From: Vallicoccus soli
GTDB taxonomy: Bacteria > Actinomycetota > Actinomycetes > Motilibacterales > Motilibacteraceae
Assembly: GCF_003594885.1 (NCBI RefSeq)
Contig: NZ_QZEZ01000001.1
Coordinates: 248,001-312,000, forward strand
Length of the DNA stretch: 64,000 bases
Reading direction: 5' to 3'
This document shows, piece by piece, positions 1-64,000 of the stretch. How positions within the stretch are numbered: the first letter of the stretch is position 1; each line of letters starts with the position of its first letter. The translations under genes were made by a program, and so were the position numbers. The notes beneath the pieces are model-generated. The model had not been told where the DNA came from, made no database searches, and saw only the letters and a program-made list of their open reading frames with translations.

Positions 1-835
1 GCTGCGCCCAGCGGTACGGCCCCCGCACGTGCGCGCCGCTGCCGGCGGCGGTGGTGGGCAGGACCGACGGGTCGAGGCTGCCGTGCACCTGCAGCACCGG
101 CAGCTCGACGGGGCGGCGCATCGCGTGGGCGTAGCGCAGGCCGTCGCTGCGCGCCACGGAGCGCACGGCCCAGCGGAAGGTCTCCAGCGCGCAGTGCGCG
201 GCCCCCGGGATCCGCAGCGCCGCGGCGTAGTAGTCCTCGGCCTCGCGGTCGGGGAACGCGCCCGGCCCGGACCAGGCGCGCAGCAGCCCGGCGACCGTCC
301 CCTCGGCGGCGAGGTGCCGCTCGGGCAGCACGGGCAGCTGGAAGCGCAGGGCCCCGCGGCTCGCCGCCATCTGCGCCGGGTCGGTGAGCAGGGCGGTGCG
401 CAGCCGCCGGGGGTGCGCCGCGGAGACCACGCACACCCGCGACACGACCTGCGGGTGCGCGACGGCGGCCGTCCAGGCGAGCAGCCCGCCCCACCCGTGG
501 CCCACGACCACGGCCCGCTCCACCCCCAGCGCGCGCACCACGCCGGCGACGTCGCCGACGAGGGTCGGGGGGTCGTACCCGCGCGGGGGCTTGTCGCTCG
601 CGCCGTAGCCGCGCAGGTCCACGGCCGCGGCCCGCCAGCCGGCCGCGGCGAGCGGCTCGAGCAGGTGCCGCCAGGCCCACCAGCACTCGGGGAAGCCGTG
701 CAGGAGCAGCACGAGCGGGCCCTCGCCCACCTCGGCGACGTGGAACCGGGCCCCGTTGGCGCTCACCATGCGGTGGCTCCAGGGGCCCGGCGTCAGGACG
801 CAGGACGCGTCCACGGGGGTGGGGCGGGCGGGCAC
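1..835 (-). CDS. alpha/beta hydrolase, epoxide-hydrolase-like, C-terminus cut by window edge
   Basis: About 278 codons are visible from a GTG start; the 3' end lies beyond base 1. The fold is recognisable: oxyanion-hole motif HGFPE near residue 45, then DLRGYGASDKPP, and a late acid in the segment VHGSLDP. The nucleophile elbow reads GHGWGG, with Gly (bases 495-497) where relatives carry Asp or Ser, so the usual covalent nucleophile seems absent. The start lies 3 bases beyond the stop of the upstream holin-like gene, so the two are probably cotranscribed. No classical ribosome site is obvious. The family is clear; the substrate and even catalytic competence are open. Confidence 0.75.
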   Translation of the reverse strand, partial: MPARPTPVDASCVLTPGPWSHRMVSANGARFHVAEVGEGPLVLLLHGFPECWWAWRHLLEPLAAAGWRAAAVDLRGYGASDKPPRGYDPPTLVGDVAGVVRALGVERAVVVGHGWGGLLAWTAAVAHPQVVSRVCVVSAAHPRRLRTALLTDPAQMAASRGALRFQLPVLPERHLAAEGTVAGLLRAWSGPGAFPDREAEDYYAAALRIPGAAHCALETFRWAVRSVARSDGLRYAHAMRRPVELPVLQVHGSLDPSVLPTTAAGSGAHVRGPYRWAQ

Positions 836-837
836 GC

Positions 838-1287
838 TCAGCGCCGCGCGCCGCCCCTGCCCGCGCCCTTGAGCACGGCGACCGTCTCCTTCGACGAGCG
901 CAGCGTGCGCTCGGGCGCCTTCACCTGCTTGACCTGGCGCAGCCCCACGAAGGCCACCGCACCGGCCACGAGGAGGTACACCCCGCCCACGACGAGGAAC
1001 GAGGCCCACGTCGGCAGGCCGAGCTCGACGAGGACGTACACCAGGCAGAACGAGAGCAGGACCGACGCGAGCAGCGCGACGACCCCGGCGACGGCGAACA
1101 TGCCCGCGCCGACGCCGGCGTGCTTGACGTCGTCCTTGAGCTCGGTCTTGGCCAGCTCGATCTCGTCGCGCACCAGGGCCGAGAGGTCGCGGCTGGCCGA
1201 GGCGACGAGGGCACCGAGGGTCGGGTCGTCCGGGCCCGGCCGGGCGCTGCTGCGGGCGGGGGTCGACGAGCCGTAGGTGGTGGCCAT
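838..1287 (-). CDS. Phage-holin-superfamily III (holin-X-like) membrane protein
   Basis: 149 residues. A charged N-terminal region with an amphipathic stretch (residues 25-55, including RDEIELAKTELKDD) is followed by two hydrophobic segments at about 58-82 and 88-115 and a basic tail. This is the layout of the actinobacterial holin-X family (PF07332 as I recall it), small membrane proteins found in chromosomes and not only in phages; their role is not firmly known. The ATG start is preceded by a GAGAGG-type ribosome site. It precedes the hydrolase gene and follows acs, separated from acs by a strong hairpin. No phage genes are nearby, so a lysis role is unlikely. Confidence 0.8.
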   Translation of the reverse strand: MATTYGSSTPARSSARPGPDDPTLGALVASASRDLSALVRDEIELAKTELKDDVKHAGVGAGMFAVAGVVALLASVLLSFCLVYVLVELGLPTWASFLVVGGVYLLVAGAVAFVGLRQVKQVKAPERTLRSSKETVAVLKGAGRGGARR

Positions 1288-1353
1288 CGTGGTCCTCTCG
1301 TGCGGACGGGCTGGTTCGGTCGCGGTGCGTCGGGCCGGAGCGTACGGGGGTCC

Positions 1354-1386
1354 GGCCCGGCCGGGCTCCCATGCCCCGGCCGGGCC
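1354..1386 (-). terminator. GC hairpin after acs
   Basis: Perfect 12-bp inverted repeat (GGCCCGGCCGGG, 1354-1365, with its complement at 1375-1386) and a 9-nt loop, about 40 bp past the acs stop and before the holin-like gene. There is no T-run, as is usual in high-GC actinobacteria. Confidence 0.6.
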
Positions 1387-1422
1387 GCGCCCAGTCCTGC
1401 TCCTGCTCCCTGCTGGTGCCGG

Positions 1423-3438
<2,016 letters not shown>

Positions 3439-3516
3439 CCTGCCTCCGCGACGAGGGTGGGCTGCTCTGCCGACTGCCTGCCTGCCGCACCCTAGCGAGC
3501 CGGGCCCCGGGCGACA

Positions 3517-3561
3517 CCCGCCCCGCCGCCCGGCCCGGGGACGGGCGGACGACGGGGCGGG
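3517..3561 (-). terminator. Two-part GC hairpin between actP and acs
   Basis: Nested inverted repeats: outer arms CCCGCCCCG (3517-3525) and its complement (3553-3561), inner arms CCGCCCG (3526-3532) and complement (3542-3548). It begins 25 bp after the actP stop and may end or attenuate that transcript before acs. Confidence 0.5.
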
Positions 3562-3585
3562 GTGGCGGTGCTCAGCGGGGGCGGG

Positions 3586-5223
3586 TCAGTGCACGACCGC
3601 CTTCTCGGCGCCGGCGCCGGTCAGCGCGCGGACCTCCATCTCGGCGGCCTTCTCCAGGTCGGGCCGCTCCTTGCTCGTGACGCTGCCGAGCCAGCCGAGG
3701 AAGAAGCCGAGCGGGATCGACACCAGGCCCGGGTTGTCCAGCGGGAACCACGAGAAGTCGATCGACGGGTCCGTGATCATCGACAGGCTCTTGCCGGTCA
3801 CCGGGTCCGCGGGCTTGCCCGAGACCACCGGCGAGAACGCGATGAGCAGCAGGCAGGACCCCAGGCCGCCGTAGATGCTCCACAGCGCGCCGCGGGTGTT
3901 GAACCGCTTCCAGAACAGCGAGTAGAGGATCGTCGGCAGGTTCGCCGACGCCGCCACCGCGAACGCCAGGGCGACGAGGAAGGCGATGTTCTGCCCGTTG
4001 GCCAGGATGCCGCCGACGATGGAGACCAGGCCGATGACCACCGCGGTGATGCGGGCGACCCGCACCTCGGACCCGGGCTCCGGCTCGCCGCGCTTCATGA
4101 CGTTCGCGTAGATGTCGTGCGCGAAGGACGCGCTCGCGGTGATCGTCAGGCCGGCGACGACGGCCAGGATCGTCGCGAAGGCGACGGCGGCGATGACGCC
4201 GAGCAGGATCGTCCCGCCGAGCTCGAACGCCAGCAGGGGGGCTGCCGAGTTGGCGCGGCCCGGCGCCGCCCGGATCGCCTCCGGCCCGACCAGCGCCGCC
4301 GCGCCGTACCCGAGGACGAGGGTGAACAGGTAGAAGAGGCCGATGAGCCAGATGGCCCACACGACGCTGCGGCGGGCCTCCTTGGCGGTCGGCACCGTGT
4401 AGAAGCGCATGAGGATGTGCGGCAGGCCGGCGGTCCCCAGGACCAGCGCGAGCGCCAGCGAGATGAAGTCGAGCTTGGTCGTGCCCGTGAGGCCGTACTG
4501 GTTGCCCGGGTCGAGCAGGCCCGGGTTGCCCGAGCGCTCCACCGCGTCGCCGAGCAGCGTGGACAGGTTGAACGAGGACTTGGCGAGCACCCACACCGTC
4601 ATGAGCCCGGCGCCGGCGATGAGCAGCGCCGCCTTGACGATCTGCACCCAGGTCGTGCCCTTCATGCCGCCGACGAGGACGTACACGATCATGAGCACGC
4701 CGACGACGGCGATGACGAGGCTCTGCCCGCCCCGGTCGTCGATCCCCAGCAGCAGCGCGACGAGGCCGCCGGCGCCCGCCATCTGCGCCAGCAGGTAGAA
4801 GAACGAGACGACCATCGTCGAGCTCGCGGCGGCCATGCGGACCGGCCGCTGGCGCAGCCGGAACGACAGGACGTCGGCCATGGTGAAGCGGCCGGTGTTG
4901 CGCAGCAGCTCGGCCACGAGGAGCAGGGCCACGAGCCAGGCGACGAGGAAGCCGATCGAGTAGAGGAAGCCGTCGTACCCGTTGAGGGCGATGGCGCCGG
5001 CGATGCCGAGGAACGAGGCCGCGGAGAGGTAGTCCCCGGCGATCGCCACGCCGTTCTGCGGGCCGGTGAAGGACCGCCCGCCGGCGAAGTAGTCCGCCGC
5101 CGTCGCGTTGTTGCGGCTCGCGCGGATGACGATCGCCAGCGTCACGACGACGAAGAGCAGGAAGATGCTGATGTTGACCGCGGGCTCGCCGACGGACTCG
5201 GCGGCCAGGACCTGCGCGCTCAC
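3586..5223 (-). CDS. actP: Cation/acetate symporter, sodium:solute symporter family
   Basis: 545 residues from a GTG start; many hydrophobic segments (about 13) as in SSS-family permeases. It probably imports acetate and other short carboxylates with a cation across the membrane. The start was placed at GTG 5223 because the GTGA there overlaps the stop of the DUF485 gene by 4 bp and because the first membrane segment (ISIFLLFVVVTLAIVI) follows; the open frame extends further upstream only as a shadow of DUF485. DUF485-actP-acs is the usual acetate-use cluster. The C-terminal tail is polar and ends near a hairpin. Confidence 0.93.
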   Translation of the reverse strand: MSAQVLAAESVGEPAVNISIFLLFVVVTLAIVIRASRNNATAADYFAGGRSFTGPQNGVAIAGDYLSAASFLGIAGAIALNGYDGFLYSIGFLVAWLVALLLVAELLRNTGRFTMADVLSFRLRQRPVRMAAASSTMVVSFFYLLAQMAGAGGLVALLLGIDDRGGQSLVIAVVGVLMIVYVLVGGMKGTTWVQIVKAALLIAGAGLMTVWVLAKSSFNLSTLLGDAVERSGNPGLLDPGNQYGLTGTTKLDFISLALALVLGTAGLPHILMRFYTVPTAKEARRSVVWAIWLIGLFYLFTLVLGYGAAALVGPEAIRAAPGRANSAAPLLAFELGGTILLGVIAAVAFATILAVVAGLTITASASFAHDIYANVMKRGEPEPGSEVRVARITAVVIGLVSIVGGILANGQNIAFLVALAFAVAASANLPTILYSLFWKRFNTRGALWSIYGGLGSCLLLIAFSPVVSGKPADPVTGKSLSMITDPSIDFSWFPLDNPGLVSIPLGFFLGWLGSVTSKERPDLEKAAEMEVRALTGAGAEKAVVH

Positions 5224-5567
5224 GCGTCCCCCTCGATGCGGCGGCGCAGGCGCTCGGCCTGCGGGTCGAGCCGGCGGTTCGCGAACCGGACGTAGAGCAT
5301 CGTGATCGCGAAGGTCGACACGAACTGGAGCAGGCCGAAGACCAGGCCCACGTTGATGTTGCCGACGACCTCGCGGCCCATGAAGCCGTGGGCGTAGTCG
5401 GCCAGGAGGACGTAGAGGAAGTACCAGGCCAGGAACAGCAGGGCCAGGGGGAAGACGAAGCTGCGGTGGGTCCTGCGCAGCTCGGCGAACTCGGGGGAGT
5501 CCTGCACCTCCCGGAAGGAGGCGCGGGCCGTCGGCGGCGGGCCGTCCGGCTCGTACGACGTGCTCAT
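5220..5567 (-). CDS. DUF485 domain membrane protein, ActP partner
   Basis: 115 residues with two membrane segments (about 39-61 and 73-95) and the conserved N-terminal part SPEFAELRRTHRSFVFP. The family (YjcH in E. coli) is almost always encoded directly upstream of an actP-type permease; the function is not established but is thought to support that transporter. The ATG follows a clear GAGGAG ribosome site with a spacing of 7. The stop overlaps the actP start. It is divergent from the Fic-like gene, with a 129-bp shared upstream region. Confidence 0.9.
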   Translation of the reverse strand: MSTSYEPDGPPPTARASFREVQDSPEFAELRRTHRSFVFPLALLFLAWYFLYVLLADYAHGFMGREVVGNINVGLVFGLLQFVSTFAITMLYVRFANRRLDPQAERLRRRIEGDA

Positions 5568-5683
5568 GGGGCAGCTCCTCGGCGTCGGGGGGCGCGGTCC
5601 GGGCGGGGCGGACCCGTGTGTCGCGGACCACAATGCACGCACCGGGCCCGTGCGCGGCAGAGGGCGCGCGGTGCCCGCGCGCC

Positions 5684-5697
5684 TAGGCTCGGGAGCG
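5684..5697 (+). promoter_or_regulatory. -10 box for a leaderless start
   Basis: TAGGCT at 5684-5689 ends 7 nt before the GTG of the Fic-like gene, so transcription probably begins at the start codon. No ribosome site is present. Confidence 0.5.
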
Positions 5698-6485
5698 TGC
5701 CCGACCCGCTCGCCGCGGTCGCCGCGCTCGACGGGGTGGACGCCGCCGTGGAGCGCAGCCGCGCCGCCCTCGACCCGCTCCTGCGCCACCGGGCCCTGCG
5801 CCGCTCGGGGGGCGTCGTCGCCGTCGAGGCCTCCCTGCGCGGCGCGCTCGCCGCCGCCGCCCTGCAGGACCCCGCGGTGCCCCACGACGACGCGGCGCTC
5901 GACGCGCTGCGCGCCCGGCTCCGCGAGGGCGCCGAGCCCGAGGGCGCGGCGCTGCGGGGGGCCGTACGGGTCGCCGCCGGGCTGGGAGCCCTGGTGCCGG
6001 TCTGGCGGCGGGCCCCGCTGCAGGCCCTCGCGCGCCTGCACGGGCTCGCCGCCGCCGACGCGCTGCCCGCCGCGGCGCTCGGCCGGCCGCGGACCTCGGC
6101 GCTCGACGGCGCCCCGCCGCCCGCCGAGGCCGCCGAGCGGCTGCAGGCCCTGGCGGCGCTCGTCGCCGCGCCGACGGGCGCGCCGGCCCTCGTCGTCGCG
6201 GCGGTCGTGCACGGCGAGCTCCTGGCGGTCCGCCCGTTCGCCTGGGGCGGCGCGCTCGTCGCCCTCGCCGCCGAGCGCCTGGTCCTCGCCGACCGGGGCC
6301 TGGACCCGCGCGGGGCCTGCGTCGTCGAGGCCGGCCACCTCGAGGCGGGGCGGGGGTACGCCGCCGCGGCCCGCGCCTACGCCGACGGGGACGTCGCCGG
6401 CTGGGTGCGCCACTGCGGGCGCGCCGTGGAGGTGGGCGCGCGCGAGGGGCTCGCGGTCTGCGAGGGCGTGGCGCGCGCCGGGTGA
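5697..6485 (+). CDS. Fic/DOC-like family protein with degenerate active site
   Basis: 262 residues, Ala/Leu/Arg-rich. The middle to C-terminal part (about residues 165-240) reads like a Fic domain: a beta-hairpin side followed by HGELLAVRPFAWGGALVAL. In true Fic AMP-transferases this loop is HPFxxGNGR; here the catalytic His is Arg and the GNGR part is GGAL, so AMP transfer is doubtful. Streptomyces and relatives carry similar proteins next to acs and HAD genes (recalled). The GTG start is supported by the -10 box 7 nt upstream. The function is unknown; it is convergent with the membrane-anchored gene 26 bp away. Confidence 0.6.
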   Translation: MPDPLAAVAALDGVDAAVERSRAALDPLLRHRALRRSGGVVAVEASLRGALAAAALQDPAVPHDDAALDALRARLREGAEPEGAALRGAVRVAAGLGALVPVWRRAPLQALARLHGLAAADALPAAALGRPRTSALDGAPPPAEAAERLQALAALVAAPTGAPALVVAAVVHGELLAVRPFAWGGALVALAAERLVLADRGLDPRGACVVEAGHLEAGRGYAAAARAYADGDVAGWVRHCGRAVEVGAREGLAVCEGVARAG

Positions 6486-6511
6486 GGCCCGCGGGTGCGG
6501 GGTGCGCGGCG

Positions 6512-7588
6512 TCAGCGCAGCTCGGGGCAGGCCCCCTCGATGGCGTGCAGCACGTCGCGCTGGAAGCGGAAGCCGAGGGAGGTCCAGGTGTTCGGCGTCG
6601 CCGCGAGGTCCAGCTCCTCGCCCCGCGGGACGACGTAGAGGCCCAGCCCGTCGGACAGCGGGGAGAAGTCGAGCTGGTCGCAGCTGGGCAGGGTCAGGAC
6701 GACCGGGACGTCCGCCGTGCGCCCGGCGGGCAGCACCGGGACCTCCTGCACGCCGGTGTCGGGGAGCGGCACCACGGTCGACCAGGGCGGCTCGACGCCG
6801 CGCAGCACGAGCTCCCGGTCGCCCCCGTTGGTCACGGCGAGCTCGAAGGCGAAGCGGCCGCGCCCGGGGGCCTCGCGCGGCCCCTGGTAGACGGCCTGCA
6901 CGGGCGCCTCCGCGCTGAGCCCGCCCTGGCAGAGCCCCAGGCTCCACGCGTTCACCAGACCGGCCGGCCCGGCGTCGAGGGGGACGTCGCGCACCTCGCC
7001 GTCACGGGTGCGCACGTCGAGGGCCACCCGCAGCTCGGCGTCGCCGAGCACCTCGGTGCAGTCCACCTCGCCCACGAGGCGCAGGGGGCGGTCGTCGCCC
7101 GGGGCGAGCTCGGTCGGGCCGTCCTGCACCCCCGTGACCCGCAGCCCGGGGGCGCCGGTGGCACGGGCGCCGACGACGTCCACCGGCAGGGGCCCCTCGT
7201 TGCGCAGCCGCAGCACCGCGACGACCCCCTCGTCCCGGCTGCTGCCGGGCACCAGGGCGTCGCCCCAGCCGGCCAGCTCGACGTCGGCGACGGCCTCGCG
7301 GGCCGCCTGCTCGCGGCCCTGCGCCCGCTCCCCGGCCACGCCGGCACCCAGCACGGCGCCCGCCGCGACCAGGGCGGTGCCGCGCAGGAGCCCCGTGCGG
7401 TGCTGCCGGGCCCAGGCGGCGCCCGCGCGCAGCCGGTCGCGCAGCGGCGGGGGCGGCGGGTCGCCCGCGCGCTCCTCGGGCAGCGCGTCGAGGTCGACCG
7501 CCCGCGCGGGCCCGGCGCCCGGCCCGCGGGCGGTGCGCAGGAGGCGGCCCTCGCCGTCGGGCCGGGTGTCCAGCTCCTCGACCGACAT
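6512..7588 (-). CDS. Membrane-anchored protein of unknown function
   Basis: 358 residues. A Pro/Arg-rich cytoplasmic N-terminus of about 65 residues is followed by one hydrophobic segment (about 68-90, GTALVAAGAVLGAGVAG) and a long extracytoplasmic part with repeated beta-strand-like stretches (VVAVLRLRNEGPLPVDV, FAFELAVTNGGDRELVL), which suggests two or three Ig-like or DUF4232-like sandwiches. Four Cys lie in the outer part and could pair. I do not recognise a named family. ATG 7588 overlaps the stop of the HAD gene by one base (TGATG) and has GAGGAGGGG before it, so the two are coupled. Confidence 0.7.
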   Translation of the reverse strand: MSVEELDTRPDGEGRLLRTARGPGAGPARAVDLDALPEERAGDPPPPPLRDRLRAGAAWARQHRTGLLRGTALVAAGAVLGAGVAGERAQGREQAAREAVADVELAGWGDALVPGSSRDEGVVAVLRLRNEGPLPVDVVGARATGAPGLRVTGVQDGPTELAPGDDRPLRLVGEVDCTEVLGDAELRVALDVRTRDGEVRDVPLDAGPAGLVNAWSLGLCQGGLSAEAPVQAVYQGPREAPGRGRFAFELAVTNGGDRELVLRGVEPPWSTVVPLPDTGVQEVPVLPAGRTADVPVVLTLPSCDQLDFSPLSDGLGLYVVPRGEELDLAATPNTWTSLGFRFQRDVLHAIEGACPELR

Positions 7589-8391
7589 CAGCCCCTCCTC
7601 CCGCGCCGGCGCGCGGCCCAGACCGCACCGGCCGTCGCCGCCCCGACCCCGACCGCCCCGACCGCGCCGACGGCCAGCGGGGCGGGCCGGGGCAGCAGCG
7701 GTACCGGGCGCTCGAACGCGAGCACCGGCCAGCCCCGCTCGCGGGCGGTGCGGCGCAGCGCGCGGTCCGGGTTCACCGCGTGCGGGTGGCCGACGGCCTC
7801 CAGCATCGGCAGGTCCGTGGCGGAGTCGCTGTACGCGTAGCTGGCCGCCAGGTCGTAGCCCTCCTGCGCGGCGAGGCGCCGCACCGCCCGGGCCTTCTCC
7901 GGGCCCTGCACCCACGTGCCCACCCGCCCGGTGTAGCGGCCGTCGACCACCTCGAGCGACGTCGCGACGCTCCGGTCGGCGCCGAGCAGGGCCGCCACCG
8001 GCCCGACGAGGTCCTCGCTCGACGCGCTGACGACGATGACGTCGCGCCCGGCCGCCCGGTGCTCGGCGACGAGCTGGACCGCCTCCTCGTGCACGAACGG
8101 CTCGACGGCCGTGCGCAGGGCGTCGGCGACGACCTCGCGGACCCGCTCGACCTCCCAGCCCGCGACGAGGGGGACCAGGGCGGCCTGGACGCGGCGCACC
8201 TGCTCGTCGTCGGCGCCGAGCGCGCGGTGGGCGGCGTGGGCGTACGCGCTGCGCAGCAGCCCGGCCCGGGTCAGGAGGCCGCCGGAGTAGAGGGGGCGGC
8301 TGAACGCGACGGTGCTCGACCGGGCGATGACCGTCCGGTCGAGGTCGAAGAACGCGGCGGCGCGGGGCGCCGCCGGCTCACCCGCGCTCAC
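7588..8391 (-). CDS. HAD-IB family phosphatase with C-terminal membrane segment
   Basis: 267 residues. HAD motif I FFDLDRTVIARSS at residues 15-27, motif II VVSASSEDLV near 120, a motif III lysine (GPEKARAV), and motif IV DSATDLPML near 190 are all intact, so it should be an active phosphoserine-phosphatase-like enzyme; known relatives act on small phosphomonoesters or lysophosphatidic acid. A hydrophobic Ala/Gly/Val stretch at about 240-260 and an Arg tail could anchor it to the membrane. The GTG at 8391 is the third of three GTGs created by a 10-bp repeat. It is divergent from the ssd/tad cluster. Confidence 0.85.
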   Translation of the reverse strand: MSAGEPAAPRAAAFFDLDRTVIARSSTVAFSRPLYSGGLLTRAGLLRSAYAHAAHRALGADDEQVRRVQAALVPLVAGWEVERVREVVADALRTAVEPFVHEEAVQLVAEHRAAGRDVIVVSASSEDLVGPVAALLGADRSVATSLEVVDGRYTGRVGTWVQGPEKARAVRRLAAQEGYDLAASYAYSDSATDLPMLEAVGHPHAVNPDRALRRTARERGWPVLAFERPVPLLPRPAPLAVGAVGAVGVGAATAGAVWAARRRGRRG

Positions 8392-8411
8392 CCGCGCTCA
8401 CCCGCGCTCAC
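8378..8411 (-). repeat. Three 10-bp repeats carrying GTG start codons
   Basis: On the minus strand GTGAGCGCGG is repeated at 8411-8402, 8401-8392 and 8391-8382, followed by a partial copy. The first copy opens a 7-codon frame whose TGA (8390-8388) overlaps the HAD gene start as GTGA. The second opens a frame that stops at 8378 inside the HAD gene. A -10-like TATGCT lies at 8427-8422. Confidence 0.75.
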
Positions 8412-8746
8412 CCACGTCGCGAGCATAGGCGCAGGTCGCGCGGCGTGGCGCGGCCCGACGGGTTTGCGCTCGGGGTCACCCGGGTGGAGCATGGTCATGA
8501 CGCCGAGGGAGCGCCGGTCGCTCCCGCCGAGGCGCGCTGGACCCGGCCCGATCCCTCCCCCCCGGGTCGGACCGCAGACGGCCCCCGCCCTCCCCCCTGG
8601 CGGGGGCCGTCGCACGTCCGCGACCCGCCCGCCCGTCGTCCACAGGGGCCGACGCGCCCGCCCGTCCACAGCCGTCCGCCCCCGGCGGAGCGGCCGCGGC
8701 CGGCACCGCAGCACCCTCGCACCTCCGTCCCGACCCGGAGGTGCCC
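8412..8746. other. 335-bp divergent region between HAD gene and ssd
   Basis: No convincing gene. It holds a minus-strand -10-like TATGCT (8427-8422), a 7-bp hairpin (8507-8525), a strong 12-bp hairpin with arms ACGGCCCCCGCC (8578-8589) and its complement (8599-8610), a pair of DnaA-box-like sites (8636-8671), and the GGAGG ribosome site of ssd at 8737-8741. The 12-bp hairpin could be a terminator or a leader structure for ssd. Confidence 0.6.
8636..8671 (+). promoter_or_regulatory. Pair of DnaA-box-like direct repeats upstream of ssd
   Basis: GTCCACAG occurs at 8638-8645 and 8664-8671, 26 bp apart. With the two preceding bases they read TCGTCCACA and CCGTCCACA, fitting the mycobacterial DnaA box (Y-Y-G-TCCACA) as I recall it. 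The same pair with the same spacing recurs upstream of the pilin gene. Confidence 0.45.
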
Positions 8747-9832
8747 GTGCCCAGCCCGCCCGTCCCGCGCCCGCTCCTCGCCACCGCCGACCCCGACGTG
8801 CTGGACGCCGCGCTGCGGGTGTGCGCCGCGGTGGGGGTCGAGCCGCTCGTGGCGCACGACCCGGCCGCCGCGCGCCGCGCGTGGTCGGGAGCCCTGCTCG
8901 TCCTCGTGGGGGCCGACCTCGCGCCCGCCCTCGTGGACCCGCCGCCCCGGCGCCGCCCCGACGTGGCGCTCGTCGCCACGGACCTCGACGACGCGCGGGT
9001 GTGGGCGCTCGGGGTCGCGCTCGGCGCCGAGCGGGTCGTGCTGCCCGGCGACGCCGACGCCGAGGCGTGGCTCGTCGAGCACCTGTCCCGCGGCCTCGCG
9101 GACGCCGCCCTCGGGTCCCGCCCGCCGGCGCCGGTCGTGGGCGTCGTCGCCGGCTGCGGCGGTGCCGGGGCCAGCACGCTGGCCGTCGCGCTCGCGGTGA
9201 CCGCCGCCCGCCAGGGCGGTGCGCCGTTCCTCCTCGACGCCGACCCCTGGGGCTGCGGCCTCGACCTGCTCGTCGGGGCCGACCTGTGCCCGGGCCCGCG
9301 GTGGCCCGACCTCGCGCACGCGCGCGGCCGGCTCGACCCGGCCGCGCTGCAGGGCGCGCTGCCGGGGGCGGGCGGTGTCAGCGTGCTGGCCTGCCGCGAC
9401 GCCGGCGACGTCCCGCCGGAGGCGCTGGCCTCGGTCGTCGACGCCGCGCGCCTGTCCTCGGACCTCGTGGTGGTCGACGTGGCGCGGCGCCCCGGCGCCC
9501 TCGCCGAGGTCCTGCTGCCGCGCTGCGACGCCGCGCTGCTCGTCGTGCCGTCCGACCTGCGCCGGGTGGGCGCCGCGGAGCGGGTCCTCGGGGCCGTCGG
9601 CGCCCTGCCGCCCTGGACCGGCGCCGTCGTGCGCCGGACCGCGCAGTCGGACCTGCGGGCGGAGGAGGTGGCCACCTGGCTCGGCCTGCCGCTCGCCGGC
9701 GCGATGGACGAGGACGCCGAGCTGGCGCCCGCCCTGCGCACCGGTCGGGCCCCGGGGTCGTGGGACCGCGGTCCCCTCCCGGCCTTCTGCCGCGGCTTCC
9801 TCGGTGACTGGGCCCGGCGGGCGGCGGGCTGA
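8747..9832 (+). CDS. ssd: Septum-site-determining protein Ssd / CpaE-like ATPase
   Basis: 361 residues, MinD/ParA superfamily. An N-terminal receiver-like region (about 1-120) is followed by a P-loop-like CGGAGASTLA near residue 145, in which the usual GK(S/T) lysine is missing, as is typical of this family; then LLDADPWGCGLD and VVVDVARRPG. Relatives (Rv3660c) head the actinobacterial Tad locus, link pilus assembly to a cell position and affect septation. GTG 8747 is preferred over GTG 8741 because GGAGG at 8737-8741 then has a 5-nt spacing. The tadA start lies one base after its stop. Confidence 0.88.
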   Translation: MPSPPVPRPLLATADPDVLDAALRVCAAVGVEPLVAHDPAAARRAWSGALLVLVGADLAPALVDPPPRRRPDVALVATDLDDARVWALGVALGAERVVLPGDADAEAWLVEHLSRGLADAALGSRPPAPVVGVVAGCGGAGASTLAVALAVTAARQGGAPFLLDADPWGCGLDLLVGADLCPGPRWPDLAHARGRLDPAALQGALPGAGGVSVLACRDAGDVPPEALASVVDAARLSSDLVVVDVARRPGALAEVLLPRCDAALLVVPSDLRRVGAAERVLGAVGALPPWTGAVVRRTAQSDLRAEEVATWLGLPLAGAMDEDAELAPALRTGRAPGSWDRGPLPAFCRGFLGDWARRAAG

Positions 9833-9833
9833 C

Positions 9834-11048
9834 GTGCCCGCCGCGTGCCCACGACCGGCCCTCCCCGCGCCGCCCGCCCCGGGCGCGCCGGTGGTGCCGG
9901 GCCTGCCGGAGGGGCTGCTGCGCCGGGTCCGCGACCGCCTGGCGGCCCGCGGCGAGGACCCGACCCCGGCGCGGGTCGCGGCGGCCCTGCGGGCCGAGGC
10001 GGGCGTCATCGGCGACGCCGAGGTCCTGCGCGCCGCCGCCGTCCTGCGCGCGGAGCTGGCGGGCCTCGGCCCCCTCGAGCCGCTCCTCGCCGACCCCGCC
10101 GTGACCGACGTGCTCGTCAACGGGCCCGACGCGGTGTGGGTCGACCGCGGCGAGGGCCTCGAGCGGACCGCCGTGCGCCTCCCGGACGAGGCCGCCGTGC
10201 GGCGGCTGGCCTGCCGCCTCGCGGTGGCGGCCGGGCGGCGCCTGGACGACGCCTCGCCGAGCGTGGACGCGCCGCTGCCCGGCGGCCTGCGCCTGCACGC
10301 GGTGCTGCCGCCGGTCGCCGTGCCGGGCACGCTGCTCTCGCTGCGGGTCCCGGCGCGCCGCCCCTTCGCCCTGCCGGACCTCGTCGCCGCCGGGACGGTG
10401 CCGCCGGTGCTCGCCCAGGTGCTGCGCCGGCTCGTCGAGGCGCGCCGCTCGTTCCTGGTGTCGGGCGGCACGGGCACCGGCAAGACCACCCTGCTCTCCT
10501 GCCTGCTGGGGCTGGTGCCGCCCGACGAGCGGGTGCTGCTCGTCGAGGACAGCGGCGAGCTCGCCCCGGAGCACCCGCACGTGGTCCGGCTGCAGGCGCG
10601 CCGCGGCAACGTCGAGGGCGCGGGGGAGGTGGGGCTGGGCGACCTCGTGCGCCAGGCGCTGCGGATGCGGCCCGACCGGCTCGTCGTCGGCGAGGTGCGC
10701 GGCGCCGAGGTGGTGGACCTGCTCGCGGCGCTCAACACCGGGCACGAGGGCGGCTGCGGGACGCTGCACGCCAACTCCGCGCACGACGTGCCCGCGCGGC
10801 TCGAGGCCCTCGGCGTGGCGGCGGGCCTCTCGCGGGAGGCGGTGCACAGCCAGGTCGCCGCCGCGGTCGACGTCGTCGTCCACCTCGTGCGCCCGCGCGG
10901 CGGCGCCCGCCGGGTGGACGCGGTCTGCGTCGTCGAGCGGGGCCCGGGCGGGCTCGTGGAGGTCGCGGCGGCGCACGACGCCGCCGGCCGGCCCGGGCCC
11001 GGAGCGGCCCGCCTCGCCGCGCTCCTCGACCGCCCGGTGCACGGGTGA
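9834..11048 (+). CDS. tadA: TadA/CpaF family secretion ATPase
   Basis: 404 residues. This hexameric ATPase powers assembly of Flp/Tad pili at the cytoplasmic face. The N-terminal helical domain holds DPAVTDVLVNGPDAVWVDRG; Walker A GGTGTGKTT is near residues 210-219, the Asp box (LLVEDSGEL) near 235, Walker B LVVGEVRG near 283-290 and the His box CGTLHAN near 306. All catalytic elements are intact. GTG 9834 follows the ssd stop by one base; the gene ends in a GTGA overlap with tadB. Length and motif order match type II/IV secretion ATPases of the actinobacterial Tad type. Confidence 0.93.
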   Translation: MPAACPRPALPAPPAPGAPVVPGLPEGLLRRVRDRLAARGEDPTPARVAAALRAEAGVIGDAEVLRAAAVLRAELAGLGPLEPLLADPAVTDVLVNGPDAVWVDRGEGLERTAVRLPDEAAVRRLACRLAVAAGRRLDDASPSVDAPLPGGLRLHAVLPPVAVPGTLLSLRVPARRPFALPDLVAAGTVPPVLAQVLRRLVEARRSFLVSGGTGTGKTTLLSCLLGLVPPDERVLLVEDSGELAPEHPHVVRLQARRGNVEGAGEVGLGDLVRQALRMRPDRLVVGEVRGAEVVDLLAALNTGHEGGCGTLHANSAHDVPARLEALGVAAGLSREAVHSQVAAAVDVVVHLVRPRGGARRVDAVCVVERGPGGLVEVAAAHDAAGRPGPGAARLAALLDRPVHG

Positions 11049-11932
11049 GCGGGTACGGCCCCCTCGCCGCCGCCCTCGCGGGCCTGGCGGTGCTCGTGCT
11101 CGGTGCGCCGCGCGCGCTGGTGCGGGCGCGTGCCGCGGCGCGCGCCGGTGCCCCCGCGCGTCCCGCGCCCGGCAGCGGGACCCCGGCCCGGCAGGCGCCG
11201 TCGGGGAGCCCGCGCCGGGTGCTGCCGCTGCTGCGGGCCCTGCCTCGGGTGCTCCTGCCCGCGCGCGCCGCACGGGGGCGCGAGCGGGCGCTGCGCGCGG
11301 CGGGCACCGCCCTCGTCGCGGCCCTCGCCGACGAGCTGCGGGCCGGCCGCGACCGGCACGAGGCGCTCGCGGCAGCGGCGGCCTCGCTGCTGCCCCCTCC
11401 GGCGCCCGGCGCCGTGACGGGCGCCGCGCAGGGTCGTGGGGCCGACCCCGCCGACGGTGCGGCCGGGAGCTCCCCGGCGGGGCGCGGGCTGGGTCTCGAC
11501 CCCCTGCTGCGGCGCCTGGAGGCGGTGGGGCGCCTCGGCGGTGACGCGGGCGCTGCCCTGCGCGCGGCGGGTGCGGCCGCGGGCGGCGCCCCGCTGCGTC
11601 GCCTCGCGGTCTGCTGGGACGCCACCGCCGCCACGGGCGCCGGCCTCGCCGCGGCGCTGGACCGCACGGCCGAGGGGCTGGCCGCCGACGACGCGGTGCG
11701 GCGCGAGGTGCAGGCCCAGCTGGCCGGGCCGCGCGCGACGGCCGGCCTCCTCACGGTGCTGCCCGCGGTCGGGCTCGCCCTGGGCGCCGGCCTGGGCGGC
11801 GACCCCGTCGGGGCGCTGCTGGGCACCGGCTGGGGGCGTGCCTGCCTCGCCGGGGGCGTCCTCCTCGTGGTCCTGGGCCGGTGGTGGACCGCCCGGCTCG
11901 CCCGCGGCGTGGAGCGGCAGGTGGCGGCGTGA
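11045..11932 (+). CDS. tadB: TadB-like type II secretion system F family protein
   Basis: 295 residues. Inner-membrane platform protein of the pilus machine. A short N-terminal membrane segment (PLAAALAGLAVLVLG) is followed by a basic Ala/Pro-rich region, then the T2SSF core with LDRTAEGLAADDAVRREVQ and two closing hydrophobic segments (TVLPAVGLALGAGLG and LAGGVLLVVLGRW). A 30-residue Gly/Pro/Ala stretch (about 120-150) interrupts the core and is probably a loop. GTG start overlapping the tadA stop by 4 bp, and a similar overlap with tadC, suggest tight translational coupling. Confidence 0.82.
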   Translation: MSGYGPLAAALAGLAVLVLGAPRALVRARAAARAGAPARPAPGSGTPARQAPSGSPRRVLPLLRALPRVLLPARAARGRERALRAAGTALVAALADELRAGRDRHEALAAAAASLLPPPAPGAVTGAAQGRGADPADGAAGSSPAGRGLGLDPLLRRLEAVGRLGGDAGAALRAAGAAAGGAPLRRLAVCWDATAATGAGLAAALDRTAEGLAADDAVRREVQAQLAGPRATAGLLTVLPAVGLALGAGLGGDPVGALLGTGWGRACLAGGVLLVVLGRWWTARLARGVERQVAA

Positions 11933-12864
11933 GCGCCGGTCCGGCGGGGCTGACCGTCCTGGCCGCGCTGCTCGCCGCGACGGCGGTGCTGCTGCCCGGG
12001 GCCCCCGCGGCCCTCACGCGGTCTCGGCTCCGCCAGCGGGGGACGGGGGCGCCCCGGCACGGCGCGGGGCACGCGGGCCTCGGCCGTCCCCCCGCAGGGA
12101 GGCCCGGGGGACGCGGTCATCGCACCGCGGGGGAGGCCGTCGGCCCGGGCGGTGCAGCCCCTGCCGAGGGGGAGGCGCGGGACCGCGCCGGCCCGCTGCG
12201 GCCCGGCGCCGCGCTCCTCGCGGCCGCGGGCACGGTCGCGCTGGTGCCGGGGCCGGCGGGGGTCGCGCTGGGTGCCCTCGTCGGCGTGGGGGCGCTGCAG
12301 GCCCTGCGCGGCCTGGAGGACCCGCGCGAGGCCCGCCGGCGCGAGCGGGTCGTGGCGGACCTCCCGGTGGCCGCGGAGCTCCTCGCCGCGGCGGTCCGGT
12401 CCGGCTCGACGGTCGAGGCCGCGGCCGTCGCGGTCGCGGACGGGCTGGGCGGGCCGCTGGGCGAGGAGCTGCGGCGGGTCGTCGGCCTGGTCCGGCTCGG
12501 GGCGGACCCGGCGCACGCCTGGGCGTCCTTCGCCGCCGCCCCCGCCCCTGCCGCCGCCGGCGTCACCGCGGCCATGACCTCGACCGGTCGCGGGTCGGGC
12601 TCCCCTCGCGACGAGGCGGCCGTGGCCTTCGCCCGGGCCGTGGCGCGGGCGCTGGGCAGCGGCGCGCCGCTCGCGCCGGCCCTCGAGCGGGTGGCGCGCG
12701 AGCAGCGGGCCCGCGCCCGGGCGCGCGCCGAGGAGGCCGCCCGGCGGGTCGGCGTCCTCGCCGTGGGACCGCTGACGCTGTGCTTCCTGCCGGCGTTCGT
12801 GCTCGTCGGCGTGGTCCCGGTCGTCGTCGGGGTCCTCGGCGAGGTGCTGGGGGCCACCGCCTGA
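11929..12864 (+). CDS. tadC: TadC-like type II secretion system F family protein
   Basis: 311 residues, second platform protein. N-terminal hydrophobic segment (about 6-26), a Gly/Arg-rich low-complexity insert (about 30-80), hydrophobic residues 90-120, then a T2SSF domain with VADLPVAAELLAAAVRSGS and a C-terminal helix pair ending LVGVVPVVVGVLGEVLG. The GTG start is coupled to tadB by a 4-bp overlap. The transcript probably pauses or ends after it: the next gene is 262 bp away and has its own ribosome site and upstream sites. Confidence 0.82.
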   Translation: MSAGPAGLTVLAALLAATAVLLPGAPAALTRSRLRQRGTGAPRHGAGHAGLGRPPAGRPGGRGHRTAGEAVGPGGAAPAEGEARDRAGPLRPGAALLAAAGTVALVPGPAGVALGALVGVGALQALRGLEDPREARRRERVVADLPVAAELLAAAVRSGSTVEAAAVAVADGLGGPLGEELRRVVGLVRLGADPAHAWASFAAAPAPAAAGVTAAMTSTGRGSGSPRDEAAVAFARAVARALGSGAPLAPALERVAREQRARARARAEEAARRVGVLAVGPLTLCFLPAFVLVGVVPVVVGVLGEVLGATA

Positions 12865-12887
12865 CGCCGGCGCCGGGCCCGACCGCG

Positions 12888-12984
12888 CAGCACGCCCCCG
12901 GCAGCACGCCCCCGGCAGCACGCCCCCGGCAGCACGCCCCCGGCAGCACGCCCCCGGCAGGACGCCCCCGGCAGGACGCGCCCG
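12888..12984 (+). repeat. 14-bp tandem repeat, about seven copies, between tadC and pilin gene
   Basis: Unit CAGCACGCCCCCGG. Five perfect copies (12888-12957) are followed by two with CAGGACG in place of CAGCACG, the last one degenerate. It lies in non-coding DNA 23 bp after tadC. The unit is not a multiple of three and no reading frame across it looks like a gene; it is a likely copy-number-variable tract. Confidence 0.9.
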
Positions 12985-12999
12985 TCAGCCCCCTCCCGT

Positions 13000-13035
13000 C
13001 CGTCCACAGGCGCCGGGCGGAGCACCTGTCCACAG
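13000..13035 (+). promoter_or_regulatory. Pair of DnaA-box-like direct repeats upstream of pilin gene
   Basis: GTCCACAG at 13002-13009 and 13028-13035, again 26 bp apart, with contexts CCGTCCACA and CTGTCCACA. They sit about 92 bp before the pilin start and mirror the pair before ssd. Confidence 0.45.
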
Positions 13036-13126
13036 CGCTCCCCGCGAGCCCGCGTCCCCCGCCCGTACCGCCGCGAGGCTCGCCGCAGCGCCGGGCACCC
13101 GCCCGGCCCGGACCCTGGAGGAACCC

Positions 13127-13432
13127 GTGACCCGTCCCGCCCCCGCCGCCGCCCGCGAGGCGGCCGTCCGCGCGGCCCCGCCCGCCGGCCGGCCCGCCGG
13201 CCGGCCCGCGGCCACGACCCGCCCCGCCCGCCGGCCGCGGTCCCCGGTCCGCCCGGCGCTGCACCTGCCGGCCCGCCTCGCGGGCGACGACGGCATGACG
13301 ACCGCCGAGTACGCGGTCGGCACGGTCGCCGCGTGCGGCTTCGCCGGCCTGCTCTACAAGGTCCTCACCAGCGGCCGCACCTCGACGATGCTCGGCGACA
13401 TCGTCGAGCGCGCCCTGTCGATCGTCCTGTGA
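13127..13432 (+). CDS. DUF4244 protein, Flp-type pilin
   Basis: 101 residues. A 50-residue basic Pro/Ala/Arg leader precedes DDGMTTAEYAVGTVAACGF at about 54-72, the DUF4244 core, which resembles the Flp pilin cleavage and hydrophobic helix region: the Gly-Met junction with Glu five residues later is the prepilin peptidase pattern. It is the probable structural subunit of the Tad pilus. GTG 13127 has GGAGG with a 5-nt gap. It overlaps the TadE-like gene by 4 bp. The leader is longer than in most homologues, so a shorter start inside it cannot be excluded. Confidence 0.88.
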   Translation: MTRPAPAAAREAAVRAAPPAGRPAGRPAATTRPARRPRSPVRPALHLPARLAGDDGMTTAEYAVGTVAACGFAGLLYKVLTSGRTSTMLGDIVERALSIVL

Positions 13433-13884
13433 GCACGGCGCCCCCGCCCCCGCCGCCGGCGGCCGTGCCCCGCCGCGCCCGGACGGCGGGGGCGCCCGAC
13501 GCCGGCTCGGTCACGGCCGAGCTGGCCCTGGCCCTGCCGGGCCTGGTGCTCGTGCTCGTCGTCGCCGTCAGCGCGCTCGGTGCGGCCGCGGCGCAGCTGC
13601 GCTGCGTCGACGCCGCCCGCGACGTGGCCCGCGAGCTGGCGCGCGGCGAGGCGCCGGCGCGCGCCACGTCCGTGGCCGCGCAGGTCGCGCCCGGGGCGCG
13701 GGTGGGCACGCGCGCCGAGGGCGGCCTCGTGCGCGTGGTCGTGACGGACCGGGTGCGGATCGGTGCCGGGCCGCTCGGCGTCACCGTCGACCTGCGCGGC
13801 GAGGCCGTCGCCCGACCGGAGCCCGCGCCCGCGACGGGCCCGCCCACCGCGCCGGACGCCGCCGCACCGCGGACGGCGCCGTGA
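13429..13884 (+). CDS. TadE family pilus-associated protein
   Basis: 151 residues. The N-terminal 20 residues are Pro/Ala-rich, followed by DAGSVTAELALALPGLVLVL at about 24-43. The conserved Glu after a short leader and the long hydrophobic helix are the TadE pseudopilin signature. The rest is extracytoplasmic and has a single Cys in LRCVDAARDVARELARGEA. It probably forms a minor pilin or adaptor of the Tad pilus. GTG start in a GTGA overlap with the pilin gene, and the same at its end. Confidence 0.85.
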   Translation: MSTAPPPPPPAAVPRRARTAGAPDAGSVTAELALALPGLVLVLVVAVSALGAAAAQLRCVDAARDVARELARGEAPARATSVAAQVAPGARVGTRAEGGLVRVVVTDRVRIGAGPLGVTVDLRGEAVARPEPAPATGPPTAPDAAAPRTAP

Positions 13885-14261
13885 GCGCGCCGACCACGTG
13901 CGCGGCAGCGCGCCACCGCGGGGGCCACCACGACGACGGCTCCGCGTCGGTCCTGGTGCTCGGCGCGGGCGCGCTCCTGCTGCTCGTGCTCGCCCTCGGC
14001 CTGGCGCTCGCGGCGGTCGCGGTCGCCCGCCACCGGGCCGCGACGGCCGCGGACCTCGCCGCGCTGGCGGGCGCCGCGCGCCCGTGGCCGGGCGCGCCCG
14101 TCGCGGGCTGCGCGGCGGCCGGGCGGGTCGCCCGCGCCCAGGGCGCTCAGCTCGCCCGCTGCTCCGTGCGCCCCGACGGCTCGGTGGAGGTGTCCGCCTC
14201 GGTCGCCCCGGCGGGCCGGCTCCCCGGCTCCGTCGTCGCCCGCGCGCGGGCGGGCCGGTGA
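13881..14261 (+). CDS. TadE-like protein of the Rv3654c family
   Basis: 126 residues. Polar N-terminus, then DDGSASVLVLGAGALLLLVL at about 18-37, followed by a membrane helix and HRAATAADLAALAGAA, the hallmark of Rv3654c-type proteins that end actinobacterial Tad loci. Two Cys (in VAGCAAAG and LARCSVRP) could form a disulphide. GTG start with 4-bp overlap. Its last 115 bp are antiparallel to the 3' end of the helicase gene, so both frames are constrained there. Confidence 0.83.
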   Translation: MSAPTTCAAARHRGGHHDDGSASVLVLGAGALLLLVLALGLALAAVAVARHRAATAADLAALAGAARPWPGAPVAGCAAAGRVARAQGAQLARCSVRPDGSVEVSASVAPAGRLPGSVVARARAGR

Positions 14262-16765
14262 CCGGCGTCCCGCTCGGCCCGGTGCTGCGCCGCCACCGCC
14301 TCCTGCTCGGCGGCGGCCCGCTCGGCGGCGGGCCGCTCGGCGGCGGCCCGCTCGGCGGCGGCCCGTCCGGCGGCGACCCGCTCCTGGGCGACCCGCTCCT
14401 GGGCGGCCCGCCCGGGCTCGTCCGCACCCTGGTCGCCCGCGCCGTGCGCAGCACCGGCGAGGAGCACGTCGAGGAGCCGTACGGCGCCGGCCTTGTCCAG
14501 CGGCTCGTTGCCGTTGCCGCACTTGGGCGACTGCACGCAGGACGGGCAGCCCGCCTCGCAGCCGCAGGAGCGGATCACGTCGCGGGTGGCCCGCAGCCAC
14601 TCCTGCGCCGCCGCGAAGCCGCGCTCGGCGAAGCCGGCACCGCCGGGGTGCCCGTCGTAGACGAAGACCGTCGCCCGCCCCGTGTCCTCGTGCAGCGGGG
14701 TGGAGACGCCGCCCACGTCCCAGCGGTCGCACGTGGCGACGAGCGGCAGCAGGCCGATCGAGGCGTGCTCGGCCGCGTGCGCCGCGCCGGCGACGTCGCC
14801 CGGGGCCAGCCCCGCCTCCGCGAGCTGGTCCTCGTCGACGGTCCACCACACCGCGCGGGTGCGCAGGTGGCGCGGCGGCAGGTCGAGCGGCACCTCGCCG
14901 AGCACCTCGCCGGTGAGCACCCGCCGCCGCAGGTACGCCACGACCTGGTGCGTCACCTCGACGCTGCCGAAGCTGAGCCGGGCGCGGCCCCACGGCACGG
15001 TCGCGCTGGTGCCGAGCACCCGGATGTCGGTGACCTCCCGCGCGGTGGTCGTGTGGTCGGGCTCGGCCCGCTCGAGCAGCGCGACGTGGTCCTCCAGGTC
15101 CAGCGAGCGCACGAGCCAGGTCTCGCCCTGGTGGACGTAGACCGCGCCCTCGTGGACCGTCGAGTGCGAGGCCCCGGCGTCGACGGTGCCGAGCATCCGC
15201 CCGGTGCCGGGTTCGCACAGGCGCACCGGCGGCCCGCCCGTCCCGCGCAGGTCGGCGAGGTCGCAGGCGCGCTCGCGGCGGGTCCAGTACCACCCGCCGG
15301 GCCGGCGGCGCAGCCGCCCGCCCGCCACGAGCGCGTCGAGCACGGCGGGCGCGGCGGGCCCGAACAGGGGCAGGTCCTCCTCGCGCAGCGGCAGCTCCGC
15401 GGCCGCGGCGCACAGGTGGGGGGCGAGGACGTACGGGTTGTCGGGGTCGAGCACCGTGGCCTCGACCGGCCGGCCGAAGACGGCCTCGGGGTGGTGCACG
15501 AGGTAGGTGTCGAGCGGGTCCTCGCGCCCGATGAGCACGGCGAGCGCCTGCTGCCCGGCGCGGCCGGCCCGTCCCGCCTGCTGCCACAGCGAGGCGCGCG
15601 TGCCCGGCCACCCGGCGAGCAGCACCGCGTCGAGCCCGCTGACGTCCAGGCCCAGCTCCAGCGCGTTGGTCGTGGCGACGCCGAGCAGGTCGCCGCGCTG
15701 CAGCGCCGCCTCGAGGGCGCGGCGCTCCTCCGGCAGGTAGCCCCCGCGGTACGCGGCGACGCGCCCGGGCAGCGAGGGGTCGACGTCCTCGAGCAGCCGG
15801 CGCGCCGTCATCGCGACCGCCTCCGCGCCGCGGCGGGAGCGGACGAAGGCCAGCGTGCGGGTGCCGGCGACGACGAGGTCGGCGAGCAGGTCCGCCGCCT
15901 CCGCGGTCGTCGTGCGCCGCACCGGGGCGCCCCCCTCCCCGCCGTGCGGGGCGAGCGGGGGCTCCCAGAGCGCGAAGGCCGTGCCGCCGCGCGGGGAGCC
16001 GTCGTCGGTCACGGCCTCGACGGGCAGCCCGGTCAGCCGGCCCGCCGACGCCGCGGGGTCGGCGACGGTGGCCGAGGCGAGGACGACGACGGGGTCGGCG
16101 CCGTACCGCGCGCACACCCGGCGCAGGCGCCGCAGCACCTGCGCGACGTGCGAGCCGAAGACGCCGCGGTAGCCGTGCACCTCGTCGACGACGACGTAGC
16201 GCAGCGCCCGCAGGAAGGACGACCAGCGGGCGTGCCCCGGCAGGACCGAGCGGTGCAGCATGTCGGGGTTGGTGAGGACCCACGTGGCGTGCGCGCGCAC
16301 CCACTCGCGCTCGTCGGGCGGGGTGTCCCCGTCGTACGCCGCCGGCCGCAGGCCGGGCACGTCGAGCCCGCGCAGCACGCGCAGCTGGTCCTGGGCGAGG
16401 GCCTTGGTGGGGCTGAGGTAGAGCACCGTGGCGCCGCGCCCGCTCGGCGCGCCCGCCCCCTCGGCCACCGCGGTGGCCGCCGGCAGGAGGTAGCCGAGGG
16501 ACTTGCCCGACGCCGTGCCCGTGGCGAGCACGACGTGGCGGCCGGCGCGGGCCAGGTCTGCGGCCGCCACCTGGTGCGACCACGGCCGCTCCACGCCGCG
16601 GGACCGCAGGCCCTCGACCAGGGCGGGCTCCGCCCACGCCGGCCAGGGCGCGTGCCGGGCGGGCCGGGGCGGGACGTGCTCGACGTGGGTGAGCCGCTCG
16701 GCGCGCCCGGGCGCCGCGAGCACCTGCTCGAGCGCCGCGCCGGGACGGGGGTCGGCTGCCACCAC
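14147..16765 (-). CDS. DEAD/DEAH-box helicase with DUF1998-type Zn site (MrfA/Rv3649-like)
   Basis: 872 residues. Superfamily 2 helicase: Walker A TGTASGKSLGY near 80-90, DEVH box near 195, motif VI QQAGRAGRAGQ near 393-403, and four clustered Cys in CGCEAGCPSCVQSPKCGN (about 745-762), the DUF1998/MZB zinc site. Homologues such as MrfA take part in DNA repair. The last 100 residues are a low-complexity Ala/Glu/Arg extension with repeats (AAAERAAAERPAAERAAAEQ); this is the part overlapping the tad cluster. The GTG start has no strong ribosome site. In Streptomyces the same gene also sits between tad and bldG (recalled). Confidence 0.9.
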   Translation of the reverse strand: MVAADPRPGAALEQVLAAPGRAERLTHVEHVPPRPARHAPWPAWAEPALVEGLRSRGVERPWSHQVAAADLARAGRHVVLATGTASGKSLGYLLPAATAVAEGAGAPSGRGATVLYLSPTKALAQDQLRVLRGLDVPGLRPAAYDGDTPPDEREWVRAHATWVLTNPDMLHRSVLPGHARWSSFLRALRYVVVDEVHGYRGVFGSHVAQVLRRLRRVCARYGADPVVVLASATVADPAASAGRLTGLPVEAVTDDGSPRGGTAFALWEPPLAPHGGEGGAPVRRTTTAEAADLLADLVVAGTRTLAFVRSRRGAEAVAMTARRLLEDVDPSLPGRVAAYRGGYLPEERRALEAALQRGDLLGVATTNALELGLDVSGLDAVLLAGWPGTRASLWQQAGRAGRAGQQALAVLIGREDPLDTYLVHHPEAVFGRPVEATVLDPDNPYVLAPHLCAAAAELPLREEDLPLFGPAAPAVLDALVAGGRLRRRPGGWYWTRRERACDLADLRGTGGPPVRLCEPGTGRMLGTVDAGASHSTVHEGAVYVHQGETWLVRSLDLEDHVALLERAEPDHTTTAREVTDIRVLGTSATVPWGRARLSFGSVEVTHQVVAYLRRRVLTGEVLGEVPLDLPPRHLRTRAVWWTVDEDQLAEAGLAPGDVAGAAHAAEHASIGLLPLVATCDRWDVGGVSTPLHEDTGRATVFVYDGHPGGAGFAERGFAAAQEWLRATRDVIRSCGCEAGCPSCVQSPKCGNGNEPLDKAGAVRLLDVLLAGAAHGAGDQGADEPGRAAQERVAQERVAAGRAAAERAAAERPAAERAAAEQEAVAAQHRAERDAGHRPARARATTEPGSRPAGATEADTSTEPSGRTEQRAS

Positions 16766-16931
16766 AGGAGTGTGCCAGGCGGGGGTGCGCGCCCGGCAGT
16801 GCCGCGCCGCCGCGCGGGGGGCGCCGGGCGGGACGGTTTAGCCGTGCGGGCGGCCCCGTGGTTGTATGAGGGCCGAGCCGTGCGTGGAGCCACCGCGCAG
16901 CGGCACCTGCACCTGATCTGCTGGAGGGCTC

Positions 16932-17273
16932 GTGGACCTGTCCCTGTCGACCCGCGCCGAGGGCGACCGCACGGTCGTCGAGGTGGGCGGCGAGATCGAC
17001 GTCTACACGGCGCCGAAGCTGCGCGAGCAGCTGGTGGACCTCGTGGCGGACGGCAAGTACCACCTGGTCGTCGACATGGAGCGCGTCGACTTCCTCGACT
17101 CGACGGGCCTGGGCGTCCTCGTGGGCGGGCTCAAGCGCGTCCGCGCGCACGACGGCTCGCTGCGCCTGGTCTGCACCCAGGAGCGCATCCTCAAGATCTT
17201 CCGCATCACCGGGCTGACCAAGGTCTTCCCGATCCACGAGTCCGTCGAGGACGCGGTCGCGGCCACCGACTGA
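16932..17273 (+). CDS. bldG: Anti-sigma factor antagonist, BldG-like STAS protein
   Basis: 113 residues, single STAS domain. It starts [20 protein letters not shown]; the phosphorylation site is in [17 protein letters not shown] (Ser about 57). When dephosphorylated, such proteins bind an anti-sigma ATPase and free a sigma factor; BldG controls development and stress response in Streptomyces. GTG start with GGAGGG 4 nt upstream. The downstream ATPase gene, separated by 37 bp, is the expected partner. Lys-rich and less biased in composition than its neighbours, consistent with strong conservation. Confidence 0.93.
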
Positions 17274-17310
17274 CCGCCCGACCACCCCGGACCCGCGGAG
17301 GCTCCCCCAG

Positions 17311-17802
17311 ATGGCGACCGTGGAAGTGCGCTTCAGCGCCCTCCCCGCCCACGTGCGCACCGCCCGGCTCGTCGCCGCCGCGGTCGCCCGCCGGTCCGGT
17401 GTCGACGAGGCCGTGCTCGACGAGGTGCGCCTCGCCGTGGGGGAGGCCTGCTCCCGGGCGGTCGACCTGCACCGGCGGCACTGCCCCGAGCAGCCCGTCG
17501 AGATCCGCCTCACCGACGACCCGGGCGCGTTCCGGGTCGCCGTGCACGACCAGGCGCCCAGCGCGCCGGCCGGGGTCCCGGCCTCGCCCGCCGACGCGCT
17601 CGGCGCGCTGGCCGACTCCGCCGACCCCGCCAGCGAGGGCGGCGCGCTCGACCTCGGCGGCCCGGGCGACGAGGCGGTGCCCGAGGGCGTGGGCATCGCG
17701 GTCATCACCGGGCTCGTCGACGACGTCGTCGTGCGTCCCGCCCCCGGCGGCGGGACGTCCGTGGAGATGACCTGGTCCGCGGAGCGCGTCGCCGGCGGCT
17801 GA
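17311..17802 (+). CDS. Anti-sigma regulatory factor, RsbW-like ATP-binding protein
   Basis: 163 residues, HATPase_c_2 type. The helix carrying the ATP-binding N box reads VLDEVRLAVGEACSRAVDLH; the Asn that normally follows Glu-Ala in kinases of this family is Ser/Arg here. The G1 region is also unusual: an Asp-rich insert (PADALGALADSADPASEGG) precedes GVGIAVITGLVDDVVV. The orthologue next to bldG in Streptomyces (SCO3548) is known to bind BldG. Binding is therefore likely and kinase activity uncertain. ATG with GGAGG 9 nt upstream; same operon as bldG. Confidence 0.85.
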   Translation: MATVEVRFSALPAHVRTARLVAAAVARRSGVDEAVLDEVRLAVGEACSRAVDLHRRHCPEQPVEIRLTDDPGAFRVAVHDQAPSAPAGVPASPADALGALADSADPASEGGALDLGGPGDEAVPEGVGIAVITGLVDDVVVRPAPGGGTSVEMTWSAERVAGG

Positions 17803-17862
17803 CCGCCACTCAGGGCACGCGCGCCGTCACCGGGGTGCGGGGACAGCCCGCGGCGGCGTGCG

Positions 17863-17985
17863 TAGACTCCGCCCGTCGAGCCGGGCGGCCCTCGGGTCCC
17901 GGCTCGTCGCGCATCCCGCGCACGGCGCCCCGGCCGGAGCTGTCCCGCCCGGCGGCGCCCTGCACCGTCGTCGAGGAGGACGCAC
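17863..17985 (+). promoter_or_regulatory. Promoter and structured leader of hppA
   Basis: TAGACT at 17863-17868 is a good -10 box. The predicted transcript begins near 17875 and at once forms a 9-bp perfect hairpin (CGAGCCGGG at 17877-17885, complement at 17898-17906). About 110 nt of leader follow to a GAGGAGG ribosome site. Confidence 0.45.
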
Positions 17986-20295
17986 GTGACAGGGTCGACC
18001 CTCGCCGCTGAGAGCGGCATCGACGCAGGACTCTCGGGGGGCAACACCACCCTGGTCCTCGTCGTCCTGCTCATCGCGGTCATCGCGCTCGTGATGACCA
18101 TGGTGTTCCGCCGCCAGGTCCTCGCCGCCGGCGAGGGCACGCCGGCGATGCAGGAGATCGCCCGGGCCGTCCAGGAGGGCGCGACCGCGTACCTCAGCCG
18201 GCAGTTCCGCACCCTGGGCGCTTTCGTCGTCCTCGTCTTCGCCCTGCTGTTCCTGCTGCCCGGTGACATGGACGTCAAGGTCGGGCGCTCGCTCTTCTTC
18301 GTCGTCGGCGCGCTCTTCAGCGCCAGCATCGGCTTCCTCGGCATGTGGCTGGCGACGCGCGCCAACCTGCGCGTCGCCGCGGCGGCCGAGACCGAGGGCC
18401 GCGACGCGGCCATGCGCATCGCCTTCCGCACCGGCGGCACGGTCGGCATGGCGACCGTCGGCCTCGGCCTGCTCGGGGCGAGCGTCGTGGTGCTCCTCTA
18501 CGGCACCGACGCGCCGAGCGTGCTCGAGGGCTTCGGCTTCGGCGCGGCGCTGCTCGCGATGTTCATGCGCGTCGGCGGCGGCATCTTCACCAAGGCGGCC
18601 GACGTCGGCGCGGACCTCGTCGGCAAGGTCGAGCAGGGCATCCCCGAGGACGACCCGCGCAACGCCGCCACGATCGCCGACAACGTCGGCGACAACGTCG
18701 GCGACTGCGCCGGCATGGCCGCCGACCTCTTCGAGTCGTACGCCGTCATGCTCGTCGCCGCGCTCATCCTCGGCCGGGCGGCCTTCGGCGCCGAGGGCCT
18801 CGTGTTCCCGCTGCTCGTCCCGGCGATCGGCGCGCTCACCGCGGTCATGGGCGTCTACCTCACCCGCCCGCGCCCCGGCGAGGGCGGGCTGACGACGATC
18901 AACCGCAGCTTCTACGTGTCCGCGCTCGTGAGCGCCGTGCTCTGCGGCATCGTCGCGTACGCCTACCTGCCCGGCTCCTTCGCCGAGCTCACCGGCGTCG
19001 ACGAGGGCGTCGCGGCCCTCGACGGCGACCCGCGCCTGCTCGCGACCGCCGCGGTCGTCGTCGGCGTGGTCCTCGCCGGCGTCATCCTCGCCCTCACCGG
19101 CTACTACACCGGCACCGAGGACCGCCCGGTCCAGGACGTCGGCAAGACCTCGCTCACCGGCCCGGCCACCGTCATCCTGTCGGGCATCTCGCTGGGCCTG
19201 GAGTCGGCGGTCTACACCGCGCTGGTCATCGGCGCCGCGGTGTACGGCGCGTTCCTGCTGGGCGGCGGCTCGGTCGTGCTGTCCCTGTTCCTCATCGCGG
19301 TCGCCGGTACCGGCCTGCTGACGACGGTCGGCGTCATCGTCGCGATGGACACCTTCGGCCCGGTCTCGGACAACGCGCAGGGCATCGCCGAGATGTCCGG
19401 CGAGGTCCACGGCGAGGGGGCGCAGATCCTCACCGAGCTCGACGCCGTCGGCAACACGACGAAGGCGATCACCAAGGGCATCGCCATCGCGACCGCCGTC
19501 CTGGCGGCCACGGCGCTCTTCGGGTCGTACACCGACGCGGTCGACACCGCGCTGCGCGACGCGGCCGCGACCACGTCCGACCTCACCGCGGCGTTCACGC
19601 AGGAGATCGTCAGCCCGAACACCCTCGTGGGCGTGCTCATCGGCGCCGCGGTCGTGTTCCTGTTCTCCGGCCTGGCGATCAGCGCGGTCGGCCGGGCGGC
19701 CGGCGCGGTCGTGTACGAGGTGCGCCGCCAGTTCCGCCTGCACCCGGGGATCATGGACGGCACCGCGAAGCCGGAGTACGGCCGCGTGGTCGACATCTGC
19801 ACCCGCGACTCGCTGCGCGAGCTGGCCACGCCGGGCCTGCTCGCCGCCCTGGCGCCCATCGCCGTGGGCTTCGGCCTCGGCGTCGGCCCGCTCGCCGGCT
19901 TCCTGGGTGGCGCCATCGCCACGGGCACCCTCATGGCGGTGTTCCTGGCCAACTCCGGTGGGGCGTGGGACAACGCGAAGAAGCTCGTCGAGGACGGCTA
20001 CCACGGCGGCAAGGGCTCCGAGGCGCACGCCGCGACGGTCATCGGCGACACCGTCGGCGACCCGTTCAAGGACACCGCGGGCCCGGCGATCAACCCGCTC
20101 ATCAAGGTGATGAACCTCGTCTCGGTGCTCATCGCCCCCGCGATCGTGCAGCTGTCCATCGGCGACGACGCCAACGACGTGCTCCGCGTCGGCATCGCGC
20201 TCGTGGCCGCCGCGATCGTCGTCGCGGCGGTCGTCTACAGCAAGCGCTCCTCCGCGGTCATCGGCGAGGAGGCCCCGGCGGAGGTCGCGCGCTGA
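17986..20295 (+). CDS. hppA: K+-insensitive pyrophosphate-energized proton pump
   Basis: 769 residues, about 16 membrane helices. Hydrolyses pyrophosphate and pumps H+ across the membrane. Substrate-site signature DNVGDNVGDCAGMAADLFE at about 231-249 and the second acidic set IGDTVGDPFKDTAGPAINP near 686-704 are intact. GNTTKAITKG (Lys about 493) carries the Lys that makes this subclass independent of K+; K+-dependent pumps have Ala there. GTG start with GAGGAGG. It follows the bldG pair as in Streptomyces; its stop overlaps the methyltransferase frame. Confidence 0.96.
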   Translation: MTGSTLAAESGIDAGLSGGNTTLVLVVLLIAVIALVMTMVFRRQVLAAGEGTPAMQEIARAVQEGATAYLSRQFRTLGAFVVLVFALLFLLPGDMDVKVGRSLFFVVGALFSASIGFLGMWLATRANLRVAAAAETEGRDAAMRIAFRTGGTVGMATVGLGLLGASVVVLLYGTDAPSVLEGFGFGAALLAMFMRVGGGIFTKAADVGADLVGKVEQGIPEDDPRNAATIADNVGDNVGDCAGMAADLFESYAVMLVAALILGRAAFGAEGLVFPLLVPAIGALTAVMGVYLTRPRPGEGGLTTINRSFYVSALVSAVLCGIVAYAYLPGSFAELTGVDEGVAALDGDPRLLATAAVVVGVVLAGVILALTGYYTGTEDRPVQDVGKTSLTGPATVILSGISLGLESAVYTALVIGAAVYGAFLLGGGSVVLSLFLIAVAGTGLLTTVGVIVAMDTFGPVSDNAQGIAEMSGEVHGEGAQILTELDAVGNTTKAITKGIAIATAVLAATALFGSYTDAVDTALRDAAATTSDLTAAFTQEIVSPNTLVGVLIGAAVVFLFSGLAISAVGRAAGAVVYEVRRQFRLHPGIMDGTAKPEYGRVVDICTRDSLRELATPGLLAALAPIAVGFGLGVGPLAGFLGGAIATGTLMAVFLANSGGAWDNAKKLVEDGYHGGKGSEAHAATVIGDTVGDPFKDTAGPAINPLIKVMNLVSVLIAPAIVQLSIGDDANDVLRVGIALVAAAIVVAAVVYSKRSSAVIGEEAPAEVAR

Positions 20296-21770
20296 GCGCC
20301 GAGCACCCCGACCGGCAGCCCCTCGACGACGCCCGGCGCGTCCGCGAGGGGCTGCTGGCCGTCGGGTACGACGCCGACGGCGTCGCGGAGCTGCTCGGTC
20401 CCGTCGCCCAGCGGGCGCTGGCCCGCTCGGAGACGGTCCCCGCGCGCCGGGCGACCGCCGGCGGCTCGGCGCTGGAGCAGCTCGTCCGGCTGTGGCTGCT
20501 GCAGCTCCCGGTGCCCGAGGAGGCGGTCGCGGAGGCGCTGCCGGTCGAGGCCGCGCTGCGGCTCGGCCTGGTGGCCCGCGACGGCGCGTCGCTGCGGGCC
20601 CGGCTCGACGTGCGCCCGTACGACGAGGGCTTCCTCGTCGTCTCCGACCTGGGCACCGGGCTGGACGGCGAGGTGTCGCCGCTGCCGGCCGACCACGTGC
20701 TGGGCGTCGGCGGCGCCTCGACGTCGCTGGCCGAGCTCACGGTCCGCCCGCCCGTGGGCCGCGCGCTGGACCTCGGGACGGGCTGCGGGGTGCAGGCGCT
20801 GCACCTGTCCGGGCACGCCCGCGAGGTCGTCGCGACGGACGTCCTGCCCCGGGCGGTGCGGCTCGCCCGGCTGACCGCCGCCCTGTCCGGGGTGGAGCTC
20901 GACGTGCGCGAGGGCTCGTGGTTCGCGCCGGTGCGGGGCGAGCGCTTCGACCTCGTCGTGTCGAACCCGCCCTTCGTCGTCGGCGGGACGGCCGGGGGCG
21001 GGGAGCGGACGTACCGCGACGGGGGCGAGGCCGGCGACGCCCTGTGCGCCCGGCTGGTGCGGGAGGCCCCCGCGCACCTCACCGAGGGCGGCTGGTGCCA
21101 GCTGCTGGCCAACTGGGTGCACCGCCGGGGCGAGGACTGGCGCGAGCGGGTCGGCGGGTGGCTGCCCGAGGGGTGCGACGCGTGGGCGCTGCAGCGCGAG
21201 GTGCTCGACCCCGCGGAGTACGTCTCGCTGTGGCTCCACGACGCGGGCGACGCTGCGGGCCCGCGCTACCGGGACCTCTACGACGCCTGGCTCGGCGCCC
21301 TCGAGCGCGACGGCGTCGAGGGCGTGGGGTTCGGCTGGGTGTCGCTGCGGCGGGTCGACGCGGCCGCGCCGCAGCGCCGGGTGGAGGACTGGCCGCACGC
21401 GGTGGAGGCTCCGCTCGGCCCGCACGTGCTCGACGCCTTCGGCCGCTGGGAGTGGCTGCGAGGGCACGCCGCGGACCTGCTCGGGCAGCGGCTGCGCGTC
21501 GCCGACGGGGTGGTCCAGGAGCAGGTCGGCCCGCCGGGGGCCGAGGACCCGGAGCACCTGGTCCTGCGCCAGCAGGGCGGCCTGCGCCGGGCCGAGCGCG
21601 TGGGCACCGCCGCCGCCGGCCTGGTCGGCGCGTGCGACGGCACGGTGCCGCTGGGGGTGCTGGTCGAGGCGGTGGCCGCCGTCCTCGACGAGGACGCCGA
21701 GGGGCTGCGCGCCTCGGTGCTGCCGGTGGTGCGCACGCTCGTCGCCGACGGCACGCTCGTCCCGGCGTGA
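20292..21770 (+). CDS. Class I SAM-dependent methyltransferase, HemK-like core
   Basis: About 492 residues. N-terminal helical domain (1-140), then the Rossmann core with motif I LDLGTGCGVQALHL near 157-170 and the catalytic NPPF motif (VVSNPPFVV) near 220, typical of N-methylation of Gln or of nucleobases. A C-terminal domain of about 170 residues follows, including a winged-helix-like end. No ATG, GTG or TTG lies in frame near the beginning; the frame opens with CTG at 20292, overlapping the hppA stop as CTGA, so a CTG start is likely. The same gene follows hppA in Streptomyces. Substrate unknown. Confidence 0.8.
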   Translation: MSAEHPDRQPLDDARRVREGLLAVGYDADGVAELLGPVAQRALARSETVPARRATAGGSALEQLVRLWLLQLPVPEEAVAEALPVEAALRLGLVARDGASLRARLDVRPYDEGFLVVSDLGTGLDGEVSPLPADHVLGVGGASTSLAELTVRPPVGRALDLGTGCGVQALHLSGHAREVVATDVLPRAVRLARLTAALSGVELDVREGSWFAPVRGERFDLVVSNPPFVVGGTAGGGERTYRDGGEAGDALCARLVREAPAHLTEGGWCQLLANWVHRRGEDWRERVGGWLPEGCDAWALQREVLDPAEYVSLWLHDAGDAAGPRYRDLYDAWLGALERDGVEGVGFGWVSLRRVDAAAPQRRVEDWPHAVEAPLGPHVLDAFGRWEWLRGHAADLLGQRLRVADGVVQEQVGPPGAEDPEHLVLRQQGGLRRAERVGTAAAGLVGACDGTVPLGVLVEAVAAVLDEDAEGLRASVLPVVRTLVADGTLVPA

Positions 21771-21871
21771 GCGCGGCCGGCGCGCGTGGGCGCGCCGCGA
21801 CGGGGCACAGGGCCCCCGCGCAGGGACCGCCCTGCACGACGACCACCGGGCACGACGCGAGGAGGACCCCC

Positions 21872-22018
21872 ATGGGCATCGAGGGCATGCAGGAGAAGGC
21901 CAGCGACGCGGGCATCGAGAAGGCCGGCGACGCGGTGGACCAGAAGACCGGAGGCAAGGGCGAGTCCCAGGTGGACAAGGCCCAGCAGGCGGCCGACCAG
22001 AAGGTCGGCGGCCAGTAG
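21872..22018 (+). CDS. MT0933/Rv0909-type small antitoxin-like protein
   Basis: 48 residues, all polar and helical: IEKAGDAVDQKTGGKGESQV matches the MT0933_antitox family pattern, which also resembles CsbD stress proteins. ATG with GAGGAGG 6 nt upstream. It stands alone: no toxin-like gene follows; a strong hairpin comes directly after it. Although the family is called antitoxin, a general stress or DNA-associated role is equally possible here. Confidence 0.8.
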   Translation: MGIEGMQEKASDAGIEKAGDAVDQKTGGKGESQVDKAQQAADQKVGGQ

Positions 22019-22026
22019 CCGCAGCG

Positions 22027-22064
22027 ACGAGGGGGCCCGGCCGCGACGCGGCCGGGCCCCTCGT
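22027..22064 (+). terminator. Long GC hairpin
   Basis: Arms ACGAGG.. at 22027-22045 and their complement at 22047-22064, about 18 bp with one bulged G and a tiny loop. It ends the small antitoxin-like gene and insulates the GAF gene. Confidence 0.8.
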
Positions 22065-22117
22065 GCGTCACCCGGTCGGCGCAACGCCGCGGGCCCCCGC
22101 GGGCCGATGCAGGTGGG

Positions 22118-22999
22118 GTGACGGTTGACGAGAGCGCCCCCACCCCGCGGGCGGCCGGACGGACCCCGCTGCCGCGGCACGGCGCCACCGGCCTCAGCGC
22201 CCCGACCGGCGACGACGTGCGGCAGGCCCTGCGGCGGCTGCCCGGCTGCGACGCCGAGGCCGTGTGGGACCGGGTCTGCGACCGGGCGCGGGTCCCCCGG
22301 GGCGCGTACCTGCTCGAGCTCGAGGAGCTGGACCGCCTCGCGGCGGCGCTGCTGCAGGAGCCGGGCGAGGTCGGCCTCGCGGGCCGCGCCCTGGCCGTGC
22401 GCGCGGGGACCTACCGCGCGCTGGCCGGGCGGGGGGACTCCGCGCTGCGGCGCCGCGTGGACTGGGGCCGCGAGGCGCTGGAGCTGCTGCTGCGCAGCCG
22501 CCTGCAGGACGTCGAGCGGCTGCGCGCCGTCGCGCGCCTCGACCCGTTCCGGGCGGAGGTCAGGGACCGGCTCGACCGGGTCTGCCGCGACACCGCGGTC
22601 CAGTTCGGGCAGGACGCCGGCGCGGTGACGTTCGTCCTCGACGGCGCCCAGGCGGTCGCCGGCAGCCACGGCGTGGGCGGGTGGGTGCTCGAGAGCGGCG
22701 GCCTGCCCGTCGAGTGGTCCTTCTGCGCGACGACGGTGCGCACCCGCCGGCCGTACGTGGTCGAGGACGCGACCGAGGACGTGCTGCAGCGCACCCACCC
22801 CCTCGTCGTCGGCCCGGAGGGCCTCCGGTCCTACGCGGGGGCCCCGCTCATCACGGCGGCGGGGCACGTGCTGGGCGCGCTCTGCGTGGTGGGGGGCGCC
22901 GCCCGCGCCGTGTCCGCGCAGGAGGTCGCCGAGCTGCAGTCCCGGGCCGCCGCCCTCGCCGCCGACCTGGAGCGCACGGCGCCCGCCGCGGCCGCCTGA
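22118..22999 (+). CDS. GAF domain sensor protein
   Basis: 293 residues. A helical N-terminal region (about 25-135; DDVRQALRRLPGCDAEAVWD) precedes a single GAF domain (about 140-280) ending SYAGAPLITAAGHVLGALCV, the classic GAF core. It has one Cys in WSFCATT and one in ALCVV. No output domain is visible, so it may act by binding a partner. It lies 111 bp before the chemoreceptor, on the same strand, and may be part of that signalling unit. GTG start with AGGTGGG just before it; the start is moderately certain. Confidence 0.75.
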   Translation: MTVDESAPTPRAAGRTPLPRHGATGLSAPTGDDVRQALRRLPGCDAEAVWDRVCDRARVPRGAYLLELEELDRLAAALLQEPGEVGLAGRALAVRAGTYRALAGRGDSALRRRVDWGREALELLLRSRLQDVERLRAVARLDPFRAEVRDRLDRVCRDTAVQFGQDAGAVTFVLDGAQAVAGSHGVGGWVLESGGLPVEWSFCATTVRTRRPYVVEDATEDVLQRTHPLVVGPEGLRSYAGAPLITAAGHVLGALCVVGGAARAVSAQEVAELQSRAAALAADLERTAPAAAA

Positions 23000-23110
23000 C
23001 CGGCGCCGCCGCCCCGCGCGGCGCACCCGTCCGGCCGCTCAAGCAGGGGGGCCGGACGCCCGAGACCAGCAGTCGGGGGACCCGCCCCCGGACTCCGTGA
23101 GAGGCCCGCC

Positions 23111-25195
23111 ATGCCGCAGACCGTCCCGAGCCCCCGCACCGGCCCCGCCGGCGACGCGCACGCGCGCGCCCTCGCCGCGGCCGTCGACCAGGCGCACGCC
23201 GTCGTCGAGTTCGACGTCGCCGGCATCGTGCAGGCGGCGAACGCGAACTTCCTCGAGGTCATGGGGTACGAGCTGGACGAGGTGGTGGGCCAGCACCACC
23301 GGATGTTCTGCGGTCCGGAGGTCGTGGACGACCCGGCGTACGGCGAGTTCTGGCGGCGCCTCGGCGCCGGCGAGCCGTCGACGGGGGAGGTCCGGCGCCT
23401 CGCGAAGGGCCGCCGGCCGGTGTGGCTGCAGGCGACGTACCAGCCGGTCGTCGAGGACGGGCGGGTCGAGCGGGTCGTCAAGCTCGCCGTCGACGTGACC
23501 CCCGCGAAGCTCACGGCGCTCGAGCACCTGGCCAAGGTCGAGGCGATCGACCGCACCACCGCGGTGGTGGAGTTCGACCTGCAGGGCCGGGTGCTCTCGG
23601 TCAACGCCAACTTCCTGCGCGCGGTGGGCTACGCCGAGGCCGAGGTGCTCGGCAAGCACCACCGGATGTTCTGCGACCCCGCCTACGTCGCCAGCTACGA
23701 GTACGCCGAGCTGTGGGAGCGGCTGAACGCCGGCGAGTTCGTCGCGGGCGAGGTCCGCCGGGTGACCAAGGGCGGGGGCGACCTCTGGCTGCAGGCGACG
23801 TACAACCCCGTCCTGGACCACGAGGGCAAGCCCCGCCGGGTCATCAAGTACGCCACCGACATCACCCGCGCGAAGTCCGAGCAGGCGGACTTCGTGGGCA
23901 AGATCAACGCGCTCGAGCGGTCCCAGGCCGTCATCGAGTTCGACCTCGAGGGCCGCGTGCTCACCGCGAACCGGAACTTCCTCGACGTCATGGGCTACGC
24001 CCTGGCGGAGGTGCAGGGCCGGCACCACCGGACCTTCTGCGACCCCGACTACGCCGCGACGAAGGAGTACACGGACTTCTGGGAGCGCCTCGGCGCCGGG
24101 GAGTACGTCGCCGGGGAGTTCCGCCGGATCGCCAAGGACGGCAGCACGGTCTGGCTGCAGGCCACCTACAGCCCCGTCCTGGACGCCACCGGGCGCCCGT
24201 GCAAGGTCGTGAAGTTCGCGGCCGACGTGACCGCCGAGAAGGTCCGCAGCACCGAGGTGGCCGGCAAGATGGCGGCCGTCGAGCGGGCGCAGGCCGTCAT
24301 CGAGTTCGACCTCGACGGCATCGTGCTCACCGCGAACGACAACTTCCTGCGGACCATGGGCTACTCGCTGCGCGAGGTGGTCGGTCAGCACCACAGCCAC
24401 TTCTGCTCCGAGGACTACACGCGGTCCGAGGAGTACCGCGACTTCTGGCTGCGCCTGGGGCGCGGCGAGCTCATCAGCGGGCGCTTCGACCGGGTGGGCA
24501 AGTACGGCCGCGAGGTCAACATCCGCGCGACGTACACCCCGATCCTCGACACCGCCGGCAACCCCTGCAAGGTCGTCAAGTACGCCTATGACATCTCCTC
24601 GACCGTGCAGCTCGAGCACCGGATCGCGGCGAGCACGACCCGCATGACCGAGCTCGTCAGCAGCCTGTCCGCGGCGATGGGCGACATCGGCGCCAGCTCC
24701 GGGGTGGCGACCGACCTCGCGACGGAGACGCACGCCAACGCCGAGCGGGGCGTCGAGGCGCTGCGGGCGAGCCTCGAGGCCATCGGGCTCATCCAGCGCT
24801 CCTCCCGCTCGATCAGCGAGATCGTCCGCGTCATGGGCGAGATCGCCAACCAGACCAACCTCCTCGCCTTCAACGCCTCCATCGAGGCGGCGCGGGCGGG
24901 CGAGCACGGCCTCGGCTTCTCCATCGTGGCCGGCGAGGTCCGCAAGCTCGCCGAGCGCTCCTCCCAGGCGGCCCAGGAGATCGGCAAGCTCATCGAGGAG
25001 TCCGCGGAGCGCGTCGAGCAGGGGTCGGAGGTGTCCAAGCGCGCCGAGGACGCGTTCGGGCGCATCGCCAGCGGCGTCGCCCGGACCAACGAGGCGATCC
25101 GCGCCATCGCCGAGGCGGCCAGGGTCCAGCAGGAGGCCTCGCGCGAGGTCGACGCCCTCGTCGGCGAGCTCGCCGCCGCGCGGGCCTCGGCCTGA
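23111..25195 (+). CDS. Soluble methyl-accepting chemotaxis protein with four PAS domains
   Basis: 694 residues without any membrane segment. Four PAS-PAC units begin around residues 28, 149, 271 and 393 (spacing 121-122). Each has EFD near its start, GxHHxxFC in the middle, and a WLQATY-like strand (IRATYTP in the last). A helical signalling domain follows (about 510-694); its hairpin tip [20 protein letters not shown] is near 577-596, then [10 protein letters not shown]. There is no obvious CheR-binding C-terminal pentapeptide. It should sense a cytoplasmic cue such as redox state or a ligand and signal through CheW to CheA. The triple-CheW gene starts 4 bp after its stop. ATG with GAGAGG 7 nt upstream. 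Confidence 0.94.
23192..24600 (+). repeat. Four tandem PAS-PAC coding repeats of about 366 bp
   Basis: Inside the chemoreceptor gene. The GAG codon of the EFD motif recurs at 23207, 23570, 23936 and 24302. Copies 2 and 3 look most alike in protein; copy 4 differs most. All keep two adjacent His and a following Cys. Confidence 0.85.
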
Positions 25196-25199
25196 GCCG

Positions 25200-26798
25200 G
25201 TGAGCGAGCGCGCCGGCGGTCCGCCCGCCGAGGACGACGTGTACGGGCTGCTGCGCATCGCCGGCTCCGACGTGGGCCTGCCCCTCGCGGCCCTGCGCGA
25301 GGTCGTGCCCTGCCCGCAGGTGCTCGCGGCGGTCCCCGCCCGGGCGCCGGGGCTCGTGGGCGCCATGGAGCTGCGCGGGCTCGTCGTGCCCGTGGTGGAC
25401 CTCGCGGCGCTGCTCGGCGCTCCCGCGCGCGTCGGGGACGCCGGGGACGGTCCCGAGCGGGTCGTCGTCCTCGCCGCCGCCGACGACCACCTCGTCGGCG
25501 TCCTGGCCGACGAGGTGGTCGGGATCACCCGGCTGCCGGACGAGGAGCTGCTGCCGGTGCGCGCCGCCGCCCTGGACGGCGGGCCCGGGCCGCTCCTGCT
25601 GTCGCACTGGTTCCGGCACCCGGACAGCGGCGCGGTCGTCAGCGTCCTCGACGCGGCGCGGCTGCTGGCGCTCCCCGGCGTGCCCGTGGTGCGCGACCGG
25701 GCCCGGCCGGAGGAGGGCGGAGCCCTGCCGACGGGGGGGACGCCCGCGCCGGGTCTGCCCGGCACCGGTCCGCGGCTGACGCTCACCGTCGTGCGCTGCG
25801 GGGACCACGTCCTCGGCCTCGACGTCGAGCACGTCCACACCACGCTCCCCGGCGCGGAGCCCGAGCCCTCGGTGCTCGCGGGCGGCGCCTGCACCGGGAC
25901 GACGACGTTCAGTGGGCGCGAGGTCCCCGTCGTCGACCCGCTGCAGGTCCTCGGCCTCGGGGCCCGCGCCGGCGTGCCCGCCGGCGCCGGGCTGGTGCTC
26001 GACACGGGGACGGGCTACGTCGTGCTCGCCGTCGACACCCTGCTGGACCTCGCCGAGGTGCCCGCGGAGGACGTCCTGCCGCTCCCGGCGTCGGCGATCG
26101 GCCGCGGGGACCTGGTCCCGGCGCTCGTGGACCTCCCCGGGGCCGGCCAGGCGCTCGTCGTGGACGGGGCCGCGCTGCGGGCCGAGCCGTCGCTGACCGC
26201 CCTGGGCTCCCTCAACACCCAGGTCGACGGGGCGGACGACCCCGCGGTCGCCGGCCTCGACGCCGACGTCGCCGGGCGCGCCGCGGCGGCCCTGGCCGCT
26301 GAGCCGCACCTGTCCTACTCCGCGGGCGCGGACGTGCTGAGCCCCGTCGGGCAGGTCGCCGAGATCCTCCCGCTGCCCGCGGACGTCACGGCCACCGGCG
26401 CGCACCCCGCGCTGCGCGGGGTGCTGGTGCACCGGCGCGCGGCCGTGCCGGTGCTCTGCCTGCCCACCCTGCTGGGGGTCGCCCCGCGCCCGGACCAGGG
26501 CGAGGGGTGCCTCCTGCTCGTCCACGGCGAGCGCGGGCCGGTGGCCTTCGCGATCGACGCGCTCCGGACGATCGTCCACCCCACCTGGCAGGACGAGGAG
26601 CGGCCCAAGGGCACCCCGTCCACACCGGGGGACGTGCTGCGGTGCAGCCCCCTGGCGGTCGTCGAGGAGCCGGCCCAGCTGCTGCCGGTCGTCGACCTGC
26701 TCGGGCTCGCCCGCATGGTGGAGGGCGCCGAGGAGGGGGACGGCGGGGACGGTGCCGCGGCGCCGCCCGGCGCCCCGCTCGCGCGGCTCGCCGGCTGA
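25200..26798 (+). CDS. Triple CheW-domain chemotaxis coupling protein
   Basis: 532 residues holding three CheW-like domains in a row: about 12-165 (YGLLRIAGSDVGLPLAALRE ... GAMELRGLVVPVVDL), 195-345 (LTLTVVRCGDHVLGLDVEHV ... GREVPVVDPL) and 350-515 (LRGVLVHRRAAVPVLCLPTL). CheW normally is one 150-residue domain that ties receptors to CheA; proteins with several can scaffold arrays. The third domain is the most divergent. GTG 25200 follows the receptor stop by 4 bp, so one mRNA is likely. No cheA, cheY, cheR or cheB lies in the window. Ends in an acidic Gly-rich tail. Confidence 0.88.
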   Translation: MSERAGGPPAEDDVYGLLRIAGSDVGLPLAALREVVPCPQVLAAVPARAPGLVGAMELRGLVVPVVDLAALLGAPARVGDAGDGPERVVVLAAADDHLVGVLADEVVGITRLPDEELLPVRAAALDGGPGPLLLSHWFRHPDSGAVVSVLDAARLLALPGVPVVRDRARPEEGGALPTGGTPAPGLPGTGPRLTLTVVRCGDHVLGLDVEHVHTTLPGAEPEPSVLAGGACTGTTTFSGREVPVVDPLQVLGLGARAGVPAGAGLVLDTGTGYVVLAVDTLLDLAEVPAEDVLPLPASAIGRGDLVPALVDLPGAGQALVVDGAALRAEPSLTALGSLNTQVDGADDPAVAGLDADVAGRAAAALAAEPHLSYSAGADVLSPVGQVAEILPLPADVTATGAHPALRGVLVHRRAAVPVLCLPTLLGVAPRPDQGEGCLLLVHGERGPVAFAIDALRTIVHPTWQDEERPKGTPSTPGDVLRCSPLAVVEEPAQLLPVVDLLGLARMVEGAEEGDGGDGAAAPPGAPLARLAG

Positions 26799-26823
26799 GC
26801 GCCCGGCCCCGGCGCAGGTCGGC

Positions 26824-28077
26824 TCAGCCCAGGGCGACCGGGGGCGCGGGGGCGGGGTCGGGGGACGTACGGCCGCGGGGGAGCCCCAGCGCGACGAGCG
26901 CGCCGAGCGCGGCGACGCCGGCGACGGCGGCCCAGGCGGTGCCGAACGAGGTGGCGCCGGCGATGGCGGGCACCCCGAGGGTGCCGGCGAGCCCGCCGGC
27001 CTGCAGGACGAGCGACTGCACCGAGAGCAGGGTGGTCCGCTGCCCGGACGGCGTCTCCTCGTGCAGCAGCTCCCCCGTGAGGGGGTCCCCGAGGCCGAGC
27101 GCGGCGTAGAGGCAGACGTACGCCCCCGCGGCGGCCCACCAGCCCGGCAGCGCGACGCAGGCCGCCGCGGCCGCGACGAGCAGCGAGGACACGACGACCC
27201 CGCGGCCGCTGCCGCGCAGCAGCCGGGCGAGGGCGGGCGCCAGGTGGGCGCCCACGGCGGTCCCGGCGAAGCCGGCCGTCACGACGGTCGAGTACGCCGC
27301 CGCCCCGGCCTCGCCGCCCAGGGTGAGCGGGGCGAGCAGCTCGGTCCCGGCGAGCACCACGCCGAGCAGCGTCGACAGGGCGGTGAGCCGCCGCAGCACC
27401 GGGTTGCGCCCGGCGAGCGCCGCGCCGGCGCGCACGGTGGCGGGCACCTCGGCGAGGGCGGCGCGCAGCCCGCCGCCGCGCGGGACGTCGGTGACCCAGC
27501 GGACCACCAGGGCCACCTGCACCAGGGCGACGGCGGCCGCGGCGAGGAAGGGCACCGACAGGCTGAGCAGGGGGTCGCCGCCGGCGTCCGCGAGCGGCAC
27601 CAGGGTCAGCGCGCCGCCGCCCAGCGCCCCCAGGGCGAGGCCGGCGGAGTCGGCGGTCGCGCCGCGGGCCAGCCCGGGCTTGAGGTCCGCGTCCGCGTCG
27701 AGCGCGTGCACCGCGTCGACGTACCAGGCCTGCAGCGGGCCGGAGTCGAGCGCGCGGGCGGTGCCGGCCAGCAGCGTGCCGGCGACCAGGGCCGGCGCGG
27801 CCTGCCCCAGGGCGAGCACGAGGTTGGCCGCGGTCCCGAGGGCCACCGAGACGACGAGCACGGCGCGGCGCCCGAGCGCGTCGGCCAGCGCGCCGCTGGG
27901 CAGCTCGAGCAGGGCGCAGGCCAGGCTGTACGCCGCCCACACCGCGCCCACCTGCGCCACCGACAGGCCGCGCCCGCTGAGCAGGAGCACCTGGACGGGG
28001 ATGACGAGCCCCGTGGGGAACCAGCGCAGGAAGGTGAGGACGACGTACCGGCGCCGGAGCAGGTCGAGCCCGGTCAC
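26824..28077 (-). CDS. MFS transporter
   Basis: 417 residues, about 12 membrane helices. N-terminal half carries GRGLSVAQVGAVWAAYSLAC and LPSGALADALGRRAVLV, the MFS loop 2-3 motif, and DSGPLQAWYVDAVH as seen in drug-efflux-type MFS proteins. GTG 28077 overlaps the stop of the ArsR-type gene by 4 bp; the open frame extends upstream only as a shadow of that gene. It is most likely an exporter controlled by its partner regulator. A second, related ArsR-MFS pair is at 57.6-59.4 kb. Confidence 0.85.
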   Translation of the reverse strand: MTGLDLLRRRYVVLTFLRWFPTGLVIPVQVLLLSGRGLSVAQVGAVWAAYSLACALLELPSGALADALGRRAVLVVSVALGTAANLVLALGQAAPALVAGTLLAGTARALDSGPLQAWYVDAVHALDADADLKPGLARGATADSAGLALGALGGGALTLVPLADAGGDPLLSLSVPFLAAAAVALVQVALVVRWVTDVPRGGGLRAALAEVPATVRAGAALAGRNPVLRRLTALSTLLGVVLAGTELLAPLTLGGEAGAAAYSTVVTAGFAGTAVGAHLAPALARLLRGSGRGVVVSSLLVAAAAACVALPGWWAAAGAYVCLYAALGLGDPLTGELLHEETPSGQRTTLLSVQSLVLQAGGLAGTLGVPAIAGATSFGTAWAAVAGVAALGALVALGLPRGRTSPDPAPAPPVALG

Positions 28078-28634
28078 GGCCGCTCCCCCTCGGCCCAGAA
28101 GGAGTGCAGGTGCACCACGACGCGGCGCGCGGCCGGGTCGTCGCTGCGCTCGTGCTCGAGGAGCAGCGCGGTGATGCGCCGCTTCAGGTCGGCCAGCTCC
28201 TCGGCCGTGACCTGCACCAGCAGGTCGGAGGAGGCGTGCGCCGCCTGCCACTCGCCCGGCCAGCCCGGGCCCTCGCGCCGGCGCCGGCGCAGGCCCTCGC
28301 GCAGCCCCTCCTGCTGGGCGGCCAGCAGCTCGTCGAGGGCGTCGCGGGCCTCGGGGTCGGCGAGGTCGGGCAGGTCGACGTCGGTGTAGTCGTGCCGGGC
28401 CCGCCAGCGCTTCTCCCGGCGGGAGGCCTGCTCCGGGTCGGGCTCGACGAAGCCGTACCGCGCGAGCTGGCGCAGGTGGTAGCTCGTCGCGCCGCTGGAC
28501 TCGCCGAGCGCGCGGGCCAGGGCGCTGGCCGTGGCGGGCCCGTGCAGGCGCAGGTGGGCGAGCAGCCGGGTGCGGAGCGGGTGCGCCACGGCGCGCAGCA
28601 CGACGGGGTCCGAGACGCGGTACGAGGTCGCCAC
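28074..28634 (-). CDS. ArsR-type winged-helix regulator
   Basis: 186 residues. The helix-turn-helix lies in the first 75 residues: VAHPLRTRLLAHLRLHGPAT, then SSGATSYHLRQLARYGFVEP as recognition helix and wing. The C-terminal part is helical with no metal-binding Cys cluster, typical of the HTH_20-like ArsR group that sits before MFS genes. It starts with GTG 7 nt after a -10 box, so it is probably leaderless, and its operator-like palindrome overlaps the -35 box. Probably represses itself and the MFS gene until an unknown ligand binds. Confidence 0.88.
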   Translation of the reverse strand: MATSYRVSDPVVLRAVAHPLRTRLLAHLRLHGPATASALARALGESSGATSYHLRQLARYGFVEPDPEQASRREKRWRARHDYTDVDLPDLADPEARDALDELLAAQQEGLREGLRRRRREGPGWPGEWQAAHASSDLLVQVTAEELADLKRRITALLLEHERSDDPAARRVVVHLHSFWAEGERP

Positions 28635-28641
28635 GCTGGGG

Positions 28642-28681
28642 AGGCTAGACCGCCAAGGACCCTTTGCAAAGACCGCTTTGC
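28642..28681 (-). promoter_or_regulatory. arsR promoter with overlapping operator
   Basis: Minus strand: -35 TTTGCA (28670-28665), 17-bp gap, -10 TAGCCT (28647-28642), 7 nt to GTG. The palindrome CTTTGCAAAG (28662-28671) covers the -35 box, and GCAAAG-N4-CTTTGC (28666-28681) extends it. Confidence 0.6.
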
Positions 28682-28801
28682 GATCACGCGCGGCACCCGG
28701 CGGCGGGAAGGGGCGTTACCGTCGGGGGCGTTGACGGGGCAGCGGCCCCGCAGCGCCGCACCCGAGCACCAGCACCAGAAGCACCCGACGACCGGAGCAC
28801 C

Positions 28802-31540
28802 GTGGCCCAGAAGAGCGCCCAGAAGGACGGGCAGAACCGCACCCGACGCCTCGTGATCGTCGAGTCCCCCGCGAAGGGGCAGAAGATCGCGGGGTACCTC
28901 GGCGCGGGCTACGACGTCGAGGCGAGCGCCGGGCACATCCGCGACCTGCCGACGCCCAGCGAGCTGCCGCCCGAGATGAAGAAGGGCCCGTTCGGCAAGT
29001 TCGCCGTCGACGTCGACAACGGCTTCGAGCCGTACTACGTCGTCGACGCGGACAAGAAGAAGAAGGTCTCCGAGCTGCGCCGCAAGCTCAAGGACGCCGA
29101 CGAGCTGCTCCTCGCCACGGACGACGACCGCGAGGGCGAGGCCATCGCCTGGCACCTGCTGCAGGCCCTCGAGCCCAAGGTGCCGGTCCGGCGCATGGTC
29201 TTCACCGAGATCACCAAGGACGCGATCCTGCGCGCGGTGGAGAACACCCGCGAGATCGACCAGCACCGCGTCGACGCGCAGGAGACCCGGCGCATCCTCG
29301 ACCGGCTCTACGGCTACGAGGTGTCGCCGGTCCTGTGGCGCAAGGTCCGCGCCGGCCTGTCCGCCGGGCGCGTGCAGTCCGTCGCGACGCGGCTCGTGGT
29401 GCAGCGCGAGCGCGAGCGGATCGCCTTCCGCGCAGCGTCGTACTGGGGCGTCGACGCCGAGCTGGCCGCCACCGGGGAGGCCCCGTTCACCACGCGCCTC
29501 GTCGCGCTCGACGGCACCCGGGTCGCCACCGGCCGCGACTTCGGCGACGACGGGCAGCTCCGGGCGCGCGAGGTCGTGCACCTCGACGAGCCGGCCGCGC
29601 AGGGCCTCGTCGCCGCCCTCGAGGGCCGGCCCTTCGCCGTGCGCTCGGTCGAGGAGAAGCCGTACACCCGCCGCCCGGCGGCGCCGTTCATCACCTCCAC
29701 CCTGCAGCAGGAGGCCAGCCGCAAGCTGCGCTTCTCCTCCGACACGACGATGCGCATCGCGCAGCGGCTGTACGAGGAGGGCTACATCACCTACATGCGC
29801 ACCGACTCGACGACGCTGTCGCAGTCGGCGCTGGACGCGGCGCGGGCGCAGGCCCGCGAGCTCTACGGCGCGGACCACGTGCCGGACGTGCCGCGGCGCT
29901 ACGAGAAGAAGGTGAAGAACGCCCAGGAGGCGCACGAGGCGATCCGCCCCGCCGGCGAGGTGTTCCGCACGCCCGGGCAGGTGGCGCGCGAGCTGTCCCG
30001 CGACGAGTTCGCGCTGTACGAGCTCATCTGGAAGCGCACGATCGCCAGCCAGATGAACGACGCCCGCGGGTCGACCGCGACCCTGCGCTTCGGCGCGGAG
30101 CCGGGGGGCGCCTCGCCGTACCGCGACGCCGAGTTCAGCGTCTCCGGCACCGTCATCACCTTCCGCGGCTTCCTCGCCGCGTACGAGGAGGGGCGCGACG
30201 AGGAGCCGGCGCGCGACGACTCCGCCGAGGGGCGCCGCCTGCCGGTGCTCGCCGTCGGTGACCGGGTGGAGGTGCAGCGCCTCGCTGCCGAGGGGCACGT
30301 CACGAGCCCGCCGGCGCGCTACACCGAGGCCTCGCTCATCAAGGCGCTCGAGGAGCGCTCGATCGGGCGCCCGTCGACGTACTCGCCGACGATGAAGGTG
30401 ATCCTCAACCGGGGCTACGTCTTCAAGAAGGGCAGCGCGCTCGTCCCGACGTGGCTGGCGTTCGCCGTGACCCGGCTGCTCGAGGAGCACTTCGGCGAGC
30501 TCGTCGACTACGACTTCACCGCGGAGATGGAGGACGACCTCGACTCCATCGCCGGGGGGCGCTCGGACCGGGTGGAGTGGCTGTCGAAGTTCTACTTCGG
30601 CTCGGGCAACGAGCTCGGCGGGCTCAAGGGCCTCGTGGAGGACCTCGGCGACATCGACGCCCGCGACATCAACACGGTCGAGGTCGGCGAGGGCATCGTC
30701 CTGCGCGTCGGGCGGTACGGCCCCTACCTCGAGCGCGGCGACCAGCGCGCGTCGGTCCCCGACGACCTCGCGCCGGACGAGCTGACGCTGGAGAAGGCCG
30801 AGGAGCTCCTCGCGGCGCCGTCCGGCGACCGCGAGCTGGGCACCGACCCGGCGACCGGCCGGGCGGTCGTGGCCAAGGCGGGCCGCTTCGGGCCGTACGT
30901 CACCGAGGTCCTCACCGCCGAGGAGGAGGCGCTGCCGGCCAGGAGCCGGCCCAAGCCGCGCACCGGCTCGCTCTTCACGACGATGACGCTCGACACGGTC
31001 ACCCTCGACGACGCGCTGACCCTGCTCACGCTCCCGCGGGTGGTCGGGGTGGACCCGGCGGACGGGCAGGAGATCACCGCGCAGAACGGGCGCTACGGGC
31101 CGTACCTGAAGAAGGGGACGGACTCGCGCACGCTGCCGTCGGAGGAGCAGCTGCTCACCATCACGCTGGACGAGGCGCTCGCGGTGTACGCCCAGCCCAA
31201 GCAGCGCGGGCGCGGGCGGGCCGCCGCGCCGCCGCTGCGCGAGCTGGGCGCCGACCCGGTGAGCGGGGCGCCGATCCTCGTCAAGGACGGGCGCTTCGGG
31301 CCGTACGTCACCGACGGGGAGACCAACGCGACGCTGCGCAAGGGCGACGCGGTCGAGTCGGTGACCCTGGAGCGCGCCGCCGAGCTGCTGTCGGAGAAGC
31401 GCGCCAAGGGCCCGGCGCCGAAGAAGGCGGCGGCGCGCAAGACCGCGAAGGCGCCCGCGAAGAAGGCGGCGGCGAAGAAGGCGCCGGCGAGGGGCGCGGC
31501 GGCGAAGGGGGCCGCGGCGACGACGGCGACGACGGAGTGA
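28802..31540 (+). CDS. topA: DNA topoisomerase I (type IA)
   Basis: 912 residues. Relaxes negatively supercoiled DNA through a Tyr-DNA link. Toprim domain at the start (LVIVESPAKGQKIAGYLG; acidic triad in ATDDDREGEAIAWH), catalytic Tyr about 331 in EGYITYMRTDST. Instead of zinc fingers, the C-terminal third has four repeats with a GRYGPYL/GRFGPYV signature, as in actinobacterial TopA, and ends in a Lys/Ala-rich tail that helps DNA binding. GTG with GGAGCACC before it; the frame runs open further upstream, but a -10 box at 28717-28722 and loss of similarity support this start. Confidence 0.96.
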   Translation: MAQKSAQKDGQNRTRRLVIVESPAKGQKIAGYLGAGYDVEASAGHIRDLPTPSELPPEMKKGPFGKFAVDVDNGFEPYYVVDADKKKKVSELRRKLKDADELLLATDDDREGEAIAWHLLQALEPKVPVRRMVFTEITKDAILRAVENTREIDQHRVDAQETRRILDRLYGYEVSPVLWRKVRAGLSAGRVQSVATRLVVQRERERIAFRAASYWGVDAELAATGEAPFTTRLVALDGTRVATGRDFGDDGQLRAREVVHLDEPAAQGLVAALEGRPFAVRSVEEKPYTRRPAAPFITSTLQQEASRKLRFSSDTTMRIAQRLYEEGYITYMRTDSTTLSQSALDAARAQARELYGADHVPDVPRRYEKKVKNAQEAHEAIRPAGEVFRTPGQVARELSRDEFALYELIWKRTIASQMNDARGSTATLRFGAEPGGASPYRDAEFSVSGTVITFRGFLAAYEEGRDEEPARDDSAEGRRLPVLAVGDRVEVQRLAAEGHVTSPPARYTEASLIKALEERSIGRPSTYSPTMKVILNRGYVFKKGSALVPTWLAFAVTRLLEEHFGELVDYDFTAEMEDDLDSIAGGRSDRVEWLSKFYFGSGNELGGLKGLVEDLGDIDARDINTVEVGEGIVLRVGRYGPYLERGDQRASVPDDLAPDELTLEKAEELLAAPSGDRELGTDPATGRAVVAKAGRFGPYVTEVLTAEEEALPARSRPKPRTGSLFTTMTLDTVTLDDALTLLTLPRVVGVDPADGQEITAQNGRYGPYLKKGTDSRTLPSEEQLLTITLDEALAVYAQPKQRGRGRAAAPPLRELGADPVSGAPILVKDGRFGPYVTDGETNATLRKGDAVESVTLERAAELLSEKRAKGPAPKKAAARKTAKAPAKKAAAKKAPARGAAAKGAAATTATTE

Positions 31541-31548
31541 GCCACCGG

Positions 31549-31572
31549 CCGGGGCGCCTCGTGGCGCCCCGG
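31549..31572 (+). terminator. Hairpin after topA
   Basis: Perfect 10-bp arms CCGGGGCGCC (31549-31558) and complement (31563-31572) with a TCGT loop, 9 bp past the topA stop and before the tmk promoter. Confidence 0.75.
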
Positions 31573-31591
31573 CGGTGCCGGCCGCCGCGGC

Positions 31592-31604
31592 TACGCTGAC
31601 GGCG
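31592..31604 (+). promoter_or_regulatory. -10 box for leaderless tmk
   Basis: TACGCT at 31592-31597 ends 6 nt before the GTG of the MFS-tmk gene; no ribosome site is seen. Confidence 0.5.
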
Positions 31605-34600
31605 TGCCTGCAGCCCCGCGCGAGCCCGCCGTCCGCCACGCCGCGCGGGGGGCGTCCTCGCACGTGCCGGTGGCGGTGCTGCAGGTGCCGGCCTTCCGCA
31701 AGCTCTGGGTCTCGCTGACCCTGTCGAGCTTCGGCGACTGGCTCGGCCTGCTCGCCATGACGGCGCTCGCCGCCAGCCTCGCCGACGGGTCGTACCAGCA
31801 GACGAGCCTGGCCGTCGCGGGCGTGTTCATCCTGCGCCTGGCGCCGGCGATCCTGCTCGGCCCGCTCGCCGGCGCCGTCGCCGACCGCTGGGACCGGCGC
31901 AGGACGATGGTGGTCACCGACGTCGTGCGGGGCGCGCTGCTGGCCTCGATCGCGTTCGTCGGGACCCTGTGGTGGCTCTACGTCGCCACGGTCCTCATCG
32001 AGTGCGCGGCGCTCTTCTGGCAGCCGGCCAAGGAGGCGTCGGTCCCCAACATCGTGCCGCGGGACCAGCTCGAGCAGGCCAACCAGGTCAGCCTCCTCGC
32101 GACGTACGGGTCCGCCCCCGTCGCGGCCGGCGCCTTCGCCCTGCTCACCGTGGCGGGCGGCCCGCTCTCGCGCATCGGCGTGGACGCGGTCGACCTCGCC
32201 ATCCTCTTCGACGCGGCGACGTTCCTCGTCGCCGCCCTCGTCATCGCCCGGCTCGACATCCCGGCGCCGCGCGGCGGGCAGGCCGTGGCCCGCGAGAGCG
32301 TGTGGCGCACGGTCGTCGAGGGCTGGCGCTTCGTCGTCGTCACGCCGCTGGTGCGCGGCCTCGTCGTCGGCATGCTCGGCGCCTTCGCCGCCGGCGGCGC
32401 GGTGGTCGGCCTCGCCCGCACCTACGTCGCCAATGTCGGGGCGGGCGACCCCGGGTACGGCGTCCTCTTCGCCGCCGTCTTCCTCGGCCTCGCCGCCGGG
32501 ATGGGGGCGGGCCCCCGGCTCCTGCACGGGCTGAGCCGCCGGCGCCTCTTCGGCCTGGCGATCGCCTGCGCGGGGGTGGCGCTCGTCGTCCTGGGCCTGG
32601 TCCCCGACCTGGTCCTCGCGACCGTCGTCACGCTCCTGCTCGGGCTCATGGCGGGCGTGGCGTGGGTGAGCGGCTACACCCTGCTCGGCCTCGAGGTCGC
32701 CGACGAGGTCCGCGGCCGGACGTTCGCCTTCGTGCAGAGCATGGTGCGGGTGGTCCTCGTCCTCGTGCTGGCCGCGGCGCCGCTGCTGGCGGCGGCCATC
32801 GGGCAGCACGACGTGCGCATCGGCGACCAGGAGCTGTCGTTCACCGGCGCGAGCATCGTCTTCGTCGTCGCGGGCGTGCTGGCCACCGTCCTGGGCGTGA
32901 CCTCGTACCGGCAGATGGACGACCGGCGGGGCCACCCGCTGCTGGCCGACCTCCTGCAGGTCGTGCGGCGCCGCCACCTCGACCCGGAGTCGGTCCGCCA
33001 CGGCGGGCTCGGCGTGTTCGTCGCCCTCGAGGGCGGCGAGGGCGCGGGCAAGTCGACGCAGGCCGAGCGGCTGGCCGAGCGGCTGCGCGCGCGCGGGCTG
33101 GAGGTCGTCGTGACCCGCGAGCCCGGCGGCACCGCCACCGGGCGCCGGCTGCGCGAGCTGCTCCTCGACCCGGCGAGCGAGGGGCTCTCCGAGCGCGCCG
33201 AGGCGCTGCTCTACGCCGCCGACCGCGCCGAGCACGTCGCCCGCGTCGTGCGCCCGGCCCTGGAGCGCGGTGCCGTCGTCATCACCGACCGGTACGTCGA
33301 CTCGTCCCTCGCCTACCAGGGCGGCGGGCGCGAGCTGGCGCGGGACGAGGTGGAGCGGCTCTCCGCCTGGGCCACCGGGGGGCTCGCGCCCACCCTCACC
33401 GTCGTGCTCGACCTGCCCCCGGACGTGGGGCTCGCCCGCGCCGGGCGCACCGGCGCCCCCGACCGGCTCGAAGCGGAGCCGCGCGCGTTCCACGAGCGGG
33501 TGCGCAGCACGTTCCTCGAGCTGGCTGCCCGGCGCCCCGACCGCTACGCCGTCGTCGACGCCGCGCGCCCCGCCGAGGAGGTCCTCGCCGAGGTGGCCGC
33601 GAGGGTCGAGGCCGTGCTGCCGGTTGCCGAGGGCGCCGCGGCTGCGCCGGGCGTGCCCGCCGGCTCCGGCGCGACGGCCGCCGCGGCGGGGGACGACGCC
33701 GGCCCGGGCGCGGCCGGCGCCGGAGGCATCGCGGCCGGGGCCGCGGGCGCTGCCGGCGCCGCGGGCGCTGCCGGCGCCGCCGGTGCTGCCGCGGGCGCCG
33801 CCGCCGCGGCGGACGCGGTCGCGCGGGGCGGCGCGGGTGCGGGCCTGCGGCGCGGGCTCGCCGGGGTGCGCGCCGCTGCGACGCGCACGGTGGCGCGGGG
33901 CGCGCGGACCGGCTCCGGCTCCGGCCCCGCCTCCGGTGGAGCGGCGGACGCCACCGGGGCGTCCGGTGCCACCTCCGCGGGGGGCGCCCCCGGGGCGTCC
34001 GCCGCGCAGGACACGAGCGGGCGGGCTGCCGGCGGCGCCACCGTCGCGCCGGGCACGGCCGCGGCCTCCGCCGCGCCGACCGCGGCGGGTGCGACGGGAG
34101 TGGTCGCGGGAGCGGGCGCGGCGGGAGCGGGCGCGGCGGGAGCGGTCGCGGGGGGAGCGGGTGCCGCGGGCGGGCGGGGCGGGGCCGACGGTCCTCACGC
34201 CGCGGACGGCGCCTCCCTCGCCGACGCGGTCGCCGAGCGCGAGCGCCGGCACCGGCGCGCCGAGAGCGCCCGCCGGGTCGCGGCGCAGGAGCGCAGGGAC
34301 CGGCTGGTCGCCACCCGCGCGCGGATGGTGGCGCGCGAGCGGGCCCGGGAGGCCCGCCGGCGCCAGCGGCTGGCGCAGGACGAGGCCGAGCGCAAGCGGG
34401 CCGAGGAGGCCGCGCGCGCGCTCGCGGAGCAGGAGGCGCGCCGCCGCGAGGCGCAGGACGCCGAGCGCCGTGCGGCGGAGGAGGAGCGCCGCCGGGTCGA
34501 GGCCGAGCGCCGGGCCGTCGAGGAGGCCGCGCGCCGCGAGCGCGAGGAGCGCCGGCGGGCCGAGGAGGAGGAGCGCCGCCGGGTCGAGGCCGAGCGCCGC

Positions 34601-35104
34601 GCGGTCGAGGAGGCCGCCCGGGCCGAGCGCCGCGCCGCCGAGGAGGCCGCCCGCGCGGAGCGCGAGGCCGCTGCCCGGGCGGTGGCCGAGGAGCGCCGCC
34701 GCGAGGAGGAGGCCCGCCGGGCCGAGCAGGAGCGGGCGGCCGCCGCGGAGGCCGCGCGCCGCGCCGCGGAGCGCGCCCGGCGCGAGGAGGAGGAGGCCCG
34801 CCGGCGCGCGGAGCAGGCGGCGCGCTCGGCCGAGCAGGCCCGCCGCGCCGAGGAGGAGGCGCGCCGGCGCGCGACCGTCGGGGAGGCCGCTCCCCGGCAC
34901 GTCCGGGGCGCGCCCGCAGCCGGTCCCGACGACCGCACGGTCGACCTCGCCCGGGTCGAGTCGTCCCGGGCTGAGCCGTCGCGGCTCGCGGGTGCGGCGG
35001 CGCGCCGCCGCCGGCGCCGCCGCAGGGACGACCTCGACGAGACCCTCGTCGACGACCTCTTCAGCCTGGCCGCCGACGACGAGCGCGGGCGGGACGAGCG
35101 GTGA
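31604..35104 (+). CDS. tmk: MFS-like membrane protein fused to thymidylate kinase, with coiled-coil tail
   Basis: 1166 residues in four parts. Residues 1-460: about 12-helix MFS-like domain (AGAVADRWDRRRTMVV). 470-672: dTMP kinase with P-loop GGEGAGKSTQ, REPGGT and TDRYVDSSLAYQGGGR, all intact; it makes dTDP from dTMP. 673-870: Ala/Gly linker built from short DNA repeats. 870-1105: long Glu/Arg/Ala coiled coil. A basic then acidic tail closes it. MFS-TMK fusions are known in actinobacteria (SCO3542, recalled); the length of the linker and coil stands out. holB overlaps its stop by 4 bp, so DNA precursor synthesis and replication genes are coupled. Confidence 0.93.
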   Translation: MPAAPREPAVRHAARGASSHVPVAVLQVPAFRKLWVSLTLSSFGDWLGLLAMTALAASLADGSYQQTSLAVAGVFILRLAPAILLGPLAGAVADRWDRRRTMVVTDVVRGALLASIAFVGTLWWLYVATVLIECAALFWQPAKEASVPNIVPRDQLEQANQVSLLATYGSAPVAAGAFALLTVAGGPLSRIGVDAVDLAILFDAATFLVAALVIARLDIPAPRGGQAVARESVWRTVVEGWRFVVVTPLVRGLVVGMLGAFAAGGAVVGLARTYVANVGAGDPGYGVLFAAVFLGLAAGMGAGPRLLHGLSRRRLFGLAIACAGVALVVLGLVPDLVLATVVTLLLGLMAGVAWVSGYTLLGLEVADEVRGRTFAFVQSMVRVVLVLVLAAAPLLAAAIGQHDVRIGDQELSFTGASIVFVVAGVLATVLGVTSYRQMDDRRGHPLLADLLQVVRRRHLDPESVRHGGLGVFVALEGGEGAGKSTQAERLAERLRARGLEVVVTREPGGTATGRRLRELLLDPASEGLSERAEALLYAADRAEHVARVVRPALERGAVVITDRYVDSSLAYQGGGRELARDEVERLSAWATGGLAPTLTVVLDLPPDVGLARAGRTGAPDRLEAEPRAFHERVRSTFLELAARRPDRYAVVDAARPAEEVLAEVAARVEAVLPVAEGAAAAPGVPAGSGATAAAAGDDAGPGAAGAGGIAAGAAGAAGAAGAAGAAGAAAGAAAAADAVARGGAGAGLRRGLAGVRAAATRTVARGARTGSGSGPASGGAADATGASGATSAGGAPGASAAQDTSGRAAGGATVAPGTAAASAAPTAAGATGVVAGAGAAGAGAAGAVAGGAGAAGGRGGADGPHAADGASLADAVAERERRHRRAESARRVAAQERRDRLVATRARMVARERAREARRRQRLAQDEAERKRAEEAARALAEQEARRREAQDAERRAAEEERRRVEAERRAVEEAARREREERRRAEEEERRRVEAERRAVEEAARAERRAAEEAARAEREAAARAVAEERRREEEARRAEQERAAAAEAARRAAERARREEEEARRRAEQAARSAEQARRAEEEARRRATVGEAAPRHVRGAPAAGPDDRTVDLARVESSRAEPSRLAGAAARRRRRRRRDDLDETLVDDLFSLAADDERGRDER

Positions 35105-36321
35105 GCGTGTGGGACGAGGTCGTCGGGCAGGACGCCGTCGTCGCCGACCTCGTGCGCGCGGTCGAGGCCGCGGCGCGGCAGGTGGGCGGCGCCGCCGTAC
35201 CGGGGGGCGGCGCCGGGCGGCCCGGCGGGACCGGCGCCGGCAGCACCGCGATGACGCACGCGTGGCTCTTCACCGGCCCGCCGGGCAGCGGCCGCTCCAC
35301 CGCGGCGCGGGCGTTCGCGGCGGCGCTGCAGTGCCCGCGCGGCGGCTGCGGCGCGTGCACGGTCTGCCGCACCGTGCGCGCCGGCACCCATCCCGACGTG
35401 CGCGTGGTGCGCACGGAGCAGCTCTCGATCCGGGTCGACGACGTGCGCGGCCTCGTGCTGGAGGCGTCGCGGCACCCGGCCGCGGGGCGCTGGCAGGTGG
35501 TCCTCGTCGAGGACGCCGACCGCCTCACCGAGCAGGCCGGCAACGCGCTGCTCAAGGCGGTCGAGGAGCCGGCGGAGCGCACGGTCTGGCTGCTCTGCGC
35601 ACCGGCGCTGGAGGACGTGCTGCCGACCATCCGGTCGCGCTGCCGCCACCTGGGCCTGCGCACCCCGCCGCTCGACGCCGTCGCCGAGGTGCTGCAGCGC
35701 CGCGACGGCATCGACCCGGCGATGGCGCACTTCGCCGCGCGGGCGGCCCAGGGGCACATCGGGCGGGCCCGGCGCCTGGCCACCGACGAGAACGCCCGGC
35801 TGCGCCGCCAGGAGGCGCTGCACCTGCCGCGGAAGGTCGCGGCCCTGGACGCCGCCCTCGCGGCGGCGGCGGAGCTCGTCGAGGGCGCCGCGGACGACGC
35901 GGCGGCGATCACCGGCGGCCTCGACGAGCGGGAGACCGCCGACCTGGGCCGGTCCCTCGGCGCGGGCACCGTGGGGCGCGGGATGGTGGCCGGTGCCGCG
36001 GGCGCGCTCAAGGAGCTGGAGAAGCAGCAGAAGCTGCGCGGCAAGCGGCTGCAGCGCGACGCGCTGGACCGCGCGCTCGTCGACCTGGCCTCGGTCTACC
36101 GCGACGCCCTCGTCGTGCAGCTCGGCGCCGACGTGGGCCTGGTGAACGAGGAGGCGCGCCGCGACGTCCTCGAGCTCGCCCGGGGGACCGGCCCCGAGAC
36201 GACGCTGCGGCGCATCGAGGCGGTCATGGCCTGCCGCACCGCGCTCGAGGGCAACGTCGCGCCCCTGCTCGCCGTCGAGGCGATGGTGCTCGCGCTGCGC
36301 GCGGACCCCGACGGGGAGTGA
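35101..36321 (+). CDS. holB: DNA polymerase III subunit delta'
   Basis: 406 residues. Clamp-loader subunit of the replicase. AAA+ fold: the P-loop reads GPPGSGRST with Arg for the catalytic Lys, as expected for delta', which does not need ATP hydrolysis. Zinc-site Cys: CPRGGCGACTVC near 80-91. DADRLTEQAGNALLKAVEEP is the Walker-B/sensor region. A Gly-rich insert (about 35-48) lies before the P-loop. GTG overlaps the tmk stop (GTGA). The C-terminal third is helical, for ring assembly. Confidence 0.93.
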   Translation: MSVWDEVVGQDAVVADLVRAVEAAARQVGGAAVPGGGAGRPGGTGAGSTAMTHAWLFTGPPGSGRSTAARAFAAALQCPRGGCGACTVCRTVRAGTHPDVRVVRTEQLSIRVDDVRGLVLEASRHPAAGRWQVVLVEDADRLTEQAGNALLKAVEEPAERTVWLLCAPALEDVLPTIRSRCRHLGLRTPPLDAVAEVLQRRDGIDPAMAHFAARAAQGHIGRARRLATDENARLRRQEALHLPRKVAALDAALAAAAELVEGAADDAAAITGGLDERETADLGRSLGAGTVGRGMVAGAAGALKELEKQQKLRGKRLQRDALDRALVDLASVYRDALVVQLGADVGLVNEEARRDVLELARGTGPETTLRRIEAVMACRTALEGNVAPLLAVEAMVLALRADPDGE

Positions 36322-36337
36322 CGCGGGGGCCCTGGGC

Positions 36338-36343
36338 TACACT
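36338..36343 (+). promoter_or_regulatory. -10 box of tRNA-Thr
   Basis: TACACT, 12 nt before the mature tRNA 5' end. The gene thus has its own promoter just after holB. Confidence 0.55.
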
Positions 36344-36355
36344 CCTCGGGCGCAC

Positions 36356-36429
36356 GCCGCCTTAGCTCAGTCGGCTAGAGCGACGCACTCGTAATGCGTA
36401 GGTCGTCGGTTCGATTCCGACAGGCGGCT
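36356..36429 (+). tRNA. tRNA-Thr, anticodon CGT
   Basis: 74 nt forming a full cloverleaf: acceptor GCCGCCT/AGGCGGC, D arm GCTC...GAGC, anticodon stem ACGCA/TGCGT with loop CTCGTAA (anticodon CGT, reads ACG), T arm GTCGG-TTCGATT-CCGAC, discriminator T. CCA is not encoded. Confidence 0.97.
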
Positions 36430-36434
36430 CGACC

Positions 36435-36480
36435 AGGAGGGGCCCTCGCCCGGCGGTGACGCCGGGCGGGGGCCCCTCCT
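36435..36480 (+). terminator. Strong hairpin after tRNA-Thr
   Basis: About 20-bp stem from AGGAGGGGCCC (36435) to its complement ending at 36480, with a GTGA loop. It also faces the 3' end of the TetR gene and may serve both strands. Confidence 0.8.
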
Positions 36481-36498
36481 GCGCGTGTGGCGGGCGTG

Positions 36499-37143
36499 TC
36501 AGGGACGGCACAGGGCCGCGGCGAGCCGTCCCGTCGCCGCCGCCAGGTCGGGCAGCGGCCTCCCGTCGCCGAGCCAGTGCCGCACCTGCTCGGCGCTGAG
36601 CGCGGCGAGGAGGGCCTCGGCTCGGGTGCCGGGGTCCGGTGCGCCGGCCTCCGTGAGCAGCAGCGCGCAGTGCTGGCGCCACAGGGCGTACGCGGGTCCG
36701 CGCAGCCGCCCGCCCGGCGTGGCGGTCTCGGACATCAGCACGAGGTCGAGGTGCGCCGCCTGGAACGCGAGGTAGGCCTCGGTGAACGCGACCAGCCTCC
36801 GTGCCGGAGGGGCGCCCGGGCCGAGGGGGGCGGGGCCGCGCACCATCTGCTCCTGCAGCTGGCGCCCCCGCTCGCTCAGCAGCGCCGCGGCGAGCCCGCC
36901 CTTGTCCCCGAACCGCCGGTAGAGCGTGCCCTTGCCGACGCCCGCGGCGGCGGCGACGTCGTCCATCGTCGTCGCGGCGACGCCCCGCTCCGCGAAGAGC
37001 GCCTCGGCCGCGGCGAGCACGCGGCGGCGGTTGCGCGCCGCGTCGGCGCGCTCGCGCACCACGGGCGCCGTGAGGAGCGCGAGGGCCTCCCCTTCCGCCC
37101 CCGTTGACGATCCGGACTCGGGTCCGCTACGTTCCTCGACCAT
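36499..37143 (-). CDS. TetR family regulator
   Basis: 214 residues. HTH in residues 28-75: RRVLAAAEALFAERGVAAT, then TMDDVAAAAGVGKGTLYRRF. A helical ligand domain fills the rest, with LVAFTEAYLAFQAAHLDLVL. ATG 37143 chosen: it lies just downstream of a palindrome (37149-37160); a longer frame continues but only as a shadow of the divergent gene. It probably controls that epimerase-like gene and itself. Similar proteins guard NAD(P)-binding or nitroreductase genes. Confidence 0.88.
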   Translation of the reverse strand: MVEERSGPESGSSTGAEGEALALLTAPVVRERADAARNRRRVLAAAEALFAERGVAATTMDDVAAAAGVGKGTLYRRFGDKGGLAAALLSERGRQLQEQMVRGPAPLGPGAPPARRLVAFTEAYLAFQAAHLDLVLMSETATPGGRLRGPAYALWRQHCALLLTEAGAPDPGTRAEALLAALSAEQVRHWLGDGRPLPDLAAATGRLAAALCRP

Positions 37144-37148
37144 GAACC

Positions 37149-37160
37149 GGACTGTAGTCC
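37149..37160. promoter_or_regulatory. Operator-like inverted repeat between TetR gene and epimerase
   Basis: GGACT-GT-AGTCC, 5 bp before the TetR start and 20 bp before the divergent ATG. A related palindrome, CGGAC-N4-GTCCG, occurs within the first TetR codons near 37112-37125. Confidence 0.5.
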
Positions 37161-37179
37161 ACATCGAGGGGAGTCGGGC

Positions 37180-38064
37180 ATGAGGGTCCTGCTGGTCGGA
37201 GCCACCGGGTACGTCGGGTCGGCCGTGGCGGAGCGGCTGGCGGGGGCGGGGCACGAGGTCGTCGCGCTGCTGCGGCCGGGGCGGGACGCGCCGCCGCCGG
37301 TGGGCGAGGTCCGCAGGGGCGACCTGCGCGACCCCGCGTCGCTCACCGCCGCCGTGACCGGCGAGGTGGACGCCGTCGTGCACGCCGGCGCCCCGACCGG
37401 GGACGGGGCGGTCGACGCGGCGGCGGTGGAGGCGCTGCTCGCGCCGCTGCGGACCGGCGGCGGGACGTTCGTCCTCACGAGCGGCGTGTGGGTGCTCGGC
37501 GGCACCGGCTCGGCGACGCTCGACGAGTCGGCGCCGGTCGCACCGGTCGCGCTGGTGCGCGAACGGCCAGCCGTCGAGCAGCGGGTGCTCGCCGCGGCCG
37601 CGGACGGCGTGCGCGCCGTCGTGCTGCGCCCCGGGGTGGTGCACGGGCGCGGCGGCGGGATCCCCCGGCTCCTGGTCGACCTCGCGAGGACGCACGGCGC
37701 CGGTCGCTACGTCGGCGCCCCCGTGGGCTGGCCCATGGTGCACGTGGACGACCTCGCCGACCTCTACGCCGTGGCGCTGGAGCGGGCGACGGCGGGCACC
37801 GTGCTGCACGGGGTCGCCGAGCCGTCGGTCCCCGTGGTCGAGCTGGCGGACGCGGCGGCGCGGGCCGCGGGGCTCGGTGGCGGCGCCGCCGCGTGGCCGC
37901 TGGCCGAGGCGCGGGCGGCGCTGGGCGCGCCCTTCGCCGACGCCCTCGCCCTCGACCAGTCCGTCAGCGCCGAGCGGACGCGCCGTTCCCTGGGCTGGCG
38001 GCCCTTCCGGCCGGGCGCGGTGGAGGACCTCCGGGCGTCGTACGGCGTGGCGGCCGCGGCCTGA
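37180..38064 (+). CDS. NAD-dependent epimerase/dehydratase family protein
   Basis: 294 residues. Extended SDR fold: N-terminal VLLVGATGYVGSAVAERLAG binds the dinucleotide; VVHAGAPTGDG is the second strand region. The usual Tyr-x3-Lys pair is not visible: where it is expected, after FVLTSGVWVLGG, the sequence reads RERPAVEQRV. It may thus be an atypical member (NmrA- or YtcB-like) or non-catalytic. WPMVHVDDLADLYAVAL is conserved in the family. ATG with a GAGGGG ribosome site; divergent from a TetR gene. Confidence 0.85.
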   Translation: MRVLLVGATGYVGSAVAERLAGAGHEVVALLRPGRDAPPPVGEVRRGDLRDPASLTAAVTGEVDAVVHAGAPTGDGAVDAAAVEALLAPLRTGGGTFVLTSGVWVLGGTGSATLDESAPVAPVALVRERPAVEQRVLAAAADGVRAVVLRPGVVHGRGGGIPRLLVDLARTHGAGRYVGAPVGWPMVHVDDLADLYAVALERATAGTVLHGVAEPSVPVVELADAAARAAGLGGGAAAWPLAEARAALGAPFADALALDQSVSAERTRRSLGWRPFRPGAVEDLRASYGVAAAA

Positions 38065-38085
38065 CGGGCCAGCGCGGGGGCGGGC

Positions 38086-38628
38086 TCAGTGCACCACGGC
38101 GTACGTGGACTGCACGAAGCCCGCCCCCAGGACGCTCGTCGACCGGTGCTCGAGCGCCACGTCGGCCTCGAGCGGGCCGAACAGGGGGAGGCCGGCGCCG
38201 AGCAGGACGGGGGCGGTGGTGATGGTGAGCTCCTGCACGAGCCCGGCGGCGAGGAACGAGCGGACCGCACCGCCGCCGTCCACGTACACCCGGCGCGCCC
38301 CCCGCGCGACGATCGCGTCGACGGCCTCCGGCACGTCCCGCACCACCTGCACCCGGGGGTCCGCACCGGCCTCGGCGCGCCGGCTGAGGACGAGCACGGT
38401 CCGCCCGTCGTAGGGCCAGGCGTCGAAGGTGAGGGCCTTCTCGTACGTGGCGCGGCCCATGACGAGGCAGTCGATCCCGGCGATGAAGGCGTCGTAGCCG
38501 GTCTCGCCGGCGTCGCGGCCGCGGCTGGTGAGCCAGTCGATGTCGCCGTCGGGGCGCGCGATGCACCCGTCGAGGCTCGTCGCGATGAAGACGCAGCCGG
38601 TGAACGGGCGGGGGGTGCGAGCGGTCAT
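38086..38628 (-). CDS. Dihydrofolate reductase family protein (RibD C-domain-like)
   Basis: 180 residues. FTGCVFIATSLDGCIARPDG at the start, VMGRATYEKALTF near 55, VYVDGGGAVRSFLAAGLVQE near 117 and TTAPVLLGAGLPLFG near 140 are the pattern of the DHFR-like YwjB/YyaP group, which are NADPH reductases of unknown substrate and not the folate enzyme proper. ATG overlaps the stop of the TetR gene (ATGA), so the pair is one operon under the tandem operators at 39263-39290. Confidence 0.9.
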   Translation of the reverse strand: MTARTPRPFTGCVFIATSLDGCIARPDGDIDWLTSRGRDAGETGYDAFIAGIDCLVMGRATYEKALTFDAWPYDGRTVLVLSRRAEAGADPRVQVVRDVPEAVDAIVARGARRVYVDGGGAVRSFLAAGLVQELTITTAPVLLGAGLPLFGPLEADVALEHRSTSVLGAGFVQSTYAVVH

Positions 38629-39242
38629 CCACGGCCTCCAGGGGGCGGGGTCGGACGGTCGGTGCGGTGCGGGAGGAGCACGGCGTCGAGCGCCGCGTGC
38701 AGCTCCTCGGGCAGGGGGGCGCGGCCCACGAGGGGCCAGAGGACGAGGGCGCCGTTGTAGGCGACGTAGAGGGAGCGGGCGAGCGCCCCGGTGTCGGTGC
38801 CAGGGGACAGGTCGCCCTCCTGCACCGCCTCGGCGAGCAGGCCGGCGATCTCCGCCTCGGTGCGCAGGGCGTTCGCGGTGGCGTGGCGGCGGAAGTCCTC
38901 GTCGCGCAGGTCGAGCAGCAGGAAGCCGAGGTCGTTGGCGAGCTCGTCGCGCCCGTCCAGGTCCGCGACGAGCGCGCCGAGGGCTCCGTGCAGCGCGTCG
39001 AGCGCCGAGGCGGCGTGCGCGCGGCTGCCGGCGAAGCACGCCGCCGTGGCCTCCTCCGCGCGCTCCGAGAACGCGAGCAGCAGGGCGCGCTTCGAGCCGA
39101 ACCGCTGGACGAGGCCGGAGGCGGACAGGCCGGCCTCGCGCGCCACGGCCGCCAGCGTGGTGCCGGCAGGGCCGTGCCGGCGGACCACGCGGGCCGTCGC
39201 GGCGAAGACCTCGTCGTCGCTCGTCGTGCGCGGGCGCGCCAC
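38625..39242 (-). CDS. TetR family regulator of the DHFR-like gene
   Basis: 205 residues. HTH in the first 50: ARVVRRHGPAGTTLAAVARE, then AGLSASGLVQRFGSKRALLL. The helical C-terminal half is typical. GTG start at 39242, 20 bp downstream of two back-to-back 14-bp palindromes, so it probably represses its own operon with the DHFR-like enzyme. Ends in a Pro/Gly tail. Confidence 0.88.
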   Translation of the reverse strand: MARPRTTSDDEVFAATARVVRRHGPAGTTLAAVAREAGLSASGLVQRFGSKRALLLAFSERAEEATAACFAGSRAHAASALDALHGALGALVADLDGRDELANDLGFLLLDLRDEDFRRHATANALRTEAEIAGLLAEAVQEGDLSPGTDTGALARSLYVAYNGALVLWPLVGRAPLPEELHAALDAVLLPHRTDRPTPPPGGRG

Positions 39243-39262
39243 ACCGCCTCCTCGGGTCGCCA

Positions 39263-39290
39263 GTTCGTTAACGAACGTACGTTAACGAAC
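39263..39290. promoter_or_regulatory. Two adjacent 14-bp palindromic operators
   Basis: GTTCGTTAACGAAC (39263-39276) is a perfect palindrome; GTACGTTAACGAAC (39277-39290) follows with no gap and one mismatched pair. They are the only AT-rich spot for kilobases and lie directly before the TetR/DHFR-like operon. Confidence 0.8.
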
Positions 39291-39349
39291 CGGCGCCCGT
39301 CAACGTGGTGCTGCGCGCCTCCTGCCGCGGCGGCCCCGGGAGCGCGAGG

Positions 39350-40489
39350 TCAGCCGAGCAGCGCGCGCACCTGCGCGACGAGCGCCTCCCGGTCGGGGCG
39401 CGCCCAGGTCGCCGCGGCGACGACCCCGACCGCCGCTGCCGCCGGGTCGGGCGACCCGGCGGCGAGCAGCGCGCCGACGGCCGACGCGGCCGGGTCGACG
39501 GCGGGGTGCTCGGGCTCGGGGGCCGTGGCGTCGAGCACCCTGGCGGTCCCCACGGCCCGGACCTCCCGCACCTCCGCGTGCAGCGGCCCGGGGTAGGCCC
39601 AGGCGTAGGCGGCCGCGTGGTCGTCGAAGGGCGGGGGGACCGGCCGGCCCGCGCGCAGCGCGTCCAGCGCGGCGACGACCTCCGGTGCCCCGTCGAGCCC
39701 GGCCCGGGCGCAGGCGCCCCGGGACACCTCGAGCGCCACCGCCCGCTGCACCGCGGCCGGCGCGGCCGCCAGGTCCTCGGCGAGCCGCCGGTCCCAGCGC
39801 CCCAGCGCGGCGGCCTGGTCGCCGGCGCGGCGCAGGGCGTCGCTCGGCGGCACCTCGCCCCACTGCAGGCGCTCGAGGAACGCGTCACGCGCGTCGTGGC
39901 CGAGCCGCAGCTCCTCCGGCTCGCCCGTCAGCGCCGCGTCGCGCTCCTCCCGGGCGGGTGGCGGCGGGGTGCGGCGCGCCTCGTCGTGCCAGTACTGCGC
40001 TGCCCGGCTCCCGACCCGCAGCACGGCGTCGGGCGCGGGCGGTGCGGGCCACAGCTGCAGGAGGTACCGGTCCGGGGCCGGCTCCCCCTCGAGCCGCGTG
40101 TCCTGCTCCTGGGCGGTGTCCATGCCGGAGGCGCACCACCGGACCCGCAGGCCCTGGGTACCGGGCAGCGTGAAGCCCTCCCAGTCCTGGAAGGTCACGA
40201 GCGCGACATCGGCCTGGACGGGCGCGTACGAGACCTCCACGACGTCCTCCCACCCGCCGTCGTCCGGCGGCTCCTCGTCGTGCGCCTCGATGCGCAGCGG
40301 CACGGGCCCCGAGTGCAGCCCGGTCACGAAGCTGAGCGTCCCGGGGTGCCGGGCGCCCACCAGCCCGTTGGCCTGACCGCCGGCTGCTCCGGCGAGGTCG
40401 TCGGCGTGGTCGTGGTCCGCGGGGACGAGGTGGATGGAGCGGTAGGAGACCGGCAGCTCGCCGTCGAAGAGCACCTGCACGAGGGGCAC
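39350..40489 (-). CDS. Conserved actinobacterial hypothetical protein
   Basis: 379 residues. The first 160 residues match a widespread actinobacterial family of unknown role that I recall by VLFDGELPVSYRSIHLVP, GQANGLVGA, TGLHSGPVPLRIEAHD and RYLLQLWPAPPAPDAVLR. It looks like a beta-rich domain followed by a helical segment (AAQYWHDEARR). Residues 180-379 are Ala-rich and helical with HEAT-like character. No signal peptide or membrane segment. It is bounded by the operator region on one side and the repeat cluster on the other. ATG start; ribosome site GAGAG. Confidence 0.75.
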   Translation of the reverse strand: MPLVQVLFDGELPVSYRSIHLVPADHDHADDLAGAAGGQANGLVGARHPGTLSFVTGLHSGPVPLRIEAHDEEPPDDGGWEDVVEVSYAPVQADVALVTFQDWEGFTLPGTQGLRVRWCASGMDTAQEQDTRLEGEPAPDRYLLQLWPAPPAPDAVLRVGSRAAQYWHDEARRTPPPPAREERDAALTGEPEELRLGHDARDAFLERLQWGEVPPSDALRRAGDQAAALGRWDRRLAEDLAAAPAAVQRAVALEVSRGACARAGLDGAPEVVAALDALRAGRPVPPPFDDHAAAYAWAYPGPLHAEVREVRAVGTARVLDATAPEPEHPAVDPAASAVGALLAAGSPDPAAAAVGVVAAATWARPDREALVAQVRALLG

Positions 40490-40608
40490 TCTCGCGCAGT
40501 CCGGCCGCGAGGGCTACCGCTGCACGCGTCGCCGCCGCTGCGCTCCGTGTCGGTCGGCACCCTCTCCGGTCGCATCCGCGGTCCCGCGTCCCGGTGCTGC
40601 ACCTCCCG

Positions 40609-41072
40609 CCGCGATCATGCGCGGATGGCGCGGCGGTGCCGGTGCCGCCGCGCGCCGAGCCCGCCGTGGTGCGCGCGCCGCAACTTCCCGCCGCGGTCAT
40701 GCGCGGATGGCGCGGCGGTGCCGGAGCCGCCCTCGGCGCGCTCCCCGTCCGGCGCGGGGAGCGCGGGCAGCGCGCCATCCGCGCATGATCGTGGGAGGGA
40801 GGGGTCCGCGTGGGCGGCGGTAGCCCGCCTCTGCGCCCGCGCGGAGCCCCGTCCCTCCCGGTCGAGCGGCCGCGGGGCGAGCCCGCCGCTGCTATGCGTG
40901 CTGCAGGTCCTGCCGCGATCATGCGCGGATGGCGCGGACGGCGCTGCAGTACCGGTGGCGCCGTCCGCGCATGATCGCGGCGGTGGGTGGGTGGTGCCCG
41001 GCTCGTGCCGACCGCGACGGGCGCGGGCGACGCCGGCGACGCCAGCCCGCCATGTGCGCATGATCGCGGCGG
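40609..41072. repeat. Cluster of six inverted/direct REP-like repeats in a 645-bp gene-free stretch
   Basis: The region 40490-41134 has no credible gene. It contains six copies of a 20-25 bp motif with core GATCATGCGCGGATGGCGC: plus orientation at 40609-40633, 40691-40715 (one change) and 40913-40937; minus at 40772-40793, 40957-40981 and 41050-41072. The third plus and second minus copies face each other and can form a long hairpin. The spacers differ and the copies are not evenly spaced. Confidence 0.8.
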
Positions 41073-41134
41073 GGAGGGGGGGAGCGCAGGGGACCGCGTC
41101 CCGCCGAGCCGCGCCCTCGGTCGGCGCGGCGACG

Positions 41135-42148
41135 TCAGCGCAGCAGGAGCGCGCTGTCCCCGAACTCGTGCCAGAGGTACCCCTCGCGCAGTGCGGACGC
41201 GTAGGCCGCGGCGACGCGCTCGGGCCCGACGACGGCCTCGAGCAGGGACAGGTGCGAGGCGCCCGGGGCGTGCCAGCCGGTGACGAGGCCGTCGACGACG
41301 CGGGCCGGGCGGTCGGGGCCGAGCACCAGGTCCGTCCAGCCCGCCGAGGGCGCGACGGTGCCCGTGCCCGCGGCGGCCGTCTCCAGGGCGCGTACGACGG
41401 TGGTGCCCACGGCGACGACGCGGCCGCCGGCGGCGCGGGTGGTCGCGACGAGGCGGGCGGTGGCGGGCGGGACGGCGTACCGCTCGGGCAGCGCCCCCTC
41501 GCCCTCCTCGAGCGAGGACACCCCGCAGTGCAGGACCACCGGGGCGACCGCGACGCCGTCGGCGACGAGCTCCGTCACGAGCTCCGGCGTGAAGGGCCGC
41601 GCCGCGCTCGGCATCTCGGCGCTGCCGGGCACCCGCGCGAAGGCGGTCTGGTAGGCCGACAGCGGCCAGCGCCCCTCGACGTACGCGTAGCTGACCGGCC
41701 GGCCGTGCCGCCGCATGACCTCCTCGGCGCCGCCGCGCGCGGTCACCGCCGCCTGCCACAGCCGCCCGTGCGGGGCGCCGAGGTGCAGCGCCGCCGGCCC
41801 GGGCAGGTCGACGCGGGCGCCGGCCAGGTCGCCGCCCAGCGGGCCGGTCGCCCGGCCCGGCGGGCGCACCTCGACGAGCCAGGTGCCGTCGTCGCGCCGC
41901 GTCGACAGGTGCACCGTGACCGGGCGCCCGTCGAGGGTCCCGTCGACCGCGGCGGGCAGCGTCGCCGACGTGTTGACGACGAGCAGGTCGCCGGGGCGCA
42001 GCACCTCGCCGATCTCGTGGAAAGCGCGGTGCCGCAGGCCCTGCCCGTCGGCGACGAGGAGCCGTACGCCGTCGCGCGGGACGCCGCGCACCTCCGGCGG
42101 CACCGTGGCGCTGAGGGCCGCGGGGAGCTCGAAGCGGAGGGCGCTCAC
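41135..42148 (-). CDS. queA: S-adenosylmethionine:tRNA ribosyltransferase-isomerase (QueA-like)
   Basis: 337 residues. QueA transfers and rearranges the ribosyl part of SAM onto preQ1 in tRNA to make epoxyqueuosine. Family landmarks: LRPGDLLVVNTSATLPAAVDG (usual NDTRVIPAR is NTSATLPAA), SAEMPSAARPFT, and HLSLLEAVVG near the end. GTG 42148 chosen because of the 4-bp overlap with the SDR gene; the frame upstream is a shadow. No other queuosine gene is nearby, and the variant motifs suggest the divergent actinobacterial branch, whose product may differ. Confidence 0.83.
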   Translation of the reverse strand: MSALRFELPAALSATVPPEVRGVPRDGVRLLVADGQGLRHRAFHEIGEVLRPGDLLVVNTSATLPAAVDGTLDGRPVTVHLSTRRDDGTWLVEVRPPGRATGPLGGDLAGARVDLPGPAALHLGAPHGRLWQAAVTARGGAEEVMRRHGRPVSYAYVEGRWPLSAYQTAFARVPGSAEMPSAARPFTPELVTELVADGVAVAPVVLHCGVSSLEEGEGALPERYAVPPATARLVATTRAAGGRVVAVGTTVVRALETAAAGTGTVAPSAGWTDLVLGPDRPARVVDGLVTGWHAPGASHLSLLEAVVGPERVAAAYASALREGYLWHEFGDSALLLR

Positions 42149-42837
42149 CGCGCCACCGCCGGCAGCAGGTCGGCGGCGCGCAGCCGGCCGCTGGGCGGGC
42201 GCTCGTCGAGCAGCCGTACGAACGCGGGGACAACGCTCTCCGGCACCGGTCGGTCGGAGATGTCCTCGCCGGGGAAGGCGTCCTGGTGCATCCGGGTCCG
42301 CAGGTCGCCGGGGTCCAGCGACCAGCAGCGCAGGTCCGGCCGCTCGGCGGCGAGGACCGCGGTGAGGTGGTCGAGGGCGGCCTTCGTGGCGCCGTACGGC
42401 CCCCACCCCGGCCACGCGCCGACCGCCGCGTCCGAGGTCACCGACACCACGGCGGCGGGCGGGACGAGCAGCGGCAGGGCCTCCTGCACCAGGGCGACGG
42501 GGGCGACGACGTTCGTCTCCCACAGCGCGCGGAGGGCGGCGGGCGGCACCTCCGCGACGGACGGCAGCGGGCTCGGACCCAGCGCGGAGGCGTTGTTGAC
42601 GAGCAGGTCGAGCCCGCCGAGGGCCGCCGCCGCGGCCACGAGGTCGCGGCGGTGCGGCGGGTCGGTCACGTCGCCCGGCAGCGCGACGACCTGCCCGGCC
42701 GGCAGGTCGCGGACCGCGGAGCGCAGGTCGTCGGCGCCGCGGGCGTCGACGACGAGGGACCAGCCGAGGTCGGCGAGGCCGTGGGCGAGCGCGCGGCCGA
42801 GGCCGCGGGACGCTCCGGTGACGAGGGCGACGGGCAC
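42145..42837 (-). CDS. Short-chain dehydrogenase/reductase, SoxR-linked
   Basis: 230 residues. TGASRGLGRALAHGLADLGW binds NAD(P); NNAS is present; the catalytic Ser-Tyr-Lys is in SVTSDAA and PYGATKAAL. Start set at GTG 42837 because AAGGAGG precedes it with a 5-nt gap and the alternative ATG at 42873 would lie only 5 bp from the SoxR box, leaving no room for a promoter. Coupled to queA by GTGA. Divergent from soxR, so probably induced by redox-active compounds. Confidence 0.9.
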   Translation of the reverse strand: MPVALVTGASRGLGRALAHGLADLGWSLVVDARGADDLRSAVRDLPAGQVVALPGDVTDPPHRRDLVAAAAALGGLDLLVNNASALGPSPLPSVAEVPPAALRALWETNVVAPVALVQEALPLLVPPAAVVSVTSDAAVGAWPGWGPYGATKAALDHLTAVLAAERPDLRCWSLDPGDLRTRMHQDAFPGEDISDRPVPESVVPAFVRLLDERPPSGRLRAADLLPAVAR

Positions 42838-42878
42838 GGGTTCCTCCTTGTGCTGGGTCGGTGTGGCCGTCATGCTCG

Positions 42879-42900
42879 GACCTCAAGCGCACTTGAGGTC
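42879..42900. promoter_or_regulatory. SoxR box
   Basis: 22-bp palindrome with one central mismatch: arms GACCTCAAG and CTTGAGGTC. It matches the known SoxR site (CCTCAAG-N-CTTGAGG) and lies between soxR and the SDR gene, serving both. Confidence 0.88.
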
Positions 42901-42914
42901 AAGGGGAGTCGTCG

Positions 42915-43382
42915 ATGGGCCCGCAGGACCTGCTCACGATGGGCGAGGTGGCGCACCGCAGCGGGTACGCGCCGTCCGCCCTGCGGTACTACGAGCGGCT
43001 GGGGCTCGTCTCGGCCACGAGGACCGCGGGCGGGCAGCGGCGGTACGAGCGCAGCGTGCTGCGCCGGCTCGCCTTCGTCCGGGCCGCGCGGACCGTCGGC
43101 CTGAGCCTGGAGGAGGTGGCGGCGGCCCTCGACGCGCTGCCCGACGCCCGTACGCCGACCCGGGCCGACTGGTCGCGCCTGTCCCGCGCGTGGCGCTCCC
43201 GCCTCGACGAGCAGATCGCCGCCCTCGAGGCGCTGCGCGACGGGCTCGACTCCTGCATCGGCTGCGGCTGCCTGTCGCTGCGCCGGTGCGCCATGTCGAA
43301 CCCCGGCGACGCCGCGGGCCGGCAGGGGCCGGGGGCGCGGTGGCTGCCCGAGCGGCTGCGCCAGCCCGCGCCGGAGGGGTGA
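42915..43382 (+). CDS. soxR: Redox-sensitive MerR-type activator SoxR
   Basis: 155 residues. MerR HTH at the start (TMGEVAHRSGYAPSALRYYE), dimer helix, then CIGCGCLSLRRC with Cys 114, 117, 119 and 125: the SoxR [2Fe-2S] cluster pattern. In actinobacteria SoxR responds to redox-active antibiotics or quinones rather than to superoxide directly. ATG 15 bp after its own operator. ribD follows 17 bp after its stop. Confidence 0.95.
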   Translation: MGPQDLLTMGEVAHRSGYAPSALRYYERLGLVSATRTAGGQRRYERSVLRRLAFVRAARTVGLSLEEVAAALDALPDARTPTRADWSRLSRAWRSRLDEQIAALEALRDGLDSCIGCGCLSLRRCAMSNPGDAAGRQGPGARWLPERLRQPAPEG

Positions 43383-43387
43383 TCGGG

Positions 43388-43400
43388 CAGGATCGGCGCG
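43388..43400 (+). promoter_or_regulatory. -10-like box before ribD
   Basis: CAGGAT at 43388-43393, 6 nt before the chosen GTG, partly inside the soxR-ribD gap. Its spacing fits a leaderless start; the box itself is weak. Confidence 0.35.
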
Positions 43401-44482
43401 TGGCCAGCCCCGCCGAGACCGCCGCCATGGCCCGCGCCGTCGAGCTCGCCGCGCGCGGGACCGCGACGGCGCTGCCGAACCCCGTCGTCGGCTGCGTGCT
43501 GCTCGCGCCCGACGGCGCGACCGTGGGGGAGGGGTGGCACGAGCGCCCGGGCGGGCCGCACGCCGAGGTGCACGCGCTGCGCGCCGCGGGCGGGCGGGCG
43601 CGCGGGGCCACGGCCGTGGTGACCCTCGAGCCCTGCGCGCACACCGGGCGGACCGGCCCGTGCACCGAGGCGCTCCTCGCGGCGGGGGTCGCCCGCGTCG
43701 TGGTCGCGGTGCGCGACCCCTGGGCCACGGCCGCGGGCGGGGCGGAGCGCCTGCGCGCGGCCGGCGTCGACGTCGAGGTCGGCCCGGGGGCGGCGGCCGC
43801 CGAGCGCGTCAACGCCCCGTGGCTGCTGTCGGTGCGGCTCGGGCGGCCTTACGTCACCTGGAAGACCGCCGCCACGCTCGACGGCCGCTCGGCCGCGGAG
43901 GACGGCACGAGCCGCTGGATCACCGGCGAGGCCGCCCGGGCGGACGTGCACCGGCTGCGCGGCGAGGTCGACACCGTGCTCGCGGGCGTCGGCACGGTGC
44001 TCGCCGACGACCCGCAGCTCACGGTGCGCCCCGCGGGCGGCGGCGCCCCCGGGCGCCCGCCGCTGCGCGTGGTCGCCGACACGCACGGGCGGACCCCGGC
44101 GGGCGCGCGGGTGCGCGACGGGGCGGCCCCGACGTGGGTCGCCACCGCCCGCGAGGTCGCCACCGGGCCCGACGGGCACCTCGACCCGGCGGCCCTGCTC
44201 GCCGCGCTGCACGCCCGGGGGCGGGTGCACGTCCTGCTCGAGGGCGGGCCGCGCCTCGCCGGCGCCTTCGTGCGGGAGGGACTGGTGGACCGGGTCGTGG
44301 CGTACGTCGCGCCCGCCCTGCTGGGCTCCGGCGCGGCGGCGCTGGGCGACGCGGGGGTGCGGGGCATCGCCGGGGCGCACCGGCTGCGCCTCGAGGACGT
44401 GGCCCGGGTGGGCGAGGACGTGCGCCTCACGGCGGTGCCGCTGCGCCCGGCACCGGGCCACCCGCGGGCCGACGGCGGGTGA
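43400..44482 (+). CDS. ribD: Bifunctional riboflavin biosynthesis deaminase/reductase
   Basis: 360 residues. The N-terminal zinc deaminase (HAEVHAL near 54 and PCAHTGRTGPC near 80) and C-terminal reductase (VTWKTAATLDGRSA, LLEGGPRLAGAFV) carry out two steps of riboflavin synthesis from the GTP-derived pyrimidine. Start GTG 43400; GTG 43379 overlaps the soxR stop but would leave no gap to its ribosome site. The other rib genes are not in the window, so this may be an extra or separately located copy. Confidence 0.93.
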   Translation: MASPAETAAMARAVELAARGTATALPNPVVGCVLLAPDGATVGEGWHERPGGPHAEVHALRAAGGRARGATAVVTLEPCAHTGRTGPCTEALLAAGVARVVVAVRDPWATAAGGAERLRAAGVDVEVGPGAAAAERVNAPWLLSVRLGRPYVTWKTAATLDGRSAAEDGTSRWITGEAARADVHRLRGEVDTVLAGVGTVLADDPQLTVRPAGGGAPGRPPLRVVADTHGRTPAGARVRDGAAPTWVATAREVATGPDGHLDPAALLAALHARGRVHVLLEGGPRLAGAFVREGLVDRVVAYVAPALLGSGAAALGDAGVRGIAGAHRLRLEDVARVGEDVRLTAVPLRPAPGHPRADGG

Positions 44483-44563
44483 CGGCCCTCGCACCGCTCG
44501 GGGGAGCGTCCCGGCGGACCCGCCGCCTACCCTGGTCGGGCAACCGTCGCCGAGGAGGACAGC

Positions 44564-46636
44564 GTGAGCGGACCGGCCGTCGCGGGACCGCCCGCCGGGG
44601 GCGTCGACGACGCGCCGGAGCCGGCGCCCGGCGCGACCGCGGAGCAGGCGCCGCACCTCGGGACCGCCGCCCGGCTGGCGCCGTGGGCGGCCGCGCTGGT
44701 CGTCCTCGTCGTCGCCCTGCTCGCCGGCGGCGGCGGCCCGCAGCCGGTCCCGCAGGGCCTGCCCGACGCGGGCGCCGGCACCGGCTGGGGCCTGCCCGTC
44801 GTCGAGCTGCTCTACGAGCTCACCGCCGCGGGCACGGTCGGCGCGCTCCTGGCGGGCGCCGCGCTGGCCCCCAGCCCGCCCCGCGGCCTGTCGGCCACGG
44901 CCTTCCGCTGCCTGCGGGCCGGCGCGGGCTGGGCGCTCGCGTGGCTGCTGGCGACCGCGGCCCTGCTCGTGCTGGGGGCCTCGGAGACCGTCGGCGTCGG
45001 CGTCGGGGAGACCCTCTCCGGCGGCGTCCTGCGCAGCTACGCCCTCGAGCTCGACCAGGGGCAGGCGCTCGTCGTCACCGCCGTGGCGGCCCTGTTCGTG
45101 GCGCTCTGCGCACGCTGGACGCTCAGCACCTCCGGCGCGTTCGTGCTGCTCGGGGTCGCGCTGCTCGGCGTCGTCCCGAAGGCGCTGACCGGCCACTCCG
45201 CCGGCGCCGCCGACCACGACATCGCCGCGTCCAGCCTCGTCGTGCACGTGCTCGCGGCCGCCCTCTGGGTGGGCGGCCTGCTCGCGCTCGTGCTGCACCT
45301 GCGCCGCAGCCGCACCGCGCTGGCCGTCGCGGTGCCGCGCTACAGCGCGCTGGCCCTCGTCTGCTTCGTCGCGGTCGGCCTGTCCGGCCTGCTGAACGCG
45401 ACGGTGCGCATCGAGGCGCCCTCGCAGCTCGTCACGAGCGGCTACGGCGCGCTGCTGCTGGCGAAGGTGCTGGCGCTCGGCGCCCTGGGCTGGGCCGGCT
45501 GGCGCCACCGCGGGCGCACGCTGCCCGCGCTGGCGGCCGGCTCCGGGCGGGCCTTCCTGTCCTTCGCCCTCGCCGAGGTCGTCCTCATGGCCTCGGCGGT
45601 GGCGCTGGGCGTCGCGCTCTCGCGCACGCCGCCGCCCGCGGGCGAGGAGGTGACCGCGCTGGGCAGCCCGGCCGCGGCGTTCCTCGGCTACGAGCTCGCC
45701 CCGCTCAGCGCGGCGCGCTGGGTGACCGCGTGGCGCCCGGACGCGCTCGTGCTCGGCGCGGTGCTGCTGGCCGGCGCGCTCTACGCGCTGGGCGTGCACC
45801 GGCTGCTGCGCCGGGGCGACCGCTGGCCGTGGGGGCGCAGCGCCTCGTTCGCCGCCGGCCTGCTGCTCGTGGTGTGGGTGACCAACGGCGGGCCGGGGGT
45901 GTACGGCACCGCGATGTTCAGCATGCACATGGTCCAGCACATGGCGCTGACCATGCTCGCGCCGATCCTGCTCACGCTCGCCGCGCCCGTGACGCTGGCG
46001 CTGCGCGCGCTGCCCGCCGCGCGCTCGCGCGGCGGGCAGGGCTCCACCGGCCCCCGCGAGTGGCTCCTCGCCGCGGTGCACAGCCGGGTGGCCTCGTTCC
46101 TGACGCACCCGCTGGTGTCGTTCGGGCTCTACGTCAGCACGCTGTACGCCTTCTACTTCACGCCCGCGCTCGCCTGGTCCATGCAGAGCCACGTCGCGCA
46201 CCTGCTCATGCACGCGCACTTCCTCGGCGTCGGGCTGCTCTACCTCTGGCCGATCATCGGCGTCGACCCGGCGCCGCGGCGGCTGCCGCACCTCGCGCGC
46301 ATGGTCCTGCTCTTCGCCTCGATGCCCTTCCACGCCTTCTTCGCGGTCGCCGTCATGAGCTCGGACGACCTCTTCGCGCGGGACTGGTTCAGCGGGCTGC
46401 AGCTGCCGTGGGTGGACCTCTACGCCGACCAGCGCCTCGGCGGCGGCATCGCCTGGAGCTTCGCCGAGCTGCCGGCGCTCGCCGTGCTCGCGGCGCTCTT
46501 CGTGCAGTGGTACCGCCACGACCAGCGCACCGGCGAGCGGGCCGACCGCCGGGCCGGCGCGGACGGCGAGGCCGAGCTCGCGGCGTACAACGCCCGCCTC
46601 GCGGCGCTCGACGCGCGCTCGCGCCGCCAGGGCTGA
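44564..46636 (+). CDS. CopD-CtaG fusion: copper import / cytochrome c oxidase assembly membrane protein
   Basis: 690 residues, about 14-15 membrane helices. The N-terminal half (about 60-370) is CopD-like, with ALWVGGLLALVLHLRR and TGHSAGA; the C-terminal half (380-660) is CtaG_Caa3-like, with His-rich helices: MFSMHMVQHMALTMLAP, SHVAHLLMHAHFLGVG and SMPFHAFFAVA. The His and Met clusters probably handle copper for oxidase assembly. Mycobacterial Rv0102 has the same arrangement. GTG with GAGGAGG; a TACCCT -10 box at 44526-44531. Confidence 0.92.
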   Translation: MSGPAVAGPPAGGVDDAPEPAPGATAEQAPHLGTAARLAPWAAALVVLVVALLAGGGGPQPVPQGLPDAGAGTGWGLPVVELLYELTAAGTVGALLAGAALAPSPPRGLSATAFRCLRAGAGWALAWLLATAALLVLGASETVGVGVGETLSGGVLRSYALELDQGQALVVTAVAALFVALCARWTLSTSGAFVLLGVALLGVVPKALTGHSAGAADHDIAASSLVVHVLAAALWVGGLLALVLHLRRSRTALAVAVPRYSALALVCFVAVGLSGLLNATVRIEAPSQLVTSGYGALLLAKVLALGALGWAGWRHRGRTLPALAAGSGRAFLSFALAEVVLMASAVALGVALSRTPPPAGEEVTALGSPAAAFLGYELAPLSAARWVTAWRPDALVLGAVLLAGALYALGVHRLLRRGDRWPWGRSASFAAGLLLVVWVTNGGPGVYGTAMFSMHMVQHMALTMLAPILLTLAAPVTLALRALPAARSRGGQGSTGPREWLLAAVHSRVASFLTHPLVSFGLYVSTLYAFYFTPALAWSMQSHVAHLLMHAHFLGVGLLYLWPIIGVDPAPRRLPHLARMVLLFASMPFHAFFAVAVMSSDDLFARDWFSGLQLPWVDLYADQRLGGGIAWSFAELPALAVLAALFVQWYRHDQRTGERADRRAGADGEAELAAYNARLAALDARSRRQG

Positions 46637-46676
46637 GCCGTGGCCGACCTCCCGGGTGGCGGCCCGGCGGCGGCGC

Positions 46677-47114
46677 TCAGGCGACGGGGGGAGCGGGGCG
46701 GGTCGGCGCGGGGACCCGCCCGTGCGGGTCGAGCGCGCGCAGCGCCGAGGCCCGGTCCGGGTGCAGGTCGAGGACGTCGACGACCTGCGTGAGCCGCAGG
46801 ACGGTGAGCACGCCGGCGCGGGCGCCGGCGACGCAGAAGCGCCGGCCCATGAGTGTGGCGCGCCGGTGCGAGGCCATGAGCGCGTGCAGGCCGGAGGAGT
46901 CCAGGAACCCGACGCCGCCGAGGTCGAGGACGACGTCGCCCTGGCGCAGCCGCCGCAGCAGCTCCTCGCGCAGGGCGGGGGCCGTGGCGAGGTCGAGGTC
47001 GCCGTGCGGCGCGACGCACCAGCCGCGGGCGACCGGTGTCGTCGTGGTGGTGAGCACGGGGCCGACGGGCTCGAGCTCGCGGTCGGGGGTGGGCTCGGTC
47101 AGGGGTGAGGTCAC
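46677..47114 (-). CDS. STAS domain protein (anti-sigma antagonist-like)
   Basis: 145 residues. A 30-residue polar lead (TEPTPDRELEPVGPVL) precedes a STAS domain with WCVAPHGDLDLATAPALREE and DLGGVGFLDSSGLHALMASH, keeping the Ser of the phosphorylation site. It resembles BldG/RsbV but has no ATPase partner nearby. GTG 47114 has GGGAGG 7 nt upstream. An Ala/Pro tail follows the domain. Confidence 0.88.
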   Translation of the reverse strand: MTSPLTEPTPDRELEPVGPVLTTTTTPVARGWCVAPHGDLDLATAPALREELLRRLRQGDVVLDLGGVGFLDSSGLHALMASHRRATLMGRRFCVAGARAGVLTVLRLTQVVDVLDLHPDRASALRALDPHGRVPAPTRPAPPVA

Positions 47115-47257
47115 GAGGTGCCTCCCGTGGGGGCGGGAGTGGGACCCGGTCCTGCCGTTGCTCGACGCCGGGAGCCCGAGACTACGCCCGCAGGCCCGGG
47201 CGCACCAGCCCCGCGGCGCAACCTCGTCACCATGGGTGACTGCCCGTCGGAGGGTGC

Positions 47258-47422
47258 CTACTCGCCGGGCTCGGCGAACGCGGCCTGCAGCTCGCGCTCG
47301 GTGCGCTCGGCCTCGGCCGTCATGAGCGTCGCTGCCACCCGCAGGCCGCTGGAGCCGAAGCGCGAGCGGATGCGCTCGACGGCCGCGACGATCTCGGGGT
47401 CGGGGTGCTGCGGGTCCTGCAC
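47258..47422 (-). CDS. Small conserved-looking hypothetical protein
   Basis: 54 residues, helical and charged: [20 protein letters not shown] then [22 protein letters not shown] start with AGGAGG about 9 nt upstream and an actinobacterial codon pattern make it a probable gene. No known domain recognised. Divergent from arcA. Confidence 0.6.
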
Positions 47423-47614
47423 GCGTCGTCGCCTCCTGCTCGTGCGGCGGGACGCCCCGGTCCGTGGCTCCGGGACCGGCGCGACCCTGCTGGCCCTCGT
47501 GCTCCTTCCCGGCCGCGCGGGGGCGCGAAACGGGCGCGGGCGCGTCCGGCGGCGCCCGTCGGGCAGGATGCAGGCACCGCGGCGCCGGGCCGCGCCGCAC
47601 CACCGGGAGGCCGC

Positions 47615-48838
47615 GTGCCCTGGTCCGTGGACAGCGAGGTCGGCCGGCTGCGGCAGGTGCTGCTGCACCGGCCCGACCTCGAGCTCAAGCGCCTCACCCC
47701 GTCCAACAAGGACGGCCTGCTCTTCGACGACGTCCTCTGGGTCAAGCGGGCGCAGCAGGAGCACGACGCCTTCGCCGACCTGCTGCGGGCCCGCGGCGTC
47801 GTGGTGCACCTGTTCGGCGACCTGCTGCGCGAGACGATCGAGGTGCCCGAGGCCAAGAAGCACGTCCTCGACCTCACCGTCGACGAGCGGGTGTACGGCC
47901 CGCTCGCCGTCGACGCCCTGCGCAACGCGTTCGACGCGATGGACGACGACGAGCTGACGGCGTACCTCGTCGGGGGGATCACCAAGCGCGAGCTGCTCGA
48001 GCGGATCGAGGAGCCGCGGTCGGTCGCGTTCCACGTGCTCGACCCGGACGACTTCGTGCTGCCGCCCCTGCCCAACCACCTGTACACGCGCGACACCTCG
48101 GCCTGGCTGTACGACGGGGTGTCGGTGAACTCGATGCGCAAGGAGGCCCGGCGCCGCGAGACGATCCACTACGAGGCGCTCTACCGCTGGCACCCGCTGT
48201 TCGCCGACGGCGGCTTCCACGTCTGGTCGGAGGGGTCGGTGAACGGGGTGGCCACGACCGAGGGCGGTGACGTGCTCGTGCTCGGGCGCGGCGCCGTGCT
48301 CGTCGGGCTGTCCGAGCGGACCACCCCGCAGGGCGTCGAGCGCCTCGCGCGCAACCTGTTCCGCGGGGGCCGGGTCGAGCGCGTGGTCGCGCTGGAGATG
48401 CCGCAGACCCGCGCGCTCATGCACCTCGACACGGTGATGACGATGGTCGACGAGGAGACGTTCACCCAGTACGCGGGGCTCGGGATGCTCCCCGCGTACA
48501 CGATCGAGCCCGGCGACACCGACAAGGAGCTCCGGGTCACCGACCACCCGCCGGAGGACATGCACCGCGCGATCGCCGCCGCGCTGGGCCTCGACGGGAT
48601 CCGGGTGCTGACCGCGACCCAGGACGTGCACGCCGCCGAGCGCGAGCAGTGGGACGACGGCTGCAACGTCCTCGCGGTGGAGCCGGGGGTCGTCGTGGCG
48701 TACGAGCGCAACGTCACGACGAACGCGCACCTGCGGGCGGCGGGGGTCGAGGTGCTGACGATCCAGGGCAACGAGCTCGGCCGCGGCCGCGGCGGCCCGC
48801 GGTGCATGAGCTGCCCGCTGGAGCGCGCCGGGCTGTGA
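47615..48838 (+). CDS. arcA: Arginine deiminase
   Basis: 407 residues. Hydrolyses arginine to citrulline and ammonia. Family motifs: [39 protein letters not shown], and the active-site Cys 397 in [14 protein letters not shown]. Start GTG 47615 with GGGAGG 5 nt upstream. The ornithine carbamoyltransferase gene follows after 38 bp with its own -10 box. With a carbamate kinase this would give ATP from arginine, but no arcC lies in the window. Confidence 0.96.
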
Positions 48839-48864
48839 CCCGCGGCGCGGCCGCGGGCCGGCGC

Positions 48865-48877
48865 TACCGTGCGGGCA
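48865..48877 (+). promoter_or_regulatory. -10 box for leaderless argF/arcB
   Basis: TACCGT at 48865-48870, 6 nt before the ATG; no ribosome site. Confidence 0.5.
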
Positions 48878-49872
48878 TGACCAGCCTGACCGGACGCTCC
48901 TTCCTGCGCGAGCTCGACCTCACCACCGACGAGCTGCGCGCGCTGCTCGACCTCTCCGCGACCCTCAAGCAGGAGCGCCGGGAGCGGCGCGAGGAGCAGC
49001 GCCTGCGCGGGCGCAGCATCGCCCTGGTCTTCGAGAAGACGTCCACCCGCACCCGCTGCGCGTTCGAGGTGGCCGCGTACGAGCAGGGCGCCCACGTGAC
49101 GTACCTCGACCCGTCGGGCTCGCAGGTGGGGCACAAGGAGTCGGTCCGCGACACCGCCCGCGTCCTCGGGCGGATGTACGACGGCATCCAGTACCGCGGG
49201 GCGTCGCACGCGGACGTCGAGGTGCTCGCCGCGAACGCGGGCGTGCCCGTGTGGAACGGGCTCACCGACGACTGGCACCCGACGCAGTCGCTCTGCGACG
49301 CGCTCACCCTGCGCGAGCACGTGCGCAAGCCCGACGGGGAGATCGCGTTCGCCTACCTCGGCGACGCCCGCAACAACGTCGGCAACTCGCTGCTCGTCAT
49401 GGGCGCGCTGCTGGGCATGGACGTGCGGATGGTCGGCCCCAAGGCGCTGTGGAACGCCGACGACGTCGTGCTCGCCGCGCGCCGGGTCGCCGAGCAGACC
49501 GGCGCGCGCATCACCCACACCGAGGACGTGGCGACCGGGGTCCGCGGCGTCGACGCGCTCTACACCGACGTCTGGGTGTCGATGGGCGAGCCGGAGGAGG
49601 TCTGGGACCAGCGCATCGAGCAGCTGCTGCCGTACCAGGTGAACGCCGCCGCGGTGGAGGCCACGGGCAACGACGACGTCGTCTTCCTGCACTGCCTACC
49701 GGCCTTCCACGACCGCGGCACGGCCGTCGGCGAGCGGATCTTCCGGCGCCACGGGCTGGAGGCGCTGGAGGTCACCGACGAGGTGTTCGAGTCCGAGCGC
49801 TCGGTGGTCTTCGACCAGGCGGAGAACCGCCTGCACACGATCAAGGCGGTCCTGGTGGCGACGCTGACCTGA
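48877..49872 (+). CDS. argF: Ornithine carbamoyltransferase, probably catabolic
   Basis: 331 residues. Carbamoyl-phosphate site STRTRCAFE near 54, HPTQ near 130 ([14 protein letters not shown]), ornithine loop SMGEPEEVW and [10 protein letters not shown] near 272. Placed directly after arcA it probably runs in the catabolic direction (citrulline plus phosphate to ornithine plus carbamoyl phosphate), and the length and [21 protein letters not shown] segment resemble ArcB. Sequence alone does not separate ArgF from ArcB. Confidence 0.95.
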
Positions 49873-49880
49873 GCGCTGCG

Positions 49881-49938
49881 GTCCCGCGACGACCACGCGA
49901 AGCAGGCCCCGCGGGGCTCCGCGTGGTCATCGCGGGAC
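49881..49938. terminator. Long imperfect inverted repeat between argF and the DUF8129-like gene
   Basis: 19-bp arms (49881-49899 and 49920-49938) with one mismatch, starting GTCCCGCGA, with a smaller GC palindrome inside. It lies between convergent genes and probably stops transcription both ways. Its CGCGATGACCACGCG sequence resembles repeats seen between genes in other actinobacteria. Confidence 0.7.
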
Positions 49939-49950
49939 GGCGCCGGCGGT

Positions 49951-50295
49951 TCAGCCCGTCGAGCGGGGCTGGGCCGGGTTGGTCGGGTCGCCGTGCGAGG
50001 GCGGGTTGATCTTCGGCCCCGACGAGGCGGGCGACACCTCGGAGCCGCCGGACGGCGGCGGGGCCGCCTCGGGGGTCGCCGCCGCGGGGTCGCCGCCGGA
50101 GGGCTGGGCGCCGGCGGCGAGCTGGCGCAGCCGCTCCTCGACGACGGTGACGACGGGGGCGCGGTCGCCGTGCGCGCGCTCGTACGCCAGCACGCGGTCC
50201 AGGTCCTCGGCCTCGAGGCTGCGGATGCGGTGCTGCAGCGTGGCGAGCGGCAGGTGGTCGTAGTCGGGCAGCGGCAGGTCGGCGCGGTCGGTCAT
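49951..50295 (-). CDS. Conserved actinobacterial small protein, DUF8129-like (lipid-droplet-associated type)
   Basis: 114 residues. The first 60 read ADLPLPDYDHLPLATLQHRI and RSLEAEDLDRVLAYERAHGD, a conserved pattern I recall from Streptomyces proteins annotated as DUF8129 or lipid-droplet-associated. The second half is Pro/Gly/Ser-rich and probably disordered. ATG start; 39 bp after the PrsW gene on the same strand. Function unknown. Confidence 0.75.
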   Translation of the reverse strand: MTDRADLPLPDYDHLPLATLQHRIRSLEAEDLDRVLAYERAHGDRAPVVTVVEERLRQLAAGAQPSGGDPAAATPEAAPPPSGGSEVSPASSGPKINPPSHGDPTNPAQPRSTG

Positions 50296-50334
50296 GCCCC
50301 CGTCCCTGCCCCGGCAGCCCGGGCCCATGCAGCC

Positions 50335-51543
50335 TCAGCGCAGGACCGCGACGAAGCCCGCGCGGGCCCGGGCGAGCTCCAGCAGCAGCGCCCGCTCGCG
50401 CTCGGCGAAGCCGGGCACCCGCAGCCCCTGCTCCGCGCGGTCCCGCAGCAGCCCGAGCTCGAGCGCCGCGTCCTGGTACGCCGCCATGGCCCGGCGCGCG
50501 CCCGGCCCCTGCGTCTCCTCGGCCCAGCGCCGGGCCCGGCGCCGGGTGGCCGGCGTGGAGGCCATCGCCACGTCGTAGGCGGGCAGCCAGCCCGCCCGCG
50601 CGTACTCCGGCAGGGCCCGCTGGATCGCCCGCCGCTCCCGCCCGGAGACCCAGGCCGCGAGCAGCACCGCGGCGACGAAGAGCGGGACCATGAGCACCAG
50701 GTAGCCGCCGAGGAAGCCGTTGACCCCGCTCACCGCCTGCAGGTTCCAGCCCGCGTGCAGGGCGACCGCGAGCAGGTAGCCCAGCACGGGCGCGCCGATC
50801 CTGCGCCGCGCCGTCCAGGCGTGCGCGGCCAGGCCCAGCCCCACGCCGGTGAGGCTGGTGAAGAGCGGGTGGGCGAACGGCGAGAGGACCCCGCGCAGCA
50901 CGAACGTCGCCCCCGCGGCGAGCACCCCCGAGCCGGGGGCGGCCGTGTCGGCCTCGAGGTACGCCCGCCCGTAGTAGAGGACGTTCTCGGTGAAGGCGAA
51001 GCCGAGCCCGACGAGCCCCGCGCACACCACCCCGTCGACCACCCCGTCGAACTCGCGCCGCCGCGCGAGCAGGATGACGAGCACGCCGAGGCCCTTGGTG
51101 GCCTCCTCGACGAACGGGGCCACCGCGACGGCGGTCACCTCGAGGCCCGCCCCGCCGGCCGAGGCGCGCGCGATCGCGGCCATGCTCGCGGAGTTGACGA
51201 AGACCGAGGCGAGCGCGGCGACCACCGCGCCCCAGCCGAAGGCGAAGAGCAGCAGCCCCGGCGGCTCCGGCTCGTGCCGGTCCACCCACATGAAGGCGGC
51301 GACGACCAGCGGCACGGGGACGAGGGCGAGCGCCACGCCGAGCGCGAAGCCGAGCACCCCCGTCTGGCTCTCGACGAGCACCGCGAGCACGAGCCCGAGC
51401 AGGGCGAGCACGAGCACGAGGAACGCGGTGCCCAGCACGCGGAACGTGCGCCCGCCGCGGCGGCGGGGCGGCGGCAGGCGCCCGTCGAGCACCTGCGCCG
51501 GCAGCGGCACGGGCGGCACCCGCTGCGGTAGGACTGGGCCCAT
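50335..51543 (-). CDS. PrsW family intramembrane metalloprotease
   Basis: 402 residues, about 8 membrane helices. Catalytic motifs FVEEATKGLG (EExxK) near 155, ENVLYYGRAYLE near 188 and HAGWNLQAV near 260 are intact. PrsW-type proteases cut membrane-bound regulators such as anti-sigma factors, or act as prenyl-protease relatives. A cytoplasmic C-terminal tail of about 110 residues follows. ATG 51543 has GGGAGG on its 5' side; the frame upstream is a shadow of the divergent gene. Its start codon shares CATG with that gene. Confidence 0.9.
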   Translation of the reverse strand: MGPVLPQRVPPVPLPAQVLDGRLPPPRRRGGRTFRVLGTAFLVLVLALLGLVLAVLVESQTGVLGFALGVALALVPVPLVVAAFMWVDRHEPEPPGLLLFAFGWGAVVAALASVFVNSASMAAIARASAGGAGLEVTAVAVAPFVEEATKGLGVLVILLARRREFDGVVDGVVCAGLVGLGFAFTENVLYYGRAYLEADTAAPGSGVLAAGATFVLRGVLSPFAHPLFTSLTGVGLGLAAHAWTARRRIGAPVLGYLLAVALHAGWNLQAVSGVNGFLGGYLVLMVPLFVAAVLLAAWVSGRERRAIQRALPEYARAGWLPAYDVAMASTPATRRRARRWAEETQGPGARRAMAAYQDAALELGLLRDRAEQGLRVPGFAERERALLLELARARAGFVAVLR

Positions 51544-51556
51544 GGCGACCTCCCTA
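51529..51556. promoter_or_regulatory. Symmetric divergent -10-like boxes around a shared start CATG
   Basis: Plus strand TAGGAC (51529-51534) lies 7 nt before ATG 51542; minus strand TAGGGA (51556-51551) lies 7 nt before ATG 51543. Both would start transcripts at or next to the start codon. Confidence 0.45.
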
Positions 51557-52513
51557 CCCCTCAGCATCTCCGACGTGCGCGCGGCCGCGCGCCGCGTGGA
51601 GGGGGCGGTGACCCGCACCCCGCTCGTCACGTCGCGCACCCTCGACGCGCTCACCGGCGCCCACGTCGTCGCGAAGGCCGAGAACCTGCAGCGCACCGGC
51701 TCGTTCAAGGTCCGCGGCGCCTGGAACCGCCTCGCGCTGCTGCCGCCCGAGGAGCGCCCGCGGGGCGTCGTGGCGTACTCCTCCGGGAACCACGCCCAGG
51801 CCGTCGCGCTGGCCGGGCGCGAGCTCGGCGTGCCGGTGACCGTCGTCATGCCGTCCGACGCGCCGGCGAGCAAGCGCGCCGCCACCGAGGGGTACGGCGC
51901 GCGGGTCGTCCCGTACGACCGCGCGAGCGAGTCCCGCGAGGAGGTCGCGGCGCGCGTGGCCGACGAGAGCGGCGCCGCGGCGCTCGTGCCGCCGTACGAC
52001 GACCTGGCCGTCATGGCTGGGCAGGGCACCGCCGCGCTGGAGCTGCTCGAGGACGGCCCGGTGCCGGACGTCGTCGTCGTGCCGCTCGGCGGGGGAGGGC
52101 TGCTCTCGGGCTGGGCCACGGCGGTGCGCGACGCGGTGCCGGGAGCGCGCATCGTCGGCGTGGAGACCGTCGGGGCCGACGACTGGGTGCGCAGCCGCGC
52201 CGCCGGCCGCCCCGTGGCGATCGACCCGCCCGCGACCATCGCCGACGGCATCCGCACGCTGTCGCCGGGGGCCCTGACCTGGCCGGTCGTCGACGCGCTC
52301 GTCGACGACGTGGTGGTGGTCCGCGACGAGGACGTCGTCGAGGCGCTGCGGCTCGTCGTGGGCCGGCTCAAGCTCGTCGTGGAGCCCACCGGCGCCGTCG
52401 CGCTGGCCGCGCTGCTCACCGGCGCCGCGGGCCCCGTCGCGGGGCGCACGGTCGCCACCGTGCTGTGCGGCGGGAACGTCGACCTGCCCGCCCTCGCCGC
52501 GCTCCTCGGCTGA
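51542..52513 (+). CDS. Threonine/serine dehydratase-like PLP enzyme
   Basis: 323 residues, fold-type II. PLP lysine K56 in GSFKVRGAWN, SSGNHAQAVALAG near 81, PLGGGGLLSGWATAV near 182 and CGGNVD near the end match threonine ammonia-lyase or serine racemase/dehydratase. There is no C-terminal ACT domain, so it is the short catabolic or racemase type. Product would be 2-oxobutanoate from Thr or pyruvate from Ser. ATG shared in a CATG with the divergent PrsW gene; no good ribosome site, which fits a leaderless mRNA. Confidence 0.9.
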   Translation: MATSLPLSISDVRAAARRVEGAVTRTPLVTSRTLDALTGAHVVAKAENLQRTGSFKVRGAWNRLALLPPEERPRGVVAYSSGNHAQAVALAGRELGVPVTVVMPSDAPASKRAATEGYGARVVPYDRASESREEVAARVADESGAAALVPPYDDLAVMAGQGTAALELLEDGPVPDVVVVPLGGGGLLSGWATAVRDAVPGARIVGVETVGADDWVRSRAAGRPVAIDPPATIADGIRTLSPGALTWPVVDALVDDVVVVRDEDVVEALRLVVGRLKLVVEPTGAVALAALLTGAAGPVAGRTVATVLCGGNVDLPALAALLG

Positions 52514-52530
52514 GCGCGGGCCGGCGCCGC

Positions 52531-52713
52531 TCAGGCGCCCGGCTCGGCGGCGTGCCGCTCGGCGTCGCGGTGCGCGCTCGCCACCGCCCGGCGCCGCGGC
52601 CCGGCCCACCCGCAGGGGCAGCGGGCCTGGGCCCAGGTGCGCTCGTCGGGCACGGTCGGCACGTGCACGACGACCTCGGCGGGACCGGGTGGGGCGGGCT
52701 CCGGGGACGTCAC
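52531..52713 (-). CDS. Small hypothetical protein with CPCGW motif
   Basis: 60 residues. EVVVHVPTVPDERTWAQARC then PCGWAGPRRRAVASAHRDAE. The Cys-x-Cys-Gly-Trp with a downstream His pair could bind a metal ion. Codon usage is actinobacterial, but the ribosome site is weak and the exact start is uncertain. No named family recognised. Convergent with the PLP-enzyme gene 17 bp away. Confidence 0.55.
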   Translation of the reverse strand: MTSPEPAPPGPAEVVVHVPTVPDERTWAQARCPCGWAGPRRRAVASAHRDAERHAAEPGA

Positions 52714-52847
52714 GGCGAGCAGGCTAGCGCCGGCGGGGGACGGCGGGCGTGGGGGCGGTGACCATGCCGGGATGGCCCGGAGGATGGCCCGCACGGGTCA
52801 TGCGCGCGGGCGCGGGGCGTTCCTATCCTGGCGGGCAGACGACGGGG

Positions 52848-53033
52848 GTGGACGACGGCGAGGGGGCGTGGGCACCGGTGGTCGGGGACTCGGACGCACG
52901 GGTGACGGACACCCAGGCGCTGGAGGAGATCGCGCTCTACGGCGAGGTGGTCATCGCCGCGAGCGCGAGCGACGGCCCGCTCACCACCGAGGAGCTCGAC
53001 CGGGTGCTGGGCGTCGAGGCGCCCGTCGACTGA
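52848..53033 (+). CDS. Small conserved actinobacterial protein
   Basis: 61 residues if it starts at GTG 52848, or 51 from GTG 52878. The core ALEEIALYGEVVIAASASDG and PLTTEELDRVLGV resembles a short family I recall from Streptomyces. A good -10 box TATCCT at 52824-52829 gives a leader of about 10 nt to the first GTG. Role unknown. Ends 18 bp before a 40-bp palindrome. Confidence 0.7.
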   Translation: MDDGEGAWAPVVGDSDARVTDTQALEEIALYGEVVIAASASDGPLTTEELDRVLGVEAPVD

Positions 53034-53050
53034 GCGCACCGCCACGGACA

Positions 53051-53090
53051 CGACGAGGGGCCGCCGGCAGCTGCCGGCGGCCCCTCGTCG
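53051..53090. terminator. Perfect 40-bp palindrome between convergent genes
   Basis: Two 20-bp arms meet without a loop (begins CGACGAGGGG, ends CCCCTCGTCG). It stands between the small plus-strand gene and pstB, and should stop transcription in both directions. Confidence 0.88.
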
Positions 53091-53118
53091 TGCGCGCCCC
53101 GGACGGGGGCGGCGCCGG

Positions 53119-53898
53119 TCAGCCGAAGCGGCCCGAGATGTAGTCCTCGGTGGCCGACTGCGACGGGTTGGAGAACATGACGTCGGTCGGGCCCATCTCG
53201 ATGAGCTTGCCCGGCTTGCCGGTGCCGGCGATGTTGAAGAACGCCGTGGTCTCGCTGACCCGGGCGGCCTGCTGCATGTTGTGGGTCACGATGACGATCG
53301 TGTAGTCCTCGCGCAGCTGCTGGATGAGGTCCTCGACCGCGAGCGTGGAGATCGGGTCGAGGGCCGAGCAGGGCTCGTCCATGAGCAGCACCTGCGGCTG
53401 CACCGCGATCGCCCGGGCGATGCACAGGCGCTGCTGCTGCCCGCCGGACAGGCCCGAGCCGGGCCGGTCGAGGCGGTCCTTGACCTCGTTCCAGAGGTTC
53501 GCCCCGCGCAGCGAGCGCTCGACGACCTCCTCGGCCTCCGCCTTGCGCATGCGCTTGTTGTTCAGGCGCATGCCCGCCAGGACGTTCTCCGCGATGGACA
53601 TCGTCGGGAACGGGTTGGGGCGCTGGAAGACCATGCCGATCTGGCGGCGCACGCCCACCGGGTCGACGTCGGAGGCGTAGAGGTCCTGCCCGTCGATGAC
53701 GACCTTGCCGTCGACGTGGGCGCCCGGGATGACCTCGTGCATGCGGTTGAGGGCGCGCAGGAAGGTGGACTTGCCGCAGCCGGACGGGCCGATGAACGCG
53801 GTGACCGACCGCGGCTCGATGGTCATGGTCACGCCCTCGACGGCCCGGAAGGAGCCGTAGTAGATGTCGAGGTCGCTGACGTCGATGCGCTTGGCCAT
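53119..53898 (-). CDS. pstB: Phosphate ABC transporter ATP-binding protein
   Basis: 259 residues. Walker [10 protein letters not shown] near 38-46, Q-loop [10 protein letters not shown], signature [13 protein letters not shown] and Walker [13 protein letters not shown] are intact; two copies drive phosphate import through PstC and PstA. ATG 53898; 35 bp after pstA in the same operon. No phoU follows within the window side that is visible; the palindrome and unrelated genes come next. Confidence 0.97.
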
Positions 53899-53933
53899 GT
53901 GCTGGTCCCTGTGTCTCGAGGTCGGGAGCCGGC

Positions 53934-55010
53934 TCAGCGGCCGGTCTGCGGGGCGAAGAAGCGGGCGATGAGGCGCGCCACGACGTTGAGCGCCATGACG
54001 ATGAGGATGAGCACGAGCGCGGCGGCCCACGCCCGGTTGTAGCCGGCCTCCGGCGGCAGGCCCGGCGACACGTACTGCGAGTAGGCGAACACCGGCAGGG
54101 TCGTCATGCGTCCCTCGAAGAGGCTCCAGTTCGTGGTGGACGTGAAGCCCGCGACGAGCAGCAGCGGCGCGGTCTCGCCGATGACGCGCGCGATGGCGAT
54201 GGTGACGCCGGTGGCGATGCCGGCGACCGCCGTCGGGATGACCACCTTGGTGATCGTCCTCCACTTCGGCACGCCCAGCGCGTACGAGGCCTCGCGCAGC
54301 TCGTTCGGCACGAGCTTGAGCATCTCCTCGCTGGAGCGGATGACCACCGGGACCATGAGGACCGACAGCGAGACCGCGCCGGCGATGCCCAGGCGCACGC
54401 CGGGGCCGAAGAAGATCACGAAGAGGGCGTAGGCGAAGAGACCGGCGACGATCGACGGGATGCCGGTCATGACGTCGACGAAGAACGTGATCGCCTTGGC
54501 GAGCTTGCCGCGGCCGTACTCCACCAGGTAGATCGCGGTCATCAGGCCGATCGGCACCGAGATGACGGTCGCGGCGAGGGTGATGAGCAGGGTGCCGACG
54601 ATGGCGTGCTGCACGCCGCCGCCCGAGCCCAGCACGCCGCGCATGTCGGAGGTGAAGAGCTCGGTGTCGAAGCGCGCCGCGCCGCGGCTCAGCACGGTCC
54701 ACACGAGCGCGACGAGGGGGACGAGGGCCACGAGGAAGGCGCTGGTGACGATCGTCGTGACGAGCCGGTCGGTCGCGCGGCGCGAGCCCTCGACCGCCCG
54801 CGACCAGGCGTAGACCCCGACCGCGAAGAGGACGACGGTGAGCACCGGCAGGGCGACCCAGCCCAGGCCGACCGTCGGGGCGAGGACGGCCGCGGCGACC
54901 GCGACCGCGCCGAGGAGCACCGCGGGCACCGCCCAGCGCGGCAGGGAGGGGCGGGTGAGGGGCACGTCCGCGGCGTCGAGCGCCGGGCGGGTGCTGGTGG
55001 AGGTGGCCAT
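53934..55010 (-). CDS. pstA: Phosphate ABC transporter permease
   Basis: 358 residues. Two extra N-terminal helices (about 25-68) precede the usual six-helix permease core; ABC-permease loop [19 protein letters not shown] is recognisable at about 225-243 (EEMLKLV in this protein). With PstC it forms the membrane channel. ATG overlaps the pstC stop by one base (TGATG). The N-terminal extension is common in actinobacterial PstA. Confidence 0.95.
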
Positions 55011-56011
55011 CAGTTCGCTCCCGAGAACTCGCTGCGGCGCCCGACGAGGTAGCGGGCCGTCATGTTCACCGCGAGGGTGATGACGAACAGGACCAGGCCG
55101 GTGGCGATGAGCACGTTGACGTCGAGCCCGGAGGACTCCGGGAACTGCTGGGCGATGTTCGCCGCGATGGTGTTGGGGTTGGACTGCGCGATGAGGTTCA
55201 GCGTGATCCCGCCGCCGGCGGAGAGCACCAGCGCCACGGCGAGGGTCTCGCCGAGCGCGCGGCCCAGGCCGAGCATCGCACCGCTGACCAGGCCCGAGCG
55301 GGCGTACGGGAAGACCGTCATCCGGATCATCTCCCAGCGGGTCGCGCCGAGGGCCAGGGCGGCCTCCTCGTGCAGGCGCGGGGTCTGCAGGAAGATCTCG
55401 CGGTAGACCGCGCTCATGATCGGCAGGATCATCACCGCGAGCACGATGCCCACGGTCATCATGGTGCGCCCGGTGGCCGTGGGGTCGCCGAAGAACGGCA
55501 GGAAGCCCAGGTTGTCCGAGAGCCAGCGGTAGGCGCCGACGAGCTTGGGCGCGAGCCAGAAGATGCCCCAGAGGCCGTAGATGACGCTGGGGATGGCCGC
55601 GAGCAGGTCGACGAGGTAGCCGAGGCCCTGCGCGGCGCGCCGCGGCGCGTAGTGCGAGATGAACAGGGCGATGCCGATCGCCAGCGGGGTCGCGATGAGC
55701 AGCGCGAGCAGGGCGGCGACCAGGGTGCCGTAGACGAGCGGGCGCACGTAGCTGAGCAGGGACTGCTCGCCCGGCAGCTCCGACGGGTCGGCCAGCAGCG
55801 CCGGCCAGGCCTCGCGGGTGAGGAAGAGGGCGACGCCCGCGAGCGTCACGAGGATGAGGACGCCGGCGGCGAGGGACAGGCCCGAGAAGACCCGGTCGCC
55901 GAGCCGCCCCGTGCTCGCGCCCGCGGTGCCGCCCAGCGGGGTCGTGGGCGGCAGGGGGGCCTGGGGCTGCGCCGGGCTGGCGGGGTCCGGCCCGCCGGTG
56001 CTGGTGCTCAC
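55010..56011 (-). CDS. pstC: Phosphate ABC transporter permease
   Basis: 333 residues, six to seven helices. A Pro-rich cytoplasmic N-terminus of about 45 residues, then [15 protein letters not shown]; permease signature near [23 protein letters not shown] start. It is separated from pstS by 166 bp that contain a hairpin, so fewer copies than of PstS are expected. Confidence 0.95.
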
Positions 56012-56120
56012 GCTGCTCCTCGCGCTCCTGGTGCTGTGCTGGTGCTGGGCTGGTGCTGGGCTGTGCCGTGGTGCGTGGTGGTGCTCGCGCCGCCGCCCGG
56101 GGTGGTCCCGGGAGGCCGTA

Positions 56121-56151
56121 CGCCCCTCCCCGCGCTCGGCGGGGAGGGGCG
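56121..56151 (-). terminator. Hairpin between pstS and pstC (attenuator)
   Basis: 12-bp arms CGCCCCTCCCCG (56121-56132) and complement (56140-56151), 27 bp past the pstS stop. Partial read-through would give more PstS than permease, as is usual. Between it and pstC lies a run of TGCTGG-like repeats (56030-56090). Confidence 0.7.
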
Positions 56152-56177
56152 TGGCGGCGTCGGCCGGTGGGGCGTCG

Positions 56178-57293
56178 TCAGCCCGCGGCGCTGATCGCGT
56201 CGACCTGCTCGGTGATCTGCTCGCGCAGGCCCTCGGAGATCGGCGCGGAGCCCGCCTGCTGCGCGGCGGCCTGCTGGCCCTCCTCGCTGCCGACGTAGGT
56301 CATGAACGCCTTGACCTTGTCCGCGTCCTCCTGCGACTCGTACTGCTTGCACACGACGTGGTAGCTCACGAGGAACAGCGGGTACGCGCCGGCCTCGGTC
56401 GTGGTGCGGTCGATCTCGTAGGCCAGGTCGCCCTCGGGGCGGCCCTCGGCGAGCGCGGAGGCCTCGAGCGCGGTGGCCGCGCCCTCGGGGCTCGGCGCGA
56501 CGTACTCCTCGCCGACCTTCAGCGCGGCGGTGCCGAGCTCGCCGGCCTGGCTCAGGTCGGCGTAGCCGATCGCGCCCTCGGCCGCGGTGACGGCCTGGAT
56601 GACGCCGGAGGTCTGCTGGGCCGCCTCGCCGCCCTCGGCCGGCCAGACGCCGTCCGGCTCGTACGGGAAGTCCGCCTCGGCGTTGGCCACCAGGTACTCG
56701 ATGAAGTTCTCCGTGGTGCCCGAGTCGTCCGCGCGGTGCACGGCGGTGATCGGGGTGCTCGGCAGCTGCGCGTCGGGGTTGTCCGCCGCGATCGCCGGGT
56801 CGTTCCACGTGGTGATCTGGTTGTTGAAGATCTTCGCCACGGTGGCGGGGGAGAGCTGCAGCTCCGGCACCGACGGGAGGTTGTAGACCACCGCGATGGG
56901 GCTGATGTAGTGCGGCAGGTCGATGGCCCCGCCGTCGCCCGCGCAGCGCTCCTGGGAGCTGGTCAGCTCCTCCTCGTCGAGGTAGGCGTCCGAGCCGGCG
57001 AAGAGCACGCCGCCGGCCAGGAACTGCTCGCGGCCGCCGCCGGAGCCCACCGCGTCGTAGTTGACGGTGATGTCGGGGTTCGCGTCCTGGAACCCGACCG
57101 CCCAGGCCTGCATGGCCGCCTGCTGCGAGCTCGCGCCCGCGCCGTTCAGGTCGCCCGAGAGGCTGGAGCCGCCGCCGGAGCCGCTGCCGGCCGAGTCGCC
57201 CTCGTCGTCGCCGCCGCAGGCGGCCACGGTCAGGGCCAGGGAGAGCGCCAGCGCCGTGGCGGAGGCCGGACGGCGGAGGGTGCGCAGGTTCAC
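56178..57293 (-). CDS. pstS: Phosphate-binding lipoprotein of the ABC importer
   Basis: 371 residues. Lipoprotein signal: short basic start, hydrophobic TALALSLALTVAAC with lipobox Cys 26, then an acidic/Gly/Ser linker. Phosphate-site segments GAGASSQQAAMQAW, GSGGGREQF and HRADDSGTTENFIEYL (Ser-Gly-Thr-Thr loop) are intact. It catches phosphate outside the membrane for PstCAB. Start GTG 57293, because the signal peptide begins there; the frame runs on upstream through the promoter. Regulated by PHO boxes. Confidence 0.95.
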   Translation of the reverse strand: MNLRTLRRPASATALALSLALTVAACGGDDEGDSAGSGSGGGSSLSGDLNGAGASSQQAAMQAWAVGFQDANPDITVNYDAVGSGGGREQFLAGGVLFAGSDAYLDEEELTSSQERCAGDGGAIDLPHYISPIAVVYNLPSVPELQLSPATVAKIFNNQITTWNDPAIAADNPDAQLPSTPITAVHRADDSGTTENFIEYLVANAEADFPYEPDGVWPAEGGEAAQQTSGVIQAVTAAEGAIGYADLSQAGELGTAALKVGEEYVAPSPEGAATALEASALAEGRPEGDLAYEIDRTTTEAGAYPLFLVSYHVVCKQYESQEDADKVKAFMTYVGSEEGQQAAAQQAGSAPISEGLREQITEQVDAISAAG

Positions 57294-57363
57294 TGTGGGA
57301 TGTCCTTGTCCATCGGGCCCGTCGCAGGGCCGGGTGGTCGCGATCGTCGTGATGACGTCCAGG

Positions 57364-57418
57364 ACGGTAGGTGGGCCAGGTGAAGCGCCTGGCGGGCGCA
57401 GGTGAACGGGGCCTGAAC
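57364..57418 (-). promoter_or_regulatory. PHO boxes and promoter of pstS
   Basis: Minus strand 11-bp phased repeats: GTTCAGGCCCC (57418-57408), GTTCACCTGCG (57407-57397), a degenerate unit, and CTTCACCTGGC (57385-57375). They match the PhoP direct-repeat unit of Streptomyces (GTTCACC). A -10-like TACCGT (57369-57364) follows at once, so the boxes cover the -35 region; predicted leader about 64 nt. Confidence 0.78.
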
Positions 57419-57522
57419 GGTCCCGGGCTGCCCGGCGTCCGTCGGGCGGCCCCGTGGTGCACGTCACGTGAACGACCCCGGGACGGCTCCTGGTGCTACC
57501 GCCCGTGACGTGCTGGAGACGT

Positions 57523-57561
57523 ACAAGAAGTCTTGTGCAAGGACCCTCGCCGGTCTAGCGT
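57523..57561 (+). promoter_or_regulatory. Promoter and operator of the second arsR gene
   Basis: -35 TTGTGC (57533-57538), 17-bp gap, -10 TAGCGT (57556-57561), 7 nt to GTG. Inverted repeat ACAAGA-AG-TCTTGT (57523-57536) and CTTG-TG-CAAG (57532-57541) overlap the -35 box. Confidence 0.6.
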
Positions 57562-57568
57562 CGGTGCC

Positions 57569-58144
57569 GTGGCCGACGACCCCGGGGACCTGCACCTCAC
57601 CGACCCGCGCGCCATGCGCGCGCTCGCGCACCCCACCCGGCTGCGCCTGCTGGGCGAGCTGCGCGTGCGGGGGCCGCAGACCGTGGGGATGCTCAGCGAG
57701 GTCGTCGACGAGGCCCCGGGGTCGGTGAGCTACCACCTCGGCCAGCTCGCCCGGCACGGCTTCGTGGAGCCGGCGCCCGAGCGGGCCCGCGACGGGCGCG
57801 AGCGGTGGTGGGCCGCCGCGCACCGGCGCACCCACTGGGAGCCGCTGGAGGCGCTCGAGGACCCCGAGCGCCGGGCCGCCTCGGGGGTGCTGCGCCGGGC
57901 GGTGTTCCGGCGCTACCTCGCCGTCCTCGAGGAGTACCTCGAGAGCGAGCCGTCGCTGCCCGCGGAGTGGGTGGCGCCGATGGCCAGCAGCGACGCGGTG
58001 CTGCACCTCACCGCCGCCGAGCTCGGCGAGCTGCGCGCGGACCTCGAGGCGCTCGGCGCGCGCTGGGAGGCCCGCAGCGACCCGGACCGCCCCGGGGCCG
58101 AGGCCGTCACCCTCGTCTACCAGGCCTTCCGGCGCCCGTCGTGA
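57569..58144 (+). CDS. ArsR-type winged-helix regulator
   Basis: 191 residues. HTH region RALAHPTRLRLLGELRVRGP and GSVSYHLGQLARHGFVEPAP; closely related in layout to the regulator at 28.1-28.6 kb. No metal-binding Cys motif. The C-terminal half has AVFRRYLAVLEEYLESEPSL. GTG is 7 nt after a -10 box and lacks a ribosome site, so probably leaderless. Its stop overlaps the MFS start by 4 bp. Confidence 0.88.
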   Translation: MADDPGDLHLTDPRAMRALAHPTRLRLLGELRVRGPQTVGMLSEVVDEAPGSVSYHLGQLARHGFVEPAPERARDGRERWWAAAHRRTHWEPLEALEDPERRAASGVLRRAVFRRYLAVLEEYLESEPSLPAEWVAPMASSDAVLHLTAAELGELRADLEALGARWEARSDPDRPGAEAVTLVYQAFRRPS

Positions 58145-59406
58145 CCCGCGCGCCCCGGCGGGCCGGCCCGCTCGTCGCCCTTCTCGCGGCGCACGGCACC
58201 TCCCTGGCCGGCAACGTGCTCACGCTCGTCGCGCTGCCCCTGCACGTCCTCGCCGAGACCGGCTCGGCCTCGCTCACGGGCCTCACCGGCGTGGTGGCGA
58301 CCCTGCCCGTCGTCGTCGGCGGCGCGCTGGGCGGCGTGCTCGTCGACCGGTACGGCTACCGCCGCTCCAGCGTCGCCGCCGACCTGGCGAGCGGTGCGAC
58401 GATCGCCCTCGTCCCGCTGCTCGCCGCGACGACGGGGCTGCCGCTGTGGGGGCTGCTGCTCCTCGTGCTGCTGTCCGGGCTCCTCGACGCGCCGGGCGAG
58501 ACGGCGCGCGCGGCCCTGCTCCCCGAGGCGGCGCGCGCGGCGGGCGTGCCGCTGGAGCGTGCCGTCGGCTGGATGTCCGCCGTCGAGCGCGCCGCCCGCC
58601 TCGTCGGCGCCCCGGCGGCAGGCTTCCTCGTGCTGGCGCTCGGCGCCCTGCCGGTGCTCGCGGTCGACGCGGCCACCTTCGCGCTGGCCGCGCTGCTCGT
58701 GGGGCGGTGGGTACCCGCGGCCCTGGACCGGCCGCGGCCGGACGGCCCCGGCGCCGGCTACTGGGCCGAGCTGGGCGAGGGTCTGCGCTTCCTGGTGCGC
58801 GAGCCGGTGCTGCGCCTCGTGGTGCTCGTCGTCCTCGTCACCAACGCCCTCGACGCGGCGTCCTCGTCGGTGCTCAGGCCGGTGTGGGCGGACGCCCGGC
58901 CGGACGGCGCCGCCGCGCTGGGCCTGCTCGTCGGCACCATGGGCGGTGGTGCCCTCGTCGGGTCGCTGCTCTTCGGGGCGGTCGGGCACCGCCTCCCCCG
59001 CCGGGCCACCTTCGTCGTGGCCTTCGCGCTGTGCGGGCCGCCGCAGCTGCTCGTGCTCGCCTCGGGCTGGTCGCTGGGGCCCGTGCTCGTCGTGACCGCC
59101 CTCGCCGGCGTCGCGGCGGGCGCCATCAACCCCGTCCTCAGCACGGTCGAGCTCGAGCGGGTCCCGCCGGGCCTGCGCGCCCGCGTCTTCGGGGCGGTGC
59201 GCGCCGGCTGCTGGGCCGCCATGCCGCTGGGCGCCCTGGGAGCCGGCGTCGCCGTCGACCTCGTCGGCCTGCGCCCGGTCCTGCTCGCCGGTGCCGCGGC
59301 CTACCTGCTCGTCGTCCTCGCCCCGCTCACCGGCGGGGCGTGGCGGGGGATGGACCGGGCCTCGCTCAGTGCGCCGCAGCCCCCCGCCGCCGCGCCACGA
59401 GCGTGA
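58141..59406 (+). CDS. MFS transporter
   Basis: 421 residues, about 12 helices. GGVLVDRYGYRRSSV is the loop 2-3 motif; LLVLLSGLLDAPGETARAAL and ERVPPGLRARVFGAVRAG are typical of the MFS_3/enterobactin-exporter-like group. Paired with an ArsR gene by a GTGA overlap; exports an unknown compound under its control. The last 41 bp are antiparallel to the DUF808 gene's end. Confidence 0.88.
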   Translation: MTRAPRRAGPLVALLAAHGTSLAGNVLTLVALPLHVLAETGSASLTGLTGVVATLPVVVGGALGGVLVDRYGYRRSSVAADLASGATIALVPLLAATTGLPLWGLLLLVLLSGLLDAPGETARAALLPEAARAAGVPLERAVGWMSAVERAARLVGAPAAGFLVLALGALPVLAVDAATFALAALLVGRWVPAALDRPRPDGPGAGYWAELGEGLRFLVREPVLRLVVLVVLVTNALDAASSSVLRPVWADARPDGAAALGLLVGTMGGGALVGSLLFGAVGHRLPRRATFVVAFALCGPPQLLVLASGWSLGPVLVVTALAGVAAGAINPVLSTVELERVPPGLRARVFGAVRAGCWAAMPLGALGAGVAVDLVGLRPVLLAGAAAYLLVVLAPLTGGAWRGMDRASLSAPQPPAAAPRA

Positions 59407-60304
59407 CGACGGCGACGACGACAGCCCCGACGACGAGGCCGACGAGGGCGCTGGCGAGGGTGTCCACCACCCAGGCGACGACGCCGCCCAGGGCGCCCGT
59501 GGCGTCGTGCGCCGCCTCCTCGAGGTGGTGCACGGCGTCGTACAGCACGTGCACGCCGAGCTCCTCGGTCCCCACGAGCAGGATGTGCCCGCCGACCCAG
59601 AGCATCGCGGCGGTGCCGACGACGGTGAGCGCGCTGAGCAGGCGCGGCATCGCACGGACGAGGAAGCGCCCGAAGCGGGCGACGCCCGCGCCGGGGCGCT
59701 GGGCCAGGCTGAGCCCGACGTCGTCCATCTTCACGATGACGCCGACGACGCCGTACACGAGCACCGTGATGGCGACCGCGACGAGCGCGAGGATCACGGC
59801 GCGGCCGAGGAACGGCTGGTCGACGACCTCGTTGAGCGAGATGACCATGATCTCGGCGGAGAGGATGAAGTCGGTGCGCACGGCGCCGGAGACGATCGTC
59901 TGCTCGTCGGGCAGCGCCTCCTCGCCCGCCGCGTGCTCGTCGGCGTGCCCGCTGAACCGGTGCCAGAGCTTCTCGGCGCCCTCGTAGCTGAGGTACGCCC
60001 CGCCGAGCATGAGGATCGGGGTGAGCAGGAACGGCAGGAACTGGCTGAGCAGCAGGACCGCCGGCAGGATGATCAGCAGCTTGTTGCGCAGCGAGCCGAG
60101 GGCGATCCGCTTGATGATCGGCAGCTCGCGCTCGGCCGCGAGGCCGCGCACGTACTGCGGCGTGACGGCGGTGTCGTCGACGACGACGCCCGCGGCCTTC
60201 ACGCCGGCCCGCCCCGCGGCGAGCCCGATGTCGTCGACCGAGGCCGCGGCGGCGCGCGCCAGCACCGCCACGTCGTCGAGGAGCGCTACGAGTCCACCCG
60301 CCAC
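59366..60304 (-). CDS. DUF808 family membrane protein
   Basis: 312 residues. GGLVALLDDVAVLARAAAAS and VDDTAVTPQYVRGLAAEREL mark the DUF808/YedI family; six or so membrane helices follow, with RTDFILSAEIMVISLNEV conserved. Function not known. GTG with GGAAGG 7 nt upstream. The C-terminus is antiparallel to the MFS gene over 41 bp. It lies between the pst and ppk groups. Confidence 0.9.
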   Translation of the reverse strand: MAGGLVALLDDVAVLARAAAASVDDIGLAAGRAGVKAAGVVVDDTAVTPQYVRGLAAERELPIIKRIALGSLRNKLLIILPAVLLLSQFLPFLLTPILMLGGAYLSYEGAEKLWHRFSGHADEHAAGEEALPDEQTIVSGAVRTDFILSAEIMVISLNEVVDQPFLGRAVILALVAVAITVLVYGVVGVIVKMDDVGLSLAQRPGAGVARFGRFLVRAMPRLLSALTVVGTAAMLWVGGHILLVGTEELGVHVLYDAVHHLEEAAHDATGALGGVVAWVVDTLASALVGLVVGAVVVAVVTLVARRRGAAAH

Positions 60305-60404
60305 GGGAGGTCCTTCCGGTCGGTCGCCGTCGCCTGCTGCGTCGATGATCCCGGCACCGTCCCTACCCGCGGAGGCGCCGGGTGCACCCCGGCGCCGGCC
60401 CGCG

Positions 60405-61282
60405 TCAGGGCCGCTGGCGCTCGGCCCCGAGGACCTGGCCCTTGGCCACGTGCAGGACGAGCAGCTCGCCGGGCCGCAGCGGCCGGGCGTCGAGGCCGAG
60501 GTCGACGGGGGTGCCGTCGGCGAGGTCGCGGGCGCGGGCCACGAGGGAGGGCAGCACCGGCCGGTGCGAGCAGAGCAGCGCGGGGCGCCCGTCGTGGACG
60601 AGGCGCTCGAGCAGGTCCGGCGCGGCCGCGGGCGCGGCCTCGAGACCCCCCTCGGACAGCTCGTCGACCAGCTCGGGATCGGCGTCCAGATGGGCGAGGG
60701 TGCCCACGCAGCGGGTCGCCGGCGAGCTCACGACCCGCTCGGGCTCCCAGGCGGCGAGCAGCGCCGGCAGCCGGGCCGCCTGCTCCTCGCCCTCGGGCGC
60801 GAGCGGGCGCAGGGCGTCGTCGCCGCCCCACGCCTTGCGCGAGCGCGCCTTGGCGTGGCGCAGCACGAGCACGGGCGCGGTCTGCACGGGCAGGCGGGCG
60901 AACTCGGCGAGCACGGCCCGGTCCGACTCGCGGTGCACCCGGTCGCGCGCGTCCTGCACGGTGCGCCACTCGAGGCCGTCGACCTCGTCGTTGGGCTCGA
61001 ACGCCCCGTCGACGACGCGGGCCGCCCAGTAGTGGACCCGCTTGGGCCGCCCGAGGGCGAGGTACGACGTCGCGCCGAGCGGGCGGCCGAGGTGGACGCC
61101 CAGCCCGGTCTCCTCGCGCACCTCGCGCAGGGCGGTGGCGACGAGGTGCTCGCCCGGGTCGACCTTGCCCTTCGGCAGCGACCAGTCGTCGTAGCGGGGA
61201 CGGTGGACGACGGCGACCTCGACGCCGTCGGGGCCGCCGGGGCGCCAGCACACGGCCCCGGCGGCGAGGACGACCGCGTCGC

Positions 61283-61286
<4 letters not shown>
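60405..61286 (-). CDS. mutT1: Nudix hydrolase fused to histidine phosphatase (MutT1-like)
   Basis: 293 residues. Nudix box [20 protein letters not shown] followed by TGLG is complete at about 39-63. The second half is a histidine-phosphatase-like domain with [14 protein letters not shown] at about 143-156 and [10 protein letters not shown] as the second His site. Mycobacterial MutT1 (Rv2985), which has the same layout, hydrolyses 8-oxo-GTP, 8-oxo-GDP and dinucleoside polyphosphates. ATG overlaps the ppk stop by 4 bp, so the two are coupled. Confidence 0.93.
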
Positions 61287-63517
<2,231 letters not shown>

Positions 63518-63522
63518 GGGGG

Positions 63523-64000
63523 TCACTCTCCCACCGCGAGGTGAACGGCACGCCCGTAGGCCACGTCGACGTCCCACCGCACGAAGCCCAGGCCGCGGTA
63601 CGTGCGCAGCGCGGCCTCGTTGTCGCCGTCGACGTAGAGCATCACCGCGGGCAGGCCGCGGGCCTGCAGGTGCCGCAGCCCCACGAGGGTGACCAGCGAG
63701 CCGAGGCCGAGGCCCTGCGCGGACGGGTCGACGCCCACGACGTACACCTCGCCGAGCGCCTCCGGGCCGCTGCCGTGCACCTTCGTCCAGTGGAACGCCA
63801 CGAGGCGCCCCTCGCGCTCGGCGAGGAAGAACCCGTCGGGGTCGAACCACGGCTCCTCGCGGCGCAGCCGGAGGTCCTCCACGGTCATCCGGCCCTGCTC
63901 GGGGTGGTGCGCGAAGGCCCGCGCGTTGAGGGCGACCCACGCCTCGTCGTCCTGCCCCGGCACGAAGGTGCGCAGCACGACCCCCGGCGGCGGCGCGGGG
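63523..64000 (-). CDS. mshD: Mycothiol synthase, C-terminal half (5' end outside window)
   Basis: About 158 residues visible, reading in from the window edge. The second GNAT domain: [36 protein letters not shown], then the acetyl-CoA loop [20 protein letters not shown] and [19 protein letters not shown]. It acetylates Cys-GlcN-Ins in the last step of mycothiol synthesis. The full enzyme is about 300 residues, so the start lies beyond 64000; GTG 63978 is internal. ppk follows 5 bp after its stop. Confidence 0.95.

Follow-up and report, generated by a model that had tools for sequence, protein, structure and literature searches.

Among described chemotaxis proteins, the closest studied counterpart of the receptor considered here is AerC of Azospirillum brasilense, a soluble protein in which two N-terminal PAS domains are followed by an MCP signalling domain (PMC13401364, PMC10468136). 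In Aer, a Trp residue stacks on the adenine of FAD, a His lies below the flavin and an Asn contacts the flavin (PMC10468136, PMC9668731); in the AerC cluster of FAD-binding chemoreceptor PAS domains the Trp and the His are conserved and the Asn is not (PMC10468136). BdlA/McpS of Pseudomonas aeruginosa resembles our receptor in the type of its PAS domains, of which two or more stand at the N-terminus, and in its short signalling domain; BdlA, however, has two PAS units, an LALNA hairpin tip and no CheW neighbour. Divergent CheW-type scaffolds tied to particular receptors or arrays are represented by FrzB of Myxococcus, which is a single CheW domain, and by a Treponema protein in which CheW is fused to a CheR-like domain (PMC6952110, PMC7666581). 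How bacteria separate receptor types that share one kinase is an open question.

Here, we describe a locus of Vallicoccus soli that bears on this question. Within the 64-kb stretch of DNA analysed (the window), a gene for a soluble receptor with four PAS units is followed directly by a gene for a protein with three CheW domains in one chain (CheW3). The two genes form a real, recurrent module with an optional GAF-domain partner, and this two-gene unit links a variant receptor tip to an apparently dedicated multivalent CheW in two bacterial phyla. CheW variants and soluble receptors are both already known; we found no paper that reports the two stably combined and with a tip variant to match, nor any account of a receptor/triple-CheW unit, in the literature searched, outside which the work of Vass et al. 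(2022) on CheW architectures lies.

Gene anatomy and predicted sensor properties

An earlier sequence-only reading of the window recognized three forward-strand genes, for a GAF protein, the receptor and CheW3, and open reading frames and Pfam bear this out: the first matches GAF, the second four PAS stretches and MCPsignal, and the third three CheW stretches, with the family score above the cut-off. The GAF gene (22118–22999, + strand, 293 amino acids) encodes an all-helical N-terminal domain (residues 31–162) and a GAF domain (about residues 150–281); a fold search returned ordinary GAF matches only, the best being the GAF domain of DcsBis, and none for the helical domain. The receptor gene (23111–25195, + strand, 694 amino acids) encodes the four PAS units and a short MCP signalling domain. 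No hydrophobic segment reaches the transmembrane threshold, in agreement with the reported lack of a membrane helix, and the domain boundaries confirm the proposed period of 121–122 residues: unit 1 spans 23177–23539 (residues 23–143), unit 2 23537–23905 (residues 143–265), unit 3 23906–24271 (residues 266–387) and unit 4 24272–24619 (residues 388–503), the last being the unit kept beside the signalling domain in orthologues. The receptor stops at 25195 and CheW3 (25200–26798, + strand, 532 amino acids) starts at 25200, so that the gap is 4 bp, as had been noted. The surrounding gene order was likened to that of Streptomyces, a resemblance that we carry over as an assumption. Where tmk had been placed, positions 31664–35104 hold an open reading frame of 1146 amino acids with a major-facilitator-like start, possibly a transporter–kinase fusion.

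Among solved structures, PAS unit 3 best matches the FAD redox sensors MmoS and Aer (PMC9668731), and most of the nearest PAS structures come from flavin proteins. In the 119 PAS units compared across the family, the Trp corresponding to Aer W70 is invariant (119/119) and the His corresponding to Aer H53 is present in 116, whereas the position of the flavin-contacting Asn (Aer N85) is occupied by Arg in 118. Since the Trp and the His are kept and the Asn is absent, as in the AerC cluster, FAD-based redox sensing is the leading reading, and the PAS units are predicted from these residues to bind FAD. The protein also has the AerC-type (PAS_FAD2) organization, being soluble with N-terminal PAS domains and a C-terminal MCP domain in addition to the Trp/His/Asn pattern; this likeness was judged from layout and the published residue pattern. 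It differs from AerC in having four PAS units instead of two (two to six in the family), an LAFNA tip and a triple-CheW gene downstream. Redox, heme or flavin state had been suggested as the stimulus; residue conservation upholds the flavin and redox part, while heme as cofactor is favoured neither by the PAS residues nor by the nearest structures.

The MCP signalling domain (24626–25192, + strand) belongs to a short class with about 90–100 residues per arm. It aligns to Tsr without gaps over about 179 residues and does not reach the outer adaptation region. A methylation motif was found in the transmembrane receptors of the same genome and not in the window receptor, which, without the motif and the adaptation segment and with helices that match inner Tsr only, falls outside the canonical methylated MCPs. 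Methylation-like motifs are present in some Geodermatophilaceae orthologues, and the receptor of Ruegeria also has one. The post-tip arm comprises about 103 residues, compared with 140 in two transmembrane receptors of this genome. The hairpin tip (24851–24931, + strand, residues 581–607) had been described as normal, which is not quite the case: F587 replaces the usual Leu, and the tip reads LAFNA...GFSIVA instead of the LALNA...GFAVVA of the transmembrane receptors. All 32 scored receptors that stand next to CheW3 carry LAFNA, and all 6 scored receptors with the same type of PAS but without that neighbour, BdlA included, carry LALNA, an association that involves few lineages and in which receptors retrieved with an LAFNA query are biased towards LAFNA.

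In CheW3, domain 1 spans 25236–25679 (residues 13–160), domain 2 25770–26219 (residues 191–340) and domain 3 26304–26729 (residues 369–510). The predicted structure shows three CheW folds; the linkers between them have low confidence, and the folds take no fixed position relative to one another (pTM 0.50). The closest known structures are those of CheW proteins and of the region of CheA that resembles CheW. An LRG-type Arg, which we take to be equivalent to E. coli R62, is conserved in domain 1 (R59; 25 of 25 sequences) and domain 3 (R412; 24 of 25) and absent from domain 2 (0 of 25). A conserved Gly occurs in all three domains and precedes the Arg in domains 1 and 3. Domain 1 is the best conserved and matches ordinary CheW. 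CheW3 thus shares fold, Pfam match and, in two domains, the Gly/Arg pair with ordinary CheW, and differs from it in carrying three domains with disordered linkers in one chain, one of them without the Arg.

Recurrence of the receptor and CheW3 genes

The sequence-only reading had staked the idea of a dedicated module on the genes being kept together in homologous loci. We scanned public genomes with CheW3 alone as the query; a single sequence gave no match, and an alignment of four sequences recovered the family, yielding 26 usable loci. In all 26 a PAS-MCP receptor with two to six PAS units lies directly upstream, at a gap of −8 to +20 bp. The hosts are Blastococcus, Geodermatophilus, Modestobacter, Goekera, Kineococcus, Kineosporia, Quadrisphaera and Nocardioides, together with the betaproteobacterium Zoogloea, and the surroundings of the pair differ between those loci that were read. 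Pairwise divergences of receptor and CheW3 are correlated (r = 0.93, reached in 0 of 2000 permutations; 0.83 within Actinomycetota). Chance adjacency of the two genes is refuted by the 26/26 count and the correlated divergence. A match in Methanosarcina (L071), with one CheW domain and 26% identity, was set aside. In Modestobacter altitudinis (L059, 9968–11484) the CheW3 frame is broken after about 70 codons, through either a frameshift or a sequencing error.

More pairs lie on proteobacterial plasmids and megaplasmids, in Caballeronia, Paraburkholderia, Novosphingobium aromaticivorans and Ruegeria; in the plasmid protein search the CheW3 query gave one record only, and the related pairs came from receptor queries. 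On the megaplasmid of Ruegeria sp. TM1040 (L097, 1935–7562) CheR and CheD genes stand between receptor and CheW3, and in Novosphingobium ES2-1 a CheW gene lies beside an apparent remnant of a receptor reading frame. Altogether, the pair is found at some thirty loci besides the window, in two bacterial phyla, and is nearly always adjacent.

Within the class, full-length CheW3 relatives were found in the window genome and three others among 394 genomes sampled; the family- and order-level samples comprise five genomes only. The three others, Blastococcus xanthinilyticus, Nocardioides lianchengensis and N. flavescens, are also represented among the 26 loci. The co-occurrence with cheA and flagellar genes that had been put forward as a check was found: CheA and FlhA are both present in all four carriers, the window genome included, compared with 36/394 and 51/394 genomes overall.

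The GAF protein had been proposed as a third member of the module, and as a fixed component it does not stand. Its gene adjoins the pair at 10 of the 27 loci, namely the window, all three from Kineococcus and all six from Nocardioides, a count in which the contig of Quadrisphaera ends before the position could be judged. It does not accompany the pair in Kineosporia, Zoogloea or the loci from Geodermatophilaceae. The genome of B. xanthinilyticus (G390) has no full-length copy anywhere. These loci and this genome rule out an obligatory role, and the protein is best called an optional partner. Among the matches listed, full-length relatives including the N-terminal helical domain occur in 3 of the 394 genomes of the class, each of which also carries CheW3, a restriction that is suggestive and involves few lineages. 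In Caballeronia and Paraburkholderia a GAF-only gene lies divergently upstream of the pair. Relatives of the window GAF protein were also seen no more than about 10 kb from a CheA gene in G369 and G215 (L085/L084), two genomes of one family, which may mean that GAF proteins of this type are more widely associated with che clusters.

Host chemotaxis genes and a candidate promoter

That CheA, CheB, CheR and CheY are missing from the window fits the genome search. The 4.04 Mb genome of V. soli encodes a single CheA, on contig 7, and one CheB, on contig 15, with CheR and two CheY-like genes adjoining the latter; the sequence-only reading had likewise made its proposal depend on a CheA in the genome. 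One ordinary CheW gene adjoins that of CheA, seven MCP-domain matches occur genome-wide, and the search for CheA revealed no second che operon. FlhA and other flagellar genes are present, among them a gene for a FliA/WhiG-family sigma factor that scores just under the curated cut-off. Since CheA, CheB, CheR, CheY and flagella are encoded elsewhere in this genome, which is thus equipped to swim, the receptor/CheW3 pair represents an accessory input. The host CheA (L007, 13450–15828) ends in two CheW domains, a layout reported mainly for F5-class CheA (PMC10542144).

A candidate flagellar-sigma (FliA/WhiG-type) promoter, CTCAAG-N15-CCCGAG, lies at 23038–23064 on the + strand, about 47 bp before the receptor start. 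The matrix was trained on the regions upstream of nine other che/flagellar genes of V. soli, whose common motif is CTCA(A/G) followed by GCCGAN 14–15 bases after the first hexamer; we take this motif, also in view of its distribution in the genome, to be the FliA-type consensus. Despite a degenerate −10 element (CCCGAG), the site is the joint best of the window, with 0.0017 such sites expected by chance in 111 bp. Ten orthologues have a site with a chance expectation of 0.04 or less, comparable sites being found in Kineococcus xinjiangensis, Quadrisphaera, Goekera, one Geodermatophilus, one Blastococcus, Kineosporia and several Nocardioides; with the same matrix no clear site was seen upstream in many other Geodermatophilaceae or in Zoogloea. 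On contig 1 (L027, 6178–7703) a site of this type also precedes a gene for a free PAS-like protein followed directly by one for a soluble MCP of 325 amino acids, an arrangement that resembles a split Aer (CetB/CetA-type).

Proposed function and its alternatives

We favour, with a probability of about 0.6, the reading that the pair comprises an AerC-like soluble redox receptor and a dedicated multivalent CheW that feed flagellar chemotaxis through the house CheA. The four tandem FAD-type PAS domains would sense the redox or electron-transport state of the cell and pass the signal to the short, methylation-independent MCP hairpin. CheW3, made from the next gene, would be the dedicated coupling protein for the LAFNA tip, with its three domains on flexible linkers; domains 1 and 3 may contact the variant tip, the CheW-like P5 domain of the sole CheA, or both, and we infer that domain 2, having lost the key Arg, serves as a spacer or ring filler. 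Because it is multivalent, CheW3 could hold several receptor tips and CheA together in one complex, and longer transmembrane receptors would not be needed. The output would run from CheA through CheY to the flagellar motor, as aerotaxis or redox taxis. The module also suggests that motile Actinomycetota may have redox taxis based on soluble receptors. As it consists of two genes, and as the LALNA receptors without CheW3 form a natural set for comparison, it makes the specificity of the receptor–CheW interface testable.

Receptors of different length usually occupy separate arrays (PMC6759762), and since length classes seldom share arrays, this counts against the route assumed for the short receptor to the house CheA. 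The same segregation, taken with the shorter post-tip arm, the multivalency of CheW3 and the finding that Rhodobacter cytoplasmic arrays have their own CheW (PMC3964821), argues for a separate, membrane-free cluster of short receptors in which CheW3 would make up most of the baseplate and few CheA would be recruited. A soluble signalling cluster, which the sequence-only reading had suggested, would fit the data, but we consider it rather unlikely, as the host has one CheA, the genome search showed no second che operon, and AerC joins polar clusters with membrane receptors (PMC13401364). Rather unlikely, too, is that CheW3 serves as a tip-specific single-chain baseplate, which would accept LAFNA only and build a cytoplasmic array insulated from ordinary CheW and longer receptors while sharing the sole CheA. 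By analogy with BdlA, which shares the PAS type and has a similar layout with two PAS units ahead of a short MCP domain, the pair could act outside flagellar taxis, for instance in biofilms, on surfaces or in c-di-GMP control; the ordinary tip of BdlA and its lack of a CheW neighbour, the flagellar genes of the module hosts tested and the candidate flagellar-type promoter make this improbable.

For CheW3 itself, loss of the Arg from domain 2 in 25 of 25 sequences and the precedent of FrzB, a CheW-like protein without kinase binding (PMC6952110), would suit an inhibitory or buffering role, in which CheW3 titrates tips or CheA and does not activate the kinase. With Arg and preceding Gly kept in domains 1 and 3, and domain 1, the best conserved, matching ordinary CheW, such a role appears very improbable. 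We give almost no credence to the idea that the GAF protein, the receptor and CheW3 are neighbours by chance and that CheW3 is a spare CheW paralogue: over half of the loci indeed lack a GAF gene next to the pair, but the receptor and CheW3 stay adjacent in surroundings that differ where they were read, and they diverge in concert.

A distant triple-CheW protein was observed in two sister-genus genomes, G003 (L020, 5538–15090) and G004 (L021), within a second, apparently complete chemosensory operon, in which an MCP with two signalling stretches and no PAS match is followed by CheB-, CheR-, CheY- and CheA-like genes. Like CheW3, it has three CheW domains and adjoins a soluble MCP gene; it differs in its low identity (25–30% per domain), in its position among further che genes and in the PAS-free character of its MCP.

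Follow-up and report, generated by a model that had tools for sequence, protein, structure and literature searches.

A cluster of REP-like inverted repeats downstream of a queA-like gene in Vallicoccus soli belongs to a dispersed, GATCATG-tagged repeat family

The window analyzed here is a 64,000-nucleotide stretch of the Vallicoccus soli genome (contig NZ_QZEZ01000001.1, positions 248,001 to 312,000), in which a cluster of six inverted repeats lies between two minus-strand genes, downstream of the stop codon of a queA-like gene (Table 1). A preliminary description of this DNA had reported three plus and three minus copies of a 16-nucleotide core, and a core search recovered all six. A seventh match in the window, at position 52760, carries three mismatches and is compatible with chance. 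Dinucleotide shuffles (n = 100) gave an expectation of 0.67 core matches per window and never yielded seven or more, which rules out both chance and plain G+C richness as the source of the six copies. The spacers, previously described as resembling Pro/Arg codons, are what is expected from DNA of 80% G+C and need no explanation. Nor is this quite the only long gene-free stretch, as had been stated: at 645 bp, it is shorter than a gap of 858 bp at 36322–37179, where an earlier training of the same crude gene caller had placed a 564-bp gene. None of six neighboring proteins scanned is a transposase, as already noted in that description. A separate feature of the neighborhood is a near-perfect, A+T-richer palindrome (39258–39295) just upstream of a TetR-like gene (38625–39242); it is perhaps a candidate operator of this regulator.

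Table 1. Positions, strands, and core matches of features in and around the repeat cluster (window coordinates)
Feature	Positions	Strand	Core (mismatches)	Remarks
379-aa gene, downstream of the cluster	39350–40489	−		no Pfam family
Intergenic region with the cluster, flanked by two minus-strand genes	40490–41134			own gene calls; 645 bp
Copy 1, half-element	40601–40650	+	40613–40628 (exact)	94% identity with copy 2 over 49 nt
Complete dimer, copies 2 (+) and 3 (−)	40683–40800		40695–40710 (1, GGTC); 40775–40790 (exact)	hairpin z = −6.2; relatives elsewhere
Short dimer, copies 4 (+) and 5 (−)	40905–40985		40917–40932 (exact); 40961–40976 (1)	hairpin z = −8.0
Copy 6, half-element	41048–41080	−	41050–41065 (2)	core search
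queA-like gene	41135–42148	−		Queuosine_synth, PF02547, E = 7.3e-71

The proposal that copies pair into hairpins holds for copies 2/3 and 4/5, which form long hairpins that none of 200 shuffles equaled in stability, but not for copies 1 and 6, which gave no stable fold when each was folded alone (z = 0.7 and 0.05). Folded as RNA of the queA strand, the entire cluster region reached z = −9.8 (20 shuffles). Copies 2 and 3 are arranged tail to tail, separated by a G+C-rich spacer; the spacer of copies 4/5 is shorter and different. Because of its identity to copy 2, copy 1 is probably a local duplicate, and it also has dispersed relatives at other loci. A mini-hairpin formed by a single core was considered and found to be unsupported: among single cores of the V. 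soli genome, positions −1 and 8 do not covary (CG 71, CA 41, TG 31, TA 30; n = 177), and the 20- to 40-bp stem-loop per unit with compensatory stem changes that characterizes tagged REPs was not seen in them.

The complete dimer is a dispersed unit. Relatives of positions 40683–40800 were found at four other loci, L149 (79% identity over 123 bp), L139 (80% over 109 bp), L174 (74% over 109 bp), and L186 (73% over 109 bp). The spacer is common to these separate loci, so the dimer was copied as one unit; the core is more conserved than the spacer. The dimers of L139 and L174 are not independent, because both sit in a common segment of 296 bp with 94% identity (approximately 2818–3113 in L139 and 3195–3488 in L174), which is a larger duplication that took the dimer along. 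We take the surroundings of these two dimers to resemble a decayed HNH/DUF222-type (13E12-type) gene, a reading that Pfam searches of the surroundings left unconfirmed. The 118-bp dimer had no match in plasmid and phage records.

Counting the core across the genome showed that it is not confined to this spot. V. soli holds 11 exact copies of the 16-mer, 104 copies of the 10-mer GATCATGCGC (approximately 5 expected from base composition), and 221 copies of CSSYGATCATGC; the 16-mer represents one subtype only, and the core of the whole family is CSSYGATCATGC. The 10-mer occurs 6 to 62 times each in 39 other genomes of up to 9.2 Mb. A unique local regulatory site, which had been the alternative if the core were restricted to one place, is thus ruled out by the genome-wide copies. 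At least 119 stretches from other species match the 16-mer; since the 80 matches listed are single and scattered over many phyla, they were taken as chance, although near relatives may be missing among them. The cluster belongs to no known Rfam family, the best match (E = 0.025) falling far below the gathering score.

To describe the elements themselves, 57 sequences of the V. soli genome (398 kb, window included) were surveyed. A sequence logo built from 101 sites of class A and 72 of class B gave GATCATGC as the conserved tag. Class A sites consist of a C-rich 5′ flank, the core, and a tail ending in (R)TGGCG, while class B sites form direct arrays with a 22-bp period and CCCCGGC spacers. 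Cores are thus found singly, in inverted pairs, and in direct arrays with a 22-bp step, and since clusters in this genome range from 1 to 20 sites, the six copies in the window are not exceptional. Within 200 bp, 168 pairs of adjacent sites were counted: 22 tail to tail, 21 head to head, and 125 direct. This excess of direct over inverted pairs counts against the REP/BIME-like reading of the family. Dispersal is evident from the dimer homologues at four other loci, and local amplification, one of the processes proposed in the preliminary description, from the 22-bp arrays. Two further observations concern these arrays. At L184 (2657–3069; V. soli contig C9), the same core forms a 22-bp tandem array of 18.8 copies with 99% matches, likely a variable-number locus. 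Contig C2 and contig C3 break within one common repeat (the last ∼330 bases of L151 and L158) directly beside GATCATG arrays; a 25-base probe from these ends was found in L151 and L158 only, among the loci compared, and the sequence past the breaks may include a longer repeated element.

The exact spacing of 22 bp in 85 of the 125 direct neighbors could also reflect binding-site arrays, in which a putative nucleoid or segregation protein would read YGATCATGCR at intervals of approximately two helical turns, and hence on one face of the helix. The long, nearly uniform L184 array and the conservation of the core beyond the spacer in dimers fit such a protein, but slippage too yields 22-bp arrays at 99% identity, the direct arrays of G004 (another genus of the same family) often have a period of 34 bp, the window keeps no period, and there is no candidate protein. 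We regard this explanation as highly improbable.

The position of the elements relative to genes was assessed with gene calls from our own simple codon-score caller, on loci that, except for the window, were picked for containing sites. In V. soli, GATCATG (either strand) occurs 9.50 times per kb of convergent, 1.75 times per kb of tandem, and 1.56 times per kb of divergent intergenic DNA, and the same order was found in all seven genomes sampled (V. soli, G004, G023, G123, G033, G009, and G097). In V. soli, 133 of 161 sites have a 3′ end as their closest gene boundary; the corresponding counts are 68 of 79 (G004), 43 of 53 (G023), and 50 of 67 (G123). In the 57 V. soli sequences, whose loci were picked for the 10-mer, GATCATGC is intergenic in 186 of 195 cases. 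The V. soli elements therefore have the high copy number, extragenic location, and convergent or unidirectional 3′-end placement of tagged REPs.

Amplification of the core is lineage specific. CSSYGATCATGC occurs 221 times in V. soli and 273 times in G004 but only 14 times in G002, a congener of G004, and 32 and 55 times in two g2 genomes. In G004, the element is mainly CCCCGTGATCATGCA..TCCTGGG (20 loci), in tail-to-tail pairs and direct arrays. A shorter form, GATCATG-N10–40-CATGATC, occurs at least 10 times in 13 of 148 Actinomycetes genomes from five families (G004, G009, G023, G044, G061, G062, G076, G090, G097, G101, G123, G133, and G143); 32 of the 148 have none, and many of the low counts resemble coincidental matches or matches in coding sequence. 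V. soli itself has none of these short palindromes; the layout of its elements is therefore unlike that in the other families, and the link to them rests on the core and flank shared via G004. Inner stems vary by lineage and even inside one genome (G009 and G123) around a constant tag, although GATCATG was fixed by the search pattern and was the only heptamer surveyed; a control with the pattern reversed is weak because it contains CTAG, which is rare in many bacteria. Unity of the tag across the class is nevertheless likely. Palindromes collected de novo (144 kb of loci chosen by gene similarity in G149, G076, and G143) had a GATCAT head in one of nine cases, and in none of 10 and none of 13 in the other sets; the tagged form is therefore one palindrome type among several.

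Compensatory change was examined within the short palindromes, with G009 left out because its sequences were too few. In G023 (n = 17, 47 nt), 87.8% of inner pairs are kept, compared with a mean of 80.4 and a maximum of 84.9 in 200 shuffles, and 17 both-side changes were counted versus 3 to 6 in slid controls. Palindromes of G123 do not exceed shuffles (84.9 versus a mean of 82.2 and a maximum of 85.7), and those of G004, G033, and G097 pair no better than shuffles. The G023 result, together with the very stable hairpins and the marked 3′-end bias in each genome sampled, is what would be expected of host-functional 3′-end elements (bidirectional terminators, insulators, or mRNA-stabilizing hairpins) maintained by selection and multiplied by ordinary duplication, with no mobile system. 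However, the four other genomes do not show this pairing, no hairpin with the T-tract of an intrinsic terminator was found in positions 40400–41300, a long spacer common to unrelated loci requires copying, and copy number differs ∼20-fold between congeners. We therefore consider it rather unlikely that host function accounts for the elements.

Gains of palindromes could be followed only in genus g39, which is distant from the genus of V. soli, and not in V. soli itself. A G123 palindrome ∼20 nt past a stop codon is absent from this interval in all 10 congeners in which both flanks were retrieved (an eleventh had one flank only), and two more are missing from the corresponding position in both G076 and G143, G149 being uninformative for these because of larger gene differences. 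In total, three palindromes have no counterpart at any of the informative syntenic positions of sister species. The remaining two in the same 20-kb stretch of G123 allow no verdict, because the gene they flank is replaced or missing in congeners. Flanks of elements are not conserved between G004 and G002, G001, or V. soli. A related palindrome with GATCATC ends was observed in G149 (L383, in the 3′ portion of the interval that corresponds to L373 7430) and also at L374 1456; the one in L383 adjoins a gene missing from G123 at that place.

Like MITEs, the elements are small, noncoding, and dispersed, with inverted ends, and the ∼110-bp dimer could be a nonautonomous derivative that retains the ends of a conventional DDE insertion sequence whose inverted repeats contain GATCATG. 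The breaks of contigs C2 and C3 are such as a longer repeated element would cause. Against this, the single locus at which empty sites could be read (G123 versus G143 and G076, with diverged flanks) showed no target duplication, and no autonomous partner with both ends and a transposase was found, the genome-wide search having been for PF01797 only. A MITE-like origin is, in our judgment, quite improbable.

The movement of REP-like elements is generally attributed to RAYT transposases, and a RAYT search had been suggested for this genome. Profile searches for the Y1 transposase family (PF01797) gave no hit in the V. soli genome (98.6% complete); a control search was positive in 5 of 14 known genomes. 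PF01797 is present in 16 of 148 genomes and in none of the 13 palindrome-rich ones. This lack of overlap is not significant by itself, because only ∼1.4 overlaps are expected by chance, but it does suggest that the palindromes do not require Y1. According to one survey (PMC6006769), Actinobacteridae have only subclass 1.1 of these transposases, which we read as IS200-type, and no RAYT class. Inverted doublets, mosaic clusters, and 3′-end location are likenesses to REPIN/RAYT systems and BIMEs (TnpAREP), and the inverted doublets are present in V. soli; unlike those systems, V. soli and the 13 palindrome-rich genomes have no Y1 transposase.

The GTAG- and CGTC-tagged REPs are described by Di Nocera et al. 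(2013; PMC3733652) as short tagged palindromes of high copy number, extragenic and often in dimers of opposite orientation, mostly between convergent or unidirectional genes near stop codons, with the CGTC type also lacking a dedicated transposase. The elements studied here are likewise short, tagged, and palindromic, with high copy number, extragenic and 3′-end location, and opposite dimers. They differ in that the tag is GATCATG(C), neither GTAG nor CGTC appearing at a conserved position in the logo; in that the tag is paired at the stem base in the palindromes, whereas it is unpaired in those REPs; in the long-spacer dimers and 22-bp arrays of V. soli; and in their actinobacterial host, the strings “actinobact,” “Frankia,” and “Streptomyces” being absent from the main text of that paper. 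We recognized no description of such repeats in Actinobacteria in the open-access literature searched, subscription papers falling mostly outside this coverage. The likeness to REP/BIME elements seen in the preliminary description thus stands for the nonunique core, inverted pairs, and extragenic 3′-end location but not for membership in a known REP/RAYT system, and because defining features of those systems fail, we call the elements REP-like rather than REPs.

We think it likely that the cluster consists of RAYT-less REP/BIME-like elements, dispersed by an enzyme of another kind and then multiplied by local slippage. The core unit, a C-rich flank followed by SSYGATCATGC and RSNNRTGGCG, would spread through the genome as inverted dimers of ∼80 to 120 bp, and also as halves, and would settle or survive chiefly right downstream of genes, where duplication and slippage would multiply it on the spot (22-bp arrays). 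Downstream of queA, the window would then hold a complete dimer, a shortened one, and two half-elements. GATCATG would serve as the signal read by a putative trans-acting enzyme, and the mobilizing enzyme would not be of the RAYT kind. Once transcribed, the hairpins are candidate mRNA 3′-end structures that could plausibly stabilize queA mRNA or limit read-through into the 379-aa gene that follows.

More tentatively, Actinomycetes may harbor a third superfamily of tagged palindromes, with GATCATG ends, stems that vary by lineage, and a non-Y1/RAYT enzyme, of which the window would be an outlying long-spacer form. If so, abundant and recently gained tagged palindromes in Actinomycetes would represent a second route for making REP-like repeats, and the GATCATG ends would provide a concrete search image for finding the enzyme. 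Classical T-tract terminators are rare in high-G+C genomes, for which these elements would be natural 3′-end hairpins.
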